Assembly: GCA_036500765.1 (NCBI GenBank)
Contig: DASYBM010000004.1
Coordinates: 744,001-808,000, forward strand
Direction: 5' to 3'
From: Candidatus Sulfotelmatobacter sp.
GTDB taxonomy: Bacteria; Acidobacteriota; Terriglobia; Terriglobales; Acidobacteriaceae
Length of the DNA: 64,000 bases
Shown: piece after piece, positions 1-64,000 of the stretch
How positions within the stretch are numbered: position 1 is the stretch's first letter
How the letters are laid out: every line of letters begins with the position of its first letter
Notes under the pieces: model-generated
Told to the model about the DNA's origin: nothing
What the model saw: the letters and a program-made list of their open reading frames with translations, nothing else
Databases searched by the model: none
Made by a program: the position numbers and the translations under genes

Positions 1-764
1 CCCTTGCCCAACAACTTCTGTAGTCCCGAGAAGAAATCCACCGGAACCGGGAAGATCACCGTGGTATTTTTTTCCACGCCAATTTCGGTCAGAGTCTGTA
101 AGTAGCGCAACTGCACGCTGACCGGTTCGGTGGCCAGCAAATGCGCGGCATCCACCAGCCGTTGCGCGGCCGAGAACTCGCCTTCGGCATGAATAATCTT
201 CGATCGCTTCTCGCGCTCAGCCTCGGCTTGCTTGGCCATGGCGCGCAGCATCGACTCTGGCATATCGACCTGCTTCACCTCGACGTTGGTGACTTTCACT
301 CCCCAGGGCGAGGTATGAGTGTCGAGAATGCTCTGGAGGCGCAGATTAATCTTCTCGCGATGCGAGAGCAGTTCGTCGAGTTCCTGCTCGCCCAGCACCG
401 AACGCAAAGTGGTCTGCGCGAACTGCGATGTCTGATAGACGTAGTTCGAAACCTCGACCACGGCCTTGTTCGGATCAATGACTCGCAGGAAGATGACGGC
501 GTTCACCTTCAAAGTCACGTTGTCGCGGGTAATGATGTCCTGCGGCGGCACTTCCAGCGCCTCCTGCCGCAAGGAGACACGCACGATTCGATCCACCGGC
601 GCGAAAACCAAAGTGACCCCAGGCCCCTTAGCGTTGGGCAGCAGTCGCCCCAGTCGAAAAATGACACCCCGCTCGTACTCGGCCAGGATCTTGATAGAAC
701 TTAGAACGTAAATGATTACGACGACTACTGCGATGGTACCGAATCCGCCAAGAATTTCAGGCAT
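1..764 (-). CDS. SPFH/Band 7 slipin-like membrane protein (3' end outside window)
   Basis: The reverse strand reads as a stomatin/slipin family protein. It has one N-terminal membrane segment (about residues 6-20, IAVVVVIIYVL), then the Band 7 core with the typical stretches YERGVIFRLGR, RDNVTLKVNAVIFLRV and TLRSVLGEQELDELLSHR. The C-terminal coiled region (AMAKQAEAEREKRSKI) follows, and the frame is still open at base 1, so the end is missing. The start is ATGATG at 767-762. GGAGG lies four bases before the second ATG, which fits better than the first. Slipins form membrane-bound oligomers and often work with an NfeD partner, but any such partner lies outside this window. The family assignment is firm; the cellular role is unknown. 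Confidence 0.9.
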   Translation of the reverse strand, partial: MPEILGGFGTIAVVVVIIYVLSSIKILAEYERGVIFRLGRLLPNAKGPGVTLVFAPVDRIVRVSLRQEALEVPPQDIITRDNVTLKVNAVIFLRVIDPNKAVVEVSNYVYQTSQFAQTTLRSVLGEQELDELLSHREKINLRLQSILDTHTSPWGVKVTNVEVKQVDMPESMLRAMAKQAEAEREKRSKIIHAEGEFSAAQRLVDAAHLLATEPVSVQLRYLQTLTEIGVEKNTTVIFPVPVDFFSGLQKLLGK

Positions 765-889
765 CATGCCTCCAGACAAGGAGCCCAGCGCTCCTAACCG
801 GATTGTATCGCAGGCGATTCCTGGGAACGGGTAAATCGCGGCGGCGAAGGTTGCTTGGCTTGATGCGCCGCAAGCCCCGCATGCTGCAT

Positions 890-1258
890 TCAACTCCGGT
901 CCGGGTCGACTCCCTGGTCCAGATAAATCCACAACACACGCGCCATCCAGGTGAGCACCGGCGCCAGCGGCACAAACAACACTATGCCCGCAATCGCACT
1001 CTTCATAAACGGCCAGCGCAGCAGAGCCCATACCAACGCCGCAAGCACCGCGATAGCCGCAATCCCCAGACCGTAACCGATATACATCGCTCCCAGAAAG
1101 TATCCGTCCTCGCGCTCAAACTTGAGCCCGCACGACGGACAGCGCTCATGCATCCTGGGAAACAGCCAGACCGATTGGCGAAAGATTTTTCCGGCACGGC
1201 AGCGCGGACAAAGCTGCCGCAGAATTCCCTGCAAAGCGGAAACATCAGTCCTCTGCAT
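890..1258 (-). CDS. DUF983 family membrane protein
   Basis: This short protein of about 122 residues carries two CxxC knuckles near the N-terminus (CPRCRAGKIF and CPSCGLKFERED), followed by two strongly hydrophobic segments. That is the layout of DUF983 proteins: a small zinc-ribbon head plus two transmembrane helices. The frame is open up to a GTG at 1300, but that extension runs into an intergenic inverted repeat at 1286-1362 and has no ribosome-binding site. I therefore prefer the ATG at 1258 (MQRTDVSALQG), although its own ribosome-binding site is weak. DUF983 genes in other bacteria sit near respiratory or RNA-processing genes and have no proven function. Confidence 0.8.
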   Translation of the reverse strand: MQRTDVSALQGILRQLCPRCRAGKIFRQSVWLFPRMHERCPSCGLKFEREDGYFLGAMYIGYGLGIAAIAVLAALVWALLRWPFMKSAIAGIVLFVPLAPVLTWMARVLWIYLDQGVDPDRS

Positions 1259-1285
1259 GGACGAAGAGGAATTTTCTGGGTCTTC

Positions 1286-1362
1286 AACCACAAAGGTCAC
1301 GAAGGCCCACGAAGGGAAGCTTTGTTGGACGGCCTTCGTGATACTTCGTGCCCTTCATGGTT
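1286..1362. repeat. Imperfect inverted repeat, 30-bp arms
   Basis: The left arm (1286-1315) begins AACCACAAAGGTCACGAAGG. The reverse complement of the right arm (1333-1362) begins AACCATGAAGGGCACGAAGT. By eye about 24 of 30 positions match. A 17-bp loop separates the arms. It lies upstream of the DUF983 gene and resembles a miniature dispersed element; there is no ORF inside. Confidence 0.6.
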
Positions 1363-1398
1363 GAGGTATTATGGTTTAGGCATTTTCATCGCAGTGAT

Positions 1399-2244
1399 CT
1401 ACGATCCTGCCCGCGCCACTTGAATCCGGCTGGCATCGATCGGCACTGGCCGTTGAATTTCCATTTCGATGGAAGTTCCCACCTCGAGCTTCACGTCCGG
1501 ACCATGCTTCAGCAGAGCCCACGCTACCCCGCCGGCGATTCCGATGAGGCCGCCGTAACGTGCGCCGTTCAGGCCGCCAGCCGCCACGCCGCCGATGCTG
1601 CCCACGGTACCACCCACGGCGGCGCCTTTGGCCGCATCCTCAACCCGCTTCATGGTGTCTTTGTCGGCCTGGATCGTTCCTTCTTTGTCCTTAACGCCCT
1701 TATCGTCTGCTCCTGGCGTGTTGTCCACCGAGCCCGGAAGCATCACGGTATAGCCGCTGGGATAAATCATCGAAGTAAAATGCAGCAGCAACTCCGCCCG
1801 CTTCTTCGACCGGCCCGCATGCTCCACATGCATGATCTTTCCCTGGATATAAGTTCCGGCCGGCACCAGCACGCGCTCGTTCACCACAAACGGAAACGCA
1901 ACCTCGGCGTAAACCGCGTCACCCTCGCGCGCATTCTTGGTCGAGATCGCCTGCTTGAGCAGCAGCGGAATCTTGGCCCCGGCGGGAATGACGGCCGCGT
2001 TCGGATTGGCGGCTTGCGCCGGTACCGGCGCAGCCGGAGCGGCATTCGGCTCCTGCGCCTGAGTCTCATTATTTGCTGGAGTCGGGGCCGGAGTCGTATC
2101 CTGCGCCGCATTTGAAGTCTGCGCTGCACCGGAAGCCTGTGCTGAAGTTAAAGATTGGAACGAAGAATCCGCCGCCTTCGCCGAATCCGCCGCTTGCCCA
2201 AAAGCCATTCCAGAAATGAGCAAAACCGTAAGCAGTCCCCGCAT
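1399..2244 (-). CDS. Secreted protein with glycine-zipper segment, paralogue of the 26285 gene
   Basis: This is a 281-residue protein of unknown function. The start at 2244 has GGAGG eight bases upstream and opens a signal peptide (MRGLLTVLLISGMAFGQAA). A low-complexity Ala/Pro/Thr linker follows. Next comes a conserved beta-rich domain, beginning IPAGAKIPLLLKQAISTKNA and continuing through VLVPAGTYIQGKI. The C-terminal half has a glycine-zipper-like run (GAAVGGTVGSIGGVAAGGLN) that suggests membrane contact. The core resembles the protein at 26285-27142 (PGSVIPVQLTKTIDAKKAKP and VVVPKDTKVVGHV), so the two are paralogues. The domain recalls TrbI/VirB10-like beta barrels, but that is only a suggestion. 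Confidence 0.75.
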   Translation of the reverse strand: MRGLLTVLLISGMAFGQAADSAKAADSSFQSLTSAQASGAAQTSNAAQDTTPAPTPANNETQAQEPNAAPAAPVPAQAANPNAAVIPAGAKIPLLLKQAISTKNAREGDAVYAEVAFPFVVNERVLVPAGTYIQGKIMHVEHAGRSKKRAELLLHFTSMIYPSGYTVMLPGSVDNTPGADDKGVKDKEGTIQADKDTMKRVEDAAKGAAVGGTVGSIGGVAAGGLNGARYGGLIGIAGGVAWALLKHGPDVKLEVGTSIEMEIQRPVPIDASRIQVARAGS

Positions 2245-2404
2245 ACACACCTCCAGGCGACCGGCACCTGTTGTCAGCCCGAGATTACCACGATTGGTAG
2301 GGTGAGATGCGAGGATCGTTGTCGGCGCTGCCCCGGCCCCCGGCTGACAGAGATCATTGGACCGGAAGCCCCTGAGCGCTCGCACCAAGCAGCCATGGCT
2401 GTTC

Positions 2405-3280
2405 CTACAAGTCATGCATGCGATGAACCATAATGTCTGGCTTGTACGCGTCGTCGCTCATTGCGGCGTCGCAGCCATTGCCCAGGTTATTCGACGCTTC
2501 TTCGATGGCATCGACTTGACTCTGCGCATAGCCTGACGGATCTTCGACCGCCTGAACGCTTCCGCCGCCCGACTGGGTCGCGCGATCATATTCGTCCCAC
2601 TGTCGACGCTCCTGCATGCTGTAGTAGGCGACAGTCCCGATGCTTCCTCCCGTGGCCAGCGCCTTCATTTTTTCATCGAACTTCTGCATCGCGGCTTTGG
2701 TGGCCTGCAGTTCCACCTCTGCCATAGCGAGGAGTCCCACACTATCGAGATATAAGTCGCACCAGTTGGCACGCCATTCATAAATATTTTGGCCGGTCGT
2801 AGCCTGCAATGACTCCGGCGTCTGGCCTGCATCACGAATATCCTTGGCCGCTTCCGGATCCGTCGCCCGGTCGCGCAGAAGCAAGAGCGACCCCGAGATG
2901 AATACGGTGTAGGTAAACTTCAGTCCGTTCTTGCGATGTTCGTAATCGTCCAGGGCCTTTCTGAGCGATGCTGACGCATCGGCGGAGCGAATCGCGCTAT
3001 TCAATGCAGCTTCGGCTTTATCAAGATTGCTGGAAGCATTCAGGGCCTGCGCCAGAGCCTCCAGGTGTGCCTTGTGATACGTGAAATATGGGTGCGAAGT
3101 CAGAGATGTGCCAATAGCCTTACCCGCCAGGTCGAGCATAGCTCGGATCCCCAGCTTCATCAGGGCGCCGGTTCGCGTGTCCTCGTCGATCGATTGCTTG
3201 ACCAGTTTTCCGTAGGTGTAAATCTTCTTGGTTCTCTTGAAGAGCGTGTATGCGTCAGCAGCTTTTTGCGTAACCCCCAT
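2405..3280 (-). CDS. Uncharacterised helical protein
   Basis: This 291-residue ORF starts at an ATG at 3280, nine bases after GGAGG. I do not recognise the family. The N-terminus (MGVTQKAADAYTLFKRTKKI) is basic, with no signal peptide. The middle is rich in Ala, Leu, Glu and Lys (ALAQALNASSNLDKAEAALN), suggesting helical bundles. No catalytic motif is visible. A short semi-hydrophobic stretch (YTVFISGSLLLLRD) might be a buried helix. It stands alone, with non-coding sequence on the start side and about 160 bp before the next gene on its 3' side. It could be an orphan accessory protein. Confidence 0.7.
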   Translation of the reverse strand: MGVTQKAADAYTLFKRTKKIYTYGKLVKQSIDEDTRTGALMKLGIRAMLDLAGKAIGTSLTSHPYFTYHKAHLEALAQALNASSNLDKAEAALNSAIRSADASASLRKALDDYEHRKNGLKFTYTVFISGSLLLLRDRATDPEAAKDIRDAGQTPESLQATTGQNIYEWRANWCDLYLDSVGLLAMAEVELQATKAAMQKFDEKMKALATGGSIGTVAYYSMQERRQWDEYDRATQSGGGSVQAVEDPSGYAQSQVDAIEEASNNLGNGCDAAMSDDAYKPDIMVHRMHDL

Positions 3281-3376
3281 GGAAGACCTCCAAGGGAAGG
3301 GATTCCCTCAACCTCAGGCCGGAACTTATATCCCAAACCGCCCGTGATCGCAAGTACGATTTTCCCACAAGTGCGG

Positions 3377-3397
3377 GGACGGACGCGTTGTCCGCCC
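3377..3397. repeat. REP-like hairpin
   Basis: GGACGGAC, five bases, GTCCGCCC: a near-perfect 8-bp stem in the gap between two same-direction genes. It belongs to the dispersed hairpin family also seen at 5839, 11758, 48966, 49016, 50927 and 63614. Confidence 0.6.
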
Positions 3398-3406
3398 GTG
3401 TTTCTC

Positions 3407-5929
3407 TCACTTGTAAATCAAATATTTCTCCCTAATCTTCATAAATGCCTGCAACCCCTCCTGCCAATCCTGCGCAATTCGCCGCGGATCCTGCCCCGCC
3501 AGCAGCGCATCGTAAACGCTCTGATTCATCAACAACTCGGGCAGCCGGTCGATCTTATAATCCGCCGGATACAGCTTCCGCAGCGCCGCCGCCAGTTCAA
3601 TCCCCAGTTCCGAAGCGTCAAATCCATTGCGATCGGTCACCACAAAGTTGACTCCTTCGCACAGCTTCCCGGCATAGTTACTTGAGGTCGGCGTGAACGT
3701 AACGGGTACAAAACGCACTCCGGCAATTCCGCGCCCATTCAAGTATGCCGCCAGTTCCTTGCCCTTAACCCAGGGCGCGCCCAGCAACTCGAACGGAGTA
3801 TCCGTGCCGCGCCCGACTGAAACATTCGTGTACTCGACTATCGCCACGCCGGGATACAGCGAGGCCTCGTATACGCTGCGCAAGTTCGGTGATGGATTCA
3901 CCCACACGAGACCTGTGGAATCAAACCAGTCGCCGCGCTGCCATCCTTCCATCGGGACCACGGTCAGCTTGGCGTTAATATTTCGCTCGGCGTTAAACAT
4001 CCTGGCCAGCTCGCCCATCGTCATTCCCGGGCGGACCGGTACGACCCAGTAATCTGTGAAATTCTCATGCCCGGCATCCGACACCGGACCTTGCACAAAA
4101 GATCCTGTCGCTGGGTCGGGCCGGTCGAGCACAATCAACTCCACGCCCGCCTTAGCCGCGCCTTCCAGAAAGTATCCCAGTGTTGTTTCGTAGGTGAAGT
4201 AGCGCACTCCGGCATCCTGAATGTCGAACACTACGGCATCGAGATTCTTCATCACCTCCGGCGGTGGCCGCCGCGCGGCATCGGTGCCGCCGTAAACGCT
4301 GTAAACCCGGACACCGGTTGCCGCGTCCACGGTATTGCCGACGTGGGTTGTGTCCAACTCACCCGTCACGCCATGCTCCGGACTGAAAATCGCATCGAGC
4401 GAAACGCCGGGCACTTTCGCCAGCACATCAATTGTGCGAAGCCCCTGACTGTCGATGCCGGTCTGATTCGTGACCACCCCGACTCGCATCTTTGTTTGAA
4501 CGGTCTTTCCTTCAGAAGCTTGCAGTTGAGAAGCCGGGCTCTCCGCCGTCTTCAGCACATCAAACCCATGCTCTTCAAGCACGTCGATGCCAGTCTTCAC
4601 GCTCCCATTCCGCGCATTCATACGCCGCGCGGCGCTCTGCGCTTCGTTGTAACCGGTGATGCTCTTCCAGCGCAGCGCGTCTTTCTCGCTCACAGTCAAC
4701 TTCAGCGCTGCAGCTATTTCCGTCGCGACCTTCGAGCGTAGCGCAACCGCGTTCGACTTCCCGCGCGGATGCACCGCATTGGTCAGCAAAATGATGTAAC
4801 TCTGCGTGGTCGGATCGATCCACATCGACGTTCCGGTAAACCCGGTGTGCCCAAACGAGCCCACCGGCAGCAGATCGCCGCGATTCGACGAGAACGGAGA
4901 ATCGATATCCCAGCCAAACCCGCGCAGCACGGGCGCCGCCGGAGGCTGTTCCGGTGAAGTCATCTTCTCGACCGCCGCCGCCGATAAAATTCCGTCACCC
5001 CCGTTCAGCAAAGCCTGGGCGAACTTTGCCAGATCGTCCGCCGTCGAGAACAGCCCCGCATGCCCGGCCACGCCGCCCATCCGCCGGGCCGTGGGATCAT
5101 GCACCAGCCCCCGCAGCATCTTCTCATTCTCGTCATACTGCGTCGGCGCAATTTTCGCGCGCCATGCCGCCGGAGGCACGAACCGCGTATGCGTCATCTT
5201 CAGACGCACGAAAATATGCCGCGCCGCATATTCATCCAGCGGCTCACCCGTGACCCGCTCCACCAGCGCCCCCAGTACAATGAAATTAATATCGCTATAA
5301 GTGAACGACGAACCTGGCGACTGGGCAGGTGTCTCGGCATATGCCATGCTGTACGCCGTGTCCTTCCCTTCCCACGCCGCTTTCAAATCCAGATCCGGCT
5401 CCAGCCCCGAGTAGTGCGTCAGCAACTGCCGCACCGTGATGTCGCCCTTCTCATTCTGCGCAAACTCCGGCAGATATTTCGCCACCGGATCGTTCATACG
5501 CACCTTGCCCTGTTCGACCAACTGCATCACCGATGTTGTCGTGGCAATCACCTTGGTCAGCGACGCCAGATCGAACACCGTGTCGAGCGTCATCGGCTCG
5601 CGCTTCGGCTCGAGCGCCCGCTCGCCATACGCCTTGCGATAAATCACGGAGCCGTCATGCCCCACCACGAGCACCGCGCCCGGAATGGTGCCGTCTGCAA
5701 TGGCTTGCTGAATGACCGCATCGACCCCGCTTAACTTCACCGCTGCCGATGTATGAGACGCTGCTTCGGCAGAGGTTGGGGAAGAGAAAGATGAGGATGA
5801 CGATGAAGAAGAGCCAGATGAAGGAAAGGACCACGTGGGGACGGACGCATTCGTCCGTCCAGTCGGGCGAAGCCCGGCAATCGCGCCACTCCTGCCGCAA
5901 AGCAGCGCACCATAAGCCCCCATGAGCAT
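3407..5929 (-). CDS. Serine hydrolase (beta-lactamase fold) fused to NamZ/DUF1343 exo-N-acetylmuramidase
   Basis: This is a two-domain protein; residue numbers count from an ATG-independent frame start at 6013. The first domain is a class C beta-lactamase/esterase type with the nucleophile motif SLTK (S151, K154), a YSD motif (Y239) and HTGFTGTS near 389. The second domain, about residues 475-868, is DUF1343/NamZ, with VGVVTNQTG, FSPEHG, FDIQDAGVRYFTYE, LDRPDP, PMEGW and GRGTDTPFELLGAPW. NamZ releases terminal N-acetylmuramic acid from peptidoglycan fragments, so a role in wall recycling is likely. The start is uncertain. ATG 5929, TTG 5938 (six bases after GGGAGG) and a GTG near 5740 are all possible. 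The N-terminal 60 residues contain a hairpin repeat and a polyserine tract and may not be translated. Confidence 0.85.
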   Translation of the reverse strand: MLMGAYGALLCGRSGAIAGLRPTGRTNASVPTWSFPSSGSSSSSSSSFSSPTSAEAASHTSAAVKLSGVDAVIQQAIADGTIPGAVLVVGHDGSVIYRKAYGERALEPKREPMTLDTVFDLASLTKVIATTTSVMQLVEQGKVRMNDPVAKYLPEFAQNEKGDITVRQLLTHYSGLEPDLDLKAAWEGKDTAYSMAYAETPAQSPGSSFTYSDINFIVLGALVERVTGEPLDEYAARHIFVRLKMTHTRFVPPAAWRAKIAPTQYDENEKMLRGLVHDPTARRMGGVAGHAGLFSTADDLAKFAQALLNGGDGILSAAAVEKMTSPEQPPAAPVLRGFGWDIDSPFSSNRGDLLPVGSFGHTGFTGTSMWIDPTTQSYIILLTNAVHPRGKSNAVALRSKVATEIAAALKLTVSEKDALRWKSITGYNEAQSAARRMNARNGSVKTGIDVLEEHGFDVLKTAESPASQLQASEGKTVQTKMRVGVVTNQTGIDSQGLRTIDVLAKVPGVSLDAIFSPEHGVTGELDTTHVGNTVDAATGVRVYSVYGGTDAARRPPPEVMKNLDAVVFDIQDAGVRYFTYETTLGYFLEGAAKAGVELIVLDRPDPATGSFVQGPVSDAGHENFTDYWVVPVRPGMTMGELARMFNAERNINAKLTVVPMEGWQRGDWFDSTGLVWVNPSPNLRSVYEASLYPGVAIVEYTNVSVGRGTDTPFELLGAPWVKGKELAAYLNGRGIAGVRFVPVTFTPTSSNYAGKLCEGVNFVVTDRNGFDASELGIELAAALRKLYPADYKIDRLPELLMNQSVYDALLAGQDPRRIAQDWQEGLQAFMKIREKYLIYK
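5839..5860. repeat. REP-like hairpin inside a questionable N-terminal region
   Basis: GGACGGACG, CATT, CGTCCGTCC: a perfect 9-bp stem with a four-base loop. It overlaps the proposed N-terminus of the reverse-strand NamZ fusion, where the other family members are intergenic. That raises the chance that the gene really starts downstream of it. Confidence 0.6.
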
Positions 5930-6080
5930 CACGTTCAAAGTGGCCCTCCCCACTCGACGCAGAGCCACCCTTGGTCGACTACAAGCACACCCACTTCCGC
6001 GAATCTCAACCATCTCTCGACTCTACACAACGCCGCAGCGTCGCTCAAGAAACTCCCGTAATAGGTGCCGTCCTCGCCAC

Positions 6081-7415
6081 ATGCGGGATGCCTCTCGCTC
6101 CGTGCTACGATCAGTAAATCAGCGATCGCTGCATCAACGATCATTGCATCATCCGCTGTTTCCGAGGCCTCGTCGCACCTTGAATACGCGCCCCTCAACT
6201 GCCCTGATCCCGTCGTTCGACCATCAGGACGTAGTCTTCGCGTCGGCCTTCTCCGTTCTGCGCGAAGCGATCGCGGAGCGAGCCTTCCCCGCCGCCTCCA
6301 TCGCCGTCACGCAGCAAGATCGCCTGGTAGCCCTGAAATCGCTCGGTCACTTTACTTACGACGCGGATGCCCCGCCCTTCCCCAATTTCGAAGTCACCTC
6401 CTCCACCCTTTTCGACATCGCCTCCGTCACCAAGCCCATCGCCACAACCACTATGGCCGCAATCCTGCACGAACGCGGCCTCCTCGAACTTGACGCACCC
6501 ATCGTCGGAACGCTTCCGGAATTTCTGGCGGACGCTTGCGAAGAAGTCGACGCTCGCCGCCGCAATGTCACTTTCCGCATGCTGCTCGACCACTCCTCCG
6601 GCCTGCCATCCTATGAAAAGTTATTCCTGAAAGCGCATTCACGCGACGAACTGCTCTTCGCCGCTTTCAGCACTTCCTTAAGCGCCGATCCCGGCACGCG
6701 CGGCGAATACAGTGACATTGGATTCATCATTCTTGGCGCGGCGCTCGAACGCATTGCGCAAGAGTCTCTCGACCTTTTCTGCCAGCGCGAAATTTTCGGT
6801 CCGCTCGCCATGACGAACACAACCTTCGATCCGGGCAAAGAATTGCGTTCGTCCATTCCTGCAACTGCCGACGACCGCATCTTCCGCAAGCGAATTATCC
6901 AGGGCGAAGTCCAGGATGAAAACGCCTACGTCCTCGGCGGAGTCGCCGGACACGCGGGACTATTCTCCACCGCCGAAGATCTCGCCCGCTTCGCCCATGC
7001 CATGCTCCAATATCAAAATTGTCACTTCGAGGAAGCCGAAGCCAATACGACGGTGGGTCGAGACACCCCGAGTTTTTCGCAAGCGCATAACGACGCGAAC
7101 TCAAGAGAGGCGATCTCAAAGCCCATTCTGCGGCCCGAAACTTTGGCGCTCTTCACACGCCGCGAAGTCTTGCCGCCCGGCACAACCCGCGCCCTGGGAT
7201 GGGACACGCCGGCCACTCCTTCGCAATCCGGAAAATATTTCGGTCCCCGTTCCTACGGTCACCTCGGCTATACCGGCACTTCGTTATGGATCGATCCCGA
7301 CCGCGAACTCTCGATCACTTTATTGACGAACCGCACCTGGCCCGACTGTTCCAATCAAGCCATCAAACTAGTGCGTCCCAAATTTCACGACGCGGTTGTC
7401 GAAGCACTGACATAA
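6081..7415 (+). CDS. Serine hydrolase, beta-lactamase family
   Basis: This protein of about 444 residues is divergent from, and homologous to, the hydrolase half of the preceding gene. It has the nucleophile motif FDIASVTK, the YSDIGFIILG tyrosine motif and YGHLGYTGTS in place of the KTG box. It shares GGVAGHAGLFSTAEDLARFA with the neighbour. No signal peptide is clear. The frame is open from ATG 5922, but conserved sequence begins only near base 6220. ATG 6081 is a compromise and has no good ribosome-binding site. A poorly conserved insert near 7012-7125 (HFEEAEANTTVGRDTPSF) separates two conserved blocks. The substrate is unknown; a peptidoglycan-peptide or ester role would fit the neighbour. 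Confidence 0.8.
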   Translation: MRDASRSVLRSVNQRSLHQRSLHHPLFPRPRRTLNTRPSTALIPSFDHQDVVFASAFSVLREAIAERAFPAASIAVTQQDRLVALKSLGHFTYDADAPPFPNFEVTSSTLFDIASVTKPIATTTMAAILHERGLLELDAPIVGTLPEFLADACEEVDARRRNVTFRMLLDHSSGLPSYEKLFLKAHSRDELLFAAFSTSLSADPGTRGEYSDIGFIILGAALERIAQESLDLFCQREIFGPLAMTNTTFDPGKELRSSIPATADDRIFRKRIIQGEVQDENAYVLGGVAGHAGLFSTAEDLARFAHAMLQYQNCHFEEAEANTTVGRDTPSFSQAHNDANSREAISKPILRPETLALFTRREVLPPGTTRALGWDTPATPSQSGKYFGPRSYGHLGYTGTSLWIDPDRELSITLLTNRTWPDCSNQAIKLVRPKFHDAVVEALT

Positions 7416-7503
7416 GTTTGTGGAGGGGCGAACGCCTCGCCCCACGCGCGACCGGTGTCCACTATGCCGCAAAGGTGTTAAGCAACACGATTGCACGCAT
7501 TCG

Positions 7504-9648
7504 TCATTCCCCGATACGGCCTCGCAGCACGGTGATCGATGCTCTGGGCAGCTGATAGAGCGCGTCGGGGCCGCCATCTACGGTGGACTTCGACGGCGGA
7601 CCGTCGGGATCGGCGTGGCCGCGCGTTCCCTCTGGGTGCCATTGATATTCGTTGGAGCCGAAGGTGACGCAATCGACCTTGCCTGAAAAAAATCGATCTT
7701 TTCTTGCTCTCGGACCTTTCCCCGCCGCGCCCGCGAATGCCACTTTCACCGCGTGGTCGTTGGATTGGTCGCGATTGACCAGCATCACCGACCACTGACC
7801 ATCGGGCCGCTCAACCGCATAGGCCGTGACCAGCACATTTCCGGCGGCGTCGTTCACATCGCTTACGGCCTTGAACTGCTTGTGGGGCGCGTCGATGGGT
7901 TGCACCCATTCTTTGGTGATGATCTGCGAGGCCATATATTGCGGCGGATAGCCAATGACGTTGTAATTTTCGTCGATCAGAAGCAGGGGATACGCACCGA
8001 AGTGGCCGGGGGTCGGCATGTAATGGAAATAGTACGTCGCGCCGGCGCCTTCGCTCATCATTGTGCCGACGTAGTCTGCCAGCCATAGCGCGCCCTTCAC
8101 CGTCGTAGTGCCGGCGCCACCGCCGATATTACCTTCCGTCATGAAGAACGGGATGTTCGGGGGCAGGCCGTTGTCTTTCCAGACTTGCACGATGTGGCTG
8201 ACGTATCCCGGCTCGGGATAAAGATCGGCCCACGAATATGTAGGCTTGTCCTGATAGGGATAATGTTCGAACGAGAAAAACGTGAAGTCTCCGAGGCGGC
8301 CGTGAGCTTTCAGATAATCGAGGAAGCGTCCGAGCCAGGAAACTTTCCCGTTCGCGTCGGGCCAGACTTCGACGTCGCCGAACGTGCCCTCGAAGGGCGG
8401 CCCTCCAAGCTTTGACTCAGGGACGAGTTTGTGAATTGCTGTCGCGAACTGGATGTAGAGAGCGCCATAGTCTTCCGGCAGCATGTGCTGGCCGTCGGCT
8501 TCCTCGCCCATCTCGATCCAGGAGATGGGATAGTGGCGTTTGTAGAGATACGCGATTTCGTTGGCCGCATCTTCGGGGTTCGAGTAGAGCATGGCGATCG
8601 GCACCATAGTCGGCAGACCGCGCGTGACACCGCTGTTGAAGAAGAAATCGAAGCCGACTTGATCTCCGCGCGATTGATCGAGGTCAGTGGAAGCAACCCA
8701 CGGATCAACTGAAGATGGCCATGTTATCGTCTGATCGCGGCTGGGGAAATGCGTGATGTAATCGTTGAAAGCGCCGTCGGCCGAGAGCGCTCCGGCATAG
8801 AGTTCGTTGATGGCATAGCCCACGCAGTTGCGCTTGTCGGCGGAGCCGTGAGTGTCGCAGGTGTTGGAGGACTCGGTCATCCAGATGCGAATGTAGCGGA
8901 CGGGGATCATCCAGGAGACGAGTTTCAGAGTAACGGTGCCGCCCTTGCCGTCGGTGATGTTGCCCAGGGGAAAAGTCTGCCAGGTGCCTTTGGTGGTGCC
9001 GTCGTAAAAAGGCTCGAGCTCGCCAGTCCAGAATTGGACGGAATATTTCTTGGCGTAGGGATCGGCCCATGCGATGCGGATCGCGTTTAGGTCAATCTTG
9101 CTGCCAAGGTCGATCATCACCCACTGCGGATGCAGCGAGTCATCCTCTCCGGTGAAAGCTTTGGTCAAATATGGATTGGACTTCCAGTAAGAATTAAGAT
9201 CGCCGTCGGTGAGGCGCGACCAGCCGTTGCCGTCGCCGCGGCTGAAGCCGCGATGCGGCAGCGGGTATGCCCACGAGTTATGAATTTCTTCACCGGGCTC
9301 GGCACTGCCGACGAAGTAGCCTTCCTGCTTGTCGGCATTGCTCCACTTCCCCGCCGGATTCCAATGCCAGGCCTCGACCATCAGTTCGGTGTTCTGGCGA
9401 TAGGTCACCGTCTGCCATCCCGCGCCGAGGATTTCTTTCAGCAAGGGGTCTTTGAGCAGGTGATCGGGAGTTCCAGTGCGCAGGCGGTCGATGGCCGCGC
9501 CCAGAGAGCGCACGGGGCTGAACGTGTTGGCCACGTGGGCGGGATCGGCATCGACGGTAACCTGCTGGGCGAGGGCGGGATTCGCGGTTAGCAACGTTGC
9601 GGCCATCAGTATTGCGACCGCAAAATGACAGTTGATGCGAAATGGCAT
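7504..9648 (-). CDS. Secreted clan-A-like glycoside hydrolase with discoidin-type domain
   Basis: This 714-residue protein starts at 9648 with GGGAGAG upstream. A signal peptide (AVAILMAATLLTANPALAQQ) directs export. Residues about 138-285 resemble an F5/8 type C (discoidin, CBM32-like) sugar-binding domain (SRLTDGDLNSYWKSNP, WVMIDLGSKIDLNAIRI, VRYIRIWM). The rest looks like a TIM-barrel glycosidase. WIEMGEEADG (E382/E383) is a candidate acid/base and FFMTEGN (E505) a candidate nucleophile, in the order expected for clan GH-A. The last 100 residues form a beta domain. The exact GH family (39, 30 or another) cannot be fixed by eye. It probably degrades plant or microbial polysaccharide outside the cell. 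It is divergent from gcdH. Confidence 0.75.
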   Translation of the reverse strand: MPFRINCHFAVAILMAATLLTANPALAQQVTVDADPAHVANTFSPVRSLGAAIDRLRTGTPDHLLKDPLLKEILGAGWQTVTYRQNTELMVEAWHWNPAGKWSNADKQEGYFVGSAEPGEEIHNSWAYPLPHRGFSRGDGNGWSRLTDGDLNSYWKSNPYLTKAFTGEDDSLHPQWVMIDLGSKIDLNAIRIAWADPYAKKYSVQFWTGELEPFYDGTTKGTWQTFPLGNITDGKGGTVTLKLVSWMIPVRYIRIWMTESSNTCDTHGSADKRNCVGYAINELYAGALSADGAFNDYITHFPSRDQTITWPSSVDPWVASTDLDQSRGDQVGFDFFFNSGVTRGLPTMVPIAMLYSNPEDAANEIAYLYKRHYPISWIEMGEEADGQHMLPEDYGALYIQFATAIHKLVPESKLGGPPFEGTFGDVEVWPDANGKVSWLGRFLDYLKAHGRLGDFTFFSFEHYPYQDKPTYSWADLYPEPGYVSHIVQVWKDNGLPPNIPFFMTEGNIGGGAGTTTVKGALWLADYVGTMMSEGAGATYYFHYMPTPGHFGAYPLLLIDENYNVIGYPPQYMASQIITKEWVQPIDAPHKQFKAVSDVNDAAGNVLVTAYAVERPDGQWSVMLVNRDQSNDHAVKVAFAGAAGKGPRARKDRFFSGKVDCVTFGSNEYQWHPEGTRGHADPDGPPSKSTVDGGPDALYQLPRASITVLRGRIGE

Positions 9649-9789
9649 TATGCTCTCCCGATTCGATCAGGCAGACCGTGCAATGTCTGCTGGATGCTAT
9701 TGAATCGATTTATTAGAAGGAAACAACGCCATTAGCATACACTGTAATTTCCTTTTCGCACTGATTCGCTGCAATCACATCTGGACGGT

Positions 9790-9818
9790 TTGACCCCGCC
9801 TGCTCGCCCTGCTACCGT
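9790..9818 (+). promoter_or_regulatory. Candidate sigma70-type promoter for gcdH
   Basis: TTGACC at 9790-9795 and TACCGT at 9813-9818 are separated by 17 bp. They lie 54 bp before the chosen start of the acyl-CoA dehydrogenase gene, in a 224-bp divergent spacer. The -10 box is a weak match. Confidence 0.35.
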
Positions 9819-9872
9819 CGTATGTTTGCCTTGCGCAGGGTTCGGGTAAAGTCGGAACTACGGAGACTGCTT

Positions 9873-11054
9873 ATGTCTGCCATCAAATTTCGAGGGGTCG
9901 ATTTTATTCAGTACGATTCGCTGCTGACCGAAGAAGAGCGGCTGGTGCGCGACACTACGCGCCAGTTCATTGAAGATAATCTGATTCCGATCATCGAGGA
10001 GTGCAACCGCGCCGGGCGCTTTCCGCGCGAACTGGTCAAGCCTATGGCCGAACTTGGGTTCTTCGGCGCGTCGCTCAAGGGGTATGGCTGCGCCGGCATG
10101 GGCAACGTCGAGTATGGGCTGATGACGCAAGAGCTGGAACGCGGCGACTCGGGCGTGCGCAGTTTTGTGAGCGTACAGTCGGGGCTGTGCATGTATCCGA
10201 TTTATGAATTCGGCAGCGACGAGCAGAAAGAAAAATGGCTGCCTCCGATGCAGAAAGGCGAAAAGCTCGGCTGCTTCGGGCTCACCGAGCCCGACTTCGG
10301 TTCGAACCCTGGCGGCATGCGCACGCGCGCGAAGAAAGTGGGCAACGAATATGTGATCAACGGCGAGAAGATGTGGATCACGTCGGGCACGATTGCCGAT
10401 GTCGCCATCATCTGGGCGAAGGTGGAAGGCGAGAACGATCGCATCCGCGGATTTCTGGTCGAGACCAACCGCCCCGGCTTCAAGGCTGACGATATTCATG
10501 GCAAGTGGTCGCTGCGCGCGTCGGTGACTTCGGGGCTTTCGTTGCAGGATGTGCACGTGCCCGCGTCGAATCTGCTGCCGAAGTCGGGCGGGCTGAAGTC
10601 TCCGCTGATGTGCCTGAATCAAGCCCGCTACGGCATCGCGTGGGGGGCGCTGGGCGCGGCCATGTCGTGCTACGACTGCGCGCTGCAATATTCGCTCCTG
10701 CGCAAACAGTGGCGCGATCAGCCGATTGCTTCACATCAACTCGTGCAAGACAAGCTGACGTGGATGATCAGCGAAATCACGAAGGCCCAGTTGCTGGTGT
10801 TACAGGTCGGCCGCTTGAAAGATGCGGGCAAGATTGAGCATCAGCATATCTCGATGGCGAAGCGCAACAATGTATGGATGGCCCTGGAGTGCGCCCGCCT
10901 GTCGCGGGACATCCTCGGTGCGAACGGCGTGGCCGACGATTATCCAATAATGCGCCACATGATGAACCTGGAGTCAGTGAAAACCTACGAAGGCACGCAC
11001 GACGTGCACTCGCTGATCATCGGGCAGAGCGTCACGGGGATAGATGCGTTCTAG
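9873..11054 (+). CDS. gcdH: Glutaryl-CoA dehydrogenase-type acyl-CoA dehydrogenase
   Basis: This 393-residue flavoprotein has the acyl-CoA dehydrogenase signatures: FGLTEPDFGSNPGGM in the FAD/substrate-binding middle domain, YVINGEKMWITSG, and a C-terminal TYEGTHDVHSLIIGQ. In glutaryl-CoA dehydrogenase the Glu of YEGTHD is the catalytic base. ARYGIAWGALGAA and KQWRDQPIASHQLVQDKL also match that branch. It would oxidise and decarboxylate glutaryl-CoA to crotonyl-CoA in lysine/tryptophan/aromatic breakdown. The start at 9873 (MSAIKFRGVDF) has GGAG eight bases upstream; an ATG at 9822 has none. RidA follows 55 bp later on the same strand. The subfamily call is good but not certain. Confidence 0.88.
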   Translation: MSAIKFRGVDFIQYDSLLTEEERLVRDTTRQFIEDNLIPIIEECNRAGRFPRELVKPMAELGFFGASLKGYGCAGMGNVEYGLMTQELERGDSGVRSFVSVQSGLCMYPIYEFGSDEQKEKWLPPMQKGEKLGCFGLTEPDFGSNPGGMRTRAKKVGNEYVINGEKMWITSGTIADVAIIWAKVEGENDRIRGFLVETNRPGFKADDIHGKWSLRASVTSGLSLQDVHVPASNLLPKSGGLKSPLMCLNQARYGIAWGALGAAMSCYDCALQYSLLRKQWRDQPIASHQLVQDKLTWMISEITKAQLLVLQVGRLKDAGKIEHQHISMAKRNNVWMALECARLSRDILGANGVADDYPIMRHMMNLESVKTYEGTHDVHSLIIGQSVTGIDAF

Positions 11055-11109
11055 CTTCGCATTCATCGAAGAAGGTCAAGGAAATCGGCAGTCAACTTAG
11101 GAGTCTCAG

Positions 11110-11493
11110 ATGAGCAGACAGATCATTCGAACCTCCGACGCACCCACCTCCGCTCTGTTCAGCCAGGCAATCAAAGTGGGCTCGACGATATATCTGTCGG
11201 GTATTGTGGGGATGGATCCGAAGACGAATCAACAGGCCGGTTCGACGATCCAGGCGCAAACGCGGCAGGCGCTGGTCAACTGCGAGAGCATTCTGCGCGC
11301 CGCCGGCGCAAAGCTTGAGCATGTCGTCGAGGTTCAAGTGCTGCTGGCCAGGCCCGACGACTTCGGCGGGCTCAACGAAGAGTATGCGAAGTTCTTTCCG
11401 GCTGCGCCGCCGGCGCGCTCTGTCGCGAAGCTCGGCGTTGAGCTTCCGAACATCTTGGTGTCGATAAAGATGACTGCGGTCCTATCGGAATAG
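11110..11493 (+). CDS. RidA/YjgF/UK114 family enamine/imine deaminase
   Basis: This 127-residue protein is of full family length. It shows IYLSGIVGMDPKTNQ near the N-terminus, the helix QTRQALVNCESILRAAG, VVEVQVLLARPDDFGGLNEEYAKFF and the substrate-binding PPARS arginine motif near residue 100. RidA trimers hydrolyse reactive enamine/imine intermediates made by PLP enzymes. The gene lies behind gcdH and nine bases ahead of a small membrane-protein gene, probably in one transcript. Confidence 0.92.
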   Translation: MSRQIIRTSDAPTSALFSQAIKVGSTIYLSGIVGMDPKTNQQAGSTIQAQTRQALVNCESILRAAGAKLEHVVEVQVLLARPDDFGGLNEEYAKFFPAAPPARSVAKLGVELPNILVSIKMTAVLSE

Positions 11494-11502
11494 ACAGGCG
11501 AG

Positions 11503-11733
11503 ATGACTTCGGAGAAACAGCGTCGAGTTGCAACCGCAGTAGGGTTTCTCTCTGGTGTGTACGCGTGCCTCGATGCCCTGCGAGACGCCAAAATCTTCTG
11601 GCCGCCCGATGTGGTATGGGAAGCGTTGCGCAGTCCGCAGCGGCTTGAACTGGGCGGAGGGATCGCGCTAATCGTGATCGCCCTCATTATGTCTGCGCTG
11701 CAGCGAAGATCGGGAGCAAGAGTGGAGCCGTAA
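11503..11733 (+). CDS. Small membrane protein, unknown
   Basis: This 76-residue ORF begins nine bases after the ridA stop. The spacer ACAGGCGAG gives a modest ribosome-binding site. It has one clear transmembrane segment near the C-terminus (LGGGIALIVIALIMSAL) and a weaker one at the N-terminus (ATAVGFLSGVYACLDAL). No family is recognised. Tight spacing and codon use like the neighbours support translation. Confidence 0.6.
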   Translation: MTSEKQRRVATAVGFLSGVYACLDALRDAKIFWPPDVVWEALRSPQRLELGGGIALIVIALIMSALQRRSGARVEP

Positions 11734-11757
11734 TGGCCTGGCCGGGCTCCGCGAGGC

Positions 11758-11779
11758 GGACAGCCGAGGGCGGCTGTCC
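11758..11779. terminator. REP-like hairpin between convergent genes
   Basis: GGACAGCC, six bases, GGCTGTCC: a perfect 8-bp stem in the 83-bp gap between the converging genes ending at 11733 and 11817. It could act as a two-way terminator, although no T run is present. It also belongs to the dispersed hairpin family. Confidence 0.5.
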
Positions 11780-11816
11780 CCACATCATTCACATTCAGGG
11801 CTTCTTCACCGCAACC

Positions 11817-12263
11817 TCACCCGTACATCTCCTCCAGCAACTCGTAGGCCCGCCGCAGGTGGGGGACTACGATGCTGCCGCCTACGACCAGGGCTACATT
11901 GAGCGATTCTTCTTGCTCGGCGCGGGTTACGCCCAGGCGGTAGGCCTGGATGGCGTGGAAATAGACGCAGTCGTCGCAACGCAGGCAGGCTGAGGCTACC
12001 AGGCCCATCAACTCTTTCGTCTTCGCGGGCAATGCGCCTTCCAGATAAGTGTTATGGTCGATGTTGTAGAAGCGCTTGACCAGAAAATTATTGACCTTGT
12101 CGACGTTAACATTGAGGCGGGCCCGGGTCTCGATGAAGCGGCGCGCGATCTCGCTCTTGTCGGCTACATATTTTTCAGTGAAAAGATAGGTCGGCTCCTT
12201 GCGCTCGGGGCGATCTGGCGTGGAATGTTCCTGCGCGGAATTCTCGGTTGTGGTTGGGCTCAT
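11817..12263 (-). CDS. Carboxymuconolactone decarboxylase/AhpD-like protein
   Basis: This 148-residue helical protein has the CMD-family active-site pattern CLRCDDCVYFHAIQAYRLG, that is CxxC followed by a His three residues later. In AhpD-type members the cysteine pair carries peroxidase or disulfide chemistry. The C-terminal VALVVGGSIVVPHLRRAYELL helix is also typical. The first 30 residues are polar and unconserved. No peroxiredoxin gene is adjacent, so the partner is unknown. It converges on the ridA operon. Confidence 0.85.
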   Translation of the reverse strand: MSPTTTENSAQEHSTPDRPERKEPTYLFTEKYVADKSEIARRFIETRARLNVNVDKVNNFLVKRFYNIDHNTYLEGALPAKTKELMGLVASACLRCDDCVYFHAIQAYRLGVTRAEQEESLNVALVVGGSIVVPHLRRAYELLEEMYG

Positions 12264-12366
12264 GGGCTGATGTTAGCAGAGCCACGCGTTGAGTTGCGGT
12301 AAAACTCAGATCAAAATCTTCACCGCAGAGGGCGCTGAGGTCACAGAAGAAGTCGCTGAGAACGGG

Positions 12367-13572
12367 CTAGGCGGTGGGCTTGTCGCGGGCTGGTTCTACT
12401 GCGAGAAATTCGTCGGCGAAGCGGCGGGCGTAGCTTTCCAGTAGTTCAGGAATGCGATCCGGATCGGTTGAACGCAACACCAGGCCGGCATGATGATGCT
12501 TCTTGATGCGGTAGTACACTTCCGGATCGTTGTAGGCGGAAGTGTCGGGATTCTCTTGCCGGGCGAGAGAAAGAATCACGCCGGCATATTCCTCGCGCAC
12601 CGGAGGTAATTTGTAGGCGCCGTCGTCGCCGGCGATTTCGATGCGCGCCCACTCCCGCCAGAGGTTGATTCCGGAGGAGGCCTCGACCATCTCATTGATG
12701 TAGGCTCCGCCGACGCGGGCCGCGCATTCGAGAAAATAAAAATTGCCGTCGGCTTGGGCCCGAATGAATTCGGCATGGGCCACGCCCCGCACCAGGCCGA
12801 GCGCCGCAATCAGTTTGCGGTTGATCGCCCGCAGTCCCGCATCTTCGTCGCTTCCCCGCGCCACCGTAAACGTCGTGAACACACCGCCGCCCTGAGCGAC
12901 GTTCATGGGGGGCTTGCCGTATTTACTGACGTTGGCGAAGACAACTTCGTTCTCAGAGACGACGGAGTCGACGTGGTACACATCGCCGGGAAGAAATTTC
13001 TCCAGTAAATATCCCGACTGCTTATCGCCAAGTTGATCGAGCAACGGCCATAACTCTGCCGCGGCGTGGATTTTCTTGATCCCGATCGCCGACGCCTCTT
13101 GCCGCGGCTTGACTACCCACGGACCGGGCACGTGATCGAGGTAATAGCGAATATCGCCGTGGTTTACGATCGGGACGAAATCGGGCACCCGCACATCACG
13201 ATCGAGCGCGCGCATGCGCATGGCCAGCTTGTCGCGGAAATAGCGCATAGTGGTGAGGCCCATGCCCGGAATACGCAGATGCTCGCGCAGGGTCGCGGCG
13301 GTTTCCATGTCATACTCGTCAAGGGCAACGATGCGATGGAGCTTGCGGGTGCGAGCGAGGTGAGTCACGGCGGCGACAATGTCGGTGAGCGCAATTTCAG
13401 CCGGTAAATAGAAGGTGTCATCCAAGCTTTCGCGCGGCCAATCGGCGTCGCGCAATTTTTCCCCGGTCAGCAGGATTACTGAGCAGCCCTGACGCTTGCA
13501 CTCGCGCATGAACTCCTGCCCCTTCTCGTACGTGGTGATGCAGAGAAAAGTCAGGGGGCGGGCGTCGGGCAT
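12367..13572 (-). CDS. ATP-grasp domain protein
   Basis: This protein of about 401 residues starts at 13572 (MPDARPLTFLC), seven bases after GGAAAC. The open frame runs further up to 13680 without conserved sequence. A pre-ATP-grasp Rossmann-like half (FLCITTYEKGQEFMRECKRQ) precedes the ATP-grasp fold, with the nucleotide-binding WVVKPRQEASAIGIKKI and the metal-binding FYFLECAARVGGAYINEMVEA. Such enzymes ligate a carboxylate to an amine or thiol at the cost of ATP. The substrates cannot be told from sequence, and no biosynthetic neighbour gives a clue. It is divergent from glpX. Confidence 0.8.
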   Translation of the reverse strand: MPDARPLTFLCITTYEKGQEFMRECKRQGCSVILLTGEKLRDADWPRESLDDTFYLPAEIALTDIVAAVTHLARTRKLHRIVALDEYDMETAATLREHLRIPGMGLTTMRYFRDKLAMRMRALDRDVRVPDFVPIVNHGDIRYYLDHVPGPWVVKPRQEASAIGIKKIHAAAELWPLLDQLGDKQSGYLLEKFLPGDVYHVDSVVSENEVVFANVSKYGKPPMNVAQGGGVFTTFTVARGSDEDAGLRAINRKLIAALGLVRGVAHAEFIRAQADGNFYFLECAARVGGAYINEMVEASSGINLWREWARIEIAGDDGAYKLPPVREEYAGVILSLARQENPDTSAYNDPEVYYRIKKHHHAGLVLRSTDPDRIPELLESYARRFADEFLAVEPARDKPTA

Positions 13573-13782
13573 GTGGCCGTTTCCGAATCGAGGTTCAAGT
13601 TTAGGGATAGGAGAATACCACGGCCAGCGCCCGGCGTGTATCCGGGAATGCACGAACAATAACGATACTGCGAATCGCATCTTCGCTTCCTTGCTTTAGC
13701 TTCTTTCCATTGGCGTCGCAGTTGCGTTATAGTCTCAACCCGGCGCGTAACCGCCGCATCCAAGCGCGCCGGAGAAACTATT

Positions 13783-14814
13783 ATGGCTACGCAGACTCGT
13801 CCAGAGGGCAAGGCCCGAATTTTCGGGGAGAACATCGAGAGCGACCTGGCGTCGCGATTCCTGCGGGTGGTGGAAGTGGCAGCGATTGCCTCCGCCCGCA
13901 CCATGGGACAAGGCGAGCGCAAACTCAGCGATCAGGTTGCCACCGAAGCCATGCGCCGAACTATGGACTCGATCCCCATGCGGGGGACGATTGTGATTGG
14001 GGAGGGCGAGCGCGACGAGGCGCCGATGCTTTACATCGGGGAGAAAGTTGGCGCCGAATTCCCCGACGGCATGGAGGTTCCTGAGGTCGACATCGCGGTC
14101 GATCCGCTTGAAGGGACCAACCTATGCGCTACGGGCGCGCCCGGGGCGATTACCGTGCTCGCGGCCTCGGAGCGCGGAGGCCTGCTCAACGCTCCAGATT
14201 GCTACATGGAGAAAATTGTCGTTGGGCCGTCATGCAAGGATGCGGTCGAACTGGATGCGCCGGTATCCGACAATCTGAAAAATATCGCCAAGCGGCTTGA
14301 CCGCGACGTGGAAGACCTGGTGGTGATCGTGCTCGACCGGCCGCGTCACGAGCAACTGATTGCGGATATTCGGGCGGCGGGAGCGCGAATTCGGCTGATC
14401 GGCGACGGCGATTTGTCCGCCGGAATTGCCGCGGCTGTGATTGGTACCGGCGTTCACGCGGTAATGGGCTCGGGCGGCGCGCCGGAGGGAGTGATCACAG
14501 CCGCGGCCATCCGCTGCCTCAATGGATACATGCTCGGCCGGTTGGTGGTGAAGCCCGACCAGGAAGAGCGGCTCGCCAGGATGGGCATCAAGGACAAAAA
14601 CAGAATTTACGAGGCCGAAGACCTCGCTCCCGGAAAGCAATTGATTTTCGCGGCTACGGGCGTTACCGACGGCGCGCTGCTCAAAGGCGTACGTTTTTTT
14701 GGCGAAGGGACGCGAACATCGTCGGTCATCATGACGTTGCGTACTGCCAAGGTGCGGTTTGTGGAGAGCATTCACCTGGAGAAAGGGCCGGATGTGAAGG
14801 TGAGGTTCTTGTAG
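13783..14814 (+). CDS. glpX: Class II fructose-1,6-bisphosphatase GlpX
   Basis: This 343-residue protein aligns with GlpX throughout: [37 protein letters not shown] (metal site), [20 protein letters not shown] (the DPLEGT signature) and [12 protein letters not shown]. It dephosphorylates fructose-1,6-bisphosphate in gluconeogenesis, with a divalent metal. GGAGAAACTATT precedes the ATG, a good ribosome-binding site. It stands as a single gene between the divergent ATP-grasp gene and a small ORF. Confidence 0.95.
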
Positions 14815-14865
14815 GGAGGTCGTCATTGGTCTTTGGTCGTTTGCCGATACTATGTGGCGGAGGAT

Positions 14866-15096
14866 ATGCCAGTGGCAACGAAAGCAACGAAACGTCCCAA
14901 CACTCCTAAATCCAAACAAGTGAAAACAATTGCGACAAAAAACGAGCGGCCCACCAAAACCGTGGATGTTGCTGGACTGCCCGACGAGCGAACCGTCGCG
15001 GAGGCGTTCGCGAGCATTGAGGAAATTCGAAAAAGCGTCAAACCTCTGCCTGAGGGTATGACGGTTAAGGATTTGATCGAAGAAGGCCGACGCTGA
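14866..15096 (+). CDS. Small basic protein, possible orphan antitoxin
   Basis: This ORF of about 76 residues has a Lys/Thr-rich N-terminus (VATKATKRPNTPKSKQVK) and an acidic C-terminus ending LPEGMTVKDLIEEGRR. That ending resembles the tail of some antitoxins encoded upstream of PIN-domain toxins, but no toxin gene follows: the next gene is convergent and metabolic. GGAGG lies only two bases before ATG 14866 but eight before GTG 14872, so GTG may be the true start. Confidence 0.55.
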   Translation: MPVATKATKRPNTPKSKQVKTIATKNERPTKTVDVAGLPDERTVAEAFASIEEIRKSVKPLPEGMTVKDLIEEGRR

Positions 15097-15123
15097 AGTA
15101 GGCTCCGCAGGGCAGCCAGGAGC

Positions 15124-16395
15124 CTACTTCAGATACTCCGAGTCCTTCTTCAAATCCTCGGGCACCTTCGGCATGGGCGGCCAGTCCTGAGAATATCCTT
15201 TGAGCAGCGGAGTCGCAACTTCCTCGCGCAGCGTTCCGTCATGCACGCAGAATCGGTGCGGATTGCCTGCGGAATAACCTTCCCAGAGGCAGACTCCCGC
15301 ATACGCCCCGTCTTTACGCAGAACGTAATACGTCATATCCATGTAGCGGAGTTTGGTCATGTCGCCGTTGTAATTGCGTACGATGCGTTTGAGCGCGTCC
15401 ATACCGGCTTCGTGCGGAGACAAGCCGTGGCGCATGTTCTCGACGATGGTGTGAGCGCCCGCCACTTTGATGTTCTCTTCTCCGGCGCCGGTCGCACCGG
15501 CGGACCCCACGTCCTGATCGGTGTAGCAGCCGGCGCCGATGATCGGCGAATCGCCGCAACGGCCGGGCAGTTTGAAGGCCAAGCCGCTCGTCGTTGTAAT
15601 GCCCGACATTTCGCCTTTCTCGTTTAACACCGAGCAGTGAATGGTGCCTGAGGGCGGAAACAGCACGCGCCGCACAGCCGCGAGTTGAAACTCCGGCTCA
15701 ATGCCCAGTTCGGCTGCGCGCTGCTGTAGTTGTTGAATGCGCTCGGGTAATACATCCTGATGCAACGAGGCCTGCGGCTTCGATTCCTGCGCGGGAGGAC
15801 GCCAGTGCGGGTCGGCGATGCCCGGTCCCCACCAGTCGCGATCGGAATTGAATTCCTTCCACAGCAGCCAGATTTTACGCGAACGGTCGGTCAGCAGGTT
15901 CTCGCGGGGTTGCCCCATCGCCACGGCGAATCGTTCGGCGCCCTCTCCCACCAGCATGACGTGCCCGGTACGTTCCATGACGGCCTTCGCCGCCATGGAA
16001 ACATTCTTGATATTGCGCACGCCGCCGACCGACCCGGCGCGCCGCGTCGGGCCGTGCATGCAGCAGGAATCGAGTTCGACCACGCCTTCCTCGTTGGGCA
16101 GGCCGCCCAGTCCGACGGAATCGTCCTTGGGATCGTCCTCGGGTCCTTTCACTACTTGAACCGCCGCATCGAGCGTATCTCCGCCAGCCTTGAGGAAGGT
16201 GTATGCGGCCTCGACGTAGGCATAGCCATTGTGAGCGCAGATGATCATCGGGCGCTTGGGCGCGTCGCTCTGCGATACTTGCCCTTGCTGCCCGGCTTTC
16301 GCAAGCGCTTCCGGAATCGCCGCATGTGTTCCCACTCCGGTGGCGACGGCTCCGACAATTGAGGTCTTTACAAACTCGCGGCGCGAGAATGTCAT
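15124..16395 (-). CDS. Tat-exported N4-(beta-GlcNAc)-asparaginase / isoaspartyl peptidase family
   Basis: This 423-residue protein starts with a twin-arginine signal (SRREFVKTSIVGAVATG). It continues as an N-terminal-nucleophile hydrolase of the glycosylasparaginase family: GGDTLDAAVQVV, GLGGLPNEEGVVELDSCCM, then the autoprocessing site SGTIHCSVLNEKGEMSG, where T251 would become the nucleophile. GLAFKLPGRCGDSPIIGAGC and ATGAGEENIK complete the fold. It would hydrolyse the GlcNAc-Asn bond or isoaspartyl peptides in the periplasm or outside. It lies alone, convergent with the small ORF before it. Confidence 0.88.
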   Translation of the reverse strand: MTFSRREFVKTSIVGAVATGVGTHAAIPEALAKAGQQGQVSQSDAPKRPMIICAHNGYAYVEAAYTFLKAGGDTLDAAVQVVKGPEDDPKDDSVGLGGLPNEEGVVELDSCCMHGPTRRAGSVGGVRNIKNVSMAAKAVMERTGHVMLVGEGAERFAVAMGQPRENLLTDRSRKIWLLWKEFNSDRDWWGPGIADPHWRPPAQESKPQASLHQDVLPERIQQLQQRAAELGIEPEFQLAAVRRVLFPPSGTIHCSVLNEKGEMSGITTTSGLAFKLPGRCGDSPIIGAGCYTDQDVGSAGATGAGEENIKVAGAHTIVENMRHGLSPHEAGMDALKRIVRNYNGDMTKLRYMDMTYYVLRKDGAYAGVCLWEGYSAGNPHRFCVHDGTLREEVATPLLKGYSQDWPPMPKVPEDLKKDSEYLK

Positions 16396-16717
16396 GGAAA
16401 CTCCTTAGGTTAGCCTTCAACCGATCGCGTTCTACATTTCTCCTATTGCACTGGACGCGATCATGCGAGCAGAACCCGGAAGGATATCACGGGTTGAAAG
16501 TAGAGATTCATGAATCGCATGCTGGCTTCCGCGCCAGGCCGCTTGAGCGTGAGATCCCTTCGACTGGCTCAGGGCAGAATCTCGCTCGCCCGAAGAACGG
16601 CTACTCCGGATGACAACGTACTGCGGGAGATTTGGTGAGAAGCGCTTCGCATATTTGCATGCAAAGCAATCAGCGAGACGGACTATATTTCCTGCTCGCT
16701 CATAAGTGTCTGCCTTC
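16396..16717. other. Intergenic region with dispersed-repeat fragments
   Basis: There is no gene in these 322 bp. The part next to 16395 is the upstream region of the Tat hydrolase. The middle holds fragments such as CTGGCTTCCGCGCCAGGCCG near 16520 and CCTTCGACTGGCTCAGGGCA near 16557. The first also appears, altered, near 25727 (CTGGCTTCCGCACCGGAGCCG). No transposase remains. Confidence 0.5.
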
Positions 16718-17962
16718 TCAGCGGCTGGCGAAGCGGCGCAGCCGGCCGGGGTAGGCCGCGCCTGCTCGGCTCAGTTCATCGGCCGCGGTCGTGGAAATCG
16801 GCTGCACATTTTCTGTACGGTAACGTAGCAGGGCGGCAATGTTGCCGACCTTGTCGAACTCCGGATCGTCCTTCACGTAAAGCGTTTCGATGTCGCGGCG
16901 AATCACCCAGGGCAGGATGGCCTCGCCGACGTCGACAATCTCTTGGGTGGCATGACCGCAGGCCGGACAGAAGCTGACGAGATGAGCATCGATGTGTCCG
17001 CACGAGGAACACTCGATGGCGTGCGATTGTAGATTTTCTCCCACCAGCAACGTCTGAACCTCTCCCAGCTCCAGCGAGCGCAACACGCGGCGTAGTCCAG
17101 TTACACCTCGTCCATTGCTGCGCGCCTGGCTCACAGCCTGCTCGACTAACTCGCGCCGCCGATGGCTTTGCCAACGCTCGACGATCGGCTGCGCGAGAGT
17201 ACGAATCTCATCGCGAGTCACGTGCGCCAGGTCCGCATGGAAGCGGCCAATCAGCGCATGGCTTACTGAGGAATGAAGTTGCGGTTCCACTTGAGAGAGA
17301 TGAGCTTCCTGGCAGGCCAGAATCCATTTCTCAAACACATTTCTCTCCAAAAGATCTTTCAACGTTTCGGCTACATTTTTGAAGTGCTGGCGGGCCTCGT
17401 CTTCCACGCGGCGCTGGGCGTGCCCGCCGTCATAGCCGGCAAAGCCGTCGCTGCGGCCCCGGCGCGGCAGCGGATGAAACAAGTCTTCGCGTTCGGTCAA
17501 CTCGCCCAGACGAAGATCGAAAATGCGGGCGCGATGGCGATCGATTAGCACCACCCCCAGAAGCGGAGACGCGCCCAGAAGATACGCAATTGGTTTTAAA
17601 TGAAAATGCCGGTCGACGAAAAGTTGTGTGCCGGGAAGGCTGGCGGGTAAATCGTATTCACGCCAGATGTTTTGCCCAGCGCACGCAAACACGGCTTTGC
17701 CATGGGTTCCATTGCTGCGCAGTTCAGCCGATAGTCGCAGGATGCGGTCTAAGTCGCCGCGAGCGAATTCTCTTTGGCCTTTGCTCTCGCCTTTACTCTC
17801 CAAGTTGTGCAGCGCTTCGCGGGTCAGATCCTTGATCAGAATCGTATCTTCCTTGTGCGCCTTGTTACGCGGCGTCGTGGGTTGGAAATAAAAACTGACG
17901 GCACAGGATTTTTCATCTTGAAATTCAGTTAACTCTCGGATTTGTTCGCGAGTGATCGACAT
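16718..17962 (-). CDS. Bacterial eRF1-like (BaeRF) protein with C-terminal zinc ribbon
   Basis: This 414-residue protein resembles the bacterial archaeo-eukaryotic release factor family. The central domain carries GGHAQRRVEDEARQHFKNVAE. That fits the GGQ loop and following helix of eRF1/Pelota, with His in place of Gln. The C-terminal L7Ae-like domain (LVEQAVSQARSNGRGVTGLRR, then LGEVQTLLVGENL) ends in a zinc ribbon, CSSCGHIDAHLVSFCPACG. Family members are thought to act on ribosomes or peptidyl-tRNA. The gene lies 31 nt downstream of the HPF-sigma fusion on the same strand, so they are probably co-transcribed. The family call is good; the biochemical role is inference. Confidence 0.8.
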   Translation of the reverse strand: MSITREQIRELTEFQDEKSCAVSFYFQPTTPRNKAHKEDTILIKDLTREALHNLESKGESKGQREFARGDLDRILRLSAELRSNGTHGKAVFACAGQNIWREYDLPASLPGTQLFVDRHFHLKPIAYLLGASPLLGVVLIDRHRARIFDLRLGELTEREDLFHPLPRRGRSDGFAGYDGGHAQRRVEDEARQHFKNVAETLKDLLERNVFEKWILACQEAHLSQVEPQLHSSVSHALIGRFHADLAHVTRDEIRTLAQPIVERWQSHRRRELVEQAVSQARSNGRGVTGLRRVLRSLELGEVQTLLVGENLQSHAIECSSCGHIDAHLVSFCPACGHATQEIVDVGEAILPWVIRRDIETLYVKDDPEFDKVGNIAALLRYRTENVQPISTTAADELSRAGAAYPGRLRRFASR

Positions 17963-17993
17963 AGATAATCCTCTAATAAAATTAAGATTGAAA

Positions 17994-19046
17994 TTAGGCG
18001 GTGCCGGTCGGAGCTAGCCGGCCCCGGAACTCCTGGGCCAGCCCGGGCGCCTTGCGTAAATGGTCGCGGGCAGCGGAAACAAACGTGAGCACGCGCTCCG
18101 GCGGGAGGCCGGTAATGGCCGCAATTTCTTCGACGCCGAAGCCTTCAATTGCATGCAGGATGAAGGTCTCGCGCGGACCCGACCCGAGATCGCGCAAGGC
18201 AGACGCGATCACGCGCAGCAATTCGTCGGAAACCATGATCTGCTCCGGGGTAGCCACGCGAGCGTCTGCGATTACGCTCGCGCCGGTCATGGATTCGTCG
18301 GGCTGATGAAATTGCAGCTCCGGTTCATCGCTGCCCCGCACGTTCCGCGCTCGAGCGGAGTCTTCCAGAGGCCGGGCGTTGCCATTGCTCTCGTCGGTAC
18401 GCGAAAGTTCATCGAGCGCGCGCAGCGCCAGGCGATACAGCCAGGGCTCCAGCGCCAGGCGTTCCGGCTTTTCCTGACCGTCGCCAAGCGCGGCCGCAAT
18501 GGTCTCGTCAATTACTTCATCCTTCGAGAGACTGTCGGGCGCGATGGATTCCTGCGCCTCGCGGAAATAGATCTCCCGTTCGACGAAGCGCTCTAAGCGG
18601 CCGAGGTTCACGTTGACATAGGAGCGGATGTCGTCTGCGGAAATGGTGGGCGGAAACACGGCGGCGATGGTTTGCTCAAAGGGAACTTCCCGCATCGTGG
18701 CACGGGACCGGGCGCTGGTTCCGCGCTTGCCGCGCTGCCACCTGTGCGATGCCCGCAGAACATCTTTGTGCTTGTTCACCTGCTGCAGCAAATCTTCAAA
18801 CGCACCCTTCACCGCAGTCGCGGCGTTGGCAGCGGAAACCTGCACAGCCATTTGGCCCGATGGCAAGCGCAGATTCAGGGAAACGCTGGTGCCCTCGCGC
18901 GGCGAGATTTCCTCGACGACGCCCTTGAGATGGATCAGTTCGGGACGGAAAACCTGTAGTCGTTTTTGCAGTTTTTCGATCTGATGTTGGATATCTTTTT
19001 CGACGGCGGGAATTTTATGAAGACGGTAACTGACGTGAACATTCAT
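17994..19046 (-). CDS. Ribosome hibernation (HPF/RaiA) domain fused to ECF-like sigma factor
   Basis: This 350-residue protein has two unrelated halves. Residues 1 to about 100 look like HPF/RaiA (VHVSYRLHKIPAVEKDIQHQ, then SVSLNLRLPSGQMAVQVSA and AFEDLLQQVNKHKDVLR), which in other proteins binds the 30S decoding centre. From about 125 on it reads like a sigma70-family factor. A region 2-like part is DEVIDETIAAALG with PWLYRLALRALDEL. A region 4 helix-turn-helix part is ALRDLGSGPRETFILHAIEG with GVEEIAAITGLPPERVL. The start at 19046 has GAGG six bases upstream; an earlier frame start at 19067 lacks this. The BaeRF gene follows. The fusion frame is uninterrupted, so it is not an obvious assembly error. 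Confidence 0.8.
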   Translation of the reverse strand: MNVHVSYRLHKIPAVEKDIQHQIEKLQKRLQVFRPELIHLKGVVEEISPREGTSVSLNLRLPSGQMAVQVSAANAATAVKGAFEDLLQQVNKHKDVLRASHRWQRGKRGTSARSRATMREVPFEQTIAAVFPPTISADDIRSYVNVNLGRLERFVEREIYFREAQESIAPDSLSKDEVIDETIAAALGDGQEKPERLALEPWLYRLALRALDELSRTDESNGNARPLEDSARARNVRGSDEPELQFHQPDESMTGASVIADARVATPEQIMVSDELLRVIASALRDLGSGPRETFILHAIEGFGVEEIAAITGLPPERVLTFVSAARDHLRKAPGLAQEFRGRLAPTGTA

Positions 19047-19310
19047 GAGCGCCTCGGCCTTGCACAACGAAGTAGCGCAACCAAGTGCTATCTAAGTCGA
19101 ATTGTACACCTGGTGGGAAAGTGGAAATCCAGGAATCTGCACCCGGTCGCAGCTTTTTGATTCAGTTTCGGGAATCGTAACGAATCCAAAGAATGTGCCA
19201 AATATTCTTACGTGCGGGTTAAAATATCGCGCTCGAGTTTGCCGTTGGCATCGCATGATTGATTTCCAATCCCGACCGTTTGTTTTCGAAGACTGAATTA
19301 GGGAAAACCT

Positions 19311-20411
19311 ATGCCTCCTCCGTTCCTGGCTGACGAGTTGTTCGACGGCACCAAGAGACCGGCTGAGTTTGGGCAGGTAACGATCGAGTTTGACGAGATT
19401 CGGGGCAAGGACCGGCAGATCGTGCGTCCGACTCGCGTCTGCGGAATTGTCTGCCCGACCGTTACGGGGGAGCGCGGAGACGCTCCCAAATGGATCTGTG
19501 ACGTAGATTTCAGCGGGAAACAAGACGTGAACCGAGGGCACATCATGGGGCTTCGGCTGGGCGGTCCTGAGGACTCCAGGAACATTGTCCCGCAGTGGGC
19601 AAGATGGCAAGGATCCGGCGTGTGGGCGCGGATGGAGGACCAGGTCAGAAAGCTCGCAGAACAGCAGCTCAAGCGCGGGCGCTATGTGATGTTCGACTGT
19701 TTTGTCCGCTACCTGAACTACGGAAGTGATCGGCGTAAATCGTTTCCCACCGGCTTCTTTGTGACCGCTACGATGCTCCACGGCAATCATAAGGTGGATC
19801 GCTCAACTCCGCGATTGCAATGGTCCTTCGATCAGGAGCAGAACGTCACTGATGACATGCTGTTTCTGCGCACCGAAGTTGCAAATTTCGGCAATCCGGG
19901 ATGGTCGGATTGGGAGGCCAAGGTAAAGGTCAACAAGAAGACCGGAGAAGTACGAGATGCGAGCCGTTTTATCAAGACTGGGCAGGATTCCCGCTATGCA
20001 GCAACCGCGAGTTCCTCCAGTTCGTCCGTCCCATTCAGCTCATCAAGTTCCTCCAGTTCGTCTTCCTCAAGTTCGTCCTCCAGTTCGCTATCCAATTCCT
20101 CTCTCTCTAGTCCGTCTTTTTCCATTCCGTCGAGTTCGTCGAGTCTGTCGGTCCAGGGAAAGAACAAGCGAAAACAGGTGATCTCCCCCTTAATCTATTC
20201 GCGCAAAGGCAGCGGCAATGACGACTACATGAAGACGGTCGGACAGAAACTCGCTGCCAATGAGCTGGCGAGGAAGAAGTTGAAACAAGCGCCTCCGGCA
20301 AATCCGAACGATATCGATTATCAGACCGAGTCGGACGATGACGAGTTCATTCCCAGTAGCGAGTCGGAGGAAAGCGACAGCAGCGAGTCCGATCCGAGCG
20401 AAAGTAACTAG
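19311..20411 (+). CDS. DNA/RNA non-specific endonuclease with polyserine tract and acidic tail
   Basis: This is a 366-residue protein. The N-terminal 210 residues hold a beta-beta-alpha metal nuclease signature, DVNRGHIMGLRLGGPEDSRNIVPQ, where H77 would be the general base and N91 a metal ligand. This pattern is typical of nuclease domains of secreted polymorphic toxins. Residues about 234-279 are almost pure serine. A basic patch (GKNKRKQ) follows, and the last 35 residues are highly acidic (SDDDEFIPSSESEESDSSES). There is no signal peptide, no toxin-delivery domain and no recognisable immunity gene. AGGG seven bases before the ATG supports the start. It is divergent from the HPF-sigma gene. 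Confidence 0.78.
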   Translation: MPPPFLADELFDGTKRPAEFGQVTIEFDEIRGKDRQIVRPTRVCGIVCPTVTGERGDAPKWICDVDFSGKQDVNRGHIMGLRLGGPEDSRNIVPQWARWQGSGVWARMEDQVRKLAEQQLKRGRYVMFDCFVRYLNYGSDRRKSFPTGFFVTATMLHGNHKVDRSTPRLQWSFDQEQNVTDDMLFLRTEVANFGNPGWSDWEAKVKVNKKTGEVRDASRFIKTGQDSRYAATASSSSSSVPFSSSSSSSSSSSSSSSSSLSNSSLSSPSFSIPSSSSSLSVQGKNKRKQVISPLIYSRKGSGNDDYMKTVGQKLAANELARKKLKQAPPANPNDIDYQTESDDDEFIPSSESEESDSSESDPSESN

Positions 20412-20526
20412 TCCGGCACCCTGCGAAAGCAAATTGCATTCTGCGCAACGCGGAAGTCGTTCCGGGTAGCGGACATTCGGCGATCTATTTGCGATTCGGT
20501 CACCATAGCAGCTATGATCCGTCACC

Positions 20527-21864
20527 GTGAACTGCACCCATTCTATGCTCGCTGCACTGCTGGCTTTGTCTGCCGTTGCGCAGACTACTTTGCCTAAAGA
20601 AGTTGAAAGCGTCTATCCCGATGCGCACGCGCTTTACCTTGATGTACACGAGAATCCCGAACTGTCGTCGCACGAGACTCGAACGGCAGAAAAACTGGCG
20701 GCGCGCTTACGCAGCGCCGGATATGACGTGACCGAGCACGTCGGCGGCACAGGTGTGGTCGCTATCCTGAAAAATGGCGCGGGCCCGACCATTATGCTGC
20801 GCACGGAACTGGACGCGCTTCCCGTCGAAGAGAAGACCGGGCTACCCTACGCCAGCAAAGTGCACACCAAAGACGACGCTGGGCACGACGTTCCAGTTAT
20901 GCACGCCTGCGGGCACGATCTGCACATGGCAGCCATTCTCGGCACCGCCGAAATCATGGCGCGCAGCAAGAACACCTGGCATGGAACCCTAATGCTGATC
21001 GGCCAGCCGGCCGAGGAGACGATCAGCGGCGCTGAAGCCATGATCCACGATGGTCTGTTCACACGCTTCCCCAAACCAGACGTGGCCGTAGCGCTGCACG
21101 TCGGCAACGTGCTGCCTGCGGGCATGGCCTCGATCACGCCCGGCATCTACAACACGAATGCAGATTCGCTGCGCATCACAATTTATGGCAAGGGCGGGCA
21201 CGGGGCGATGCCGAACACGGCGATCGACCCGATTGTGATCGCCGCGCGCACGGTTCTTGCCTTGCAGACAATCGTGTCGCGCGAAGTCAAACCGGGTGAA
21301 ATGGCGGTCGTAACCGTCGGTTACCTCCAGGCGGGGACCAAGAACAATATTATTCCCGACCACGCCGACCTCGGTCTAACGGTACGCACGTTCAAGCAGG
21401 ATGTGCGCAAGCAAGTGTTGGCGGCGATTGAGCGCATTGCCAAAGCAGAAGCGGCCGCCGCGGGCGCGCCGCGCGAACCTTCAGTAGAGCGCTATGAGGG
21501 AAGCGATCTGGTTTACAACAATCCCGCTCTGGCCGAGCGCCTGCGCGCACCTCTTGAGGCCGCGCTAGGAAAAGATAAAGTGGTGACCGCCGAGCCGATC
21601 GCGCCGTCGGAAGACTTTTCCTATTTCGTGGAGCAGGGCGTGCCCGGCTTCTATTTCAGTCTTGGCGGCGCCGACCCGGAGAAACTTGCGCAGGCCAAAG
21701 CCTCGGGAACTCAGCTTCCTTCCAATCACTCTCCGTTGTTTGCTCCCGACGTGGACCCGGCTCTGCATGCGGGAATCGCGGCCGAAGTCGCGGTGCTGCG
21801 GAACTTGCTGAATGCGTCGCCGGAAGAGTTGCGTGCGTTAGCCAATGAGCGGCCGGCTCACTAG
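20527..21864 (+). CDS. Secreted M20-family amidohydrolase
   Basis: This 445-residue metallohydrolase is of the hippurate hydrolase/IAA-amino acid hydrolase type. It shows LDVHENPELSSHETRTAEKL, the metal-binding MHACGHDLHMAAILG, QPAEETISGAEAMI and HVGNVLPAGMAS, then the dimerisation domain (GKGGHGAMPNTAIDPI) and a C-terminal SEDFSYFVEQGVPGFYF. A GTG at 20527 gives a short signal peptide (MLAALLALSAVAQ), so export is likely. It would remove acyl or aminoacyl groups from N-acyl amino acids. It stands alone downstream of the nuclease gene. Confidence 0.9.
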   Translation: MNCTHSMLAALLALSAVAQTTLPKEVESVYPDAHALYLDVHENPELSSHETRTAEKLAARLRSAGYDVTEHVGGTGVVAILKNGAGPTIMLRTELDALPVEEKTGLPYASKVHTKDDAGHDVPVMHACGHDLHMAAILGTAEIMARSKNTWHGTLMLIGQPAEETISGAEAMIHDGLFTRFPKPDVAVALHVGNVLPAGMASITPGIYNTNADSLRITIYGKGGHGAMPNTAIDPIVIAARTVLALQTIVSREVKPGEMAVVTVGYLQAGTKNNIIPDHADLGLTVRTFKQDVRKQVLAAIERIAKAEAAAAGAPREPSVERYEGSDLVYNNPALAERLRAPLEAALGKDKVVTAEPIAPSEDFSYFVEQGVPGFYFSLGGADPEKLAQAKASGTQLPSNHSPLFAPDVDPALHAGIAAEVAVLRNLLNASPEELRALANERPAH

Positions 21865-21898
21865 AATAAGCCGCGTATAGAGGGAGCGACGAGTATGT

Positions 21899-21912
21899 GT
21901 TGTATGTACAAC
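21899..21912. promoter_or_regulatory. Candidate BrnA operator
   Basis: GTTGTA, TG, TACAAC is a perfect 6-bp inverted repeat 55 bp before brnT, touching a candidate -35 box. BrnA antitoxins repress their own operon through palindromic sites. The assignment is by position. Confidence 0.4.
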
Positions 21913-21941
21913 TGACAATAGAGCTCGCCTTTATTTAGCAT
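21912..21941 (+). promoter_or_regulatory. Candidate brnTA promoter
   Basis: CTGACA at 21912-21917 and TAGCAT at 21936-21941 are separated by 18 bp. They lie 25 bp before the brnT start and overlap the palindrome above at its edge. Confidence 0.4.
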
Positions 21942-21966
21942 AAATTCGGTTGCGGGACGGCCGCAG

Positions 21967-22304
21967 ATGCGTTTTGAGTGGGACGAAGCCAAGAACCAGC
22001 GGAATTTCTTAAAGCACGACATTCGCTTCGAGACCGCCCAACTTGCATTCGGTGTCCGTACGCTTTGACGCAACGCGACGAGTCGACGGTCGACGAAGAA
22101 CGCTGGATTACACTGGGATCGGTCGGTCCAGGGGCTGTGCTTTTTGTCGTCCATACGAGTTTTGAAAGGCAGGGCGAGGAGGCGGTGAGGATCATCTCGG
22201 CCCGAGCCGCCACGCCTCGTGAAAGGGGATGGTATGAGGAAACTAAGCAGGGAACAAAGACGAGACATCGCCGCCCTCACGGCGAAGAAAGGCGAAGACA
22301 TTGA
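21967..22304 (+). pseudogene. brnT: BrnT-type toxin, frameshifted
   Basis: ATG 21967 opens MRFEWDEAKNQRNFLKHDIRF, the classic BrnT N-terminus, but this frame stops at 22068. From about 22050 the family pattern continues in another frame: CPYALTQRDESTVDEERW, ITLGSVGPGAVLFVVHTSFE and VRIISARAATPRERGWYEE. A single missing base near 22050 (TTCGGTGTCCG where a FDDP-like codon run is expected) would explain both halves. BrnT is a ribonuclease-type toxin. As read, no complete toxin is made unless a frameshift occurs during translation or the base is a sequencing error. It overlaps the start of brnA, as in intact brnTA operons. Confidence 0.8.
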
Positions 22305-22566
22305 TCTCTCGGACATGCCGGAAGTTTTGGACTGGAGCAAGGCCGAAATTGGTAAGTTCTACCGTCCACCGAAGAAATCGGTGACGATGCGCCTGGACGC
22401 CGACATCATTGAGTGGCTGAAGAGTTTTGGTGACGGCTATCAGACAAGGCTGAACTTGCTGCTCAGACACGCCATGGCGAATTCTCAAGAGAATTCCCGA
22501 GATAAGATGAGCGGAAGACGCGCAACTCGAAGGCAGCGAACCAGAAGTCGCAAGGCCGCCGTTTAG
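22234..22566 (+). CDS. brnA: BrnA-type antitoxin
   Basis: This 110-residue protein matches BrnA: MRKLSREQRRDIAALTAKK, EDIDLSDMPEVLDWSKAEIG, then the ribbon-helix-helix part KKSVTMRLDADIIEWLKSFG and GYQTRLNLLLRHAM. The start ATG 22234 follows AGGGG at a good distance. It has an extra basic tail (GRRATRRQRTRSRKAAV) beyond the usual length. It is intact although its toxin gene is broken, so it may persist as a DNA-binding regulator. Confidence 0.85.
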   Translation: MRKLSREQRRDIAALTAKKGEDIDLSDMPEVLDWSKAEIGKFYRPPKKSVTMRLDADIIEWLKSFGDGYQTRLNLLLRHAMANSQENSRDKMSGRRATRRQRTRSRKAAV

Positions 22567-22629
22567 GGCCCTTTTACACGGCGACCGTAACCGCGCAGTC
22601 CTGAAAAAAGCTTGGAAACCTTTTCGTAG

Positions 22630-24333
22630 TCACTGCACCGCCGGCCCGAACAGCGCGACCGCCGAGGCCGGGACGCCTGGGACACTGATGCTCAGCGATG
22701 GATAAACGTCCCCGGCAGCCGTCGGGGCGAAGACGAGTTGAATCTGACAGCTCTTTCCCGGTGCCAGCGAACTGCCACATTGGTTGGTCATCAAGAATTC
22801 CTGCGCTCCTGTCCCTGTAAGTTGGACACTCTCAATAGTCATAGTCTTGTTGCTGACATTCGAAAGGGTCGCAGTCTGTGGCGGGCTCTGGGAATTCACG
22901 GTCGTATCGTTAAAGCTCAGATAGGTTGGCGACACGCCGGCCGCGGTCGAAAGGTAAATTCCTCCTTCGGTCAGCAAATCGAGTTGGCCGTCGCCATTGA
23001 AGTCCGCTGCCTGCATCACCCGGCCGCCCTCCACTGTATCCATCTGGAATGTCCCGTCGTTGTTGCTCAAGAAAACTAAACTGCTGTACGGTGAGGTGTA
23101 ATTGCCTCCAATGGCAAAGTCGATTTTGCCGTCTCCGTTGAAATCGCCGACTGCGACACCTCCGAAATAGTTGGTTGTGATGTTCACATTGTTATCGTTG
23201 GTGAAAGTTCCGTCTCCATTGTTGAGCAATACCTGAGCTCCGTCGGTAATAATGTCCAGCTTGCCATCGCCGTTCAGGTCTGCCACAGCGGCGGTAAATG
23301 CGAAATTCTCGGTCACCGATGCGTACTGTGCCGGAGTGGCGAAAGTCCCGTCGCCGTTGCCCAGATAGACAGAAGTGATCGGCGAGCCCTGAAAAGTGTC
23401 GAGATCTGGCATGGCAATGTCGAGTTTTCCGTCGCTATTAAAGTCGCCGACCGCAGGGTAGGAGAACTGGTTCATATACACCAGGCTAGCTCCTTTCTGA
23501 AAGGTGCCATCGCCGCTGCCGAGCGCAATCGAGGGATACCAGTTGTCGCCGTAGTAGTCGGTGCTGGTGACAATCAGATCGAGCTTCCCGTCCCCGTTGA
23601 AATCTCCCGCCGCAAGCGGCAGGCCGTAGAATATCTTTTTGGGGCTCGCTACTTTATCGAAGGTACCGTCGCCGGCGCCCAGAAATACTGTCAGTATGTA
23701 CCTGGGATAGCCGCCGCAGCCGCCACACAAAAAGGGCTTCGAGACCGCAAGATCAAGGTTTCCGTCGCCATTAAAGTCGCCCACAACGAGGCCAGTGAAG
23801 TAATTGCCGGGACGATAAGTCCGGGCTGGCAGGAACGTGCCGTCGCCCTTCCCGAGACGTATAGTCAGTCCGCCATCCGTGCCATTTACTGTCGCGAGGT
23901 CGATCTTGCCGTCGCCGTTGAAGTCGGCAGCCACAGTTGCAATGCCAGGATTCGTCACGGCCGTATCGAGCGCCATCGCGACAGAGTTCCATCTCTGACG
24001 AATAGGAAAGCTCACAGCGGTCGAGATCCCTCCGCCCGGTGCCGGATTCGATACCGCCACCAATGCGGTGCCGGCCTTCGCCACATCGGCCGCGTTAATC
24101 GTTGCTTCCACTGTGTTCGCGGAGAGCACTTGAGTCGTCCGTGGCGAGCCATTCCAGTACACGACCGCGCCGGTCGCAAAGCCTGATCCTTCCACTTGAA
24201 GCGTAAAGCCACTCTGCCCCGGCCGCGCACTCGGGGGAACCAGTTGGTTCGCCACGGGCACGGCATGATTTTGCGCCAAGGCCGTTACGCACGGGAAAAG
24301 GATGGATAGACATATCAGCCGGAAAGATTTCAT
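22630..24333 (-). CDS. Secreted FG-GAP/VCBS repeat protein with Ig-like C-terminus
   Basis: This 567-residue protein has a signal peptide (LICLSILFPCVTALAQ), an IPT/TIG-like module (SGFTLQVEGSGFATGAVVYW) and at least seven FG-GAP/VCBS repeats with calcium-binding DFNGDGKID loops. These would form a beta-propeller. A choice-of-anchor-like Ig domain closes it (TNQCGSSLAPGKSCQIQLVF). Such proteins are exported and may bind ligands or surfaces; no specific role is known. It converges on brnTA. Confidence 0.82.
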   Translation of the reverse strand: MKSFRLICLSILFPCVTALAQNHAVPVANQLVPPSARPGQSGFTLQVEGSGFATGAVVYWNGSPRTTQVLSANTVEATINAADVAKAGTALVAVSNPAPGGGISTAVSFPIRQRWNSVAMALDTAVTNPGIATVAADFNGDGKIDLATVNGTDGGLTIRLGKGDGTFLPARTYRPGNYFTGLVVGDFNGDGNLDLAVSKPFLCGGCGGYPRYILTVFLGAGDGTFDKVASPKKIFYGLPLAAGDFNGDGKLDLIVTSTDYYGDNWYPSIALGSGDGTFQKGASLVYMNQFSYPAVGDFNSDGKLDIAMPDLDTFQGSPITSVYLGNGDGTFATPAQYASVTENFAFTAAVADLNGDGKLDIITDGAQVLLNNGDGTFTNDNNVNITTNYFGGVAVGDFNGDGKIDFAIGGNYTSPYSSLVFLSNNDGTFQMDTVEGGRVMQAADFNGDGQLDLLTEGGIYLSTAAGVSPTYLSFNDTTVNSQSPPQTATLSNVSNKTMTIESVQLTGTGAQEFLMTNQCGSSLAPGKSCQIQLVFAPTAAGDVYPSLSISVPGVPASAVALFGPAVQ

Positions 24334-24506
24334 GTCGCTGCTCCTTAATTGTCGTCTGGCCTGGGCTTCCTAACGCTGGGTTAAGACTTTGAGATTACGC
24401 TCGAACGAAGGGTCAGCACCGAGCACGGGCAGGAGATGGCAGCGGAGCCATCGGCATATTAGGTCGCCCAATTGTGGAAGGTCAAGATGCAGATTCTTGC
24501 ATAGCC

Positions 24507-25661
24507 TCAGACAGCGACCGTAACCGACGTCTCCGTCCGCGTGACCGGCCGATAGAGCGTGTCGCGCTCGATGGGTTCGCGGCCGGCGGCGCGGATCAGG
24601 CGCTGCAATTCTTCGCGGCGCATGCCTTGCGGCGTGGTCGCGCCGGCGTCGTGATAGATCTTTTCTTCGATCACGGTGCCGTCCATGTCATCGGCGCCGA
24701 AACGCAGAGATATCTGCGCCATCTTCGCCGTCACCATCTGCCAGTACGATTTAATGTGCGGGAAGTTGTCGAGGACCAGGCGGCTGACCGCGATCTGCTT
24801 GATATCGAGCATGCCGGTGGTTTTCGGCAAATGCTGCAACGGTGTGTTGTCAGGATGGAACGCCAGCGGAATAAATGTCTGGAAGCCGCCGGTTTCGTCC
24901 TGCAAGACGCGCAGCTTCATCAGATGATCGACACGGTCTTCGTCGTTTTCGACATGCCCGTAGAGCATGGTCGCATTCGACTTTAAACCGATCTGATGCG
25001 CTAGCTTGGCGGTCTCGAGCCATTCGCTGCCGTCGATTTTGTGGTCGCAAATTATGTGGCGCACGCGATCGGCAAAAATTTCGGCTCCGCCTCCGGGCAG
25101 CGAATCCACTCCGGCGGCTTTCAGTTGTTCCAGCGTCTCGCGTATCGACAACTTCGCCCGCCTCGACAAATATGCCACCTCGACCATGGTAAAGGCCTTC
25201 AAATGCACCTGAGGAAAACGCTGCTTTAGTCCGGAGCAGAGATCGAGAAAGTATTGAAACGGCAGGTCGGGATGTAGTCCGCCGACGATATGAAACTCTG
25301 TGACGGCCTCGGTGTAGCCGGAAGCGGCGGTTTCGAAAGCTTCGTCCAGCGCCATGGTGTAAGCGCCGGGCGTATCTTTCTTGCGGCCAAAGGCGCATAG
25401 CCGACACGCCGCCACACAAACATTCGTAGGATTGATATGGCGATTAACGTTGAAATAGGTCTTGTCGCCGTGCATGCGCTCGCGCACCGCATTGGCCATC
25501 CAGCCCACGGCGAGAATGTCGCCGGTGCGATAAAGCGCAAGAGCATCGTCCACGTCAAGACGTTCGCGCGCCTGAACTTTATCGTGAATCGGCCGGAGCC
25601 GCGCGTCGTCAGTTTGGAAGGCGTGGGGCTGAAAAGCGTGCGATGGGCGTGGGGCAGACAT
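24507..25661 (-). CDS. mqnE: Aminofutalosine synthase MqnE (radical SAM)
   Basis: The chosen start is ATG 25661 (MSAPRPSHAF); the open frame extends to 25721. The radical-SAM cluster motif is CVAACRLCAF (CxxxCxxC), preceded by the family signature KTYFNVNRHINPTNV. GGLHPDLPFQYFLDLCSGLK, SLPGGGAEIF and LAFHPDNTPL match MqnE, not MqnC. It adds the adenosyl group to the chorismate-derived enolpyruvyl benzoate in the futalosine route to menaquinone. The prenyltransferase gene at 29753 probably acts later in the same pathway. No other mqn gene is in the window. Confidence 0.9.
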   Translation of the reverse strand: MSAPRPSHAFQPHAFQTDDARLRPIHDKVQARERLDVDDALALYRTGDILAVGWMANAVRERMHGDKTYFNVNRHINPTNVCVAACRLCAFGRKKDTPGAYTMALDEAFETAASGYTEAVTEFHIVGGLHPDLPFQYFLDLCSGLKQRFPQVHLKAFTMVEVAYLSRRAKLSIRETLEQLKAAGVDSLPGGGAEIFADRVRHIICDHKIDGSEWLETAKLAHQIGLKSNATMLYGHVENDEDRVDHLMKLRVLQDETGGFQTFIPLAFHPDNTPLQHLPKTTGMLDIKQIAVSRLVLDNFPHIKSYWQMVTAKMAQISLRFGADDMDGTVIEEKIYHDAGATTPQGMRREELQRLIRAAGREPIERDTLYRPVTRTETSVTVAV

Positions 25662-25814
25662 CAACTTGATGATATCGCAGGACGAGGCGGTCTGCCATTG
25701 CGAAGGCGACGGGCGATGCACCTGGCTTCCGCACCGGAGCCGTTATGCGGGAGCCTCCGCACATTCAGGATGACACGGCTGTGCTAATCTCACCAATCAC
25801 CAAATGTAACGGGG

Positions 25815-26177
25815 CTAGCGGGTGACGGTTACGCGGTCCTGAATCTGCCCATATTCGTCTTCCGACAGCACGTGCCGTGTCACAAGTTGGCGAGTGTTTG
25901 CGTAAGGACGCTCGGCGAGAATGCGATCCGCACGTGGCGAGGTGATGCCCGGCAGCGAGGTCAAATCGTCTTTGGAAGCTTTATTGAGGTCGACGACTTT
26001 CTTGTTGCTTAGCCCCTCTTTAACCCCCTCGGCCACAGCCTTGGTATCGCGCTTGAGACTCGCGGTTTCTTCGGCAGTCTTTTCACGGAGTTGATCGGGT
26101 GATTGATTGGGCGAACAAGCCGCGCAAGCCGCGAGCAACAAACTAAGCAGTGCCATAGGGATGGATCGGAGGGACAT
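25815..26177 (-). CDS. Helix-hairpin-helix lipoprotein
   Basis: This 120-residue protein has a lipoprotein signal (MALLSLLLAACAACSPNQS) with Cys 18 or 21 as the lipid site. A charged linker (REKTAEETASLKRDTKAV) leads to a ComEA-like helix-hairpin-helix (VVDLNKASKDDLTSLPGITS). ComEA proteins bind DNA in the periplasm, but here only one HhH unit is visible and no com genes are near. It is divergent from the 26285 gene. Confidence 0.75.
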   Translation of the reverse strand: MSLRSIPMALLSLLLAACAACSPNQSPDQLREKTAEETASLKRDTKAVAEGVKEGLSNKKVVDLNKASKDDLTSLPGITSPRADRILAERPYANTRQLVTRHVLSEDEYGQIQDRVTVTR

Positions 26178-26284
26178 GTCATTCCGATGCTATAAAGCGC
26201 CTGACGGTTGGCGATGTCCAGATTAGCGCCCACCACCTGCCCGAAAATTGCATCTACCAATAGACGCCACCAAGGAGACGGTTG

Positions 26285-27142
26285 ATGAAAAGAATAACTA
26301 TTGCGACAGCAATCATGGCAGCGGCAGTGGCGAGCGGAGCCTTGCTGGCACAAAGCTCAGGTGATCCTGGTACTCCCGCGCAGACACCGCAGACTCAAGC
26401 CACTCCTCCGTCTGAGGAACAACCACAGCAGCAGCCTGCGGCACGACCAGCCGCTCCGTCGTCCACGAATCAAGCGCAGCCCTCGGGCAGCCCGCGCATC
26501 GCCCCGGGAAGCGTGATCCCGGTGCAGCTGACGAAAACCATCGACGCGAAGAAGGCGAAGCCCGGCGACGAGGTTGTGGCTAAGGTCACCATGGACTTGA
26601 AAACCACCAGCGGTGAGGTGGTCGTGCCCAAAGACACGAAAGTCGTCGGACACGTCACCGAGGCGCAGGCTCGCAGCAAGGAGCAGAAAGAATCTCAATT
26701 GGCCATCGCCTTTGATCACGCAGCTTTGAAAACCGGCGATATGAATTTGCCGATGTCGATTCAGGCCGTCATTGCTCCTCCCAGCAACAACACGAACACC
26801 GGCGGAGCTAACGCAGCCGGGACCGACCAGGGCGGAGCCCCCAGTGCTGCCGGTGGAACCACGTCGCCTACGGGCGGGGGACGCGGCTCCATGGGAACTT
26901 CCGGGCAGACCCAGCCTCCAGCCGCGCCTACTAATTCCGAGCCTACTGCCGGAAGCGAGGGTCAACAGCAATCCAGCAACGCGCGCCCGCAAATCACCGG
27001 CAATACCAAGGGCGTAGTTGGAATTTCCAATTTGACGCTTAGCGACGGCCAAAATGCGACGCAAGGGTCGGTCTTGAGTTCGGATAAAAACAACGTCAAG
27101 GTGGAGAGCGGCACCATGCTGCTACTCAAGGTGAATCAGTAG
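26285..27142 (+). CDS. Secreted protein, paralogue of the 1399-2244 gene
   Basis: This 285-residue protein has AAGGAG eight bases before ATG 26285. A signal peptide (ATAIMAAAVASGALLAQ) and a Gln/Pro-rich linker lead to a conserved module beginning GSVIPVQLTKTIDAKKAKPG and running through VVVPKDTKVVGHVTEAQA. A long Gly/Thr/Asn/Pro-rich disordered stretch follows. A short C-terminal conserved block (GVVGISNLTLSDG, ending VESGTMLLLKVNQ) closes the protein. The module matches the protein at 1399-2244, but the glycine zipper of that protein is absent. The function is unknown; an envelope role is likely from the export signal. Confidence 0.75.
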   Translation: MKRITIATAIMAAAVASGALLAQSSGDPGTPAQTPQTQATPPSEEQPQQQPAARPAAPSSTNQAQPSGSPRIAPGSVIPVQLTKTIDAKKAKPGDEVVAKVTMDLKTTSGEVVVPKDTKVVGHVTEAQARSKEQKESQLAIAFDHAALKTGDMNLPMSIQAVIAPPSNNTNTGGANAAGTDQGGAPSAAGGTTSPTGGGRGSMGTSGQTQPPAAPTNSEPTAGSEGQQQSSNARPQITGNTKGVVGISNLTLSDGQNATQGSVLSSDKNNVKVESGTMLLLKVNQ

Positions 27143-27236
27143 AAACCAATCCAGTGCGGAGACGCGAAGCCAACACGTCTGCGCATATCGAGTTATGACA
27201 ATATTGGCCGAACCTACCGACCGGACTTGAGAAGCG

Positions 27237-28523
27237 TTAGGCCGTCACTCCGGCAGCGGCGCCCCGAGAGCGCACTGGCAGTTCTTCGGTTCCGGCTTCG
27301 ATCAAGCGATTCCACAGCAAGATCGATGGGCCCACGGTGGCGAGAATCATTGCCCACGGCAGCACCGGCGAAATCCAGAACAGCCTGGTGCTGAAGCTCA
27401 GCAGAGCCAGCCAGATTAATGTCACAAAGGCGCCGAATAGAAATCCGCTCCGCCGCGGGCTGCCGCGGAACGGCAGTGAGTAAGAGCACAGGGCCTGCAC
27501 CATCAGAGAAAACGGGAACGCGACCACCAGATCGATGAAGTAATGTTCTCCCGTACCTAATGTCGCCATCACGGTGAGGATTACGAACACCAACGCAATC
27601 GCCCGTATCCAGCGCGCCAGTCCCTTTGAGTTCCACCACACCAGCAGAACCCAGGCCATATGCAGTGAAGGAATGGCATTGCGCGCTCCTTTGATCAGAA
27701 CAGGGACGACGTTCATGCCCATCGCTTCTGCAATGGATGGTGGGTGAAAGGGAAACGCCGCGCCAAAGAGGTGCACCGGGCCGCAGGCTGGCAGCATGTT
27801 ATAGAAAAGAACCCCTAGTGGACCCGTGACCAGAAACGCCAGCATCACCGCCAGCGCATTCTGCCTCTTACAGCGCAGATGCGCCGCGTACACCAAAGCC
27901 AAAGGCAGCGGAAGCGCGATATAGATCACGAGGCACACGAATCGAACCCACAGCCAGGTCCAGAAGAATTGCCCCATCAGGAAACTGAACTGCACCCGCA
28001 AGCTGCAATCAAACGAGTACAGGAACAGGTCGAACGCCTTCGGATGGAGCTTCTCCGTGACATCAAGAAGGGTGCTTGCCATGTATTCTGACCCGACAAA
28101 AAGAACCGAGGGAAGAAATCCGTAGACCAGAAGTTTCCGCTCATCCCCTTCCGCCCAAATCGTGTGCGTACCCAAGACCGCCAAGGCGGCCATGCCCACG
28201 AAAGAAAAACCAGCCATAAATGCGGGCCGGAATCCCATGACCCGATAATCGAGCACGGCCAGAAACAGACTGCCGATCAGCACCCACAGCAGATCGAACC
28301 AAGAGCGCCGAATCATCCCCAAAACAATCAGGGCGCCGGCCAAGGCCAGCGACAGAAAGGCCGAGGTCATCGAATCTTCATAAAAATCGCGATTGAGAGA
28401 AAGGGCGAGAATTATCCCAAACAGCAGCACGGTCAGGCTCACCTTGAGAGCAAGCTTGCGGTCGACCATGTCGCTCTTCGATGGGATCGGCTTATTGCGC
28501 ACGAGCGGACGCGAGCGCACCAT
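27237..28523 (-). CDS. PAP2-superfamily membrane phosphatase (Aur1-like)
   Basis: This 428-residue integral membrane protein has roughly ten hydrophobic segments. The phosphatase motifs are in the C-terminal half: NAIPSLHMAW (the PSxH motif) and GTGEHYFIDLVVAF (GxHYxxD). This order matches PAP2 enzymes of the inositolphosphorylceramide-synthase-like branch. It may dephosphorylate a lipid phosphate or transfer a lipid headgroup. The N-terminal half (EDSMTSAFLSLALAGALIVL) is a membrane extension of unknown purpose. There is no linked lipid gene. Confidence 0.8.
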   Translation of the reverse strand: MVRSRPLVRNKPIPSKSDMVDRKLALKVSLTVLLFGIILALSLNRDFYEDSMTSAFLSLALAGALIVLGMIRRSWFDLLWVLIGSLFLAVLDYRVMGFRPAFMAGFSFVGMAALAVLGTHTIWAEGDERKLLVYGFLPSVLFVGSEYMASTLLDVTEKLHPKAFDLFLYSFDCSLRVQFSFLMGQFFWTWLWVRFVCLVIYIALPLPLALVYAAHLRCKRQNALAVMLAFLVTGPLGVLFYNMLPACGPVHLFGAAFPFHPPSIAEAMGMNVVPVLIKGARNAIPSLHMAWVLLVWWNSKGLARWIRAIALVFVILTVMATLGTGEHYFIDLVVAFPFSLMVQALCSYSLPFRGSPRRSGFLFGAFVTLIWLALLSFSTRLFWISPVLPWAMILATVGPSILLWNRLIEAGTEELPVRSRGAAAGVTA

Positions 28524-28710
28524 CGAATATTACTTCAAACAAATGGCTCGCACTTAAGAGTTTAGGGTGCCAAAGGAGAATAGGGCAACCCAGCTTACCG
28601 CAGCCGGGTTACAACGGTAATCCCTGGCAACGGCACGCGAATACGTTCCTTCGATCCGTCCGAATCTGCCTTCCGGGTCGCGGCCGCTCCGGATCTAACC
28701 TCCACCGCAT

Positions 28711-29673
28711 CTAGCCTCCGCTGTTTAGTTTCTTCGTCGCCAGCGGCCGCGCAAACGCGTTCGCGGGATTGTGAGCATATGCCTCGAGAACTTTCTGGTA
28801 ATAGGTCTTCGCCTGGGCGGCGTCTCCCAACTTCTCATAGGCCTCGCCCAGCAACGCCAGCGTCGCGGGATCATGCTGGTCGGCTTTCTGTAATTCGGCA
28901 ATGGCAGTCTTATAGTCTCCGGTGTAAAACGCGACGTAGCCCGTGAGATAGGGATAGAACCTCATCTGGTCGGGGTTGTTGGCTTTGTCGAGAGCGTCCT
29001 TGGCGGCGGCGACGTGCTGCCGCGCTTCGTCGGCTTTTCCTCGGCGCGCGGCAATCCGCGCCTGCGCATTTTCCCAGCGGAACAGCCAAAGATTCTTGTC
29101 CGCGTCGTTCAGGTCGGATTTGTGCGCGATGGTGTTGTAGGCCATCTTGTACCACTTCTCGGCGTGGTCGGGGTCGCCTGCTTCCAGATAAATGCGGCCC
29201 AGTTCGTTGCAAAGCTCGGCTGCACCCACAGAATCATTCTTCGCCAGCCGAGCGTTGAGAACCTGCGTCTCGAATCCCGCGGCCTTGAATGTGTCGCCCT
29301 CGAAAGCGTACGAGATGGCCATTGCACGCAACGCCTGCGGCTTGGAATCGGCGGGCGCAACTTCGATGGCCTTGGCCAAGTGCTCGCGCGCGTCGCTGTA
29401 GTTTCCTTTCAGGTCGAGAGCTATACCCGAGGATAGGTGTGCTTCGTAGAGGTCCGGCGACTTGTCGAGCGCGCGGCCGTAGAGAGCGAGAGCGTCATCA
29501 AGCTTGCCCTCGCGCTCCAGTTTATCGCCCTGCTGCACCAGATCCTGCGGACTGCCAGGGGCGAGCGGCTGCTTTTCGGCAGGCTGTTGGGCAATGCTAA
29601 AGGCAGCAAGCAGACAAAAGACGGCGGCTGCGCGCAATACAATATTTCCGATCACGAAACCGTTTTTAAGCAT
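28711..29673 (-). CDS. Secreted TPR-repeat protein
   Basis: This 320-residue protein starts at 29673 with GGAGG five bases upstream; the longer frame to 29790 overlaps the next gene and is rejected. A signal peptide (VIGNIVLRAAAVFCLLAAFS) precedes about five TPR units (LVQQGDKLEREGKLDDALALY, NYSDAREHLAKAIEVAPADS, CNELGRIYLEAGDPDHAEKWY, and others). The repeats form a superhelix for protein binding in the periplasm or outer membrane. The partner is unknown. The mqnP-like gene lies 79 bp upstream on the same strand. Confidence 0.85.
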   Translation of the reverse strand: MLKNGFVIGNIVLRAAAVFCLLAAFSIAQQPAEKQPLAPGSPQDLVQQGDKLEREGKLDDALALYGRALDKSPDLYEAHLSSGIALDLKGNYSDAREHLAKAIEVAPADSKPQALRAMAISYAFEGDTFKAAGFETQVLNARLAKNDSVGAAELCNELGRIYLEAGDPDHAEKWYKMAYNTIAHKSDLNDADKNLWLFRWENAQARIAARRGKADEARQHVAAAKDALDKANNPDQMRFYPYLTGYVAFYTGDYKTAIAELQKADQHDPATLALLGEAYEKLGDAAQAKTYYQKVLEAYAHNPANAFARPLATKKLNSGG

Positions 29674-29752
29674 GGAGTCCTCCAAAAGGGCGCAAAGATT
29701 ATGCCACGGGATGCGGAACGATGTAAGAGCACCGGGCGCGGGAGCCGCCCAC

Positions 29753-30616
29753 CTACCTCCGCAGCAGCACATCGGCCGCGACGAACACAAAGAACAAAAC
29801 CGAGATCACGCCGTTCATGGTGAAGAATGCGGCATTGAGTTTCGACAAGTCATTGGGCCGAACCAAGGAGTGCTCGTAGAGGAGGAGGAGAATTACTGCC
29901 AGCACTCCACAGGCCGCCAACTTTCCCATTCCAAACACGATCAGCAGCGCCACGAGCAGGCCGATCATTACCAGGTGAAAACCGCGGGCGATCCACAGCG
30001 AAGACGAAATACCAAGATATCGCGGAATGGAGTGCAGTCCCGCCCGGCGATCGAACTCAAAATCCTGGCAGGCATAGAGCACATCGAAACCTGCGACCCA
30101 GAAAGTTACGGCAGCCGTCAGCAGCAAGATGCCCGGATCGAGCGAACCCCGTACAGCGATCCATGCTGCCGCAGGAGCGATCCCAAGTGCGAATCCCAAT
30201 ACCAGATGCGACCACCGCGTCATTCGCTTGGTGTAGGAATAAAGCAGCAGCACGGCCAGAGCAACTGGGGACAGCAACAATGTTAGCCGATTCAGCTGCG
30301 ACGCAGCCAGAACAAATATGGCGCTGGCAACAACTACGAAGGTGATGACAAATGTAGAGGTAAGATGTCCGGCCGGCAAAGCGCGCGTACTGGTGCGCGG
30401 GTTGGCAGCGTCGATGGCGGCATCGGCCCAGCGGTTGAATGCCATCGCCGCGGAGCGCGCCGCGACCATCGCGACGACAATCCACAGCAGTTGGTGCGCG
30501 GAAGGAAATCCTCCGGCGGCGAGCACGGCCCCGCATAGCGCAAACGGAAGCGCAAACACGGAGTGCTCCCATTTGATCATCTCCAGCGTAACGCGCAGGT
30601 TGTGCAGGACCGGCAC
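29753..30616 (-). CDS. mqnP: UbiA-family prenyltransferase, MqnP-like
   Basis: This 287-residue membrane protein has about eight transmembrane helices and both Asp-rich motifs of UbiA enzymes: NRWADAAIDAANPRTSTRAL and YACQDFEFDRRAGLHSIP. In organisms with the futalosine route this branch prenylates 1,4-dihydroxy-6-naphthoate. An mqnE gene 4 kb away supports that over ubiquinone synthesis, which is not expected in an acidobacterium. The first residues (MIKWEHSVFALPFALCGAVL) are also typical. A large inverted repeat separates it from pcm, which lies upstream on the same strand. Confidence 0.8.
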   Translation of the reverse strand: MPVLHNLRVTLEMIKWEHSVFALPFALCGAVLAAGGFPSAHQLLWIVVAMVAARSAAMAFNRWADAAIDAANPRTSTRALPAGHLTSTFVITFVVVASAIFVLAASQLNRLTLLLSPVALAVLLLYSYTKRMTRWSHLVLGFALGIAPAAAWIAVRGSLDPGILLLTAAVTFWVAGFDVLYACQDFEFDRRAGLHSIPRYLGISSSLWIARGFHLVMIGLLVALLIVFGMGKLAACGVLAVILLLLYEHSLVRPNDLSKLNAAFFTMNGVISVLFFVFVAADVLLRR

Positions 30617-30632
30617 CAGTTGATTCTAAATC

Positions 30633-30774
30633 AGGTCTTTGGTCTTCGGTCGTCGTCGGTCTTCGGTCGTCGGCTTAGAACCAAGGCTTCATGAATCACG
30701 TTCGGAATGTCGCTGACGGCCACCAACTGTCCCGAAAGGCCGAGGACCGACGACCGACGACCCGACAAAGACCT
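30633..30774. repeat. Large inverted repeat between pcm and mqnP
   Basis: The left arm 30633-30666 starts AGGTCTTTGGTCTTCGGTCG. The reverse complement of 30740-30774 starts AGGTCTTTGTCGGGTCGTCG. The arms are about 35 bp, internally repetitive in GGTC/GTCG, with a 73-bp centre. The right arm overlaps the stop codon of pcm. Short single relatives occur near 14826 and 49934. Confidence 0.6.
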
Positions 30775-31426
30775 AAGACCCTTCCGAGACCAGTGGCACA
30801 AAGCGGCACAAATCGCGCAGTGTGATTCGCGGCACGCCGTTTTCCAAGCGGACTAACTGTAGCTGCTGCGAATCCGACGTCCCTACGGGGATGATCATGC
30901 GGGCGCCTTCTGCGAGTTGCGCGACCAGGGCCGGCGGGACTTCCTTAGCAGCGGCAGAAACGATGATGGCGTTGTAGGGCGCAGCCTCCGCGTATCCCTG
31001 GCTGCCGTCGCCGATTATTACTTTCACGTTGGCGTAGCCCATGCGGGCGAGCAGTTCTCTTGCCGCATCCGCCAACACCGCGTGGCGCTCCACCGAAAAA
31101 ACTTGTGCCGTAAGTTCTGCGAGCAATGCTGTCACGTAGCCCGATCCGGTGCCGATCTCAAGAACCCGGTCGGCAGGAGAGAGAGCCAAAGCTTCCAGCA
31201 TGGTCGCGACGATGTACGGCTGGGAGATGGTCTGCCCCTCGCCAATGGGTAAAGGATGATCTTCATGCGCTTGGTTGCGATAGTGCTCTGGAGCGAACTC
31301 GTGGCGCGGCACACGCGACATGGCATCGAGCACCCGCTGGTCGCTCACACCGCGCGCCCGCAGTTGAGAGTCGACCATCTGTTGGCGCGAGGCCGCGAAG
31401 GAAGAAGTGTCGCTGGAGAAAGTCAT
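30773..31426 (-). CDS. pcm: Protein-L-isoaspartate O-methyltransferase
   Basis: This 217-residue protein is of full length for PCMT. It has VSDQRVLDAMSRVPRHEFAP, the IGEGQTISQPYIVATMLEAL motif, the SAM-binding VLEIGTGSGYVTALLAEL and VIIGDGSQGY. It methylates isoaspartyl residues in damaged proteins to start their repair. The annotation is firm; only the ending is notable, as it falls within a repeat arm. Confidence 0.93.
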   Translation of the reverse strand: MTFSSDTSSFAASRQQMVDSQLRARGVSDQRVLDAMSRVPRHEFAPEHYRNQAHEDHPLPIGEGQTISQPYIVATMLEALALSPADRVLEIGTGSGYVTALLAELTAQVFSVERHAVLADAARELLARMGYANVKVIIGDGSQGYAEAAPYNAIIVSAAAKEVPPALVAQLAEGARMIIPVGTSDSQQLQLVRLENGVPRITLRDLCRFVPLVSEGS

Positions 31427-31558
31427 TAGCTTGAAAACTCTTTACGTAAGCCGGCCGAACTCCGTGTATACTTTTTCCGCCTGTCCCCCAAAGGCCAGCC
31501 TGAACCTCTGGGCTGCGGGCCCTTCACGTTTTCCACTTCCATTCCAGAGGGCATCTCA

Positions 31559-33082
31559 ATGACACGCCGAAGCGCCGCGTACGTCTATAGTCTAGTGGCT
31601 GTAGCTATTCTGATTCTGGCAATCAGCGCAACGCCAGCCGCTGCACAGGCTTTCAGTACCCTACACAATTTCTGCACCGTCACCAACTGCACTGACGGCT
31701 ACTATTCCTCCTCGGGCCTGATTCAGGGCACGGACGGGAACTACTACGGCACAGCCTACTACGGCGGCGACTTCGGCGCAGGTTCGGTCTACAACATCAC
31801 GGCCGACGGCGACTTAACCACCTTCTACAGCTTTTGCGGCCAAGCCAATTGCGCCGATGGATACCATCCCTGGCCAGCCCTGGTCTTGGGCAGCGATGGC
31901 AGGTTCTACGGGACCACCACCGACGGCGGCGCCAATGGCAACGGCACGATCTTCAGCCTGACCGGCGACGGCACTCTGACCACGCTCTACAACTTCTGCT
32001 CGCAGGCCAATTGCGCCGACGGATACTACTCCGGGGGAGCACTGCTCCAAGGCACAGACGGAAATTACTACGGACTGAATTCGTTCGGAGGACTCAACGG
32101 CGCAGGGACGATCTTCCGCATTACTCCGTCAGGCACTTACACGACGCTTCACACTTTCTGCTCGCAAACCAACTGCCCCGACGGCATCTACCCCCGTGGC
32201 GCGCTGGTGCAGGGCGCAAACGGAAACTTCTACGGCGTCACGAGTGGCGACGGCGGCTACACATCGTACGGCACTGTCTTTAGCATCACTCCATCGGATA
32301 CGTTCACGATTCTCCACACCTTCTGCTCTCAAGGTGGTGTTTGCAAGGATGGCTTCGATCCCTGGGGAGGTCTTGCCCAAGGCAACGACGGCAACTTGTA
32401 CGGAACCACGGAAGATGGGGGAACCGAATACTGTGAACGCCGACTGAACCACTCCGGACCCGGTTGTGGCACAGTCTTTAAAATCACCCCAGGCGGCAGG
32501 CTAACCACGATCCTCGCCCTCCCCGGCCCGAAGGCTGGCGAGAATCCCACAGCCCAGCTGATCCTGGCAAGCGACGGGAAATTCTACGGCGCTACTATGT
32601 ACGGCGGGACGCACACCAACGTCGGCTGTGCTCCTGCCGGTTGCGGCACGCTCTTCTCTATCACCTCTGATGGCGCGCTCAGGACCGTTCACAACTTCCG
32701 CGGTTACTTGGATGACGGCTACATTTCAGCCCAGTTGCTGCAAGGCACGGACGGAAACTTCTATGGCAGCACCATTTACGGCGGCACCATCGGCTACTGC
32801 GAATTCGGTTGCGGCACGGTCTTCAGCCTGTCCCAGGGCCTAAGCCCGTTCGTGAAGCCGATTCCCCCCTCAACGCGCGTCGGGACCAGTGTCATAATCC
32901 TGGGCAACAATCTCACCGGCTCCAGCAGCGTCACCTTCAACGGCACCGCGGCTATTTTCACGGTGGTATCAAATACCGAAATCACGGCAACGGTCCCATC
33001 GGGCGCCAGCACGGGCGAAATTCAAGTGGTCACTCCGACCGGAACTCTCACCAGTAACGTTTCCTTTGGAGTCACGAACTAA
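31559..33082 (+). CDS. Secreted GloVer tandem-repeat protein with IPT/TIG domain
   Basis: This 507-residue exported protein has a signal peptide (SLVAVAILILAISATPAAAQ). At least seven repeats of about 50-60 residues follow, each with an LxxGTDGNYYGTxxxGG core and a GTIFSLTxDGTLTTLYNFC-like edge. These are the choice-of-anchor tandem repeats named GloVer, which form a beta-propeller-like fold. Paired cysteines (FCSQANCADG) suggest disulfides. The C-terminal 90 residues are an IPT/TIG Ig-like module (GTSVIILGNNLTGSSSVTFN). The function is unknown. GAGGGC upstream serves as ribosome-binding site. Confidence 0.85.
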   Translation: MTRRSAAYVYSLVAVAILILAISATPAAAQAFSTLHNFCTVTNCTDGYYSSSGLIQGTDGNYYGTAYYGGDFGAGSVYNITADGDLTTFYSFCGQANCADGYHPWPALVLGSDGRFYGTTTDGGANGNGTIFSLTGDGTLTTLYNFCSQANCADGYYSGGALLQGTDGNYYGLNSFGGLNGAGTIFRITPSGTYTTLHTFCSQTNCPDGIYPRGALVQGANGNFYGVTSGDGGYTSYGTVFSITPSDTFTILHTFCSQGGVCKDGFDPWGGLAQGNDGNLYGTTEDGGTEYCERRLNHSGPGCGTVFKITPGGRLTTILALPGPKAGENPTAQLILASDGKFYGATMYGGTHTNVGCAPAGCGTLFSITSDGALRTVHNFRGYLDDGYISAQLLQGTDGNFYGSTIYGGTIGYCEFGCGTVFSLSQGLSPFVKPIPPSTRVGTSVIILGNNLTGSSSVTFNGTAAIFTVVSNTEITATVPSGASTGEIQVVTPTGTLTSNVSFGVTN

Positions 33083-33132
33083 AAGCGTTCGCAGAGACGC
33101 AATCCCGGATGGGGACGGAAGGCAAAAGCACG

Positions 33133-36100
33133 TTATTTCTTTCGCTGCCGCACGCGCACATCGAAGCTGACCACACCGTTTTGATCGCGCGTGCCCACGA
33201 TCGAAACATTGCGATTTACATAGTATTCACCCTGAATAATCTGCTCTGTACTCTGGGAAACGTTCGTGCTGTAGGTGAGGGTAACGTTATTGGCGAACTG
33301 TTGTTCAATGGTGACCTGCGGGCCGCGGGCGGTGGGATTGGTTTCCGTGGTCAGGCCCTGCGGATCAATCTTGATCCGGCTCACTCCGAAGAGCTTCTGC
33401 ATGCGGCTGCTCATCGTCGAGTTGATGGCCTGATTGATGATCAAATTGGTGGCCTCGTCGGTGAACATGCCTCCTCCCGACTCCTGCTGCAACTGCTGAG
33501 ACTCTTCGCTCGTGCGCCCCAGCGCCAGCAGCGCGATGATGTCCGACTTGGGCAGCGGCGGTTCGGAACGGTAGTTCACGTTCAAGCGATCCGGCGTTCC
33601 CGTGACGGTAACGTCAAGATCGTAGTTGCGCACGTGCGTCGTTGCTTGCAGATTGAGCTGGGGCTCGATCGCCACGGGATTCGCAAACGTGATATCGCCC
33701 CGCTCCAGCCGGAATTTGATGCCGTTGAACGTGGCATCGCCTTCCAGAATGTCGGCCCGGCCGAGCACGCTGGGACGCGCCACTGACCCACGCAGCCGAA
33801 GATCGGCGTCGCCCGAAAGTCGCGCAACGGCGGTCTTCATTTGTAACTCAGGCGCCGTCCGGACGGCAACGTCCAACTTGACGTTGTACAGCGGTGAATT
33901 GGCTGGAGCAATCGCCACCGCCTGACGGCTGCGTTCAAGATATGAGCCAAAATCAAAGCCAGGCGTCACTGCCAGCTTGGTGACCAGCACGTCCCCGGAA
34001 ACCGTAGACGACGAGCGGTTCCCAACCCAGTGCAATTCCGCGGTCGCCGTGGAACTCACCCCTGGCGGATAGCGAAGCCTCACTTCTCGCCCGATTGCCG
34101 AGAGGTTGAAATTGAGCTGCCCGTTGTAGGTGTTAGCGTCGCCCTTCAGGTCGAGCGTGCCGCCGCCGGTGCGCGCCGTCAGTTGGTCGATATGCACGGT
34201 TTCGCGGGTGAAGGTGAGCGAGCCATTCATCTCGCTCAGGCCGCTGGGCAAGCCGGCATAGTTGGCGCTGCCATTCTTGATGTCCACGCGGCCTTGCGGC
34301 AACGGTTCGCTGAGCGTCCCCCCTACCGTCATGTGGACCTCAGTAAGCCCGGAGGTGGTGAGATCGGGAACAAGACTGCTCAAAGGCTTAAGGTCAAATT
34401 GTCCGTCGGCCGCCAGATCGAGTTCCCGTGCTCCGGCAAAGTGGATGGAGCCGTGCCCCACCACGTCGGTTCCCTCCCCTACAAAGTGCGCCGTTTCGAT
34501 GTGTGCGGTCTGGTTGGCATACGTGAATCGTATAGGCCCCTGATTATGCAGTTTGGCGTGCTCCACATCCAAGGCCACATCACTCGCATTGCCCTCTAGC
34601 TTCCAGCGCTGGGGATAACGCAGCGGACCGGTCATGGTGATGGTGCCGGCAACGGCCGAGTGGCCCGTAAGTTGGCCGCCCAGGTAGGCTCGCCAGAGCG
34701 CATCCAGATCGACATGATCGGTGCGTACCGAAATGTTCGCGGGATAATCTCCACGCATTGCGACCGTACCATCCAGCGCGAGCGAGCCCTTGGAAAATTC
34801 CGAGCGCCCAGTCAATCGCATTTCGGCGCCCTTGGTCACGGCTTCGAAATCCAGCCCACCCTGAAGTTCGTGATCGAGCGCCAGACCGCGCAAATGGACG
34901 GCGGCGCTGATCTCGGGGTTCTCGAGTGTTCCCGACCCCTGGAGAGTGAAGTCAGCATGGCCCTCCACGGGCAGGCGGTCGAGACGGATCTGGCGAATTC
35001 GCGCGAGCTCGAAATTCTTTCCACCCAGGTCAAACCGGAAACCCTGCGTTGCCGGCGAATAGGCAGCGCTGCCGGAAATCTGAACCCCCTGGTAGGTGAG
35101 GAGAACATTGTTGAGAGAGTTCTCGCCGCCGGAAATTCGAACATCGGCGTCGAACTTTTCGATGGATTCTCCGTAGATGCTGGCATTGGCGGCGTGGATG
35201 TATCCTTGCGCCTGAGGATGCGCCCGTGTTCCCGCGATCTGCAGAGAAGCATCGGCGGTGCCCGTAACCGGGTATTCGAATCCGGCAAAAGCCGCGGTGG
35301 AGGCAACATCCACATGCTGAAGGGTCACGTGCGCCCGCAAGGGAGTGTTCGCGGTGAATTCGCCATTTTGCAGAAGGGCGTTGACATCGAAATATGCGCT
35401 GGTGTCCCCACGGCGCAGACTCCCTTCCCGCAGTGAAAGGTCGTGTGAGGAGAATTGAATATCGACGGAAAGAGAATCCCAATGCACCACCTGCTCCGGC
35501 GTGCGCGCGGTCGCAGGGACGGTGAATTCGAAATCGTGCGCGACCAGGGTTCCGGCCAGAGTCTGCGCTGAGAACGTGCCTCCAGCGACGCCGTTGAACG
35601 TGGCATTGCCATCCACGCGGAAGGGCAGATTGGCTGGCCCTCCCAGCGCCGTCACTACCGGCCGCCATTCTTCCAGGTTGGTGGTCGAAGCGGAAATGTG
35701 CAGGGTGGAAGGTTGGGCGAGTATTCCGGATGCTTGAACTCGCGATGCGGGCGTGGTCAGAATGAACTGCGCCAGTTCAAGGGAATCGTTTCCGGCTCGA
35801 TATTTTCCCTGAATGTGCGCGGTTACAGGTAGTTCGCCGGCAGATGGATGCAGCGGCGGACTCACTTCGAGCGCAAGACCGACCTCAGCATCCCTATACG
35901 ATCCCTTCCAGGAAACGTCCACGGTTCCCGAGGCCAATCCTGCCGGGTGAAAATGATTGAGTTTATGCCGAGGCTCATCCAACGCCAGCTTCAGCTCTCC
36001 AGCGGAAACGTCGCGCAGGCGAAGCCGCACCGCGCCGATCTGCACGCCCGGCAGTTTCGCCTTCTCGCCCTTCTTTACAGCCGGCCGAGCAGCCGAAATC

Positions 36101-37293
36101 ACCGGGAAATTTTCGCCGCCTTTCTTAGCCTTGTAGACTGTGGGCGGCAGTATGCTGTGCAGCCAGTTGTCTACCTGCGCGTCACCCGCGAAACTTCCCG
36201 CGAATATCTTGCCCTGCAATTTCGATAACTTGATCTGAGCATCGGTGACGGAATAGTCCGCAGTGACGCCGGCCTTCTCGAGCGCAATCTGATTGTCCTG
36301 AAAACTTAGGTCGCGCAGCCTCACCGCTCCTGAGGTCGTGAACTCATTCGTTGTATTCGCGGTCCGTTCGTTGAATGCCCAGCGACCGCTGCCCCTGAAC
36401 TCGGCGACGCCTTCACGCAGATCGTGGCGGCGGGCAATGGCGGATGCTTCCGCCAGGTCGAGGCAAACATCGTAGCTTATGTCGACGTGAGGCTCACGGA
36501 AATCGCTGATGCGTCCGCTGGCTTGCACCGAGGAGCGCGCGGAGTTCCACTTCAATGATTTGATGTCAACAAAGGTCGGACCCAGGCTGAAGTCCATGGT
36601 CGTGCTCCAGGCAAAGGGGCGGAAATCCTGGAACGTGCTGTCCACCTTGCCAATCGAGAGATGGCTCTCGTAGCGACTGCGCAGGAAGGAATAGTCCATC
36701 TCTGAGGCAGCGTCATGGACCGAGAAATCCAAGGGAACCTTCCGATCGGCCCAGAGCAATTCGCCGTTGCGCAGGGTGAGATGATCAATCGACAGCGCGA
36801 ACAACTGCTCAACGGGAGTTTTCTTTGAAGTGTCCTGGGAAGTGTCCTGCAAAGTCGGATGGGAAGTATCGCGCGACACTTTGCGTCCGGGGATATTCGT
36901 TGTGCCGTCCGGAGCAATGGCAACGTGAACTATTGGGTGATCGAGAACGACCGAGTAGAAACCGAACTCGGTGCGCAGAAACGAAATCACCTTTACCTGC
37001 GCCAGCAAGCGATCGGCATGAGCGAGCGGAACATCCGTTGGAGGCTCCGTTCCATGAACCGTGATGTTGCGGACTTCGACTCGCAGCCGGAACGGGACAA
37101 CGTGGAAGCTACCGATCTCGGCGCGGCCTCCTGTAATGCGCTCCACTTCGGAAACCATGCGTCGGCGCACATAGGACTGAAAGGAATCAGTCGTGACGTA
37201 CCACAGAAGGGCCAGGACTCCGATGACGCCCACGACGGCGGCGATCAGGAGATATTTCCACCAGCGACGCGGCCTGGCGGCAGGCTCATTCAC
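33133..37293 (-). CDS. tamB: TamB-like translocation/assembly protein
   Basis: This 1386-residue protein has one N-terminal membrane anchor (YLLIAAVVGVIGVLALLWYV) and an AsmA-like beginning (VHGTEPPTDVPLAHADRLLA). It continues as a very long repetitive beta-helical body and ends in a DUF490/TamB domain (LNVNYRSEPPLPKSDIIALL and FGVSRIKIDPQGL). TamB spans the periplasm and moves lipid or outer-membrane protein between membranes together with an Omp85 partner. Its start overlaps the surA-like stop by four bases (37290-37293), and the Omp85 gene lies two genes upstream. This is a coherent envelope operon. Confidence 0.88.
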   Translation of the reverse strand: MNEPAARPRRWWKYLLIAAVVGVIGVLALLWYVTTDSFQSYVRRRMVSEVERITGGRAEIGSFHVVPFRLRVEVRNITVHGTEPPTDVPLAHADRLLAQVKVISFLRTEFGFYSVVLDHPIVHVAIAPDGTTNIPGRKVSRDTSHPTLQDTSQDTSKKTPVEQLFALSIDHLTLRNGELLWADRKVPLDFSVHDAASEMDYSFLRSRYESHLSIGKVDSTFQDFRPFAWSTTMDFSLGPTFVDIKSLKWNSARSSVQASGRISDFREPHVDISYDVCLDLAEASAIARRHDLREGVAEFRGSGRWAFNERTANTTNEFTTSGAVRLRDLSFQDNQIALEKAGVTADYSVTDAQIKLSKLQGKIFAGSFAGDAQVDNWLHSILPPTVYKAKKGGENFPVISAARPAVKKGEKAKLPGVQIGAVRLRLRDVSAGELKLALDEPRHKLNHFHPAGLASGTVDVSWKGSYRDAEVGLALEVSPPLHPSAGELPVTAHIQGKYRAGNDSLELAQFILTTPASRVQASGILAQPSTLHISASTTNLEEWRPVVTALGGPANLPFRVDGNATFNGVAGGTFSAQTLAGTLVAHDFEFTVPATARTPEQVVHWDSLSVDIQFSSHDLSLREGSLRRGDTSAYFDVNALLQNGEFTANTPLRAHVTLQHVDVASTAAFAGFEYPVTGTADASLQIAGTRAHPQAQGYIHAANASIYGESIEKFDADVRISGGENSLNNVLLTYQGVQISGSAAYSPATQGFRFDLGGKNFELARIRQIRLDRLPVEGHADFTLQGSGTLENPEISAAVHLRGLALDHELQGGLDFEAVTKGAEMRLTGRSEFSKGSLALDGTVAMRGDYPANISVRTDHVDLDALWRAYLGGQLTGHSAVAGTITMTGPLRYPQRWKLEGNASDVALDVEHAKLHNQGPIRFTYANQTAHIETAHFVGEGTDVVGHGSIHFAGARELDLAADGQFDLKPLSSLVPDLTTSGLTEVHMTVGGTLSEPLPQGRVDIKNGSANYAGLPSGLSEMNGSLTFTRETVHIDQLTARTGGGTLDLKGDANTYNGQLNFNLSAIGREVRLRYPPGVSSTATAELHWVGNRSSSTVSGDVLVTKLAVTPGFDFGSYLERSRQAVAIAPANSPLYNVKLDVAVRTAPELQMKTAVARLSGDADLRLRGSVARPSVLGRADILEGDATFNGIKFRLERGDITFANPVAIEPQLNLQATTHVRNYDLDVTVTGTPDRLNVNYRSEPPLPKSDIIALLALGRTSEESQQLQQESGGGMFTDEATNLIINQAINSTMSSRMQKLFGVSRIKIDPQGLTTETNPTARGPQVTIEQQFANNVTLTYSTNVSQSTEQIIQGEYYVNRNVSIVGTRDQNGVVSFDVRVRQRKK

Positions 37294-38054
37294 CTCGTCT
37301 GCACCCCATCCTGGGGCTCCGACGCGCCCGGGACGCTGACTTTACTCTCCGATCGCAATGAGTGTAGCCAGGAAACCATCATTTCGTTTACTTTCTCCTG
37401 GGTCAGCAACTCCCGGATCTTCGCCGAGACGTCGGCCAACGGAACGTCGCTCGCGCCGGATTGCTTTAATTGCGGCACAAATTTCTCCCGATAATAGGCT
37501 TCGATACTTTTGGAATCAATCTGCACGGCGGGTCGAAGGTGGGCGTCCACTAACCGCATGAGATCGATCTGCTGCTGCACATGCGCCACCAGGTCCTGCT
37601 CGGCCAGCCGAAACCGCGCTAACACCGACTGCCAGCCTTCTTCTGTCGCCGCTTCCGGATATTGCTTTCGGGCTTCGGCAAGACGCGCCGCCGCTTCTGC
37701 TCCCGTAGCATGCTGGAAGTAGGCCGACTTCATCTGTTCAGCCAGCAATTCCTGATCGATCAGGCGATCCAGGACGCCACGCCGGTCGTCGTCAGTGAAC
37801 TGGTCGAGCGTGCGCCCATTGAGCAGCGCCTCGTAGCACAGCGCTTCGTCCCAATCGCTTTGCAGAATAATGTGTCCGTTCACGGTGGCAACGATGCGGT
37901 CAATGACTTCGACTTCGCCGGCCTGAACCGCCGGGACAGCGAAGACGCCGGCGCGCCCATCTGCCGCGCACAAACTGAGCACGCACCAGCTGAGCGCGCA
38001 CCCGAACGCGACCAAGCCAATCGTCTTCGATTTCCTTCTACGTGCTCTATTCAT
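37290..38054 (-). CDS. SurA N-terminal domain periplasmic chaperone, no PPIase domain
   Basis: This 254-residue protein starts with a signal-like segment (TIGLVAFGCALSWCVLSLCA). The SurA N-terminal pattern follows (VIDRIVATVNGHIILQSDWD, then RRGVLDRLIDQELLAEQM). No parvulin PPIase domain is present, only a helical tail. It would act as a chaperone for unfolded outer-membrane proteins. It overlaps the genes on either side by one and four bases, so translation is coupled to bamA-like and tamB. Confidence 0.8.
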   Translation of the reverse strand: MNRARRRKSKTIGLVAFGCALSWCVLSLCAADGRAGVFAVPAVQAGEVEVIDRIVATVNGHIILQSDWDEALCYEALLNGRTLDQFTDDDRRGVLDRLIDQELLAEQMKSAYFQHATGAEAAARLAEARKQYPEAATEEGWQSVLARFRLAEQDLVAHVQQQIDLMRLVDAHLRPAVQIDSKSIEAYYREKFVPQLKQSGASDVPLADVSAKIRELLTQEKVNEMMVSWLHSLRSESKVSVPGASEPQDGVQTR

Positions 38055-41000
38055 CAGAATGGCTGGCCTATGCTGAAAAATACGTTGAAGTGCCGCAGGT
38101 GCTGCGACGCGATTGTGGTTACCGGAGGCCCGGTGCTCGGCGTGGTCGTGAACGCCTGGAAATAACGGGTCGGATTCAGACTGTACCCGAAATCAAAACG
38201 CAAGGGACCGATCGGTGTCTTGTAGCGTACTCCCAACCCTACGGCGTGTGAAGTGTAATCATATCCTGAATTATCGAATTGGGTAATGCACTGAGTGTCC
38301 GTTGTACTACTGGGCAGGCATAGATTGGGATCGGGCTGGTGCCAGCGCAGCAATCCTTTCAACATGTCGTGCGGCGCTGTAAAAACGTTCCCCATATCGT
38401 GAAAGATGGCGAATCCGAATCCTTCCCCCAGCAAAGGCAGCGAGACGGGAGGAAGACGGAGCTCCATGTTGTTGACGAACTGCGCCGTACCCCCAACCGG
38501 GAAGCCGGAATTTGGATCGCGAGGTCCTGCCTGATTTAACCCGAATCCGCGATGCGAGTTGCCGCCACCGGCAAAGAATTGCTCAGGCAACGGAATCAGC
38601 GAAATCCCCTCGCACACGGATTCGTTGGTGTTGGGATTTGTGGGACACGCCCCCGGCGGCCGGACGACGGTTCCGTGAAATGGCTGCTGCAGGCCGAGGC
38701 TGGTGGAACGGGCAAACACAAACTGATGTCCGGGCTTGCCCTTTCCCAGAACGTAGTACGTGGAGTGCTGGGCCAGTGCGCGGCCAAAATCGGCTTCCGA
38801 GGCGAAGTAGCTGGATGAAACAAAAGCATCGAGCGTGAAATAGTCTCCTTTGGTGCTTTCCAGTGGATTATCCCGCCTGTCGTGAATAAACGTGAATCCC
38901 GGGCCACCCACGCGCGCCGGGAGGGAGAGAATCGAAATTTCACCAGCGGAGAATCCGTCGGCAAAGTGGTAGGCCTTGACTAGCCGGAAGTCCATTCGAT
39001 AGGTCAGCGAGTTGGGTCCGGGGCGAGTCCCAGGCTCGACCCCGGAGTTGCCAAACTGTTGCCGCAAGTCGATCTTCCCCTCGAGGCGCTCCGACGTGAA
39101 CGTGGCCACGTCCAGGCTATTGTCGTAGAAAATTGTGTAAGTCAGCTTGAACTTGTCGTTGTCCAACAGCTTCGGAACGGCGTAGCTGATCAGCCCGCGC
39201 TGTTGCAGTCGGCCCACATGGGACTGGAAGGTCAGAGTCTGGTCTCGCCCGCCGAGGTTCAGACGCGTCACGTCAAATTCAACTCTAGGACTCACGCCGC
39301 CCGTGCCCGCGCGCTGGCCGGTCTGGAACTCCAAACCAGCGCCATAGGTGAACGTGTACCGCTGGGCTTCCTGTAACTGGACCAGAACATTTTTCTCCGG
39401 ATCGGTACCCTCCGGATTCTGCACCGCTGTGTCCACCTGGCTGAAAATGCCCAGATCGTAGAGCCGGGTCTGGGTGTTGAGCAGATCCTGCTGGCTAAGC
39501 GGATCTCTCGGTTTTACCTGCAATTCGCGCTGCACCACATAGTCGCGGGTGTGTTCGGTTCCCGCCACCATCACCTTATTCACCGTGAAGCGCTCGCCCT
39601 CCTGGATGGTATAGGTAACGTCTTCGCGATTGGCCTCTTGCTCCGAGGGCTTGGTCGTGACCTCCAGCGAGGCATTGGGAAACCCGTGATCGAAGTAGTA
39701 GGTGAGGATTCTCTCCCGGTCGTTCGCCAGATCCTGCTCCGAATAAGGCTGCCCCGCCTGCGTACTCAATTCAGGCAGCGCGCTGGGGGCGACCTTGTCC
39801 GTACCCAGCACATGCACCTCGCCGACCCGGGTGCGAACTCCTTCATCAATTTGAATGTGAACGGCCAGCCGGTTGGGCCCGTGATACTCGTCTTCCACTT
39901 TGGTTTCGATCTTGACCTGTCGGAATCCGCTTGACCGATAAAGGCCTTCCAGCGTGGCGACGTCGTTCTTCAGCAAAGTTTCGCTATACCGCCCGTGATT
40001 GTCGAGGCGGGTCGCCGCCTGAATCTGCAAATACGAACGCAGCTTTGCCGAATCCATGAAATCCTTATTGCCTTTGATCTCCACCAGTACCAGTTTGTGC
40101 ACCGGACCGGGGTCGATCTGGTAAATCACCTTCAAGGTCTTCGCATCGCTTACTTTCTTAATTTCGACTTTGGCGTCGAAGTGGCCGCGCGTCTGAAGGT
40201 AGTCCAGCAAATTCCGCTTGCCCTCGTTCAGCAGGTCATCGTCCACGGCGTTCTCTTCATAGACGGGGATCTGCCGCTTCAGGGTGCTTTTGCTGACGGG
40301 ATAGCCGAGGGCAAAAATTACGACCACCGGCCCGGGATCGATCTGAAAGGTAAAGTCCACCGCATTGCTCGCGGGGTGATACAACTGCTGGGCAATCGAA
40401 ACCTGCGCCAATGCACGTTTCTGCTTCTGAAATCTCTTGCGCAGTCGTTGCAGGGAGCCGGTCACGCGGGCCAATGTGATTTGGTCTCCACGACTGAAGT
40501 GCGCGATATTTTGAATATCCGCCGATGACAAACCCGACGAGCCTGTCACTTTCACGTCACCAACATGCGCCTGCTCACCCCGCGTAATGTGGAATAGCAC
40601 GTCCACCTGCTGTGTGGGGGCCGCCGAGATGCTCTCGGCGGTAACTCGCGCCCGGTAGTAGCCGCCCTCCTGCATGAGTTGGCGGATGTTTTCGAGCGCG
40701 CGATCCAGTTTCTCCTGGGTATAAAGTTCGCCAAGTTGCAGCTTCGAAGCGTTGACAATCTGGTTTGGCGTCGGTCGCGTGGGAGCGCCTTCCACGTTGA
40801 CCGCCCCAATAAAAAAGTTCGGCGAGGTGGCGAAAGTTAATCTGACGCCATTCCCAGACGGCGCGATTTCCGCTTGGATGTCGGCGAATCGGCCAGTACC
40901 GTAGAGCACCCGAATGCTGTCGCGGATGTGCCCTCGATCCAGCGGCGCTCCAGCTTTCTGCGGCACTAGTTTCAGGATGTGTTCTCGATCCGGCTCCGCT

Positions 41001-41176
41001 ACTCCGGGAATCTCGATCGATTGCACGATTTTGCCCTCGTAGGCGCCGGCCACGGACTGTGTTGCCGGCGCACGCTTGGCCTCCGATGAGTTCGCCTGGC
41101 TTTCTGTCCCGGACGCGAGGACCGCCGGCCACAGCAGGATCATCGCGGTCAGAAGTGTCGCGTACCGTTTCAGCAA
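38054..41176 (-). CDS. Omp85-family outer-membrane assembly protein (BamA/TamA-like)
   Basis: This protein has a chain of POTRA modules; I count at least five (for example YEGKIVQSIEIPGVAEPDRE, RYSETLLKNDVATLEGLYRS and ERFTVNKVMVAGTEHTRDYV). A C-terminal barrel follows, ending in Phe (HLRHFNVFFSIGQPF). The barrel has the Omp85 motif region (RGFGLNQAG, GTAQFVNNMELRLP). With tamB and a SurA-like gene it forms an operon. The frame is open to a GTG at 41374, but the extra 66 residues include a tandem repeat. TTG 41176, seven bases after AAGGA, gives a normal signal peptide (KRYATLLTAMILLWPAVLAS). I prefer it with moderate confidence. Whether it is the BamA or the TamA of this cell is open. Confidence 0.87.
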   Translation of the reverse strand: MLKRYATLLTAMILLWPAVLASGTESQANSSEAKRAPATQSVAGAYEGKIVQSIEIPGVAEPDREHILKLVPQKAGAPLDRGHIRDSIRVLYGTGRFADIQAEIAPSGNGVRLTFATSPNFFIGAVNVEGAPTRPTPNQIVNASKLQLGELYTQEKLDRALENIRQLMQEGGYYRARVTAESISAAPTQQVDVLFHITRGEQAHVGDVKVTGSSGLSSADIQNIAHFSRGDQITLARVTGSLQRLRKRFQKQKRALAQVSIAQQLYHPASNAVDFTFQIDPGPVVVIFALGYPVSKSTLKRQIPVYEENAVDDDLLNEGKRNLLDYLQTRGHFDAKVEIKKVSDAKTLKVIYQIDPGPVHKLVLVEIKGNKDFMDSAKLRSYLQIQAATRLDNHGRYSETLLKNDVATLEGLYRSSGFRQVKIETKVEDEYHGPNRLAVHIQIDEGVRTRVGEVHVLGTDKVAPSALPELSTQAGQPYSEQDLANDRERILTYYFDHGFPNASLEVTTKPSEQEANREDVTYTIQEGERFTVNKVMVAGTEHTRDYVVQRELQVKPRDPLSQQDLLNTQTRLYDLGIFSQVDTAVQNPEGTDPEKNVLVQLQEAQRYTFTYGAGLEFQTGQRAGTGGVSPRVEFDVTRLNLGGRDQTLTFQSHVGRLQQRGLISYAVPKLLDNDKFKLTYTIFYDNSLDVATFTSERLEGKIDLRQQFGNSGVEPGTRPGPNSLTYRMDFRLVKAYHFADGFSAGEISILSLPARVGGPGFTFIHDRRDNPLESTKGDYFTLDAFVSSSYFASEADFGRALAQHSTYYVLGKGKPGHQFVFARSTSLGLQQPFHGTVVRPPGACPTNPNTNESVCEGISLIPLPEQFFAGGGNSHRGFGLNQAGPRDPNSGFPVGGTAQFVNNMELRLPPVSLPLLGEGFGFAIFHDMGNVFTAPHDMLKGLLRWHQPDPNLCLPSSTTDTQCITQFDNSGYDYTSHAVGLGVRYKTPIGPLRFDFGYSLNPTRYFQAFTTTPSTGPPVTTIASQHLRHFNVFFSIGQPF

Positions 41177-41209
41177 ACAGGTGTCCTTGGATTTAGGTGC
41201 TACGACTCG

Positions 41210-41270
41210 ACGCTCATGACCTCGATGCTCATGACCTGGACGCTCATGACCTGGACGCTCAATGACTTCG
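41210..41270. repeat. Tandem repeat of about 15 bp, four copies
   Basis: CGCTCATGACCTGGA-like units run imperfectly between 41210 and 41270. If the upstream GTG were used they would encode PGHERPGHEHRGHERR. They lie in the long leader of the Omp85 gene. Confidence 0.6.
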
Positions 41271-41404
41271 ATGGAATGGGCGCGTCTGTCGTTGTACGAA
41301 CTGCGATACCAGTTCTTCAGCTCAAGCTTTCCGGCTAATCCGGCATTGAAATCGTTCGGCGCTATGTCGCGCACCTATAATAAAGGGTACGCCGCCCCGG
41401 ACCG

Positions 41405-42556
41405 ATGATCTCTTTGGCACAGCAACCCAAACCCGCCCAAGCAATCGCGAATTCGCAGCCGGATTCCAAAGTCGAACAACGTGACGAACGTTATTCACGG
41501 CAGATTTTATTCCGCGGCATCGGGGCCCAAGGCCAGCGCAAACTGGCAGCCGCACGGGTGGCGATCGTAGGATGTGGCGCTACGGGCTCCGCTCTGGCCG
41601 TACTGCTGGCACGGGCCGGAGTCGGCACTCTGCGTGTCATCGATCGGGATTATGTCGAGCCCAGTAACTTGCAGCGCCAGTCGCTATTCAGCGAGAAAGA
41701 TGCGGCCGACTCTCTGCCCAAGGCGATTGCCGCCGCCCGCCAGATTGCCGCCTTCAATTCTCAAATCCTGGTTCAACCCAAAGTGGAAGACTTGGTTCCG
41801 GCAAATATTGAAGCATTGCTCGAAGAAATGTCGCTAGTTCTGGATGGCACCGATAATTTCGAAACTCGCTACCTGATTAACGACTTTGCCATCGATCGGT
41901 CGATTCCGTGGATTTACTCCGCGGCCGTTGGCAGCTATGGCGTAACTTTAAATGTCTTGCCTGGGCAAACGGCATGCATGGCCTGCATCTTTCCGGATTC
42001 TCCCCGCGGCATGGTCGAGACTTGCGAGACATCCGGAATCCTCAATTCGGCGGTAAATCTGGTGGCTTCGATTGCCGCGACCGAGGCGCTCAAACTGCTG
42101 GTAAGCGCGCCCAGCCCTGAGACTAAGACCGAATTGCACGAAGAGCCCCTCGCAGCATGGAAGCGTTGCGCCCTTCTGAGCCATCTCCGGCAGACGCTGC
42201 TGTCGTTCGATGTTTGGACCAATGAACACGCCGAAATCTCTGCCGCCAAGCCACGTCTTGGTTGTCGCGCCTGCGGAGAGCGCAAGCTGATTCATCTCGC
42301 CGGCGAAGGCCGTCCTCACATCACCCTTTGCGGAAGAAATTCTGTCCAAATTCATGAGCGCCAGCGCCCCATCGATTTCGCCGAAATGAACCGGCGCCTT
42401 GCGCCTCACGGCAAGGTTCGGCACAACGATTTCGTGCTGAAATTCTGGCACGACCCGTATGAAATGACTCTCTTCCCCGACGGCCGCGCCATCATCAAAG
42501 GCACCACGGACACGGCTGTAGCACGAAGTTTGTACGCGAAGTTTGTGGGAAGCTAA
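41405..42556 (+). CDS. MoeB/ThiF-family E1-like adenylyltransferase
   Basis: This 383-residue protein has RYSRQILFRGIGAQGQRKLA, the nucleotide-binding VAIVGCGATGSALAVLLARA, DRDYVEPSNLQRQSLFSEKD and the LDGTDNFETRYLINDF loop. Two CxxC pairs (CMACIF and CRACGER) bind structural zinc. The C-terminal extension (FWHDPYEMTLFPDGRAIIKG) is found in MoeB/ThiF homologues of this type. It would adenylate the C-terminus of a MoaD or ThiS sulfur carrier for molybdopterin or thiazole synthesis. A molybdenum-enzyme gene in the window (60683) makes MoeB attractive but does not decide it. It is divergent from the Omp85 operon. Confidence 0.88.
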   Translation: MISLAQQPKPAQAIANSQPDSKVEQRDERYSRQILFRGIGAQGQRKLAAARVAIVGCGATGSALAVLLARAGVGTLRVIDRDYVEPSNLQRQSLFSEKDAADSLPKAIAAARQIAAFNSQILVQPKVEDLVPANIEALLEEMSLVLDGTDNFETRYLINDFAIDRSIPWIYSAAVGSYGVTLNVLPGQTACMACIFPDSPRGMVETCETSGILNSAVNLVASIAATEALKLLVSAPSPETKTELHEEPLAAWKRCALLSHLRQTLLSFDVWTNEHAEISAAKPRLGCRACGERKLIHLAGEGRPHITLCGRNSVQIHERQRPIDFAEMNRRLAPHGKVRHNDFVLKFWHDPYEMTLFPDGRAIIKGTTDTAVARSLYAKFVGS

Positions 42557-43011
42557 GAAAAACCCGTTGTCATGCTGAGCGGAGTAGGGACGAAAGCGAA
42601 AACGATTTTGCCCCGCCGCCGGCAGCTTATGTCACCCGTGGTACCACACTTTAAGACGCCCGAGAAGGCAGTAGCTTAAGAGCTAGAAGCTAGTCGCTGG
42701 CTTCTGCTACTCTTTTGTGCTCGTGATGCCGAAAGTGCTCGTCAGCCAGTGACAAAGAAATTACCGAAATATGAAGAATGCGACTCTAAATTTGGAATAG
42801 GGTTCCTAGTTAGCAAGGGCCCGGAGCTCCAAGCCTGCGCAGACAAAGGATTTCTGGCGCAAGAGCGCATGAGAACGGAATCCCAAGTTCGGTAGAAATG
42901 CTCTAATAATCAGAATACAGGCATTACCTTAGGTCCGCAGTAACGGCCCGCAAGCCATACAACGTAAAGATAGTTAGCCGCATCTGACGAGGTGCGGCCG
43001 GAAAAGGCAAC
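42557..43011. other. 455-bp intergenic region before the ECF sigma gene
   Basis: No gene is supported. It contains a fragment like a dispersed repeat (AGCTAGAAGCTAGTCGCTGG near 42681), related to AGCTTCTAGCTTCTAG near 45463. I see no clear promoter. Confidence 0.5.
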
Positions 43012-43644
43012 TTGACCGTCCGAGACCCAAAAGAAGCGCAGCGACAGGGCAACGACTCGAACGAAGCCGAACTCATCGAGAGGGCCAAGCACGGGGATGC
43101 CGAGGCATTCCAGGCTCTTTACGACAAGCATAAGCGGCGCGTTTACTCTCTGTGTCTGCGTATGACGGCGAATACAGCCGAAGCCGAAGACTTGACCCAG
43201 GAGGCGTTCCTCCAGCTTTATCGTAAGATTGGAACGTTTCGCGGCGAATCGGCGTTTTCGACCTGGCTGCACCGGCTCTCGGTCAACGTTGTGCTGATGC
43301 AGTTGCGCAAGAAGAGCTTGCCGGTGGTTTCGCTCGAAGAAACCACGCAAAGCGGCGAAGACGATACGCCGAAGAAGGATTTCGGGGCAGAAGACCTGGC
43401 GTTGGCCGGATCCATCGACCGGCTGCAGTTACAAAAAGCAGTCGACGATCTCCCGCCCGGCTACCGCACGATTTTTGTGCTGCACGACGTTGAAGGTTAC
43501 GAACATAATGAGATCGCGACGATCGTGGGTTGCTCGATCGGCAACAGCAAGTCGCAACTCCATAAAGCACGCATGAAGCTGCGGGATTTGCTCAGGATGA
43601 ATCGTGCAGAAAAGGCCGCGACCCCTGAGCCACACGAAAGGTGA
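43012..43644 (+). CDS. ECF-type RNA polymerase sigma factor
   Basis: This 210-residue sigma factor has region 2 ([20 protein letters not shown], then [20 protein letters not shown] and [11 protein letters not shown]) and region 4 ([20 protein letters not shown], then [20 protein letters not shown]). It lacks sigma regions 1 and 3, as is normal for ECF factors. The start is a TTG at 43012 behind AAGG. An anti-sigma factor gene follows after 208 bp, so release from that partner is the likely control. The target regulon is unknown; the following exported DUF4097 gene is a candidate. Confidence 0.92.
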
Positions 43645-43647
43645 GAC

Positions 43648-43685
43648 GAGAGTTCGCGAATGAGAGTTCGCGAATGAAAGTTCGA
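43648..43685. repeat. 14-bp tandem repeat
   Basis: GAGAGTTCGCGAAT occurs twice back to back (43648-43661 and 43662-43675), with a partial third copy. It lies just after the sigma-factor stop. Confidence 0.65.
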
Positions 43686-43852
43686 CGAGTCAGAAGAGTG
43701 AAAGTCAGTCGCGTAAACAGGCTACACGAGTAGAGTGATCTGGCGCAGACCGGACACAGCCGCATCCTTAGGTAGAGGCGTAACAAGCGAATAGGAATCA
43801 GCGTTACACTATTCAGCCAAAGGCTGGTTCGAAAAGGCTTGGGGAGAGCAGT

Positions 43853-44494
43853 ATGAATTGCGTTGAGTTGCAAGCGAGTCTGGCGGAGAGCGAAGACGCG
43901 CGTAGTGCGGACCAGCGGGCTCATCTGAAAACTTGCCCGGACTGCTCGTCTCTGGTCGCCGAGTTATATCTGATTGCTGCGACGGCTGTCGAACTACGCG
44001 GCGCTCAGGATCCTAGCCCTCGAGTGTGGAATTCTATTGAAATCGCATTGCGGCAGGAGGGACTGATTCGCCCTGCGCGGTCAAATCGCTCTCTGCTGCC
44101 TTCCTTGGGTAGCCGATGGACATGGGCGCAATGGATGGTTCCTGTGGCCGCGCTTTTGCTGGTCACTGTGGGCATCTACCTTCGGCAGCACTCCCCGATT
44201 CCCGAATTGAACGTACATGAATTGAAGAACGATCAGCCAATGGTCGCGCCCGTTTCCGATCTGGCGATTGCGGGCTTAAACGACGACGACCTTTTACAGG
44301 AAGTCGCTCAACTATCGCCCGACATCCAGGCACAATACACCGACAATCTCCGGCACGTGAACGAGTATATTCGCGACGCCAAAAGCGTCGTAGCCGACAA
44401 TCCCAACGACGACGAAGCTCGCCGCTCGCTGTTGGACGCATATCAGCAAAAGGCCATGCTTTTCGATCTGGCGATGGATCGGTCTTTGCCGTGA
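43853..44494 (+). CDS. Zinc-type anti-sigma factor, membrane anchored
   Basis: This 213-residue protein starts with a zf-HC2/ZAS-like domain (HLKTCPDCSSLVAELYLIA, the HxxxCxxC pattern). One transmembrane segment follows (WMVPVAALLLVTVGIYL), then a helical periplasmic part (VNEYIRDAKSVVADNPNDDE). It would hold the preceding ECF sigma factor at the membrane until a signal. GGGGAGAG before the ATG is a good ribosome-binding site. The pairing is by adjacency and family. Confidence 0.88.
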   Translation: MNCVELQASLAESEDARSADQRAHLKTCPDCSSLVAELYLIAATAVELRGAQDPSPRVWNSIEIALRQEGLIRPARSNRSLLPSLGSRWTWAQWMVPVAALLLVTVGIYLRQHSPIPELNVHELKNDQPMVAPVSDLAIAGLNDDDLLQEVAQLSPDIQAQYTDNLRHVNEYIRDAKSVVADNPNDDEARRSLLDAYQQKAMLFDLAMDRSLP

Positions 44495-44567
44495 CCCCAG
44501 GCTTCGCGATCTGCGAACCTGGCCGGCACGACTCTGGGCGGTGCGCAGATCGACTCGAGGGAGACTT

Positions 44568-45455
44568 ATGAGCGGGCGCATTATCGAAGTTGTAGCTGTC
44601 GCCGCGATGCTGGCCGGATCGCTGGCTTCCCAGACCCACATCACTCCGACGAACCCCGCTGCCACTCATAAGGATTATCGCTTCAATGTCCAGCCGATGG
44701 CCCGAGTCTCGGTCAACAATCCTTATGGCTCGATCTCGGTCAAGCCCTCGACCGGCAATGTGGTAGTGATCAGCGCTGCGCTCGCTTCCGATAAAGTCGA
44801 GGTCGACAACAACCTGGTCGGCAATCACGTGGATGTCCGGTCCCACCTGCTGCCGGGCGCAGATGCCCAGTCGGGACGTGTGGACTACGAAATCCAGGTA
44901 CCCGCCGACGCCGGCATTACGCTGCATTCCACCACCGGCCCGCTGCGCGCCGAAAGACTTCACGGGGATGTGACTCTGGAAGGCGCAGCCGCCACCGTCG
45001 AGATTCGCGACATCGTGGGCGGACATGTACACGTGAAAACCCTCAACGGCCCGGTTACCCTTACCAACGTGCAGGACGGCCACATCGAAATCGACTCTTT
45101 GAGTGGCGAGGTCACACTCAATGGCGTCACCGGCCCCCTGGTGCAGGTGATTTCGACCAGCGGCAACATCAATTACATTGGCGATTTCGGCGACGGCGGC
45201 GACTATCGCTTCACCAGCCACAGCGGCGATATCGAAGCCACCGTACCGGATTCCACCTCGGCCGACGTAAGCGCACGCTCCGTTCGCGGCGAGGTCCACG
45301 ATGACATTCCTCTCCAACCCAAGGCCCACACCTGGTTCGTCATTAAAGAGGGAAGTGCCTTCTGGGGTACCATCGGTCGAGCCGCTGTGTCATCGACCGT
45401 GGTGTTGCGCAGCTTCAATGGTAAAATCCACCTCAGAAAACGCACCGGAAAATAA
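44568..45455 (+). CDS. Exported DUF4097 beta-helix protein
   Basis: This 295-residue protein starts at 44568 behind GGGAG (the frame is open from 44541). A signal peptide (VVAVAAMLAGSLAS) leads to a repetitive beta structure with short strands (GSISVKPSTGNVVVISA, LHGDVTLEGAAATVEIRDI, LSGEVTLNGVTGPLVQVIS). This is the DUF4097 putative-adhesin pattern. It follows the anti-sigma gene by 73 bp and probably shares its transcript, so it may belong to the envelope-stress output. The function is unknown. Confidence 0.8.
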   Translation: MSGRIIEVVAVAAMLAGSLASQTHITPTNPAATHKDYRFNVQPMARVSVNNPYGSISVKPSTGNVVVISAALASDKVEVDNNLVGNHVDVRSHLLPGADAQSGRVDYEIQVPADAGITLHSTTGPLRAERLHGDVTLEGAAATVEIRDIVGGHVHVKTLNGPVTLTNVQDGHIEIDSLSGEVTLNGVTGPLVQVISTSGNINYIGDFGDGGDYRFTSHSGDIEATVPDSTSADVSARSVRGEVHDDIPLQPKAHTWFVIKEGSAFWGTIGRAAVSSTVVLRSFNGKIHLRKRTGK

Positions 45456-45520
45456 AACACCAGCTTCTAGCTTCTAGCCCAAACCACGGCGGCTGGCTTC
45501 TGGGAGCTAGCGGCTCACTC

Positions 45521-46174
45521 TTGAAGAAGCGTTTCGGCCAAACCGTGCCTGCGAAGCGACGGAAGAGTATTCAGCCGAAACGGCCGATTGCGCTGCCGGC
45601 CAGGGTTCCGGGGAATTCAGTTTTCCTGGTGGGCTTCATGGGGGCTGGGAAAAGCAGCATAGGCCGCGCCCTCGGGCAGCGGCTGAATTGGATCTTTGAG
45701 GATCTTGACGACCGCATCGAGACCTGCGAAGGGCGTACCGTGGCGGAGATTTTTCGGAGCTCCGGCGAGCCCGGGTTCCGGCAAGCGGAACACGCCGCGC
45801 TCCAGCAGGCGTTGCGGGAACTAGATGGCGGCGGCGCGAGAATCGTAGCCCTCGGTGGCGGGGCCTTTGCGCAGAAAGAAAATGCCGCGCTGCTGAAGGC
45901 CTCAGGCGTGCCCACTGTTTTTCTGGTGGCCCCGGTCGAGGAGTTATGGCGGCGCTGTTGCACCCAGGCGAGTGAACTTGCAGTTGAACGTCCGTTGCTC
46001 CGAAGTCTAGAGCAGTTTCAAGAACTCTACGAGACCCGTCGCAAAGACTACATGAAGGCTTCGGTGAAGGTTCAAACCGGGAATCGATCCGTGGACGCAA
46101 TCGTAGACGAGATCGCGGAGACGCTGGGCCTGAAAGCAATCGCGCTACGCACCGAAGAAGGAGAAGTCGAGTGA
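45521..46174 (+). CDS. aroK: Shikimate kinase
   Basis: This 217-residue protein has the Walker A motif FLVGFMGAGKSSIGRALG, the shikimate-binding EDLDDRIETCEGRTVAEIF with GEPGFRQAE, and IVALGGGAF. It phosphorylates shikimate in aromatic amino acid synthesis. The N-terminus is basic and 30 residues longer than usual (start TTG 45521, ribosome-binding site unclear; GTG 45545 is an alternative). The C-terminal extension after ETLGLKAI is also extra. The next gene overlaps its stop by four bases. Confidence 0.88.
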   Translation: MKKRFGQTVPAKRRKSIQPKRPIALPARVPGNSVFLVGFMGAGKSSIGRALGQRLNWIFEDLDDRIETCEGRTVAEIFRSSGEPGFRQAEHAALQQALRELDGGGARIVALGGGAFAQKENAALLKASGVPTVFLVAPVEELWRRCCTQASELAVERPLLRSLEQFQELYETRRKDYMKASVKVQTGNRSVDAIVDEIAETLGLKAIALRTEEGEVE

Positions 46175-46941
46175 AGCTTGACAATGCAGTGCGGCGCGCC
46201 GCAATCATCACATTGGCATTCACTGCCTTCGCCTCTGCACACGCGATTGGCAAGGCAGACAAAGATAAAAAGGATAAGGTCAAGGCGTCCGCCAATCAAA
46301 CCGTCGACTCCGGCTCGTTCGGCATATTCGTCAACGGCAAGCGCGTTGCCACCGAGAGTTTCAAAATCGAACAACAAAATGGCAGCAGCATTATCAAATC
46401 ACAACTTAAAGGAATGGACGCCGAAGATTCCTCGAGCCAGAAATCAGATCTGGAAATCACCTCCAGCGGCGAACTGCTCAGGTATGAGTGGAGCCAGTCG
46501 TCCGGAGGCTCCATAACCGTTTTTCCGGAGAACGATTTTCTAAAGGAGCGGATTTTCACTTCAGCTGCCGCCAAACCTGCGGAGCAGGCATTCCTATTGC
46601 CCGGCACCTCTCCCATCCTCGACAATAACTTTTTCATTCAACGCGAAGTGTTGGCCTGGAAATACCTCGCGATTGCCCCCTGCAAAGACGAGAGCGGCCA
46701 TCGCCATTGCGAACCCGCAGACTTCGGTACGCTTGTGCCCCAGGACCGCACTTCGATGAGCGTCCGCGTCGAACTCGTGGGAAAAGGAAAAGTCACAATC
46801 CGCGGCGCTGAGCGCGAACTGCTGCGCCTGAACCTCCATGGCGATCAGTTCGATTGGGCCCTGTGGGTAGACGAGAATGATCATTTCAAGCTGATGCGTG
46901 TGGCGATCCCTGCCGATAACACCGTAGTAGACCGGGACTAG
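46171..46941 (+). CDS. Exported protein, unknown
   Basis: This 256-residue protein starts with GTG overlapping the aroK stop, so it is likely coupled to it. It has an N-terminal signal (AAIITLAFTAFASAHAIG) and a lysine/aspartate-rich linker (KADKDKKDKVKA). A beta-rich body follows (GSFGIFVNGKRVATESFKIE, LEITSSGELLRYEWSQSSGG). There is a Cys pair in CKDESGHRHC. I do not recognise the family. The beta-rich body recalls exported lipid-handling barrels, but this is only a guess. Confidence 0.7.
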   Translation: MKLDNAVRRAAIITLAFTAFASAHAIGKADKDKKDKVKASANQTVDSGSFGIFVNGKRVATESFKIEQQNGSSIIKSQLKGMDAEDSSSQKSDLEITSSGELLRYEWSQSSGGSITVFPENDFLKERIFTSAAAKPAEQAFLLPGTSPILDNNFFIQREVLAWKYLAIAPCKDESGHRHCEPADFGTLVPQDRTSMSVRVELVGKGKVTIRGAERELLRLNLHGDQFDWALWVDENDHFKLMRVAIPADNTVVDRD

Positions 46942-46988
46942 CGCGGTGCCAGCCCGGCGGCGGAATCGAGATCGCCCTGGAACATTTA

Positions 46989-48077
46989 TTGCTGCTGACT
47001 GACTCACGTACGGCGCGGGCCATTGTCACGGTGCTGCTGTTCGCGCTGGGGCTGGGCTTCCTCTACGTAGCTCGCGACACTCTCATCGCCTTCCTGTTCG
47101 CGATCTTCTTCGCCTATCTGATGAGTCCACTGGTCGGCCGCCTGGAGACCGTGCTGCGCGGGCGTGACCGGGCCATCGCCGTGCTCTACGCTTTGCTCCT
47201 CGTCCTGGTGGTGCTGTTTTTCGTTGTCGTGGGTCCGAAGGTGACACGCGAAGGCGCACACTTGGGACAATCACTACCCACTCTGCTGGGCCAACTGAGT
47301 TCTGGTCAAATCGCCGAGCAACTCGGCAAAGAGCACGGCTGGAATCAAAAAAGCACCGAAATGGTGCAATCGTTCCTGGTGAGCCACAAGGATGAGATCA
47401 CGCAAATCGCGCAGCGTGTCGGATTGCGTGTAGCCGATGTCGCCAAGCAGGCGTGGCTGTTCTTAGTCGTACCGCTGTTGTCGATCTTCTTCCTGAGAGA
47501 TGGCCGCTCTTTCAGCGACTTCCTGCTCTCTACCATCAGCTCCCGCCCGCAGCGCGAGTTTCTGGAGAATGTGCTGAACGATCTCAACCGCATGCTGGCG
47601 CATTTCATCCGCGCTCAACTCACCCTGGCCGCGCTCACACTGGTCATGTACTCCGCCTTTCTTGGCATCATGCGCGTTCCCTATGCTCTCGTACTGGGCA
47701 CGATCGGCGGTGTGTTGGAGTTCGTTCCCGTGGTCGGTCCGCTGGCGGGAGCCCTCATCATTGTGGGCGTGGCGCTGCTGAACAGCTACCCCCACTGGCT
47801 CATCCTGATCATTTTTCTCGGCGCCTGGCGACTGGTGCAGGATTACGTCTCTTCCCCCCACATCATGGGCGAAAGCATGGAACTGCATCCCCTTGCCGCC
47901 ATCTTCGGCGTCATGGCCGGAGGTGAAGTCGCCGGCATCCTCGGCATTTATCTCTCGATTCCCGTGATGGCCAGCCTGCGCATCGTATTCCGCCGCTGGC
48001 GCCTGTACGCCGAAAAGAAAAAGTTCGGCCCGCTTACCGAGATTCCCTTCCGAAGCCAGGAAACTCACCGGCAGTAG
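46989..48077 (+). CDS. AI-2E family transporter (PerM/UPF0118-like)
   Basis: This 362-residue membrane protein has about eight transmembrane helices. The family layout is clear: an N-terminal pair of helices (FALGLGFLYVARDTLIAFLF), a large soluble loop (about residues 85-145), and a C-terminal bundle with ALVLGTIGGVLEFVPVVGPL and PHIMGESMELHPLAAIFGVM. Family members move small molecules or ions; the substrate here is unknown. It lies between the exported-protein gene and a TPR protein. Confidence 0.88.
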   Translation: MLLTDSRTARAIVTVLLFALGLGFLYVARDTLIAFLFAIFFAYLMSPLVGRLETVLRGRDRAIAVLYALLLVLVVLFFVVVGPKVTREGAHLGQSLPTLLGQLSSGQIAEQLGKEHGWNQKSTEMVQSFLVSHKDEITQIAQRVGLRVADVAKQAWLFLVVPLLSIFFLRDGRSFSDFLLSTISSRPQREFLENVLNDLNRMLAHFIRAQLTLAALTLVMYSAFLGIMRVPYALVLGTIGGVLEFVPVVGPLAGALIIVGVALLNSYPHWLILIIFLGAWRLVQDYVSSPHIMGESMELHPLAAIFGVMAGGEVAGILGIYLSIPVMASLRIVFRRWRLYAEKKKFGPLTEIPFRSQETHRQ

Positions 48078-48182
48078 TTGGAGGAAGGGACGCTCGCCCT
48101 CTGCGTTTGGTATCACCCTGAGATCATCGAACTCCTGAACCTCGCCTTTCGCCTCGTCACAAAATCGGCCCCGCGCTCCCCA

Positions 48183-48191
48183 TGCTATAGT
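48183..48191 (+). promoter_or_regulatory. Extended -10 promoter element next to start codon
   Basis: TGCTATAGT ends ten bases before the ATG at 48202. A transcript from it would begin about at 48197-48199, giving a near-leaderless mRNA for the following TPR gene. No good -35 box is seen. Confidence 0.35.
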
Positions 48192-48201
48192 GCGGTTTCC
48201 C

Positions 48202-48939
48202 ATGGGATCGTTCCTCTTCTTTGCGTTTTCTTGGTGGGCCATCGTGTTGCGCGTTGTGGCCATTGTCCACTTCATTCGGCGGCGGCCGGATTGGTTTTGG
48301 ATATGGGTCATCCTGTTTCACTGGGTGGGGGCGCTGGTTTACATCGTCGTAGAAGTGATTCCCGACGCGGGGTTGCTGCGATCGTCGTTTCAGGTTTTTC
48401 CGCGGCGAAGGAGGATTCAGGAGCTGGAGCGAACGATCCTCGATAATCCTTCGGCGGGAAATTACGAAGAGCTAGGGCAGTTATATCTCGACGACGGAAA
48501 CTACATCCGCGCCCGCGCCGCCTATGACAATGCGATTTCATCGCGGACAGACCACGCCGATCCGTTCTACCGCCGCGGCGTAGCGGAAATCGAACTGGGG
48601 GACTTCGCGGCCGCCGTGCCGGACCTGGAGCGGGCGATCAGGGCCGATCCGGATTACGACTTCCATCGCGGCAAGGGCCTGCTGGCTTGGGCCTACGCGC
48701 AGACTGACCAGCCTGAAAAGGCAGACGCCATGTTTCGCGAGGCCACGCGCATCTCGACGATTTCGGAAACTTACTACTACTACGCGTTATTCCTCCAGTC
48801 GCAAGGACGCGTCGCCGAAGCCCGCCAATGGTCGCAAAAGATTCTCGACAAGAAGCCAACCATGCCCGGATATCTGCGGCGGCGCGAGCGGCCGTGGTTC
48901 CGCAAGGCGAGTTCCCTGCTCTCACGGCTACCAGCCTAG
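48202..48939 (+). CDS. Membrane-anchored TPR protein (PLDc_N-like N-terminus)
   Basis: This 245-residue protein has two N-terminal helices (SFLFFAFSWWAIVLRVVAIV and WIWVILFHWVGALVYIVVE) resembling the PLDc_N membrane module. About four TPR units follow (NYEELGQLYLDDGNYIRARA, ADPFYRRGVAEIELGDFAAA, GLLAWAYAQTDQPEKADAMF, and one more). It may act as a membrane scaffold. The start is ATG 48202; a GTG at 48190 overlaps the promoter element. Confidence 0.78.
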   Translation: MGSFLFFAFSWWAIVLRVVAIVHFIRRRPDWFWIWVILFHWVGALVYIVVEVIPDAGLLRSSFQVFPRRRRIQELERTILDNPSAGNYEELGQLYLDDGNYIRARAAYDNAISSRTDHADPFYRRGVAEIELGDFAAAVPDLERAIRADPDYDFHRGKGLLAWAYAQTDQPEKADAMFREATRISTISETYYYYALFLQSQGRVAEARQWSQKILDKKPTMPGYLRRRERPWFRKASSLLSRLPA

Positions 48940-48965
48940 ACGGCGGAGGAAAGAGAACACGTGGC

Positions 48966-48985
48966 CCCGGGCGCATTCGCCCGGG
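48966..48985. repeat. REP-like hairpin
   Basis: CCCGGGCG, CATT, CGCCCGGG: a perfect 8-bp stem after the TPR gene. Confidence 0.6.
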
Positions 48986-49015
48986 CCGAGCATCGCGGAT
49001 TGGGCCTTGACCGCT

Positions 49016-49035
49016 GGCGGACGAATGCGTCCGCC
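49016..49035. repeat. REP-like hairpin
   Basis: GGCGGACG, AATG, CGTCCGCC: a perfect 8-bp stem, 30 bp from the previous one and in front of the HAD gene. Confidence 0.6.
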
Positions 49036-49054
49036 GCTATGTGTGCGACGTTGA

Positions 49055-49933
49055 ATGCTAAAATTAGTGGTGAAGTTTTCTCGACCTTCCATTCGGCTGC
49101 TGGCGACCGATATCGACGGCACGCTGCTCAATCCACAGTTTCAGGTTTCTGACGGCGATCTTACCGCGCTCCGGAGGGCGCACGCGGCCGGCATTGAGAT
49201 TGTGCTGGTGACCGGACGTCGGCATACGTTTGCCCTGCCGATCGCGCAGAAACTTGGGTTCAATTTATGGCTGATCAGTTCGAATGGCGCGGTCACGCGT
49301 TCGCTCAGCGGGGAGACGTTTCATCGCGAGATGATGCCGGCTGCGACCTGTCGGCGTCTGGTCGGAGCGATGCAAGAATTCCGGGGGCATACCGTTCTTA
49401 CTTTTGACAAAGAAACCAAGGGCGCGATTGTGCTCGAACACATGAACCAACTCGGCTTGAGCATTCGGCGGTGGCTCGAAAAGAATATGGAATACATCGA
49501 ATTCATCGTGCCCATTGAGGACGCGCTGGTAAGCGATCCGGTGCAGGCGATGTTTTGTGGATCAATGGAGCGGATGAGCGAGGCGCTGGCGGCGTTGCAG
49601 GCTACCGGGATGGAGGGTGGCGTCACGGTGCTGCGAACGGAGTATCCTGAGCGCGATTTGTCGATGATTGATGTGCTGGCTGCGGGTTGTTCGAAGGGAC
49701 ACGCGCTGGAGCGCTGGGCGGCCCATCGCGGCTATGGTCGCGAAGAGGTCATGGCCGTCGGTGACAACCACAATGACATTGAGATGCTTGAGTTTGCCGG
49801 GCATCCGGTTATCATGGGGAATGCCTGCGAGGAGTTGCGCAACCGCGGGTGGACGGTGACCCGCGGGAACGATGCGTGCGGGATTGCGGCGGCTGTGGAG
49901 TTGGCGTTGGGCGAGACTGCGGTCGTGGGTTAG
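49055..49933 (+). CDS. HAD-superfamily Cof-type phosphatase
   Basis: This 292-residue protein has the nucleophile motif LLATDIDGTLLNPQFQVSD, LVTGRRHTFALPIAQKLG and GAVTRSLSGETFHREMM in the cap region. The metal site is VMAVGDNHNDIEMLEFAGHP, the Cof/IIB signature. It would dephosphorylate a sugar phosphate or nucleotide; the substrate cannot be told. The stop is followed by a GTCG-rich repeat fragment and the lytic transglycosylase gene. Confidence 0.9.
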   Translation: MLKLVVKFSRPSIRLLATDIDGTLLNPQFQVSDGDLTALRRAHAAGIEIVLVTGRRHTFALPIAQKLGFNLWLISSNGAVTRSLSGETFHREMMPAATCRRLVGAMQEFRGHTVLTFDKETKGAIVLEHMNQLGLSIRRWLEKNMEYIEFIVPIEDALVSDPVQAMFCGSMERMSEALAALQATGMEGGVTVLRTEYPERDLSMIDVLAAGCSKGHALERWAAHRGYGREEVMAVGDNHNDIEMLEFAGHPVIMGNACEELRNRGWTVTRGNDACGIAAAVELALGETAVVG

Positions 49934-49970
49934 TCGTCGGGCGTCGCTCGTCGGTCGTTGGTCGATACGA

Positions 49971-50825
49971 ATGCAAGCTTTGACTTTATTTCGACGGTTT
50001 GCCCTCGTCGTCGCATTCGCGATGGCGGGGCTCCCCTGCTTTGCCGGAGAGGTTGCCGTGCTGCGGAATGGGTTTTCTATTCGGCACGAGCGGCGGGAGA
50101 TCGTGGGAGACGTGACGCGGCTGTATGTGACCGCCGATGGATCTAGTTTTGTCGATGTGCCTACGGTGGAGATTGAGCATTATGAAGGGGCGCCTGAAGG
50201 GACGGCGTCCGGCTCTCGGCTTCCCGCTTCCGGGTTAACATCGGCTTCAAGATCGGCTTCAACGTCTTCTTCACCCTTTGCGCGGACTCCACAAACTGGA
50301 ACCGCAGTACTGAATCTGGATGAAGTGGTGAACTCGGCGAGCGGCCGGTACCGGCTTGATCCAGACTTGGTGAACAGTGTGATCAAGGCGGAGAGCGGGT
50401 TCAACATACGCGCCGTATCGCCGAAGGGCGCACAGGGGCTGATGCAGTTGATGCCTGGGACGGCATCGAACATGGGTGTGCAGAACGCATTCGACCCAGA
50501 GGCGAATGTTGAAGGTGGAACGAAATATCTGCGGGAGTTGCTGGAGCGCTACAACTTCGACCTCGTGAAAGCGTTGGCGGCTTACAATGCGGGCCCCCAG
50601 AGAGTGGAACAGTTCGGGGGAGTGCCCCCGTATTATGAGACGCGGGTTTATGTCGCCAAGGTGGTCAGGGATTTCAATAAGAAGAAGGCGGCTCAGGGGA
50701 AGGTGGCGTTGGCCGCGAAGAAAGCGGCTGTAAAGACGACTGGCTCTCCTGTCGCGTCGGGCAAAGTGAAAAATTCCGGCGCGGTGACTTCGGCCAAGAC
50801 TGGCGCGGGGCCGCCTAGTGAATAG
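49971..50825 (+). CDS. Exported lytic transglycosylase (SLT domain)
   Basis: This 284-residue protein has a signal peptide (LVVAFAMAGLPCFAGE). A beta-rich N-terminal domain and a Ser/Pro-rich linker (SASRSASTSSSPFART) follow. The SLT domain carries VNSVIKAESGFNIRAVSPKG (catalytic E141), GLMQLMPGTA and AYNAGPQRVE. It cleaves the glycan strand of peptidoglycan with 1,6-anhydro bond formation. A basic Ala/Lys tail closes it. The ATG at 49971 is chosen over the longer frame at 49872, which overlaps the HAD gene. The NamZ fusion at 3407 could act on its products. Confidence 0.9.
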   Translation: MQALTLFRRFALVVAFAMAGLPCFAGEVAVLRNGFSIRHERREIVGDVTRLYVTADGSSFVDVPTVEIEHYEGAPEGTASGSRLPASGLTSASRSASTSSSPFARTPQTGTAVLNLDEVVNSASGRYRLDPDLVNSVIKAESGFNIRAVSPKGAQGLMQLMPGTASNMGVQNAFDPEANVEGGTKYLRELLERYNFDLVKALAAYNAGPQRVEQFGGVPPYYETRVYVAKVVRDFNKKKAAQGKVALAAKKAAVKTTGSPVASGKVKNSGAVTSAKTGAGPPSE

Positions 50826-50926
50826 TGGGGCTACGCAACAAGAACAAAAGCAAAGTCAAAAGCAACATCAAAAGCAGCCGGCTAGAGTGCCCGCTCCACA
50901 GAGGCTCAGGACAACATCAAAAGGCG

Positions 50927-50944
50927 GCGGACAGGAGTGTCCGC
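50927..50944. repeat. REP-like hairpin
   Basis: GCGGACA, GGAG, TGTCCGC: a perfect 7-bp stem in the 222-bp gap that also holds direct copies of ACATCAAAAG. Confidence 0.55.
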
Positions 50945-51047
50945 TTCATCTTGGTAAACCTTGTTTGACCCCTTAACTCCAGTCATTTACCTTGGGTGGT
51001 GCCGTTTCCCCTCGCATTGCTGGGCTGCGGCGCATAGTTCCCCCTTC

Positions 51048-52109
51048 ATGGATAAGAAGCGAATTCTGGCCAGCGTCGTAGTGTTTCTCATACTGGCCGT
51101 TCTCCTTTACCTGCAATACCGACACTGGCGGACCTTCGACTGGGGGACGTTCTGGAGCCAGACGCACCGCATCCGGAAGATACATGTCCTGCACGGTATA
51201 GCGCTGATCTATCTCGGCTACGGCTTGCGGGCGTGGCGCTGGAAGATTTTCTTGAAGCCGGTTCGGCCGAAGACGACGATTCTCTCCATGGTTTCGCCGA
51301 CGCTAGTGGGGTTCACGGGACTCGCCTTGCTGGGGCGAGCGGGAGAATTTATTCGTCCCTATCTGGTTGCCAGGCGGACAGATTTGCCCTTTTCCTCGCA
51401 ACTGGCGGTGTGGGGCGTGGAGCGCATTTTTGATCTGGGAGCATTCACGATCCTGATGATGCTGGCGATCTTTCTGCCCAGCGCGCTGCAATCCATCCCC
51501 CATCCCGAATACTACACACGTTTCAAAGAGGCAGGGTTTTTGCTGACCGCGCTGGTGACCGCAACAACCGTCGCGGCGGTTTTGATTCGGCGAAATGGCG
51601 AAAAGGCGGCTTTGTGGGTGGAACAAAGATTCTCCCATCTTTCTTCGGGCTTCGGACACAGATTGGGCCAAAAGGTGCGCGATTTCGGCACGGGATTGAA
51701 CACGATTGACGGCCCGCTCGCGCTCTTGTGGCTGACGCTGGTATCGGTCGGGATGTGGTACGTAATCGCCCTGGCCTACAAGGAAGTTACCCACTCGTAT
51801 GGGATCGACGCGTTGGAGATTCCGGTCGCGCAGCTTTTGATTCTGATGTTTGCCAGCATGCTGGGGTCGATGCTGCAACTGCCGGCGGTGGGCGGAGGGT
51901 CGCAGATGGCGACGATTGCGACCCTTTCAAGCGTGTTCGATGTGCCTCCGGAGATGGCGGCAAGTTGCGGCATTCTGCTCTGGCTGGTGACGTTTGCGGC
52001 CGTGGTGCCGGTGGGGCTGCTGCTCGCGCACCGGGAGCGACTGTCGCTGCGGAAGTTGTCGTTGGAGAGTCATCACGCGGAGGAGTCGCGAGATTCGCCG
52101 GGAGGTTGA
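51048..52109 (+). CDS. Lysylphosphatidylglycerol synthase TM-region (flippase-like) protein
   Basis: This 353-residue membrane protein begins MDKKRILASVVVFLILAVLL and shows about eight helices. Family markers are YLGYGLRAWRWKIFLKP, TGLALLGRAGEFIRPYLVAR and ERIFDLGAFTILMML. The late conserved QLPAVGGGSQMATIATLSSVF is also typical. This UPF0104 group resembles the flippase part of MprF without the synthase domain. It may move a lipid across the inner membrane. The frame is open from 50961, but the ATG at 51048 fits the family. Confidence 0.85.
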   Translation: MDKKRILASVVVFLILAVLLYLQYRHWRTFDWGTFWSQTHRIRKIHVLHGIALIYLGYGLRAWRWKIFLKPVRPKTTILSMVSPTLVGFTGLALLGRAGEFIRPYLVARRTDLPFSSQLAVWGVERIFDLGAFTILMMLAIFLPSALQSIPHPEYYTRFKEAGFLLTALVTATTVAAVLIRRNGEKAALWVEQRFSHLSSGFGHRLGQKVRDFGTGLNTIDGPLALLWLTLVSVGMWYVIALAYKEVTHSYGIDALEIPVAQLLILMFASMLGSMLQLPAVGGGSQMATIATLSSVFDVPPEMAASCGILLWLVTFAAVVPVGLLLAHRERLSLRKLSLESHHAEESRDSPGG

Positions 52110-52523
52110 GTCTTGACCCGTCAACTAGACCGCCGACGCGTTGATTGCAGCGAGAAGCCCCACTTCTCGCAAGAGACGCGAGAAATGGGCACCCGCTGGT
52201 TCGTCCAACACCTTCCAACAGCAGTATGAAAAACTCTGCATCTTGACAAGGCATTACGATAGGTCCACAATTGCGGCGCCTTGGAGTGGTATGTTTGGCG
52301 TGCCTTTAGAGCGTCGCCCCCCAAAGACGACGACGAAAGGTAGTGCGGAGAAGTTAAAAGAAAGCAGTCGGAAGTACGTTCCAGTGTAGCAAACGCAAGT
52401 TCCAATAAGTTTTTCGGCCCCGTAACTCAACTTAGAAAAGTGTTCCTCTGCCGAGGAAGTGCCGCGCGCTGCGCGGCTGAATTGGTGTGGGAACGTAACC
52501 CGTCCGAATCAAGGAGGAAGTCT
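52110..52523. other. 414-bp intergenic region with hairpin 52150-52170
   Basis: GCGAGAAG, five bases, CTTCTCGC is a perfect 8-bp hairpin soon after the flippase-like gene and may end its transcript, although there is no T run. The rest shows no convincing gene; an 82-codon frame at 52141-52389 overlaps the hairpin and lacks family features. Confidence 0.5.
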
Positions 52524-52982
52524 ATGCAGTCACCGCGCCCTTCGCGAGCATGGCTTGTAGCGATCCTGCTCGCCGCCCTATCTCTGGCAACAGTTGCCGC
52601 TAGCACCAGGAGCGGACGTGAATTTTCCGGATACTTCGATGTAAGCGGAGTGCAGGAACAGGGAGATCTCGTTCAAGTCACGCTTCATGTGAAGCTATTC
52701 AACCACAGCGATGCCGACGCCAAGAGTGTAATCGTCACTTTGGTGGACTCGTCTCCGGCGATGACGTTGCGGGGAAATTTCCGGCCGGTAAAAGTATGGA
52801 AGAGCCAGCAGTTCATCGATTTGACTCAGGAATTTTCCGTGAGCAAGCGCGAATTTAACGAATGGATGGCGCCTCCGGCCCAGCCGAATCTGCTCATCCT
52901 GTTCCAGGACAGCACCGGAAAGAGTTGGCAGAAGAGCGCGCAAGTCAGCCGCCGCCCGTTGGTACAAAAGTCGGGTCAATAA
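52524..52982 (+). CDS. Small exported protein, unknown
   Basis: This 152-residue protein has AAGGAGG before ATG 52524. A signal peptide (AWLVAILLAALSLATVAAS) leads to a beta-sandwich-like body (GDLVQVTLHVKLFNHSDADA, KSVIVTLVDSSPAMTLRG). The pattern recalls Ig-like accessory domains; no family is recognised. It precedes the long NHL protein on the same strand by 95 bp and may be expressed with it. Confidence 0.7.
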   Translation: MQSPRPSRAWLVAILLAALSLATVAASTRSGREFSGYFDVSGVQEQGDLVQVTLHVKLFNHSDADAKSVIVTLVDSSPAMTLRGNFRPVKVWKSQQFIDLTQEFSVSKREFNEWMAPPAQPNLLILFQDSTGKSWQKSAQVSRRPLVQKSGQ

Positions 52983-53077
52983 GCAGAACCGATTTCTCAT
53001 GGGCTGATTTTGCCGAAACTGATGTTGCCGGACCGATCTTGACGAAGCATCAACAACGATTTCTTAGGAGAAAATTC

Positions 53078-56000
53078 ATGCGTCGCTTCCTCTCGTTTGC
53101 TTTCCTGGCCGCCCTACTGGTGAGTATTCCCGGGCAGGCGCAAGATATCATCACGACTTCCATCGGCGGTGGGCCTAACGGCATTCCTGCCCTCGATGCC
53201 AATCTTTACAACCCATATGGCGTTGCCGTGGATAGCAGCGGCAACTATTACATCGCGAGTTTCAATCAGAATCGTGTCTTCAAAGTGACGGCCAGCACTG
53301 GAGTCATCAGTGTTGTGGCGGGCAGCGGAGCCCAGGGCTACGCGGGCGACGGAGTCGTAGGCGGCGCCGGAAATGCAAGCCTGGATCGCCCCTTCGCGGT
53401 TGCTGTCGACAGTTCCAACAACGTCTACATCGCTGACCAATACAATTGCGTCATCCGCAAAGTAACCACGGCGAATACGATCACGACTATTGCTGGGCAG
53501 GCCGGCCTTTGCGGTTACTCGGGCGACGGCGGCAAGGGAACGTCGGCGGAACTCTATTATCCGCAAGGCGTGGGAGTGGACAGCTCCGGCGATCTGTACA
53601 TCGGCGACTACAACAATTGCGTCGTGCGCAAAGTGGTTCTTTCGACCAATACGATTACCACTTACGCCGGCAACCACACCTGCGGCTACACCGGGGACGG
53701 CGGATCGGCCACCAGTGCGGAACTGTACACAGTGTCAGGAGTCGCGGCAGACAGTTCCGGGAACCTGTTCATTGCCGACACTGCCAATTGCGTGATTCGT
53801 GAGGTCACGAAGTCCACTGGAAAGATCAGCACCGTCGCCGGCAACCATACCTGCGGATTTTCCGGAGATGGAGGCTTAGCCACCAGCGCAGAAATGAACC
53901 AGGCCTACGGAGTTACAGTGAACGGCACGACGGTGACTTTCTCCGACTACTATAACCAGCGAATCCGCCAGTTCACGATTGGAGGCAACATCAACACGGT
54001 GGCCGGGAATGGCACGGCTTGCAGCGGGACCTGCGGTGAAGGTGGTTCCGCGATCAGCGCCGAACTCTATTACCCAATAGGCGTGGCCACCACCACAGCA
54101 GGCCTTATCTACATCGGGGATAATGACAATTACGCGGTCGACAGCTTCACCGTCGGCGGAAACTTGAATCGGGTTGCTGGCAACCACAGTGCCACCACCG
54201 AGACCCTGATTACGGGCGCTCCTGCGGATGGCGTGGTTCTGAACTATCCCTATGGCTTGGCGAATGACTCCACGAACAATGTCTATGTCAATGACAGCCA
54301 TAACTTCATGGTGCGCGAGGACGTGCATTCCACTGGATTGGTCAACTTCTTCGCTGGAGACGGGGCCCCGGGCTATGCGGGGGATGGCGGAGCAGCCACC
54401 AGCGCAGAACTCAGTTACAACTACGGCGTTGCTAAGGACAGCAGTGGCAACGTCTATATTGCCGACACCAACAACTGCCTGGTTCGCAAGGTGAATACGG
54501 CGGGAACGATCAGCACTTTTGCCGGCCTGGTGATCAGCAACAGCCCGCGTTGCGGCTACACCGGCGATGGTGGCGCGGCCACCAGCGCGGAACTGTACTA
54601 TCCGTACGGAGTCGCTACGGATAGCAAAAACAACGTTTACATCACCGATTTCCAGGAACACGTCGTACGGAAAGTATCTACGACCGGAACCATCACCACA
54701 ATTGCCGGCATTGGCGGGATCAACGGCTACTCCGGTGATGGCGGTCCGGCGACGAACGCGTTGCTTTACGGCCCAACGGCTGTAGCCGTCGATCCAGCCG
54801 GTAACGTGTTCATTGCCGACTACTATAACTGCCGGGTACGCGAGATCACAGTGGCGACCGGCGTCATCAATACCGTCGCGGGAACGGGCTACTGCGGTTT
54901 CACCGGCGACGGACTGGCGATTGCCAATGGCGTGGGTTATCCCCAAGGCGTGGCCGTCGACGCCAATGACAACCTGTTCATCGGCGACTACAACCAACGT
55001 GTTCGCTGGGTCAGCCCCAACGGGATTATGACCACGATCGCTGGTACCGGCGCGGGGGGTTACAACGGAGACGGCGGCTCGGCCACTGCCGCCGAGTTGT
55101 ACGAACCGACCGGAGTTGCGCTAGATTCCGCGGGCGACATTCTGGTCTCGGACTATAACAACCTTCGGGTGCGCAGCATTACGGCCTTCCCGGCTGTGGG
55201 TACGAGCACCGGCAGCTTGTCGTTTGGTTTGACTGCGGTAGGGCAAACCAGTTCGCCGGAAACCGTGATCGTGAGCGCTCTGGGGCCGGTGACCATCAGC
55301 AACGTTTCAACCGGCGCCAACTTCAGCGAGGCGGACGATTGCCCGTCGAGCATGGCAAATGGCACGATTTGCACAATGTACGTGTACTTCGTACCGACAG
55401 CCTCCGGAAGTCTGAACGGGGCCGTCACGGTCAACTCCAACGGCTTCTTCAACCAGACGAATACGGTGAACCTGACGGGGCTGGGCAGTTCGATATCGCT
55501 GACGGGCGCTCCGCTGGCCTTTGGCAACCAACTGGTCAAAACCACGAGCGCGGCCAAGTCCGTAACGGTTAAGAACACGGGCACAGCCACCATCACGATG
55601 GGAGCTATCACGTTGACCGATACAACGGATTACACCATCTCGGCGAACACCTGCCCGGCATCGGGAAAAACGCTGGCGGGCGGCGCTAGTTGCAGCATCA
55701 GCGTAACCTTCGGGCCGAAGTCGACGGGCGCGAAGCGAGGTTCGGTGGTCATCAATGACAGCGATCCTTCGACGCCGCAACTCATCGGATTGAGTGGCAC
55801 GGGAACCAGCAATGTGTCGCTCAGCGTGACCTCGGTCACTTTCGCCACCACGGCCGTGGGTGTGACGAGCGCGCCTACCAAAATCACGCTTACCAACAAC
55901 ACCGGAGCGTCCATCACGCTGAGCAACCCTGCTATTACCGTGACCGGACCATTCGTCAACGCCACCAGCACCACCTGCACCAACAGTCTGGTGATCGCGG

Positions 56001-56464
56001 CAAGCGGAACGTGCGTGATCAACGCTGAGTTCAAGCCTACAGTGGTTGGTTTCGCTCAGGGCACGCTCAACGTGAACGACAGCGACGTCACCAGCCCGCA
56101 ATCGGTTGCCCTACAGGGATACGGGACCGGCATTAAGTTCACGCCGACCTCGATCAACTTCGGAACGGTCACGCGTGGAACCCAGGTTTCGTCAACTCTA
56201 ACCATCACCAACGTGGGGACCACCAACGTGTTCTTCACCGGCGCTGAAATCTCCGGCACGCAAAGCGCGGACTTCAGCGATAACTATGGCGACAGCGCAC
56301 CGTGTGGCAACAACTCCGGCAACCCGCTTAAACCGGGCGGCACGTGCAACATCACGGTGTATTTCGATCCCAGCATTGTCGGCACTGAGAACGCTAGCTA
56401 TAAGGTGTTCGACAACAGCATTGGCAGTCCGCAAAGCATGACGCTGACTGGCAAAGGACAGTAA
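53078..56464 (+). CDS. Large exported NHL-repeat protein with Hydin/ASPM-like Ig repeats
   Basis: This 1128-residue protein starts at ATG 53078 behind AGGAG. A signal peptide (LSFAFLAALLVSIPGQAQ) precedes about a dozen NHL repeats, each with a YPxGVAVDSSGNLYIADxxN core followed by a VAGNHTCGYTGDGG-like turn. They would build one or two beta-propellers. From about residue 700 on, four ASPM-SPD-2-Hydin-like Ig domains follow (for example LSFGLTAVGQTSSPETVIVS and INFGTVTRGTQVSSTLTITN). It is a surface or secreted protein for binding; the ligand is unknown. The gene ends at a strong terminator. Confidence 0.87.
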   Translation: MRRFLSFAFLAALLVSIPGQAQDIITTSIGGGPNGIPALDANLYNPYGVAVDSSGNYYIASFNQNRVFKVTASTGVISVVAGSGAQGYAGDGVVGGAGNASLDRPFAVAVDSSNNVYIADQYNCVIRKVTTANTITTIAGQAGLCGYSGDGGKGTSAELYYPQGVGVDSSGDLYIGDYNNCVVRKVVLSTNTITTYAGNHTCGYTGDGGSATSAELYTVSGVAADSSGNLFIADTANCVIREVTKSTGKISTVAGNHTCGFSGDGGLATSAEMNQAYGVTVNGTTVTFSDYYNQRIRQFTIGGNINTVAGNGTACSGTCGEGGSAISAELYYPIGVATTTAGLIYIGDNDNYAVDSFTVGGNLNRVAGNHSATTETLITGAPADGVVLNYPYGLANDSTNNVYVNDSHNFMVREDVHSTGLVNFFAGDGAPGYAGDGGAATSAELSYNYGVAKDSSGNVYIADTNNCLVRKVNTAGTISTFAGLVISNSPRCGYTGDGGAATSAELYYPYGVATDSKNNVYITDFQEHVVRKVSTTGTITTIAGIGGINGYSGDGGPATNALLYGPTAVAVDPAGNVFIADYYNCRVREITVATGVINTVAGTGYCGFTGDGLAIANGVGYPQGVAVDANDNLFIGDYNQRVRWVSPNGIMTTIAGTGAGGYNGDGGSATAAELYEPTGVALDSAGDILVSDYNNLRVRSITAFPAVGTSTGSLSFGLTAVGQTSSPETVIVSALGPVTISNVSTGANFSEADDCPSSMANGTICTMYVYFVPTASGSLNGAVTVNSNGFFNQTNTVNLTGLGSSISLTGAPLAFGNQLVKTTSAAKSVTVKNTGTATITMGAITLTDTTDYTISANTCPASGKTLAGGASCSISVTFGPKSTGAKRGSVVINDSDPSTPQLIGLSGTGTSNVSLSVTSVTFATTAVGVTSAPTKITLTNNTGASITLSNPAITVTGPFVNATSTTCTNSLVIAASGTCVINAEFKPTVVGFAQGTLNVNDSDVTSPQSVALQGYGTGIKFTPTSINFGTVTRGTQVSSTLTITNVGTTNVFFTGAEISGTQSADFSDNYGDSAPCGNNSGNPLKPGGTCNITVYFDPSIVGTENASYKVFDNSIGSPQSMTLTGKGQ

Positions 56465-56480
56465 TCGGAATGTTTCACTC

Positions 56481-56512
56481 AGCCGCCGGGGTAAAACCCG
56501 GCGGCTTTTCTT
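56481..56512 (+). terminator. Rho-independent terminator of the NHL gene
   Basis: AGCCGCCGGG, GTAAAA, CCCGGCGGCT, then TTTTCTT: a perfect 10-bp GC-rich stem with a T run, 17 bp after the stop codon at 56464. Confidence 0.92.
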
Positions 56513-56592
56513 GTTGCCAGGAATTTGGTCTAGAACGGTATCTGAGACAGCGTAACTGCCAGCAGATAAACTGAAGAAGGGGCGGAAGGATA

Positions 56593-56669
56593 TGGTGGCC
56601 CCGGGCAGGGTCGAACTGCCGACCTTCGGTTTAGGAAACCGCTGCTCTATCCATCTGAGCTACGGGGCC
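56593..56669 (-). tRNA. tRNA-Arg (anticodon CCU)
   Basis: The reverse strand folds as a complete tRNA with an encoded CCA end. The acceptor stem is GGCCCCG/CGGGGCC, the D arm GCTC/GAGC, and the T arm GGCAG TTCGACC CTGCC. The anticodon loop is TTCCTAA, so the anticodon is CCT (CCU in RNA) and it reads AGG. The first anticodon-stem pair is a G-A mismatch. It is a lone tRNA in the gap after the terminator. Confidence 0.95.
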
Positions 56670-56825
56670 CATTCCTAACCAGTTTACAACAGCCTGGCAT
56701 CAATCTTTTTGTCCCTTCACCGATTGAAGAATGAACGCTGTCGGTGATTGAACAAGTAGGTTCGCAGAATATTCGTGAGCACCTCCCGATAAGGCGCTGT
56801 GGGATAAGATTGCATCAGGAACACG

Positions 56826-57287
56826 ATGCCCGACGAATTGAAACCATCGGTAGAAAATCAAGTACCAGAAGATCGACTGGCAAACCTGCAACGCGACTTG
56901 GACCGGCTCACCGCCGGGGTGAGCCTGTTAGGAATAAAGCCTTGCCATTCGTGCGGGAAGTTCTTTCGCAGCGCTAACCCCGCAACTCTGTTCGAGAGCC
57001 GTGGCAACACGATCTGTTATGACTGCCTTCCGGAGTGGTGGGAGAACTACTGTGGCCGGCTTAACGCCACCGACAGGGAAATCGCCGAGCACACGCTCAA
57101 GATCTGGCTGGTAACCCATCATGGCGCCGAAGTGATTAATCGCCCCGAGAAACTCAGGAAAGATCCGCCGCCTCGGCTGCAAATCGCGGTCTCGTGTTTT
57201 GAGTGTCACGCCAGCGGACACTTGGGCGAAGATCGCTGTCATTTTTGCGACGGGCGCGGATCGATGTGGGTTGTCGTGATCGAATAG
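56826..57287 (+). CDS. Double zinc-ribbon protein, unknown
   Basis: This 153-residue protein carries two sets of cysteine pairs. CHSCGKFF (residues 40-47) pairs with CYDCLPEWW. CFECHASGHL pairs with CHFCDGRGSMWVV. The second set resembles a DnaJ-type CxxCxGxG ribbon. The N-terminus has a short helix (DRLANLQRDLDRLTAGVSLL). There is no catalytic motif. It could be an RNA- or protein-binding adaptor. It lies between the tRNA and kdpE (convergent). Confidence 0.65.
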   Translation: MPDELKPSVENQVPEDRLANLQRDLDRLTAGVSLLGIKPCHSCGKFFRSANPATLFESRGNTICYDCLPEWWENYCGRLNATDREIAEHTLKIWLVTHHGAEVINRPEKLRKDPPPRLQIAVSCFECHASGHLGEDRCHFCDGRGSMWVVVIE

Positions 57288-57317
57288 GCTGGGCAGCGTT
57301 GCGGAAGGGCGCCGCAG

Positions 57318-58025
57318 TCACTCTCCTGGCTCGAAGCGATAACCTACCCAGGGCTCCGTAACGATATAGCGCGGCGAGGATGCGTCGGGTTCCAACTTCT
57401 TGCGCAACTGGCCTACGAACACGCGCAGATATTCCACCTGCTCGGTACTCTGCCCACCCCAAATAGCTCCAAGCAAAGTACGGTGGTTCACGACCTTGCC
57501 CGGACGGCGCGCCAGAAAAATCAGGAGATCGAACTCTTTCGGAGTGAGGCGCACTTCGCTGCCCCGAACCAGGACCTTGTGAGCTCCCGGATCGATCCGG
57601 AAATCGCCAATCTCGATAACCCCGTCATCCGGTTCGCTTTCTGTAGGAACGCGACGCAGATTCGCGCGAACGCGCGCCAGCAGTTCGTTCATTCCAAACG
57701 GCTTGGTAACATAATCGTCAGCGCCGGCGTCGAGCGCTTCGACCTTCTGTTGCTCCTTGTCGCGAACCGATAACACGACAATCGGGACCTGCGAAACCGC
57801 GCGAACCGTCCGGCAAAGCTGCACACCGTCGATGGCAGGCATCGACAGATCGGTGATAATCAGGCTGGGCGGCCAGTCCTTCATGATTTCCAGCGCCATT
57901 TCGCCGCTGTTGGCGATGCGGATGTCGTATCCCTGAGCCGAAAGACTGGTGCGCAGAACGCGGGTGATCTGCGCTTCGTCATCGACCACCAGAATGTGTG
58001 GGCGTTCGTTCGTCAATGAACTCAT
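57318..58025 (-). CDS. kdpE: KdpE-type response regulator
   Basis: This 235-residue OmpR/PhoB-type regulator has a receiver domain (HILVVDDEAQITRVLR, the phospho-acceptor in SLIITDLSMPAIDGVQL, and DDYVTKPFGMNELLAR). A winged-helix DNA-binding domain follows (VRLTPKEFDLLIFLARRPGK, ending YIVTEPWVGYRFEP). Its start at 58025 overlaps the stop of the KdpD sensor gene (TGATG), so the two are translationally coupled. In other bacteria KdpE activates the high-affinity K+ ATPase kdpABC, which is not in this window. Confidence 0.9.
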   Translation of the reverse strand: MSSLTNERPHILVVDDEAQITRVLRTSLSAQGYDIRIANSGEMALEIMKDWPPSLIITDLSMPAIDGVQLCRTVRAVSQVPIVVLSVRDKEQQKVEALDAGADDYVTKPFGMNELLARVRANLRRVPTESEPDDGVIEIGDFRIDPGAHKVLVRGSEVRLTPKEFDLLIFLARRPGKVVNHRTLLGAIWGGQSTEQVEYLRVFVGQLRKKLEPDASSPRYIVTEPWVGYRFEPGE

Positions 58026-59182
58026 CAGCGCGCCTCCTGGGTGACAATATGGACGTCGACCGAAGGCGCATCCCGCAGGAAGCGCTGAATAGCTGATAGA
58101 TATAAATATCGCTGCCAACCCGTACGGGCCGAGCGGCCGAAGATCACCTGCGTAATGTGGTTCTCGCGCACCAGTTGCGCGACTCCGTTGGCGATACTTC
58201 GACCCGCGCCGCGGACCACTTTCGCGCCGAGATTCTCGGCAAACCGGATATTCTCCGCCAGCGTCTTCTGATCTTCGGGCCGCGCATCGCGGCCGACGTC
58301 GATATAAAAAACATAGAACTCGCCATCCATGGCTCGCGCCATGCGCGATCCGCGGGCGATTAGGTATTGAGCGGCTGGATTAGAACTGACGCAAACCCCA
58401 ATGCGCTCGCGCACGGTGTGCGCCGGTTGCGTCCCATCCTTGTCCAGGAAGGCATCGAGGCTGCGGTCCACTACGCCCGTCACCTGGCGCAGAGCAAGTT
58501 CCCTCAGTGCGATCAGGTTTCCGGGCCGGAAAAAATGCGACAACGCGCGCTGGGCGCGGTCAACGGGATAGATATCGCCGCGCTCCATTCGCTTCTGAAG
58601 CGCTTGCGGTGTCAAGTCGGCCAGAACGATTTCATCCACCCGCTGCATCACCCAATCCGGAACTGTTTCCCGCACTTGGACTCCTGTGATCTGCTGTACG
58701 GTCGGTCCAATACTCTCGACATGCTGCACGTTCATGGTAGAGAGCACGTCGATCTTGGCTTCCAACAGCTCCATCACGTCTTCGTAGCGCTTCGCATGCT
58801 TGCTGCCTTCAATGTTGGTGTGCGCCAACTCGTCGACCACCACCACGGAAGGGTTGCGCGCGAGGATCGCGTCAACGTCCATTTCGTCAAAGGTCGTGCC
58901 CTTGTATCCTAGTTTACGAGGGGGGATGCGATCGAGTTTCCCGGCTAATTCAGCAGTTGCTTTGCGGCCATGGCTCTCGACCACGCCGACAGCCACGTCT
59001 TCGCCGCGACTGGCGCGCCGGATGGCCTCGCTCAACATCGCGTAAGTCTTGCCCACGCCCGGCGCGTAACCGAGAAACAGCTTGAAGATTCCGCGCGGCT
59101 TTTCCGTCGAAACTTCATCGAGCCACTCCTCGGGCGTTTTGGTCATCGCAGCCATTGTCTTGCGCGGCGCTGAAATTGTCAT
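58025..59182 (-). CDS. KdpD N-terminal sensor module (KdpD plus Usp domains), no kinase
   Basis: This 385-residue protein is only the front part of KdpD. The KdpD domain has the Walker A GYAPGVGKTYAML (residues 38-50) and Walker B SVVVVDELAHTNIEGSKH. The universal-stress-protein domain follows (IGVCVSSNPAAQYLIARGS, ending ITQVIFGRSARTGW). It ends there, without membrane segments, HisKA or ATPase. In E. coli these parts are one chain with the kinase. Here the kinase is a separate divergent gene (59225). It is the first gene of the kdpE operon. Confidence 0.9.
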   Translation of the reverse strand: MTISAPRKTMAAMTKTPEEWLDEVSTEKPRGIFKLFLGYAPGVGKTYAMLSEAIRRASRGEDVAVGVVESHGRKATAELAGKLDRIPPRKLGYKGTTFDEMDVDAILARNPSVVVVDELAHTNIEGSKHAKRYEDVMELLEAKIDVLSTMNVQHVESIGPTVQQITGVQVRETVPDWVMQRVDEIVLADLTPQALQKRMERGDIYPVDRAQRALSHFFRPGNLIALRELALRQVTGVVDRSLDAFLDKDGTQPAHTVRERIGVCVSSNPAAQYLIARGSRMARAMDGEFYVFYIDVGRDARPEDQKTLAENIRFAENLGAKVVRGAGRSIANGVAQLVRENHITQVIFGRSARTGWQRYLYLSAIQRFLRDAPSVDVHIVTQEAR

Positions 59183-59224
59183 CTGCGGCGCGATCGCGCG
59201 TTGCTATTGCAGATCCATCGTACA

Positions 59225-60676
59225 ATGCGGGAGGTGAAAACCGCTGCTAAGACGCAAGCTGTGCGTTACGTGTGCGTGGCGGCGGCGATTGGCGTGATTA
59301 CCGCGGTCGATTTCCGGCTGCACGTCAATCACACGACCGTCGCACTGATGTTCCTGGTGACGGTTCTGCTCACCTCAGCTTACTGGGGCTTGCGCTACGC
59401 AGTGGTGATGGCGGTAGGCGCGGCATCCGCTTTCAATTTTTTCTTTCTGCCTCCGGTTGGAACGTTTAGCATTGCCGACCCACAGAATTGGGTAGCCCTA
59501 TTCGCCTTCCTCGTGACCGCTCTCGTGGCGAGCAATCTGGCGGAGCGCGCCCGTCGCGAGGCCGAGGGAGCCAAGCGGCGGCGCCGCGAAGTCGAGCGCC
59601 TGTTTGGTCTCAGCCAGCGCTTGCTGGCTTCGGACAATGTCCTCGAACTCCTGAATGCCTTACCTCAGTACGTGCAGGAAACATTTTCAGTGGGCAGCGC
59701 GGTGGTGATGGCGGCGGACCAGCCGACCGTGTATCGTTCTTCGCTCGATGCCAAATTCGAAGAGAGCGTACTGCGGTCAACGCTGTTGCGCGGGGAGCCG
59801 ATCACGCAGGGTGGCATTTCGTATGTTCCTCTGCGCCTGGGAATGCGCACGGTGGGGGCCCTGGGGGTCGGGGGTGCGGAACTTTCGGGAGCAACGCTCG
59901 ACGCCCTGGGAAGTCTTGCAGGGCTCGCGATTGAACGCGCCCGCGCTCTTGAAGCCTTGAGCAAGAACCGCGCCGAGCAGGAACATGAGCGGCTGCGAAG
60001 CGCGTTGCTCGATTCCGTGACGCACGAGTTCCGCACTCCGCTGACGTCGATCAAGGCCAGCGTCACGACTTTATTGTCGGGCGCGACTCTCGACGAACCC
60101 GGTCGACGCGAACTACTGACTGTCATCGACGAGGAGACCGACCGCTTAAACCGCCTGGTGGGCGAGGCCGCTGAGATGGCGCAACTTGACTCGGGCATGT
60201 TCAAACTTGACTTGCAGCCGCATTCGATCAAGGACGCGCTAACGCCCGCATTGGAGGACGCTAGGGCATCGCTTGAAAATCATCCAATAGAAATCGTAAT
60301 GGCGCCGGACCTACCCACGGTTCGCATGGATGTGCAGCGTATCCGCGAAGTCCTGAAGCATTTGCTGGAGAATGCGGGGAAGTATTCCGATCCCGGAGTA
60401 GCGATCAACATCACCAGCGAAGTAAAGGATGACAAACTGGTGATCAGCGTGGCTGACCGTGGACCTGGTATCGACTCCTTCGAGCAGTCGCTGATTTTTG
60501 AGAAATTTTATCGCGGACAGCACCAGCGCTACACCGCTCCGGGGACAGGCATGGGACTGGCGATCGCAAAGGTGATCGTAGAAGCCCACGGCGGCACGAT
60601 CGGCCTGGTCAGCCAGTTGGGGCATGGATCGGTTTTCTCTTTTACGCTTCCGATTGAGAAGAGCGTGAGGTTTTAG
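59225..60676 (+). CDS. KdpD C-terminal histidine kinase module (DUF4118, GAF, HisKA, HATPase)
   Basis: This protein of about 483 residues has four membrane helices of the DUF4118 type (VRYVCVAAAIGVITAV, FLVTVLLTSAYWGLRYAVVM and others). A GAF-like domain follows, then HisKA with SVTHEFRTPLTSIKAS (phospho-acceptor His 267) and a HATPase with HLLENAGKY, GPGIDSFEQ and GTGMGLAIAKVI. It matches the back half of KdpD. TACAAT at 59221-59226 looks like a -10 box. If so, the mRNA would begin near GTG 59234, a leaderless start three codons downstream of ATG 59225. Confidence 0.88.
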   Translation: MREVKTAAKTQAVRYVCVAAAIGVITAVDFRLHVNHTTVALMFLVTVLLTSAYWGLRYAVVMAVGAASAFNFFFLPPVGTFSIADPQNWVALFAFLVTALVASNLAERARREAEGAKRRRREVERLFGLSQRLLASDNVLELLNALPQYVQETFSVGSAVVMAADQPTVYRSSLDAKFEESVLRSTLLRGEPITQGGISYVPLRLGMRTVGALGVGGAELSGATLDALGSLAGLAIERARALEALSKNRAEQEHERLRSALLDSVTHEFRTPLTSIKASVTTLLSGATLDEPGRRELLTVIDEETDRLNRLVGEAAEMAQLDSGMFKLDLQPHSIKDALTPALEDARASLENHPIEIVMAPDLPTVRMDVQRIREVLKHLLENAGKYSDPGVAINITSEVKDDKLVISVADRGPGIDSFEQSLIFEKFYRGQHQRYTAPGTGMGLAIAKVIVEAHGGTIGLVSQLGHGSVFSFTLPIEKSVRF

Positions 60677-60682
60677 CGCCGG

Positions 60683-63547
60683 TTATTTCTTGATGTAGTA
60701 CGCGGCTTCTTCGGGCCGGACTACACGCGGAATCCACAACGGGCGCCGTAAACCGCCCGGGCCGGGCGCAGAACGCGCCAGTGCCTTCCATCTTTGATAC
60801 ACGGCGAACGACAAATTTGTATCGACAAATATGTCACCATAGCGATCGTCCGCGTCCGCCTTCTCCACGCGCACCATCTGATGCCAACAGTGCATTCCGC
60901 TGATCGGGTCGGGATGAACGGGGAAGGTAATATCCTGATGCACCCCGGCATCGCTCCACCACACGCGCTTGGTCTCCGGGTCGGCGCTCTCCCACGGGGA
61001 AACGTTTTCTAGTTGTCGCATCTTCCACTGGCCTTTGCCGACTTCTTTCAGATCGACCCATGCGCTCGACATACGTTCGACCTGATCGTCTTTATTTATT
61101 CGCCACCGGCCGAGGTGATGCGAACAGGCGACCACACCGGGAGCCAGCCCTTCGGTCACCCATGCATGCAGAACGAAGAAACCAATCTCGGTGTGAACTT
61201 TCATCAAGTCGCCGGTGCGGATGCCGGCAAGTTTCTTCGCGTCCACCGGATTCACCCAGAGCGGATTCTTGTGCGAAATTTCATATAGAAACTTGGCATT
61301 GCCCGATCGCGTATGAATCAAATTCGGCAATCGAAAAATCGGCAGTAGCGTAAAAATCTCGCCCTGCGCGTCTTTTGGCCACTCGACCTTGGGCATATAC
61401 TTCGGATCGAAATCTTCTCCGGGCTCGCCTGGCTCAGTCTGACCCATCGACGCCGCTTGCGCCGAGCGATGAATGTGGCTGCGATAGTATTCGGGCAGCG
61501 TGAACTCCGGCCACTTCCAGTCGGCCATGGTCTTGGAAAATAGTTCGAGCTTGCGCGAAGGCGTGTTGTAACCGACGACCGGCTTGTCCTCCACCATCAC
61601 GCCGACGGCCTTGCCAGCCTTCGTAACTACTCCGTTCGGCTCGATCTTTGAGTCCGCCAGATCAGCCGCCGCTACCGGCTTTTCGTTCTGTTTGTAAACA
61701 TCGCGCGTGATTTCGAATGCGCCGTACTTGCGCATGTACTGCAACGGCGTGAGTCCCTCTTTCGCCGCGGTCTCAGGCAGGCCGGGCACCGAGTTTTCAA
61801 AAATCCAGCCGTAATAATCGTCGACCGTAAGCTTCTGCCCAGGCCGGTACGGCGATTCGAAATATTGCCGGATGCCCATCGAACCGTCGGGGTCGATGGC
61901 CCATGAGAGGTTGATCCAGAACTCGTCTTCTTCCCAGACCTCGCCGGGATTCGCCTGATAGGTGTAGTCGAATTTCTCACCGGCGCGCTCACGCAGCACG
62001 CGATTCACAGGCTGCCGGAAGCCGATCCATTTTCCAGCATAGGACTCCTGACTCATCAGGTCATGACGCTCCGAGCTGAATCCCATGGGCAGGACGTAAT
62101 CAGCGAACCACGCGGTCTCGCTCCAAGTGGGCGTCAGAGCGGCATGCAGGCCAAGTTTTTCTTCGTCGCGCAGCATCTCGATCCACGAGAAGCCGTCGGG
62201 ATAAGTCCAAACTGGATTGAATACGCGCGTGAAATACGCCTCAATGCGCCCACGTCCTTCTTTTAGAAAATGCGGCAACAAAAATGACATTTCATGCGTG
62301 CACAGCGGCCACTCCTGGGGATAGAGCAATTCATTCCAGCGCTTCTGTGGCGGCGGCACTTTGAAAGTCTTCGGAACGAATTTGTTCCACGCATTTAGAT
62401 TGTGTCCGCCTTCGGTACCCACCGAACCGGTAAGAACGTGCAGGAGCATCAAGGCGCGCGCTGGCTGCCATCCGCCGAGATTGCCGGAGGCGCTTCCGCG
62501 CCACAGATGCGACGCGAAACGGCTTCCCGCCGTGGCGATCTCGCGCGCGGTCTTTACGATGACATCGGCCTTGACTCCGCTTTCTTTCTCGGCAAACTGC
62601 GGCGTGAACTTGGCGTAATGTTTTTTCAGGGCTTCAATCAGCGCCTCAAAACTCTGGCCTTGGGCTTTGAAGCCGTCGACCTCCAGTTCTTCCCAGTTGG
62701 TCCAGTTTTTAACGAATTTAACGTCGAAGCGGTTCTCGTCAAGAATTATCTTGGCCATCGCCAGCAAGACCGCGGCTTCGGTTCCGGGATAAGTCGGCAT
62801 CCAGTAGTCAGCCATGCTCGCGGTATTCGAGAGCCGGGGATCCATCACGGCCAGCTTCGCCCCCGCCATTTTGCCGTCGATGATGCGCTGCGCATGCGGA
62901 TTAAAATAGTGCCCCGACTCGAGGTGCGCCGACAGCAAGAGAATGAAGCGCGCATTGGCATGGTCGGGCGAGGGCCGGTCGGCGTAATGCCACAGCAGAT
63001 AGCCGAGTCGCGCCGAGGATGAACATACATTCGTGTGCGAGTTATGGCCGTCGATGCCCCAGGCCTGCAATGTGCGCTCCATGATGAAATCGTGTCCCGG
63101 ACGCCCGACGTGGTACATCACCTCTTCGCCGCGGCCCTCGAGAATTGCCTTGCGAATGCGAGTGCCAAACGTTTCTAGTACTTCATCCCACGAAGTGCGC
63201 GTCCACTTCCCTGCTCCGCGTGCGCCGCTGCGCTTCATGGGATAGAGCACGCGATCGGGATCGTGAATCTGATTAATGGTCGCCGGTCCTTTGGCGCAAA
63301 GCCGCCCGCGGCTCGCCGGATGCATAGGGTTGCCTTCGAACTTCTCGACCTTGCCGGTTTTCTTATCGACGTATGCCAGAAGACCGCAGGCGGATTCACA
63401 GTTGAAACAAATCGTGGGGACGAGATCGTAGTGGCGTTCGATGCGCCGCGGCCAAGCCTCGGGGTCGAGTTCAACCCAGTCATCCCACTTCTCCACCGGC
63501 GGACAGTACGCCAGATGGCTGCCGTCGCGTTTGAACTCGTTACTCAT
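60683..63547 (-). CDS. Molybdopterin-dependent oxidoreductase, catalytic subunit
   Basis: This 954-residue enzyme is of the DMSO-reductase superfamily. A 4Fe-4S site lies at C47, C50, C54 and C84 (CFNCESACG, then GRLCAKG). The candidate Mo ligand is C175 in HTNVCSSSARLG, as in polysulfide/thiosulfate reductase-type enzymes. The C-terminal molybdopterin-binding domain includes NPLWVNPVDAKKLAGIRTGD. The start has GGGAGA nine bases upstream, and no Tat signal precedes the Fe-S site, unlike most exported relatives. The NrfD-like subunit gene lies upstream, so a quinone-linked membrane complex is likely. The substrate is unknown (sulfur, arsenic or another). Confidence 0.87.
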   Translation of the reverse strand: MSNEFKRDGSHLAYCPPVEKWDDWVELDPEAWPRRIERHYDLVPTICFNCESACGLLAYVDKKTGKVEKFEGNPMHPASRGRLCAKGPATINQIHDPDRVLYPMKRSGARGAGKWTRTSWDEVLETFGTRIRKAILEGRGEEVMYHVGRPGHDFIMERTLQAWGIDGHNSHTNVCSSSARLGYLLWHYADRPSPDHANARFILLLSAHLESGHYFNPHAQRIIDGKMAGAKLAVMDPRLSNTASMADYWMPTYPGTEAAVLLAMAKIILDENRFDVKFVKNWTNWEELEVDGFKAQGQSFEALIEALKKHYAKFTPQFAEKESGVKADVIVKTAREIATAGSRFASHLWRGSASGNLGGWQPARALMLLHVLTGSVGTEGGHNLNAWNKFVPKTFKVPPPQKRWNELLYPQEWPLCTHEMSFLLPHFLKEGRGRIEAYFTRVFNPVWTYPDGFSWIEMLRDEEKLGLHAALTPTWSETAWFADYVLPMGFSSERHDLMSQESYAGKWIGFRQPVNRVLRERAGEKFDYTYQANPGEVWEEDEFWINLSWAIDPDGSMGIRQYFESPYRPGQKLTVDDYYGWIFENSVPGLPETAAKEGLTPLQYMRKYGAFEITRDVYKQNEKPVAAADLADSKIEPNGVVTKAGKAVGVMVEDKPVVGYNTPSRKLELFSKTMADWKWPEFTLPEYYRSHIHRSAQAASMGQTEPGEPGEDFDPKYMPKVEWPKDAQGEIFTLLPIFRLPNLIHTRSGNAKFLYEISHKNPLWVNPVDAKKLAGIRTGDLMKVHTEIGFFVLHAWVTEGLAPGVVACSHHLGRWRINKDDQVERMSSAWVDLKEVGKGQWKMRQLENVSPWESADPETKRVWWSDAGVHQDITFPVHPDPISGMHCWHQMVRVEKADADDRYGDIFVDTNLSFAVYQRWKALARSAPGPGGLRRPLWIPRVVRPEEAAYYIKK

Positions 63548-63613
63548 TTCAAAAATCTCCCGACAACCTGAGGAACCAAGGTGAGCGACTCAAGAACCTC
63601 GCTGCGCTGGGCG

Positions 63614-63633
63614 GACGGGCGAGCGCGCCCGTC
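63614..63633. repeat. REP-like hairpin
   Basis: GACGGGCG, four bases, CGCCCGTC: a perfect 8-bp stem between the molybdoenzyme gene and the nrfD-like gene. Confidence 0.6.
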
Positions 63634-63655
63634 GCTACACGTTTTCTTAAGCGCC

Positions 63656-64000
63656 CTAGCTATTTGGCACGCTCTGCCCTGCCATCACGAAACACCATTC
63701 AAAGATCAGCAAGCCGAGCAGCGCCAATGCTCCGGCTACGGCGACGTTATGAAAATCGAACGGAGCCCACAGAATGGACAGAGGCAAAAACCCGCCAACT
63801 ATAACCGTCCCGCCCCAGAACCACTTCGCGAACGGACCGTGGGTGATGAGTCGCGCCGCGTAAGAAGCATTGTCTGTCGCGTGCGGCATCATGAACTCCG
63901 CCGCCACAATCAGCAGATGCAGAATCAAAGCGAACCCGAGCGCGACTTTTGCGACCTCGAGAAGCTGAGGCGATCCTCCTGCTTGCGAGGGCAGCAGCGG
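63656..64000 (-). CDS. NrfD/PsrC-like membrane subunit (5' end outside window)
   Basis: The reverse frame is open from the window edge to a stop at 63656. It reads as the C-terminal part of an NrfD-type quinone-interacting subunit: LLEVAKVALGFALILHLLIV, then AEFMMPHATDNASYAARLIT, GPFAKWFWGGTVIVGGFLPL and two more helices. It lies 108 bp upstream of the molybdoenzyme gene in the same direction. NrfD subunits pass electrons between menaquinone and a Fe-S or molybdenum partner. Menaquinone genes are present in this window. A Fe-S subunit would be expected further upstream. Confidence 0.82.
   Translation of the reverse strand, partial: PLLPSQAGGSPQLLEVAKVALGFALILHLLIVAAEFMMPHATDNASYAARLITHGPFAKWFWGGTVIVGGFLPLSILWAPFDFHNVAVAGALALLGLLIFEWCFVMAGQSVPNS

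What the first reader, a model, noticed from the sequence alone, without database searches (positions are those of the whole stretch)
17994..19046. Ribosome-hibernation domain fused to an ECF-like sigma factor
One uninterrupted reading frame joins an HPF/RaiA-like N-terminus to sigma region 2-like and region 4-like parts. Known HPF proteins silence 30S subunits, and known sigma factors direct RNA polymerase. A single chain holding both would tie ribosome state to promoter choice: for example the sigma part would be sequestered on hibernating ribosomes and released when growth resumes, or the reverse. I know of no described protein of this design. The mechanism is inference.
Basis: partly seen in the sequence, partly recalled or inferred. 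Interest (0 to 1): 0.85.

Follow-up and report, generated by a model that had tools for sequence, protein, structure and literature searches.

The report
Ribosome-hibernation protein fused to sigma mimic
A bacterial protein joins a domain that parks idle ribosomes to a domain shaped like a gene-switching sigma factor but apparently unable to read promoters, which suggests an undescribed link between ribosome dormancy and stress control.

Summary
The fusion is real. Window 17994-19046, minus strand, encodes 350 aa in one frame: an HPF/RaiA (S30AE) domain, a sigma2-like domain, a conserved linker and a sigma4-like domain. Pfam scores S30AE and sigma4 above its cut-offs; AlphaFold gives both folds. 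It is a widespread family: 25 loci, two partial, in 24 of 396 same-phylum genomes, and heat-tolerance islands of Alphaproteobacteria and Burkholderiaceae. In a sister family it is the only S30AE match in 8 of 8 genomes, so the hibernation half is probably functional. It lies 31 nt upstream of a Balon-type hibernation factor.

The sigma half is probably not a promoter-reading sigma factor. Its -35 helix lacks the basic residues of true sigma factors (mean 0.42 of 3 in 31 fusions; 2.2 in 15 own-genome sigma ORFs; 3.0 in 8 EcfG; 0.44 in 9 PhyR). The region 2.2 Gln is replaced by Asp. I read it as a hibernation factor carrying a PhyR-like sigma mimic that binds a partner, most likely an anti-sigma factor, possibly RNA polymerase. 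PhyR's partner NepR matched in 0 of 99 phylum genomes, so any partner there is unknown.

The parts
17994..19046 (-). Whole gene: HPF/RaiA-sigma-mimic fusion, 350 aa
18732..19046 (-). S30AE (HPF/RaiA) domain, residues about 1-105, beta-alpha-beta-beta-beta-alpha
   Evidence: Pfam, AlphaFold pLDDT about 90, RaiA 8rd8_D Z 15.5 rmsd 1.4 over 98 residues
18651..18731 (-). Low-confidence linker 1, residues 106-132
   Evidence: pLDDT under 60 in most of it
18381..18650 (-). Sigma2-like helical domain, residues 133-222; Asp180 where the sigma controls have Gln; about 10 extra residues between regions 2.1 and 2.2
18264..18311 (-). Conserved linker motif F-x-Q-P-D-E-x-L-x-x-E-D-L-x-x-D (family consensus, residues 246-261), between sigma2 and sigma4
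18048..18248 (-). Sigma4-like helix-turn-helix domain, residues 267-333
   Evidence: Pfam, family profile match to E. coli sigma-E 1or7 E 2.6e-13
18051..18101 (-). Recognition helix, residues 316-332, without the basic -35 contact residues of true sigma factors
16718..17962 (-). Balon-type (baeRF10) ribosome-hibernation factor, 31 nt downstream, same strand; adjacent to the fusion in 13 of 14 loci examined from the own family and L077
15124..16395 (-). Beta-aspartyl peptidase/asparaginase with a weak Tat-signal match, next on the same strand; found in the fetched stretch of 5 of 6 own-family relatives, close to the Balon-type gene in 4; role unclear
19100..19110 (-). Conserved upstream element GGTGTACAATT, promoter-like
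   Evidence: alignment of 13 upstream regions; 3 exact copies in the genome, this one included

Best explanation
A ribosome-hibernation factor of the HPF/RaiA kind whose C-terminal half is a sigma-factor mimic. The S30AE half should sit in the 30S channel of idle ribosomes and silence them, in the window's own family probably together with the co-encoded Balon-type factor (inferred from family and synteny). The sigma2-linker-sigma4 half keeps the sigma fold but has lost the residues that read the -35 element and the region 2.2 Gln (shown by comparison), so it probably does not start transcription. It most likely binds a normal partner of a sigma factor, first choice an anti-sigma factor, as PhyR does with NepR. 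Ribosome binding would hide or present the mimic, so that the number of hibernating ribosomes sets how much stress sigma factor is free. Binding of a partner and gating by the ribosome are inference.
For: Both folds predicted; S30AE and Sigma70_r4_2 each hit 24 of 25 members. Only S30AE match in 8 of 8 sister-family genomes. One helix-alpha2 position is Lys/Arg in 34 of 34, and S30AE net charge is +8.4 against +9.8 in 11 canonical HPFs. Recognition-helix basic residues: 0.42 of 3 in 31 fusions against 2.2 in 15 own-genome sigma ORFs (Mann-Whitney p 4.7e-7) and 0.44 in 9 PhyR (p 0.85). Residue 180 is Asp/Asn in 34 of 34 fusions, Gln in 14 of 14 sigma controls, never Gln in 5 PhyR. Of the 37 sigma4 matches in the own genome only the fusion also matches PhyR_sigma-like at E<=0.001. 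Nearest sigma structure: EcfG bound to NepR, Z 14.2, then SigG1 (12.1), PhyR-NepR and SigW (both 11.7). Neighbours include hibernation or proteostasis genes in several lineages.
Against: No partner identified: NepR in 0 of 99 phylum genomes (a short, 35-position model), and no recognisable anti-sigma gene among the neighbours put to Pfam, though some are hypothetical; L111 has a STAS gene. Thirteen of 31 fusions keep one basic residue. Sigma70_r4_2 scores as well as or better than PhyR_sigma-like (24 against 20 of 25 members; PhyR_sigma-like, 25.3 bits, is below its cut-off of 27), and in alphaproteobacteria PhyR_sigma-like also gives weak matches that I did not identify. The sigma2 Trp that PhyR loses is kept in 38 of 40. 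The linker resembles the sigma finger of primary sigma factors in part of the family, hinting at RNA polymerase. Many canonical basic columns of HPF are not kept. The model does not fix the linker or the domains relative to each other (pTM 0.48).
Confidence: 0.5

Rival explanations
1. The sigma-like half binds RNA polymerase without reading promoters: a double hibernation factor that parks the ribosome and holds or blocks RNA polymerase near it, or competes with sigma factors during stress.
For: The sigma fold and the region 2 Trp are kept. The conserved linker resembles the sigma finger: a regex matched 12 of 34 fusions strictly and 19 of 34 loosely, 0 of 15 own-genome sigma ORFs, 0 of 8 EcfG, and (strict form) the own RpoD linker.
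Against: The region 2.2 Gln, which I recall as a core-contact residue, is replaced by Asp. The regex was written after seeing the sequences.
Confidence: 0.22
2. The sigma-like half is only a structural C-terminal domain, taking the place of the C-terminal domain of long HPF, and contacts ribosomes or another hibernation factor with no role in transcription.
For: It is the only S30AE match in 8 sister-family genomes. It lies next to a Balon-type gene in 13 of 14 loci examined. No anti-sigma partner was found.
Against: Both sigma domains and the linker are kept over very distant lineages; a mere dimer domain would not need a complete two-domain sigma fold.
Confidence: 0.2
3. One reading: a working ECF-type sigma factor whose promoter choice is controlled by ribosome binding.
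For: Sigma70_r4_2 above the Pfam cut-off in this protein and sigma fold. Own-family upstream regions share an invariant element, which could be autoregulation.
Against: At most one of three -35 contact residues is kept in 31 of 31 non-redundant fusions, and the region 2.2 Gln is absent in 34 of 34. Sigma70_r2 hit in 1 of 25. The upstream elements look housekeeping-like (TTGCxT-like/TACAAT in the own family, TATAAT in 8 of 14 other Acidobacteriota loci). The Hsp20 promoter of the alphaproteobacterial islands looks RpoH-like.
Confidence: 0.08

Closest known systems
HPF/RaiA (S30AE) ribosome-hibernation factors, including long HPF
   Same: S30AE domain over the Pfam cut-off, predicted fold Z 15.5 to RaiA 8rd8_D; can be the only S30AE match in a genome
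   Different: The C-terminal half is a sigma-like domain; the canonical HPFs of the genus (for example L001) have a different C-terminal part
PhyR sigma-like domain (anti-anti-sigma factor of the alphaproteobacterial general stress response)
   Same: Sigma fold without the -35 contact residues or the region 2.2 Gln
   Different: HPF domain and no receiver domain; the region 2 Trp is kept; longer conserved linker; NepR not found in the 99 phylum genomes searched
ECF / sigma-70 family sigma factors
   Same: Sigma4 Pfam hit, sigma2-linker-sigma4 layout; plasmid relatives are annotated 'sigma-70 family', 'sigma-28', 'FliA' or hypothetical
   Different: Promoter-contact residues and region 2.2 Gln lost; N-terminal ribosome-hibernation domain
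Balon family (baeRF-type) hibernation factors
   Same: The downstream neighbour belongs here by profile; the Balon paper (PMC10901736, 12 passages read) reports Balon operons with RaiA, Hsp20, HdeD and alternative sigma-70 factors
   Different: Balon itself is a different protein; the passages read do not mention a RaiA-sigma fusion
[quoted passage not shown]
   Same: Alphaproteobacterial copies lie among Hsp20, FtsH, an AAA ATPase that I take for ClpK/ClpG, HdeD, YfdX, TrxC and KefB in varying sets; PMC8290217 (passages read) notes a 'sigma 24 like' gene in the Methylobacillus tLST
   Different: Of the island proteins used as queries only the fusion has a match in the window; whether the Methylobacillus gene is this fusion was not checked

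Membership tests
HPF/RaiA (S30AE) | S30AE domain above the curated cut-off | tested here: met
   26.4 vs 23.7 bits; 24 of 25 members at E<=0.01
HPF/RaiA (S30AE) | beta-alpha-beta-beta-beta-alpha fold | tested here: met
   (predicted model)
HPF/RaiA (S30AE) | Conserved basic rRNA-facing residues | tested here: inconclusive
   One helix-alpha2 position basic in 34 of 34 and net charge +8.4, but many canonical Lys/Arg columns are not kept
HPF/RaiA (S30AE) | Ribosome binding and silencing | not testable with these tools
   needs bench work
ECF/sigma-70 factor | Sigma region 4 domain | tested here: met
   26.3 vs 25.7 bits; 24 of 25 members
ECF/sigma-70 factor | Sigma region 2 domain by profile | tested here: not met
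   Sigma70_r2 in 1 of 25 at E<=0.01; the fold is predicted
ECF/sigma-70 factor | Basic -35 contact residues in the recognition helix | tested here: not met
   0 or 1 of 3 in 31 of 31 fusions
ECF/sigma-70 factor | Region 2.2 core-contact Gln (role recalled) | tested here: not met
   Asp/Asn in 34 of 34; Gln in 14 of 14 sigma controls
PhyR | Sigma-like domain lacking DNA-contact residues | tested here: met
   PhyR_sigma-like profile over its cut-off (28.3 bits), below it (25.3)
PhyR | C-terminal receiver domain | tested here: not met
   No response-regulator hit at E<=1; S30AE at the N-terminus instead
PhyR | NepR partner in the genome | tested here: not met
   0 of 99 phylum genomes at E<=0.001, own genome included; Caulobacter control positive
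tLST stress island | Hsp20, FtsH, ClpK/G, YfdX, HdeD, TrxC, KefB cluster around the gene | tested here: not met
   None of these island proteins has a tblastn match (E<=1e-3) in the window; ClpK/G-type gene upstream and HdeD downstream in 40 of 47 alphaproteobacterial loci

The most novel reading that the evidence does not exclude
A ribosome-gated sigma mimic: one chain that counts hibernating ribosomes and passes this to transcription by titrating an anti-sigma factor (or RNA polymerase). It would have arisen long ago and spread between phyla, including on conjugative plasmids with heat-tolerance genes.
Probability: 0.4. Interest if true: 0.92.

Novelty: new variant of a known kind. Interest (0 to 1): 0.77.

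Why it matters
Ribosome hibernation and sigma-factor switching are two main ways bacteria enter and leave dormancy, and I found no described protein that carries both. If the reading is right, it gives a direct physical channel from ribosome state to transcription, and a second kind of sigma mimic beside PhyR; it would then be categorically new. It also corrects database annotation: plasmid relatives are labelled sigma factors or FliA. Copies on plasmids with heat-tolerance genes make it testable in laboratory strains.

Tried and rejected
Working sigma factor: rejected as the leading view on residue evidence, though not excluded.

NepR as the general partner: rejected for Acidobacteriota, within the limits of a 35-position model.

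Regulon by promoter motif: GGTGTACAATT has only 3 exact sites in the genome, so no regulon was inferred. The EcfG-like and ECF-like hits upstream of Hsp20 in the islands (9 and 13 of 31; 0.2 and 1.0 expected) lie in near-identical loci that also carry an RpoH-like site (24 of 31) and are not independent; ECF-like hits upstream of TrxC (5 of 28; 0.8 expected) were not followed.

Constant gene partner: neighbours differ by clade (Balon; island genes; GroEL-DnaK; aminotransferase and SpoU methylase; STAS), so no single partner emerged. PADLOC gave no hit. A deeper alignment did not place the domains relative to each other.

Rows dropped before counts: 31 non-redundant fusions were chosen from 82 loci, some of them the same genomes in two collections, by 4-mer similarity and a length of at least 290 aa. 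Fifteen sigma controls were taken from 16 own-genome ORFs that hit the sigma profile, in 25 of the 36 other sigma4 places. The PhyR controls are the PF22233 matches of 8 genomes; the EcfG controls are sigma ORFs beside them, a name I inferred. and the residue-180 count used 29 of the 31 fusions plus 5 of 8 sister-family ones, 9 of 15 sigma ORFs, 5 of 8 EcfG and 5 of 9 PhyR. L025 lacks the linker motif, and in the sister family the motif is degenerate. The scan used a pattern of that motif, so it finds only carriers of it. My note gave the Gln count as 8 of 9; one search shows 9 of 9.

Full report
Observation. The gene at window 17994-19046 is on the minus strand, one frame of 350 aa. S30AE (residues 13-97) and Sigma70_r4_2 (280-330) pass Pfam cut-offs. 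AlphaFold predicts the S30AE fold at pLDDT about 90 and two helical sigma-like domains. In the structural comparison the S30AE half matches RaiA from the Balon-RaiA ribosome structure (8rd8_D, Z 15.5, rmsd 1.4, 98 residues). The sigma half matches EcfG bound to NepR best (5uxx_C, Z 14.2, rmsd 4.2, 154 residues), then SigG1 (7qh5_B, Z 12.1), the PhyR-NepR complex (2lfw, Z 11.7) and SigW (5wuq_A, Z 11.7); rows within 1 Z are tied, and the tool warns that Z under about 13 in helical bundles may mean only a common arrangement. A profile of 21 family members matches both solved HPFs and solved sigma factors.

Distribution. A family profile over 396 genomes of the phylum (up to 5 candidates scored per genome) gives a clear gap: 25 loci in 24 genomes score 227 bits or more, the next 98 or less; two of the 25 are partial. 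The phylum is Acidobacteriota, inferred because unnamed contigs equal named Acidobacteria contigs in length and match place. tblastn of plasmids found 24 records, 19 covering at least 80% of the protein; annotated ones among the 20 listed read sigma-70, sigma-28, FliA, sigma factor-like or hypothetical. A scan of genome contigs with a pattern of the linker motif gave 53 loci: Alphaproteobacteria (Paracoccus, Methylorubrum, Bosea, Brevundimonas and others), Acidobacteria and one Caldisericaceae MAG.

Hibernation half. In 20 relatives plus the own genome, 12 of the 13 genomes of the own genus have a canonical HPF and an additional fusion-type S30AE reading frame; the thirteenth is 72% complete and has no S30AE match. 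Of these twelve I read the fusion in seven (six full-length plus the window); the others are judged by frame length. In a sister family of the same order, 8 of 8 genomes have a single S30AE match, and that match is the fusion. So the fused domain most likely works as an HPF. One helix-alpha2 position is basic in 34 of 34, and net charge is +8.4 against +9.8 in 11 canonical HPFs, although many other canonical basic columns are lost.

Sigma half. I compared the recognition helix with 15 sigma ORFs of the own genome, and with 8 EcfG and 9 PhyR from 8 alphaproteobacterial genomes that carry the fusion (EcfG named by position beside PhyR). At three positions that are basic in true sigma factors, fusions have a mean of 0.42 basic residues (18 with none, 13 with one, 31 in all), own sigma ORFs 2.2 (one with none, one with one), EcfG 3.0, PhyR 0.44. 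Helix net charge is -1.2, +2.7, +5.0 and -2.0. Mann-Whitney: fusion against own sigma p 4.7e-7, against PhyR p 0.85; related sequences are not independent, so these p values are a guide. In the 40-row alignment 26 have none and 14 have one. The region 2.2 Gln is Gln in 9 of 9 own sigma and 5 of 5 EcfG, Asp or Asn in 34 of 34 fusions, and never Gln in 5 PhyR. The own genome has 37 sigma4 matches, and only the fusion also matches PhyR_sigma-like at E<=0.001; but Sigma70_r4_2 scores as well or better on the family (24 against 20 of 25 members), so the profile alone does not decide. The review PMC8103513 (passages read) describes PhyR in just these terms: a correct ECF structure with promoter and core regions degenerated, used to titrate NepR. 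One difference is that the region 2 Trp, absent in the 5 PhyR, stays in 38 of 40 fusions.

Linker. The most conserved stretch is F-x-Q-P-D-E-x-L-x-x-E-D-L-x-x-D before sigma4 (mean column conservation 0.59 for residues 246-268 against 0.22-0.48 for the other regions). Its end resembles the sigma finger (name recalled) of the own RpoD (LGDFIEDRGVVSP). A regex written after seeing the data fits 12 of 34 fusions strictly and 19 of 34 loosely, 0 of 15 own sigma ORFs and 0 of 8 EcfG. This is the main reason to keep the RNA-polymerase rival.

Neighbours. In the window the fusion is followed after 31 nt by a baeRF10/Balon-type protein (far below the NCBIfam equivalog cut-offs, so family level only) and then an asparaginase. 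The Balon-type gene is adjacent in 13 of 14 loci examined, which are 13 of the own family (window included) plus L077; L093 lacks it. A Blastocatellia MAG has Hsp20, ClpP, FtsH, the fusion and a Balon-type gene. None of the 8 sister-family loci shows it in the short flank held. Of 47 alphaproteobacterial loci, 40 have the fusion between an AAA ATPase, which I take for ClpK/ClpG, and HdeD, and 32 have an Hsp20 gene in the stretch held; the seven exceptions include contigs cut short and two islands in another order. Many of these loci are near-identical. Three annotated Burkholderiaceae plasmids have Hsp20 genes near the fusion, and in two of them GroES-GroEL-DnaK follow. In another Acidobacteriota clade an aminotransferase follows in three loci tested, and a SpoU methylase lies close by in two.

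Promoters. Thirteen own-family upstream regions share GGTGTA[C/A][A/G]AT, with a TTGC-like box in several; 8 of 14 other Acidobacteriota loci have TATAAT starting 13-17 nt before the start codon, suggesting leaderless transcripts, and 0 of 8 sister-family loci do. Both look like housekeeping promoters, which does not favour an autoregulated ECF factor.

Reading. Shown: a conserved fusion, an S30AE half that is the only such match in some genomes, and a sigma half without sigma signature residues. Inferred: ribosome silencing, partner binding, gating. The Balon paper (PMC10901736, passages read) supports RaiA-Balon co-binding to ribosomes and operons with alternative sigma-70 factors, some of which could be this fusion; I did not check. 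Literature searches in an open-access library listed no description of the fusion (listings seen; passages of PMC8103513 read); the main ECF classification paper was not held under the two identifiers I tried, so prior mention there cannot be excluded.

Noticed in passing
L099, L100, L102-L104, L107, L108, L110, just upstream of the fusion: TATAAT boxes starting 13-17 nt before the ATG suggest leaderless mRNAs for the fusion in one Acidobacteriota clade (8 of 14 loci looked at).
   Followed up: partly
window 19100-19110: GGTGTACAATT core conserved upstream of the fusion in 13 own-family loci; two further exact copies elsewhere in the genome.
   Followed up: partly
L034-L091, upstream of Hsp20: RpoH-like promoter pattern in 24 of 31 near-identical island copies.
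   Followed up: no
L086, L087: Paracoccus bogoriensis and Pseudotabrizicola copies whose N-terminal part did not align in the scan, in a differently ordered stress island.
   Followed up: no
G377 (L010/L098 and contig C67): A Blastocatellia genome with two fusion genes.
   Followed up: no
window 16718-17962: The Balon-type protein has GGH as its only GG motif and a weak zinc-ribbon match below cut-off.
   Followed up: no
window 19311-20411: DNA/RNA non-specific endonuclease with a long serine-rich tract, divergent from the fusion.
   Followed up: no
PDB 9i5v chain 14: A solved 401-aa chain named RaiA whose S30AE match is at its C-terminus: another extended hibernation factor.
   Followed up: no
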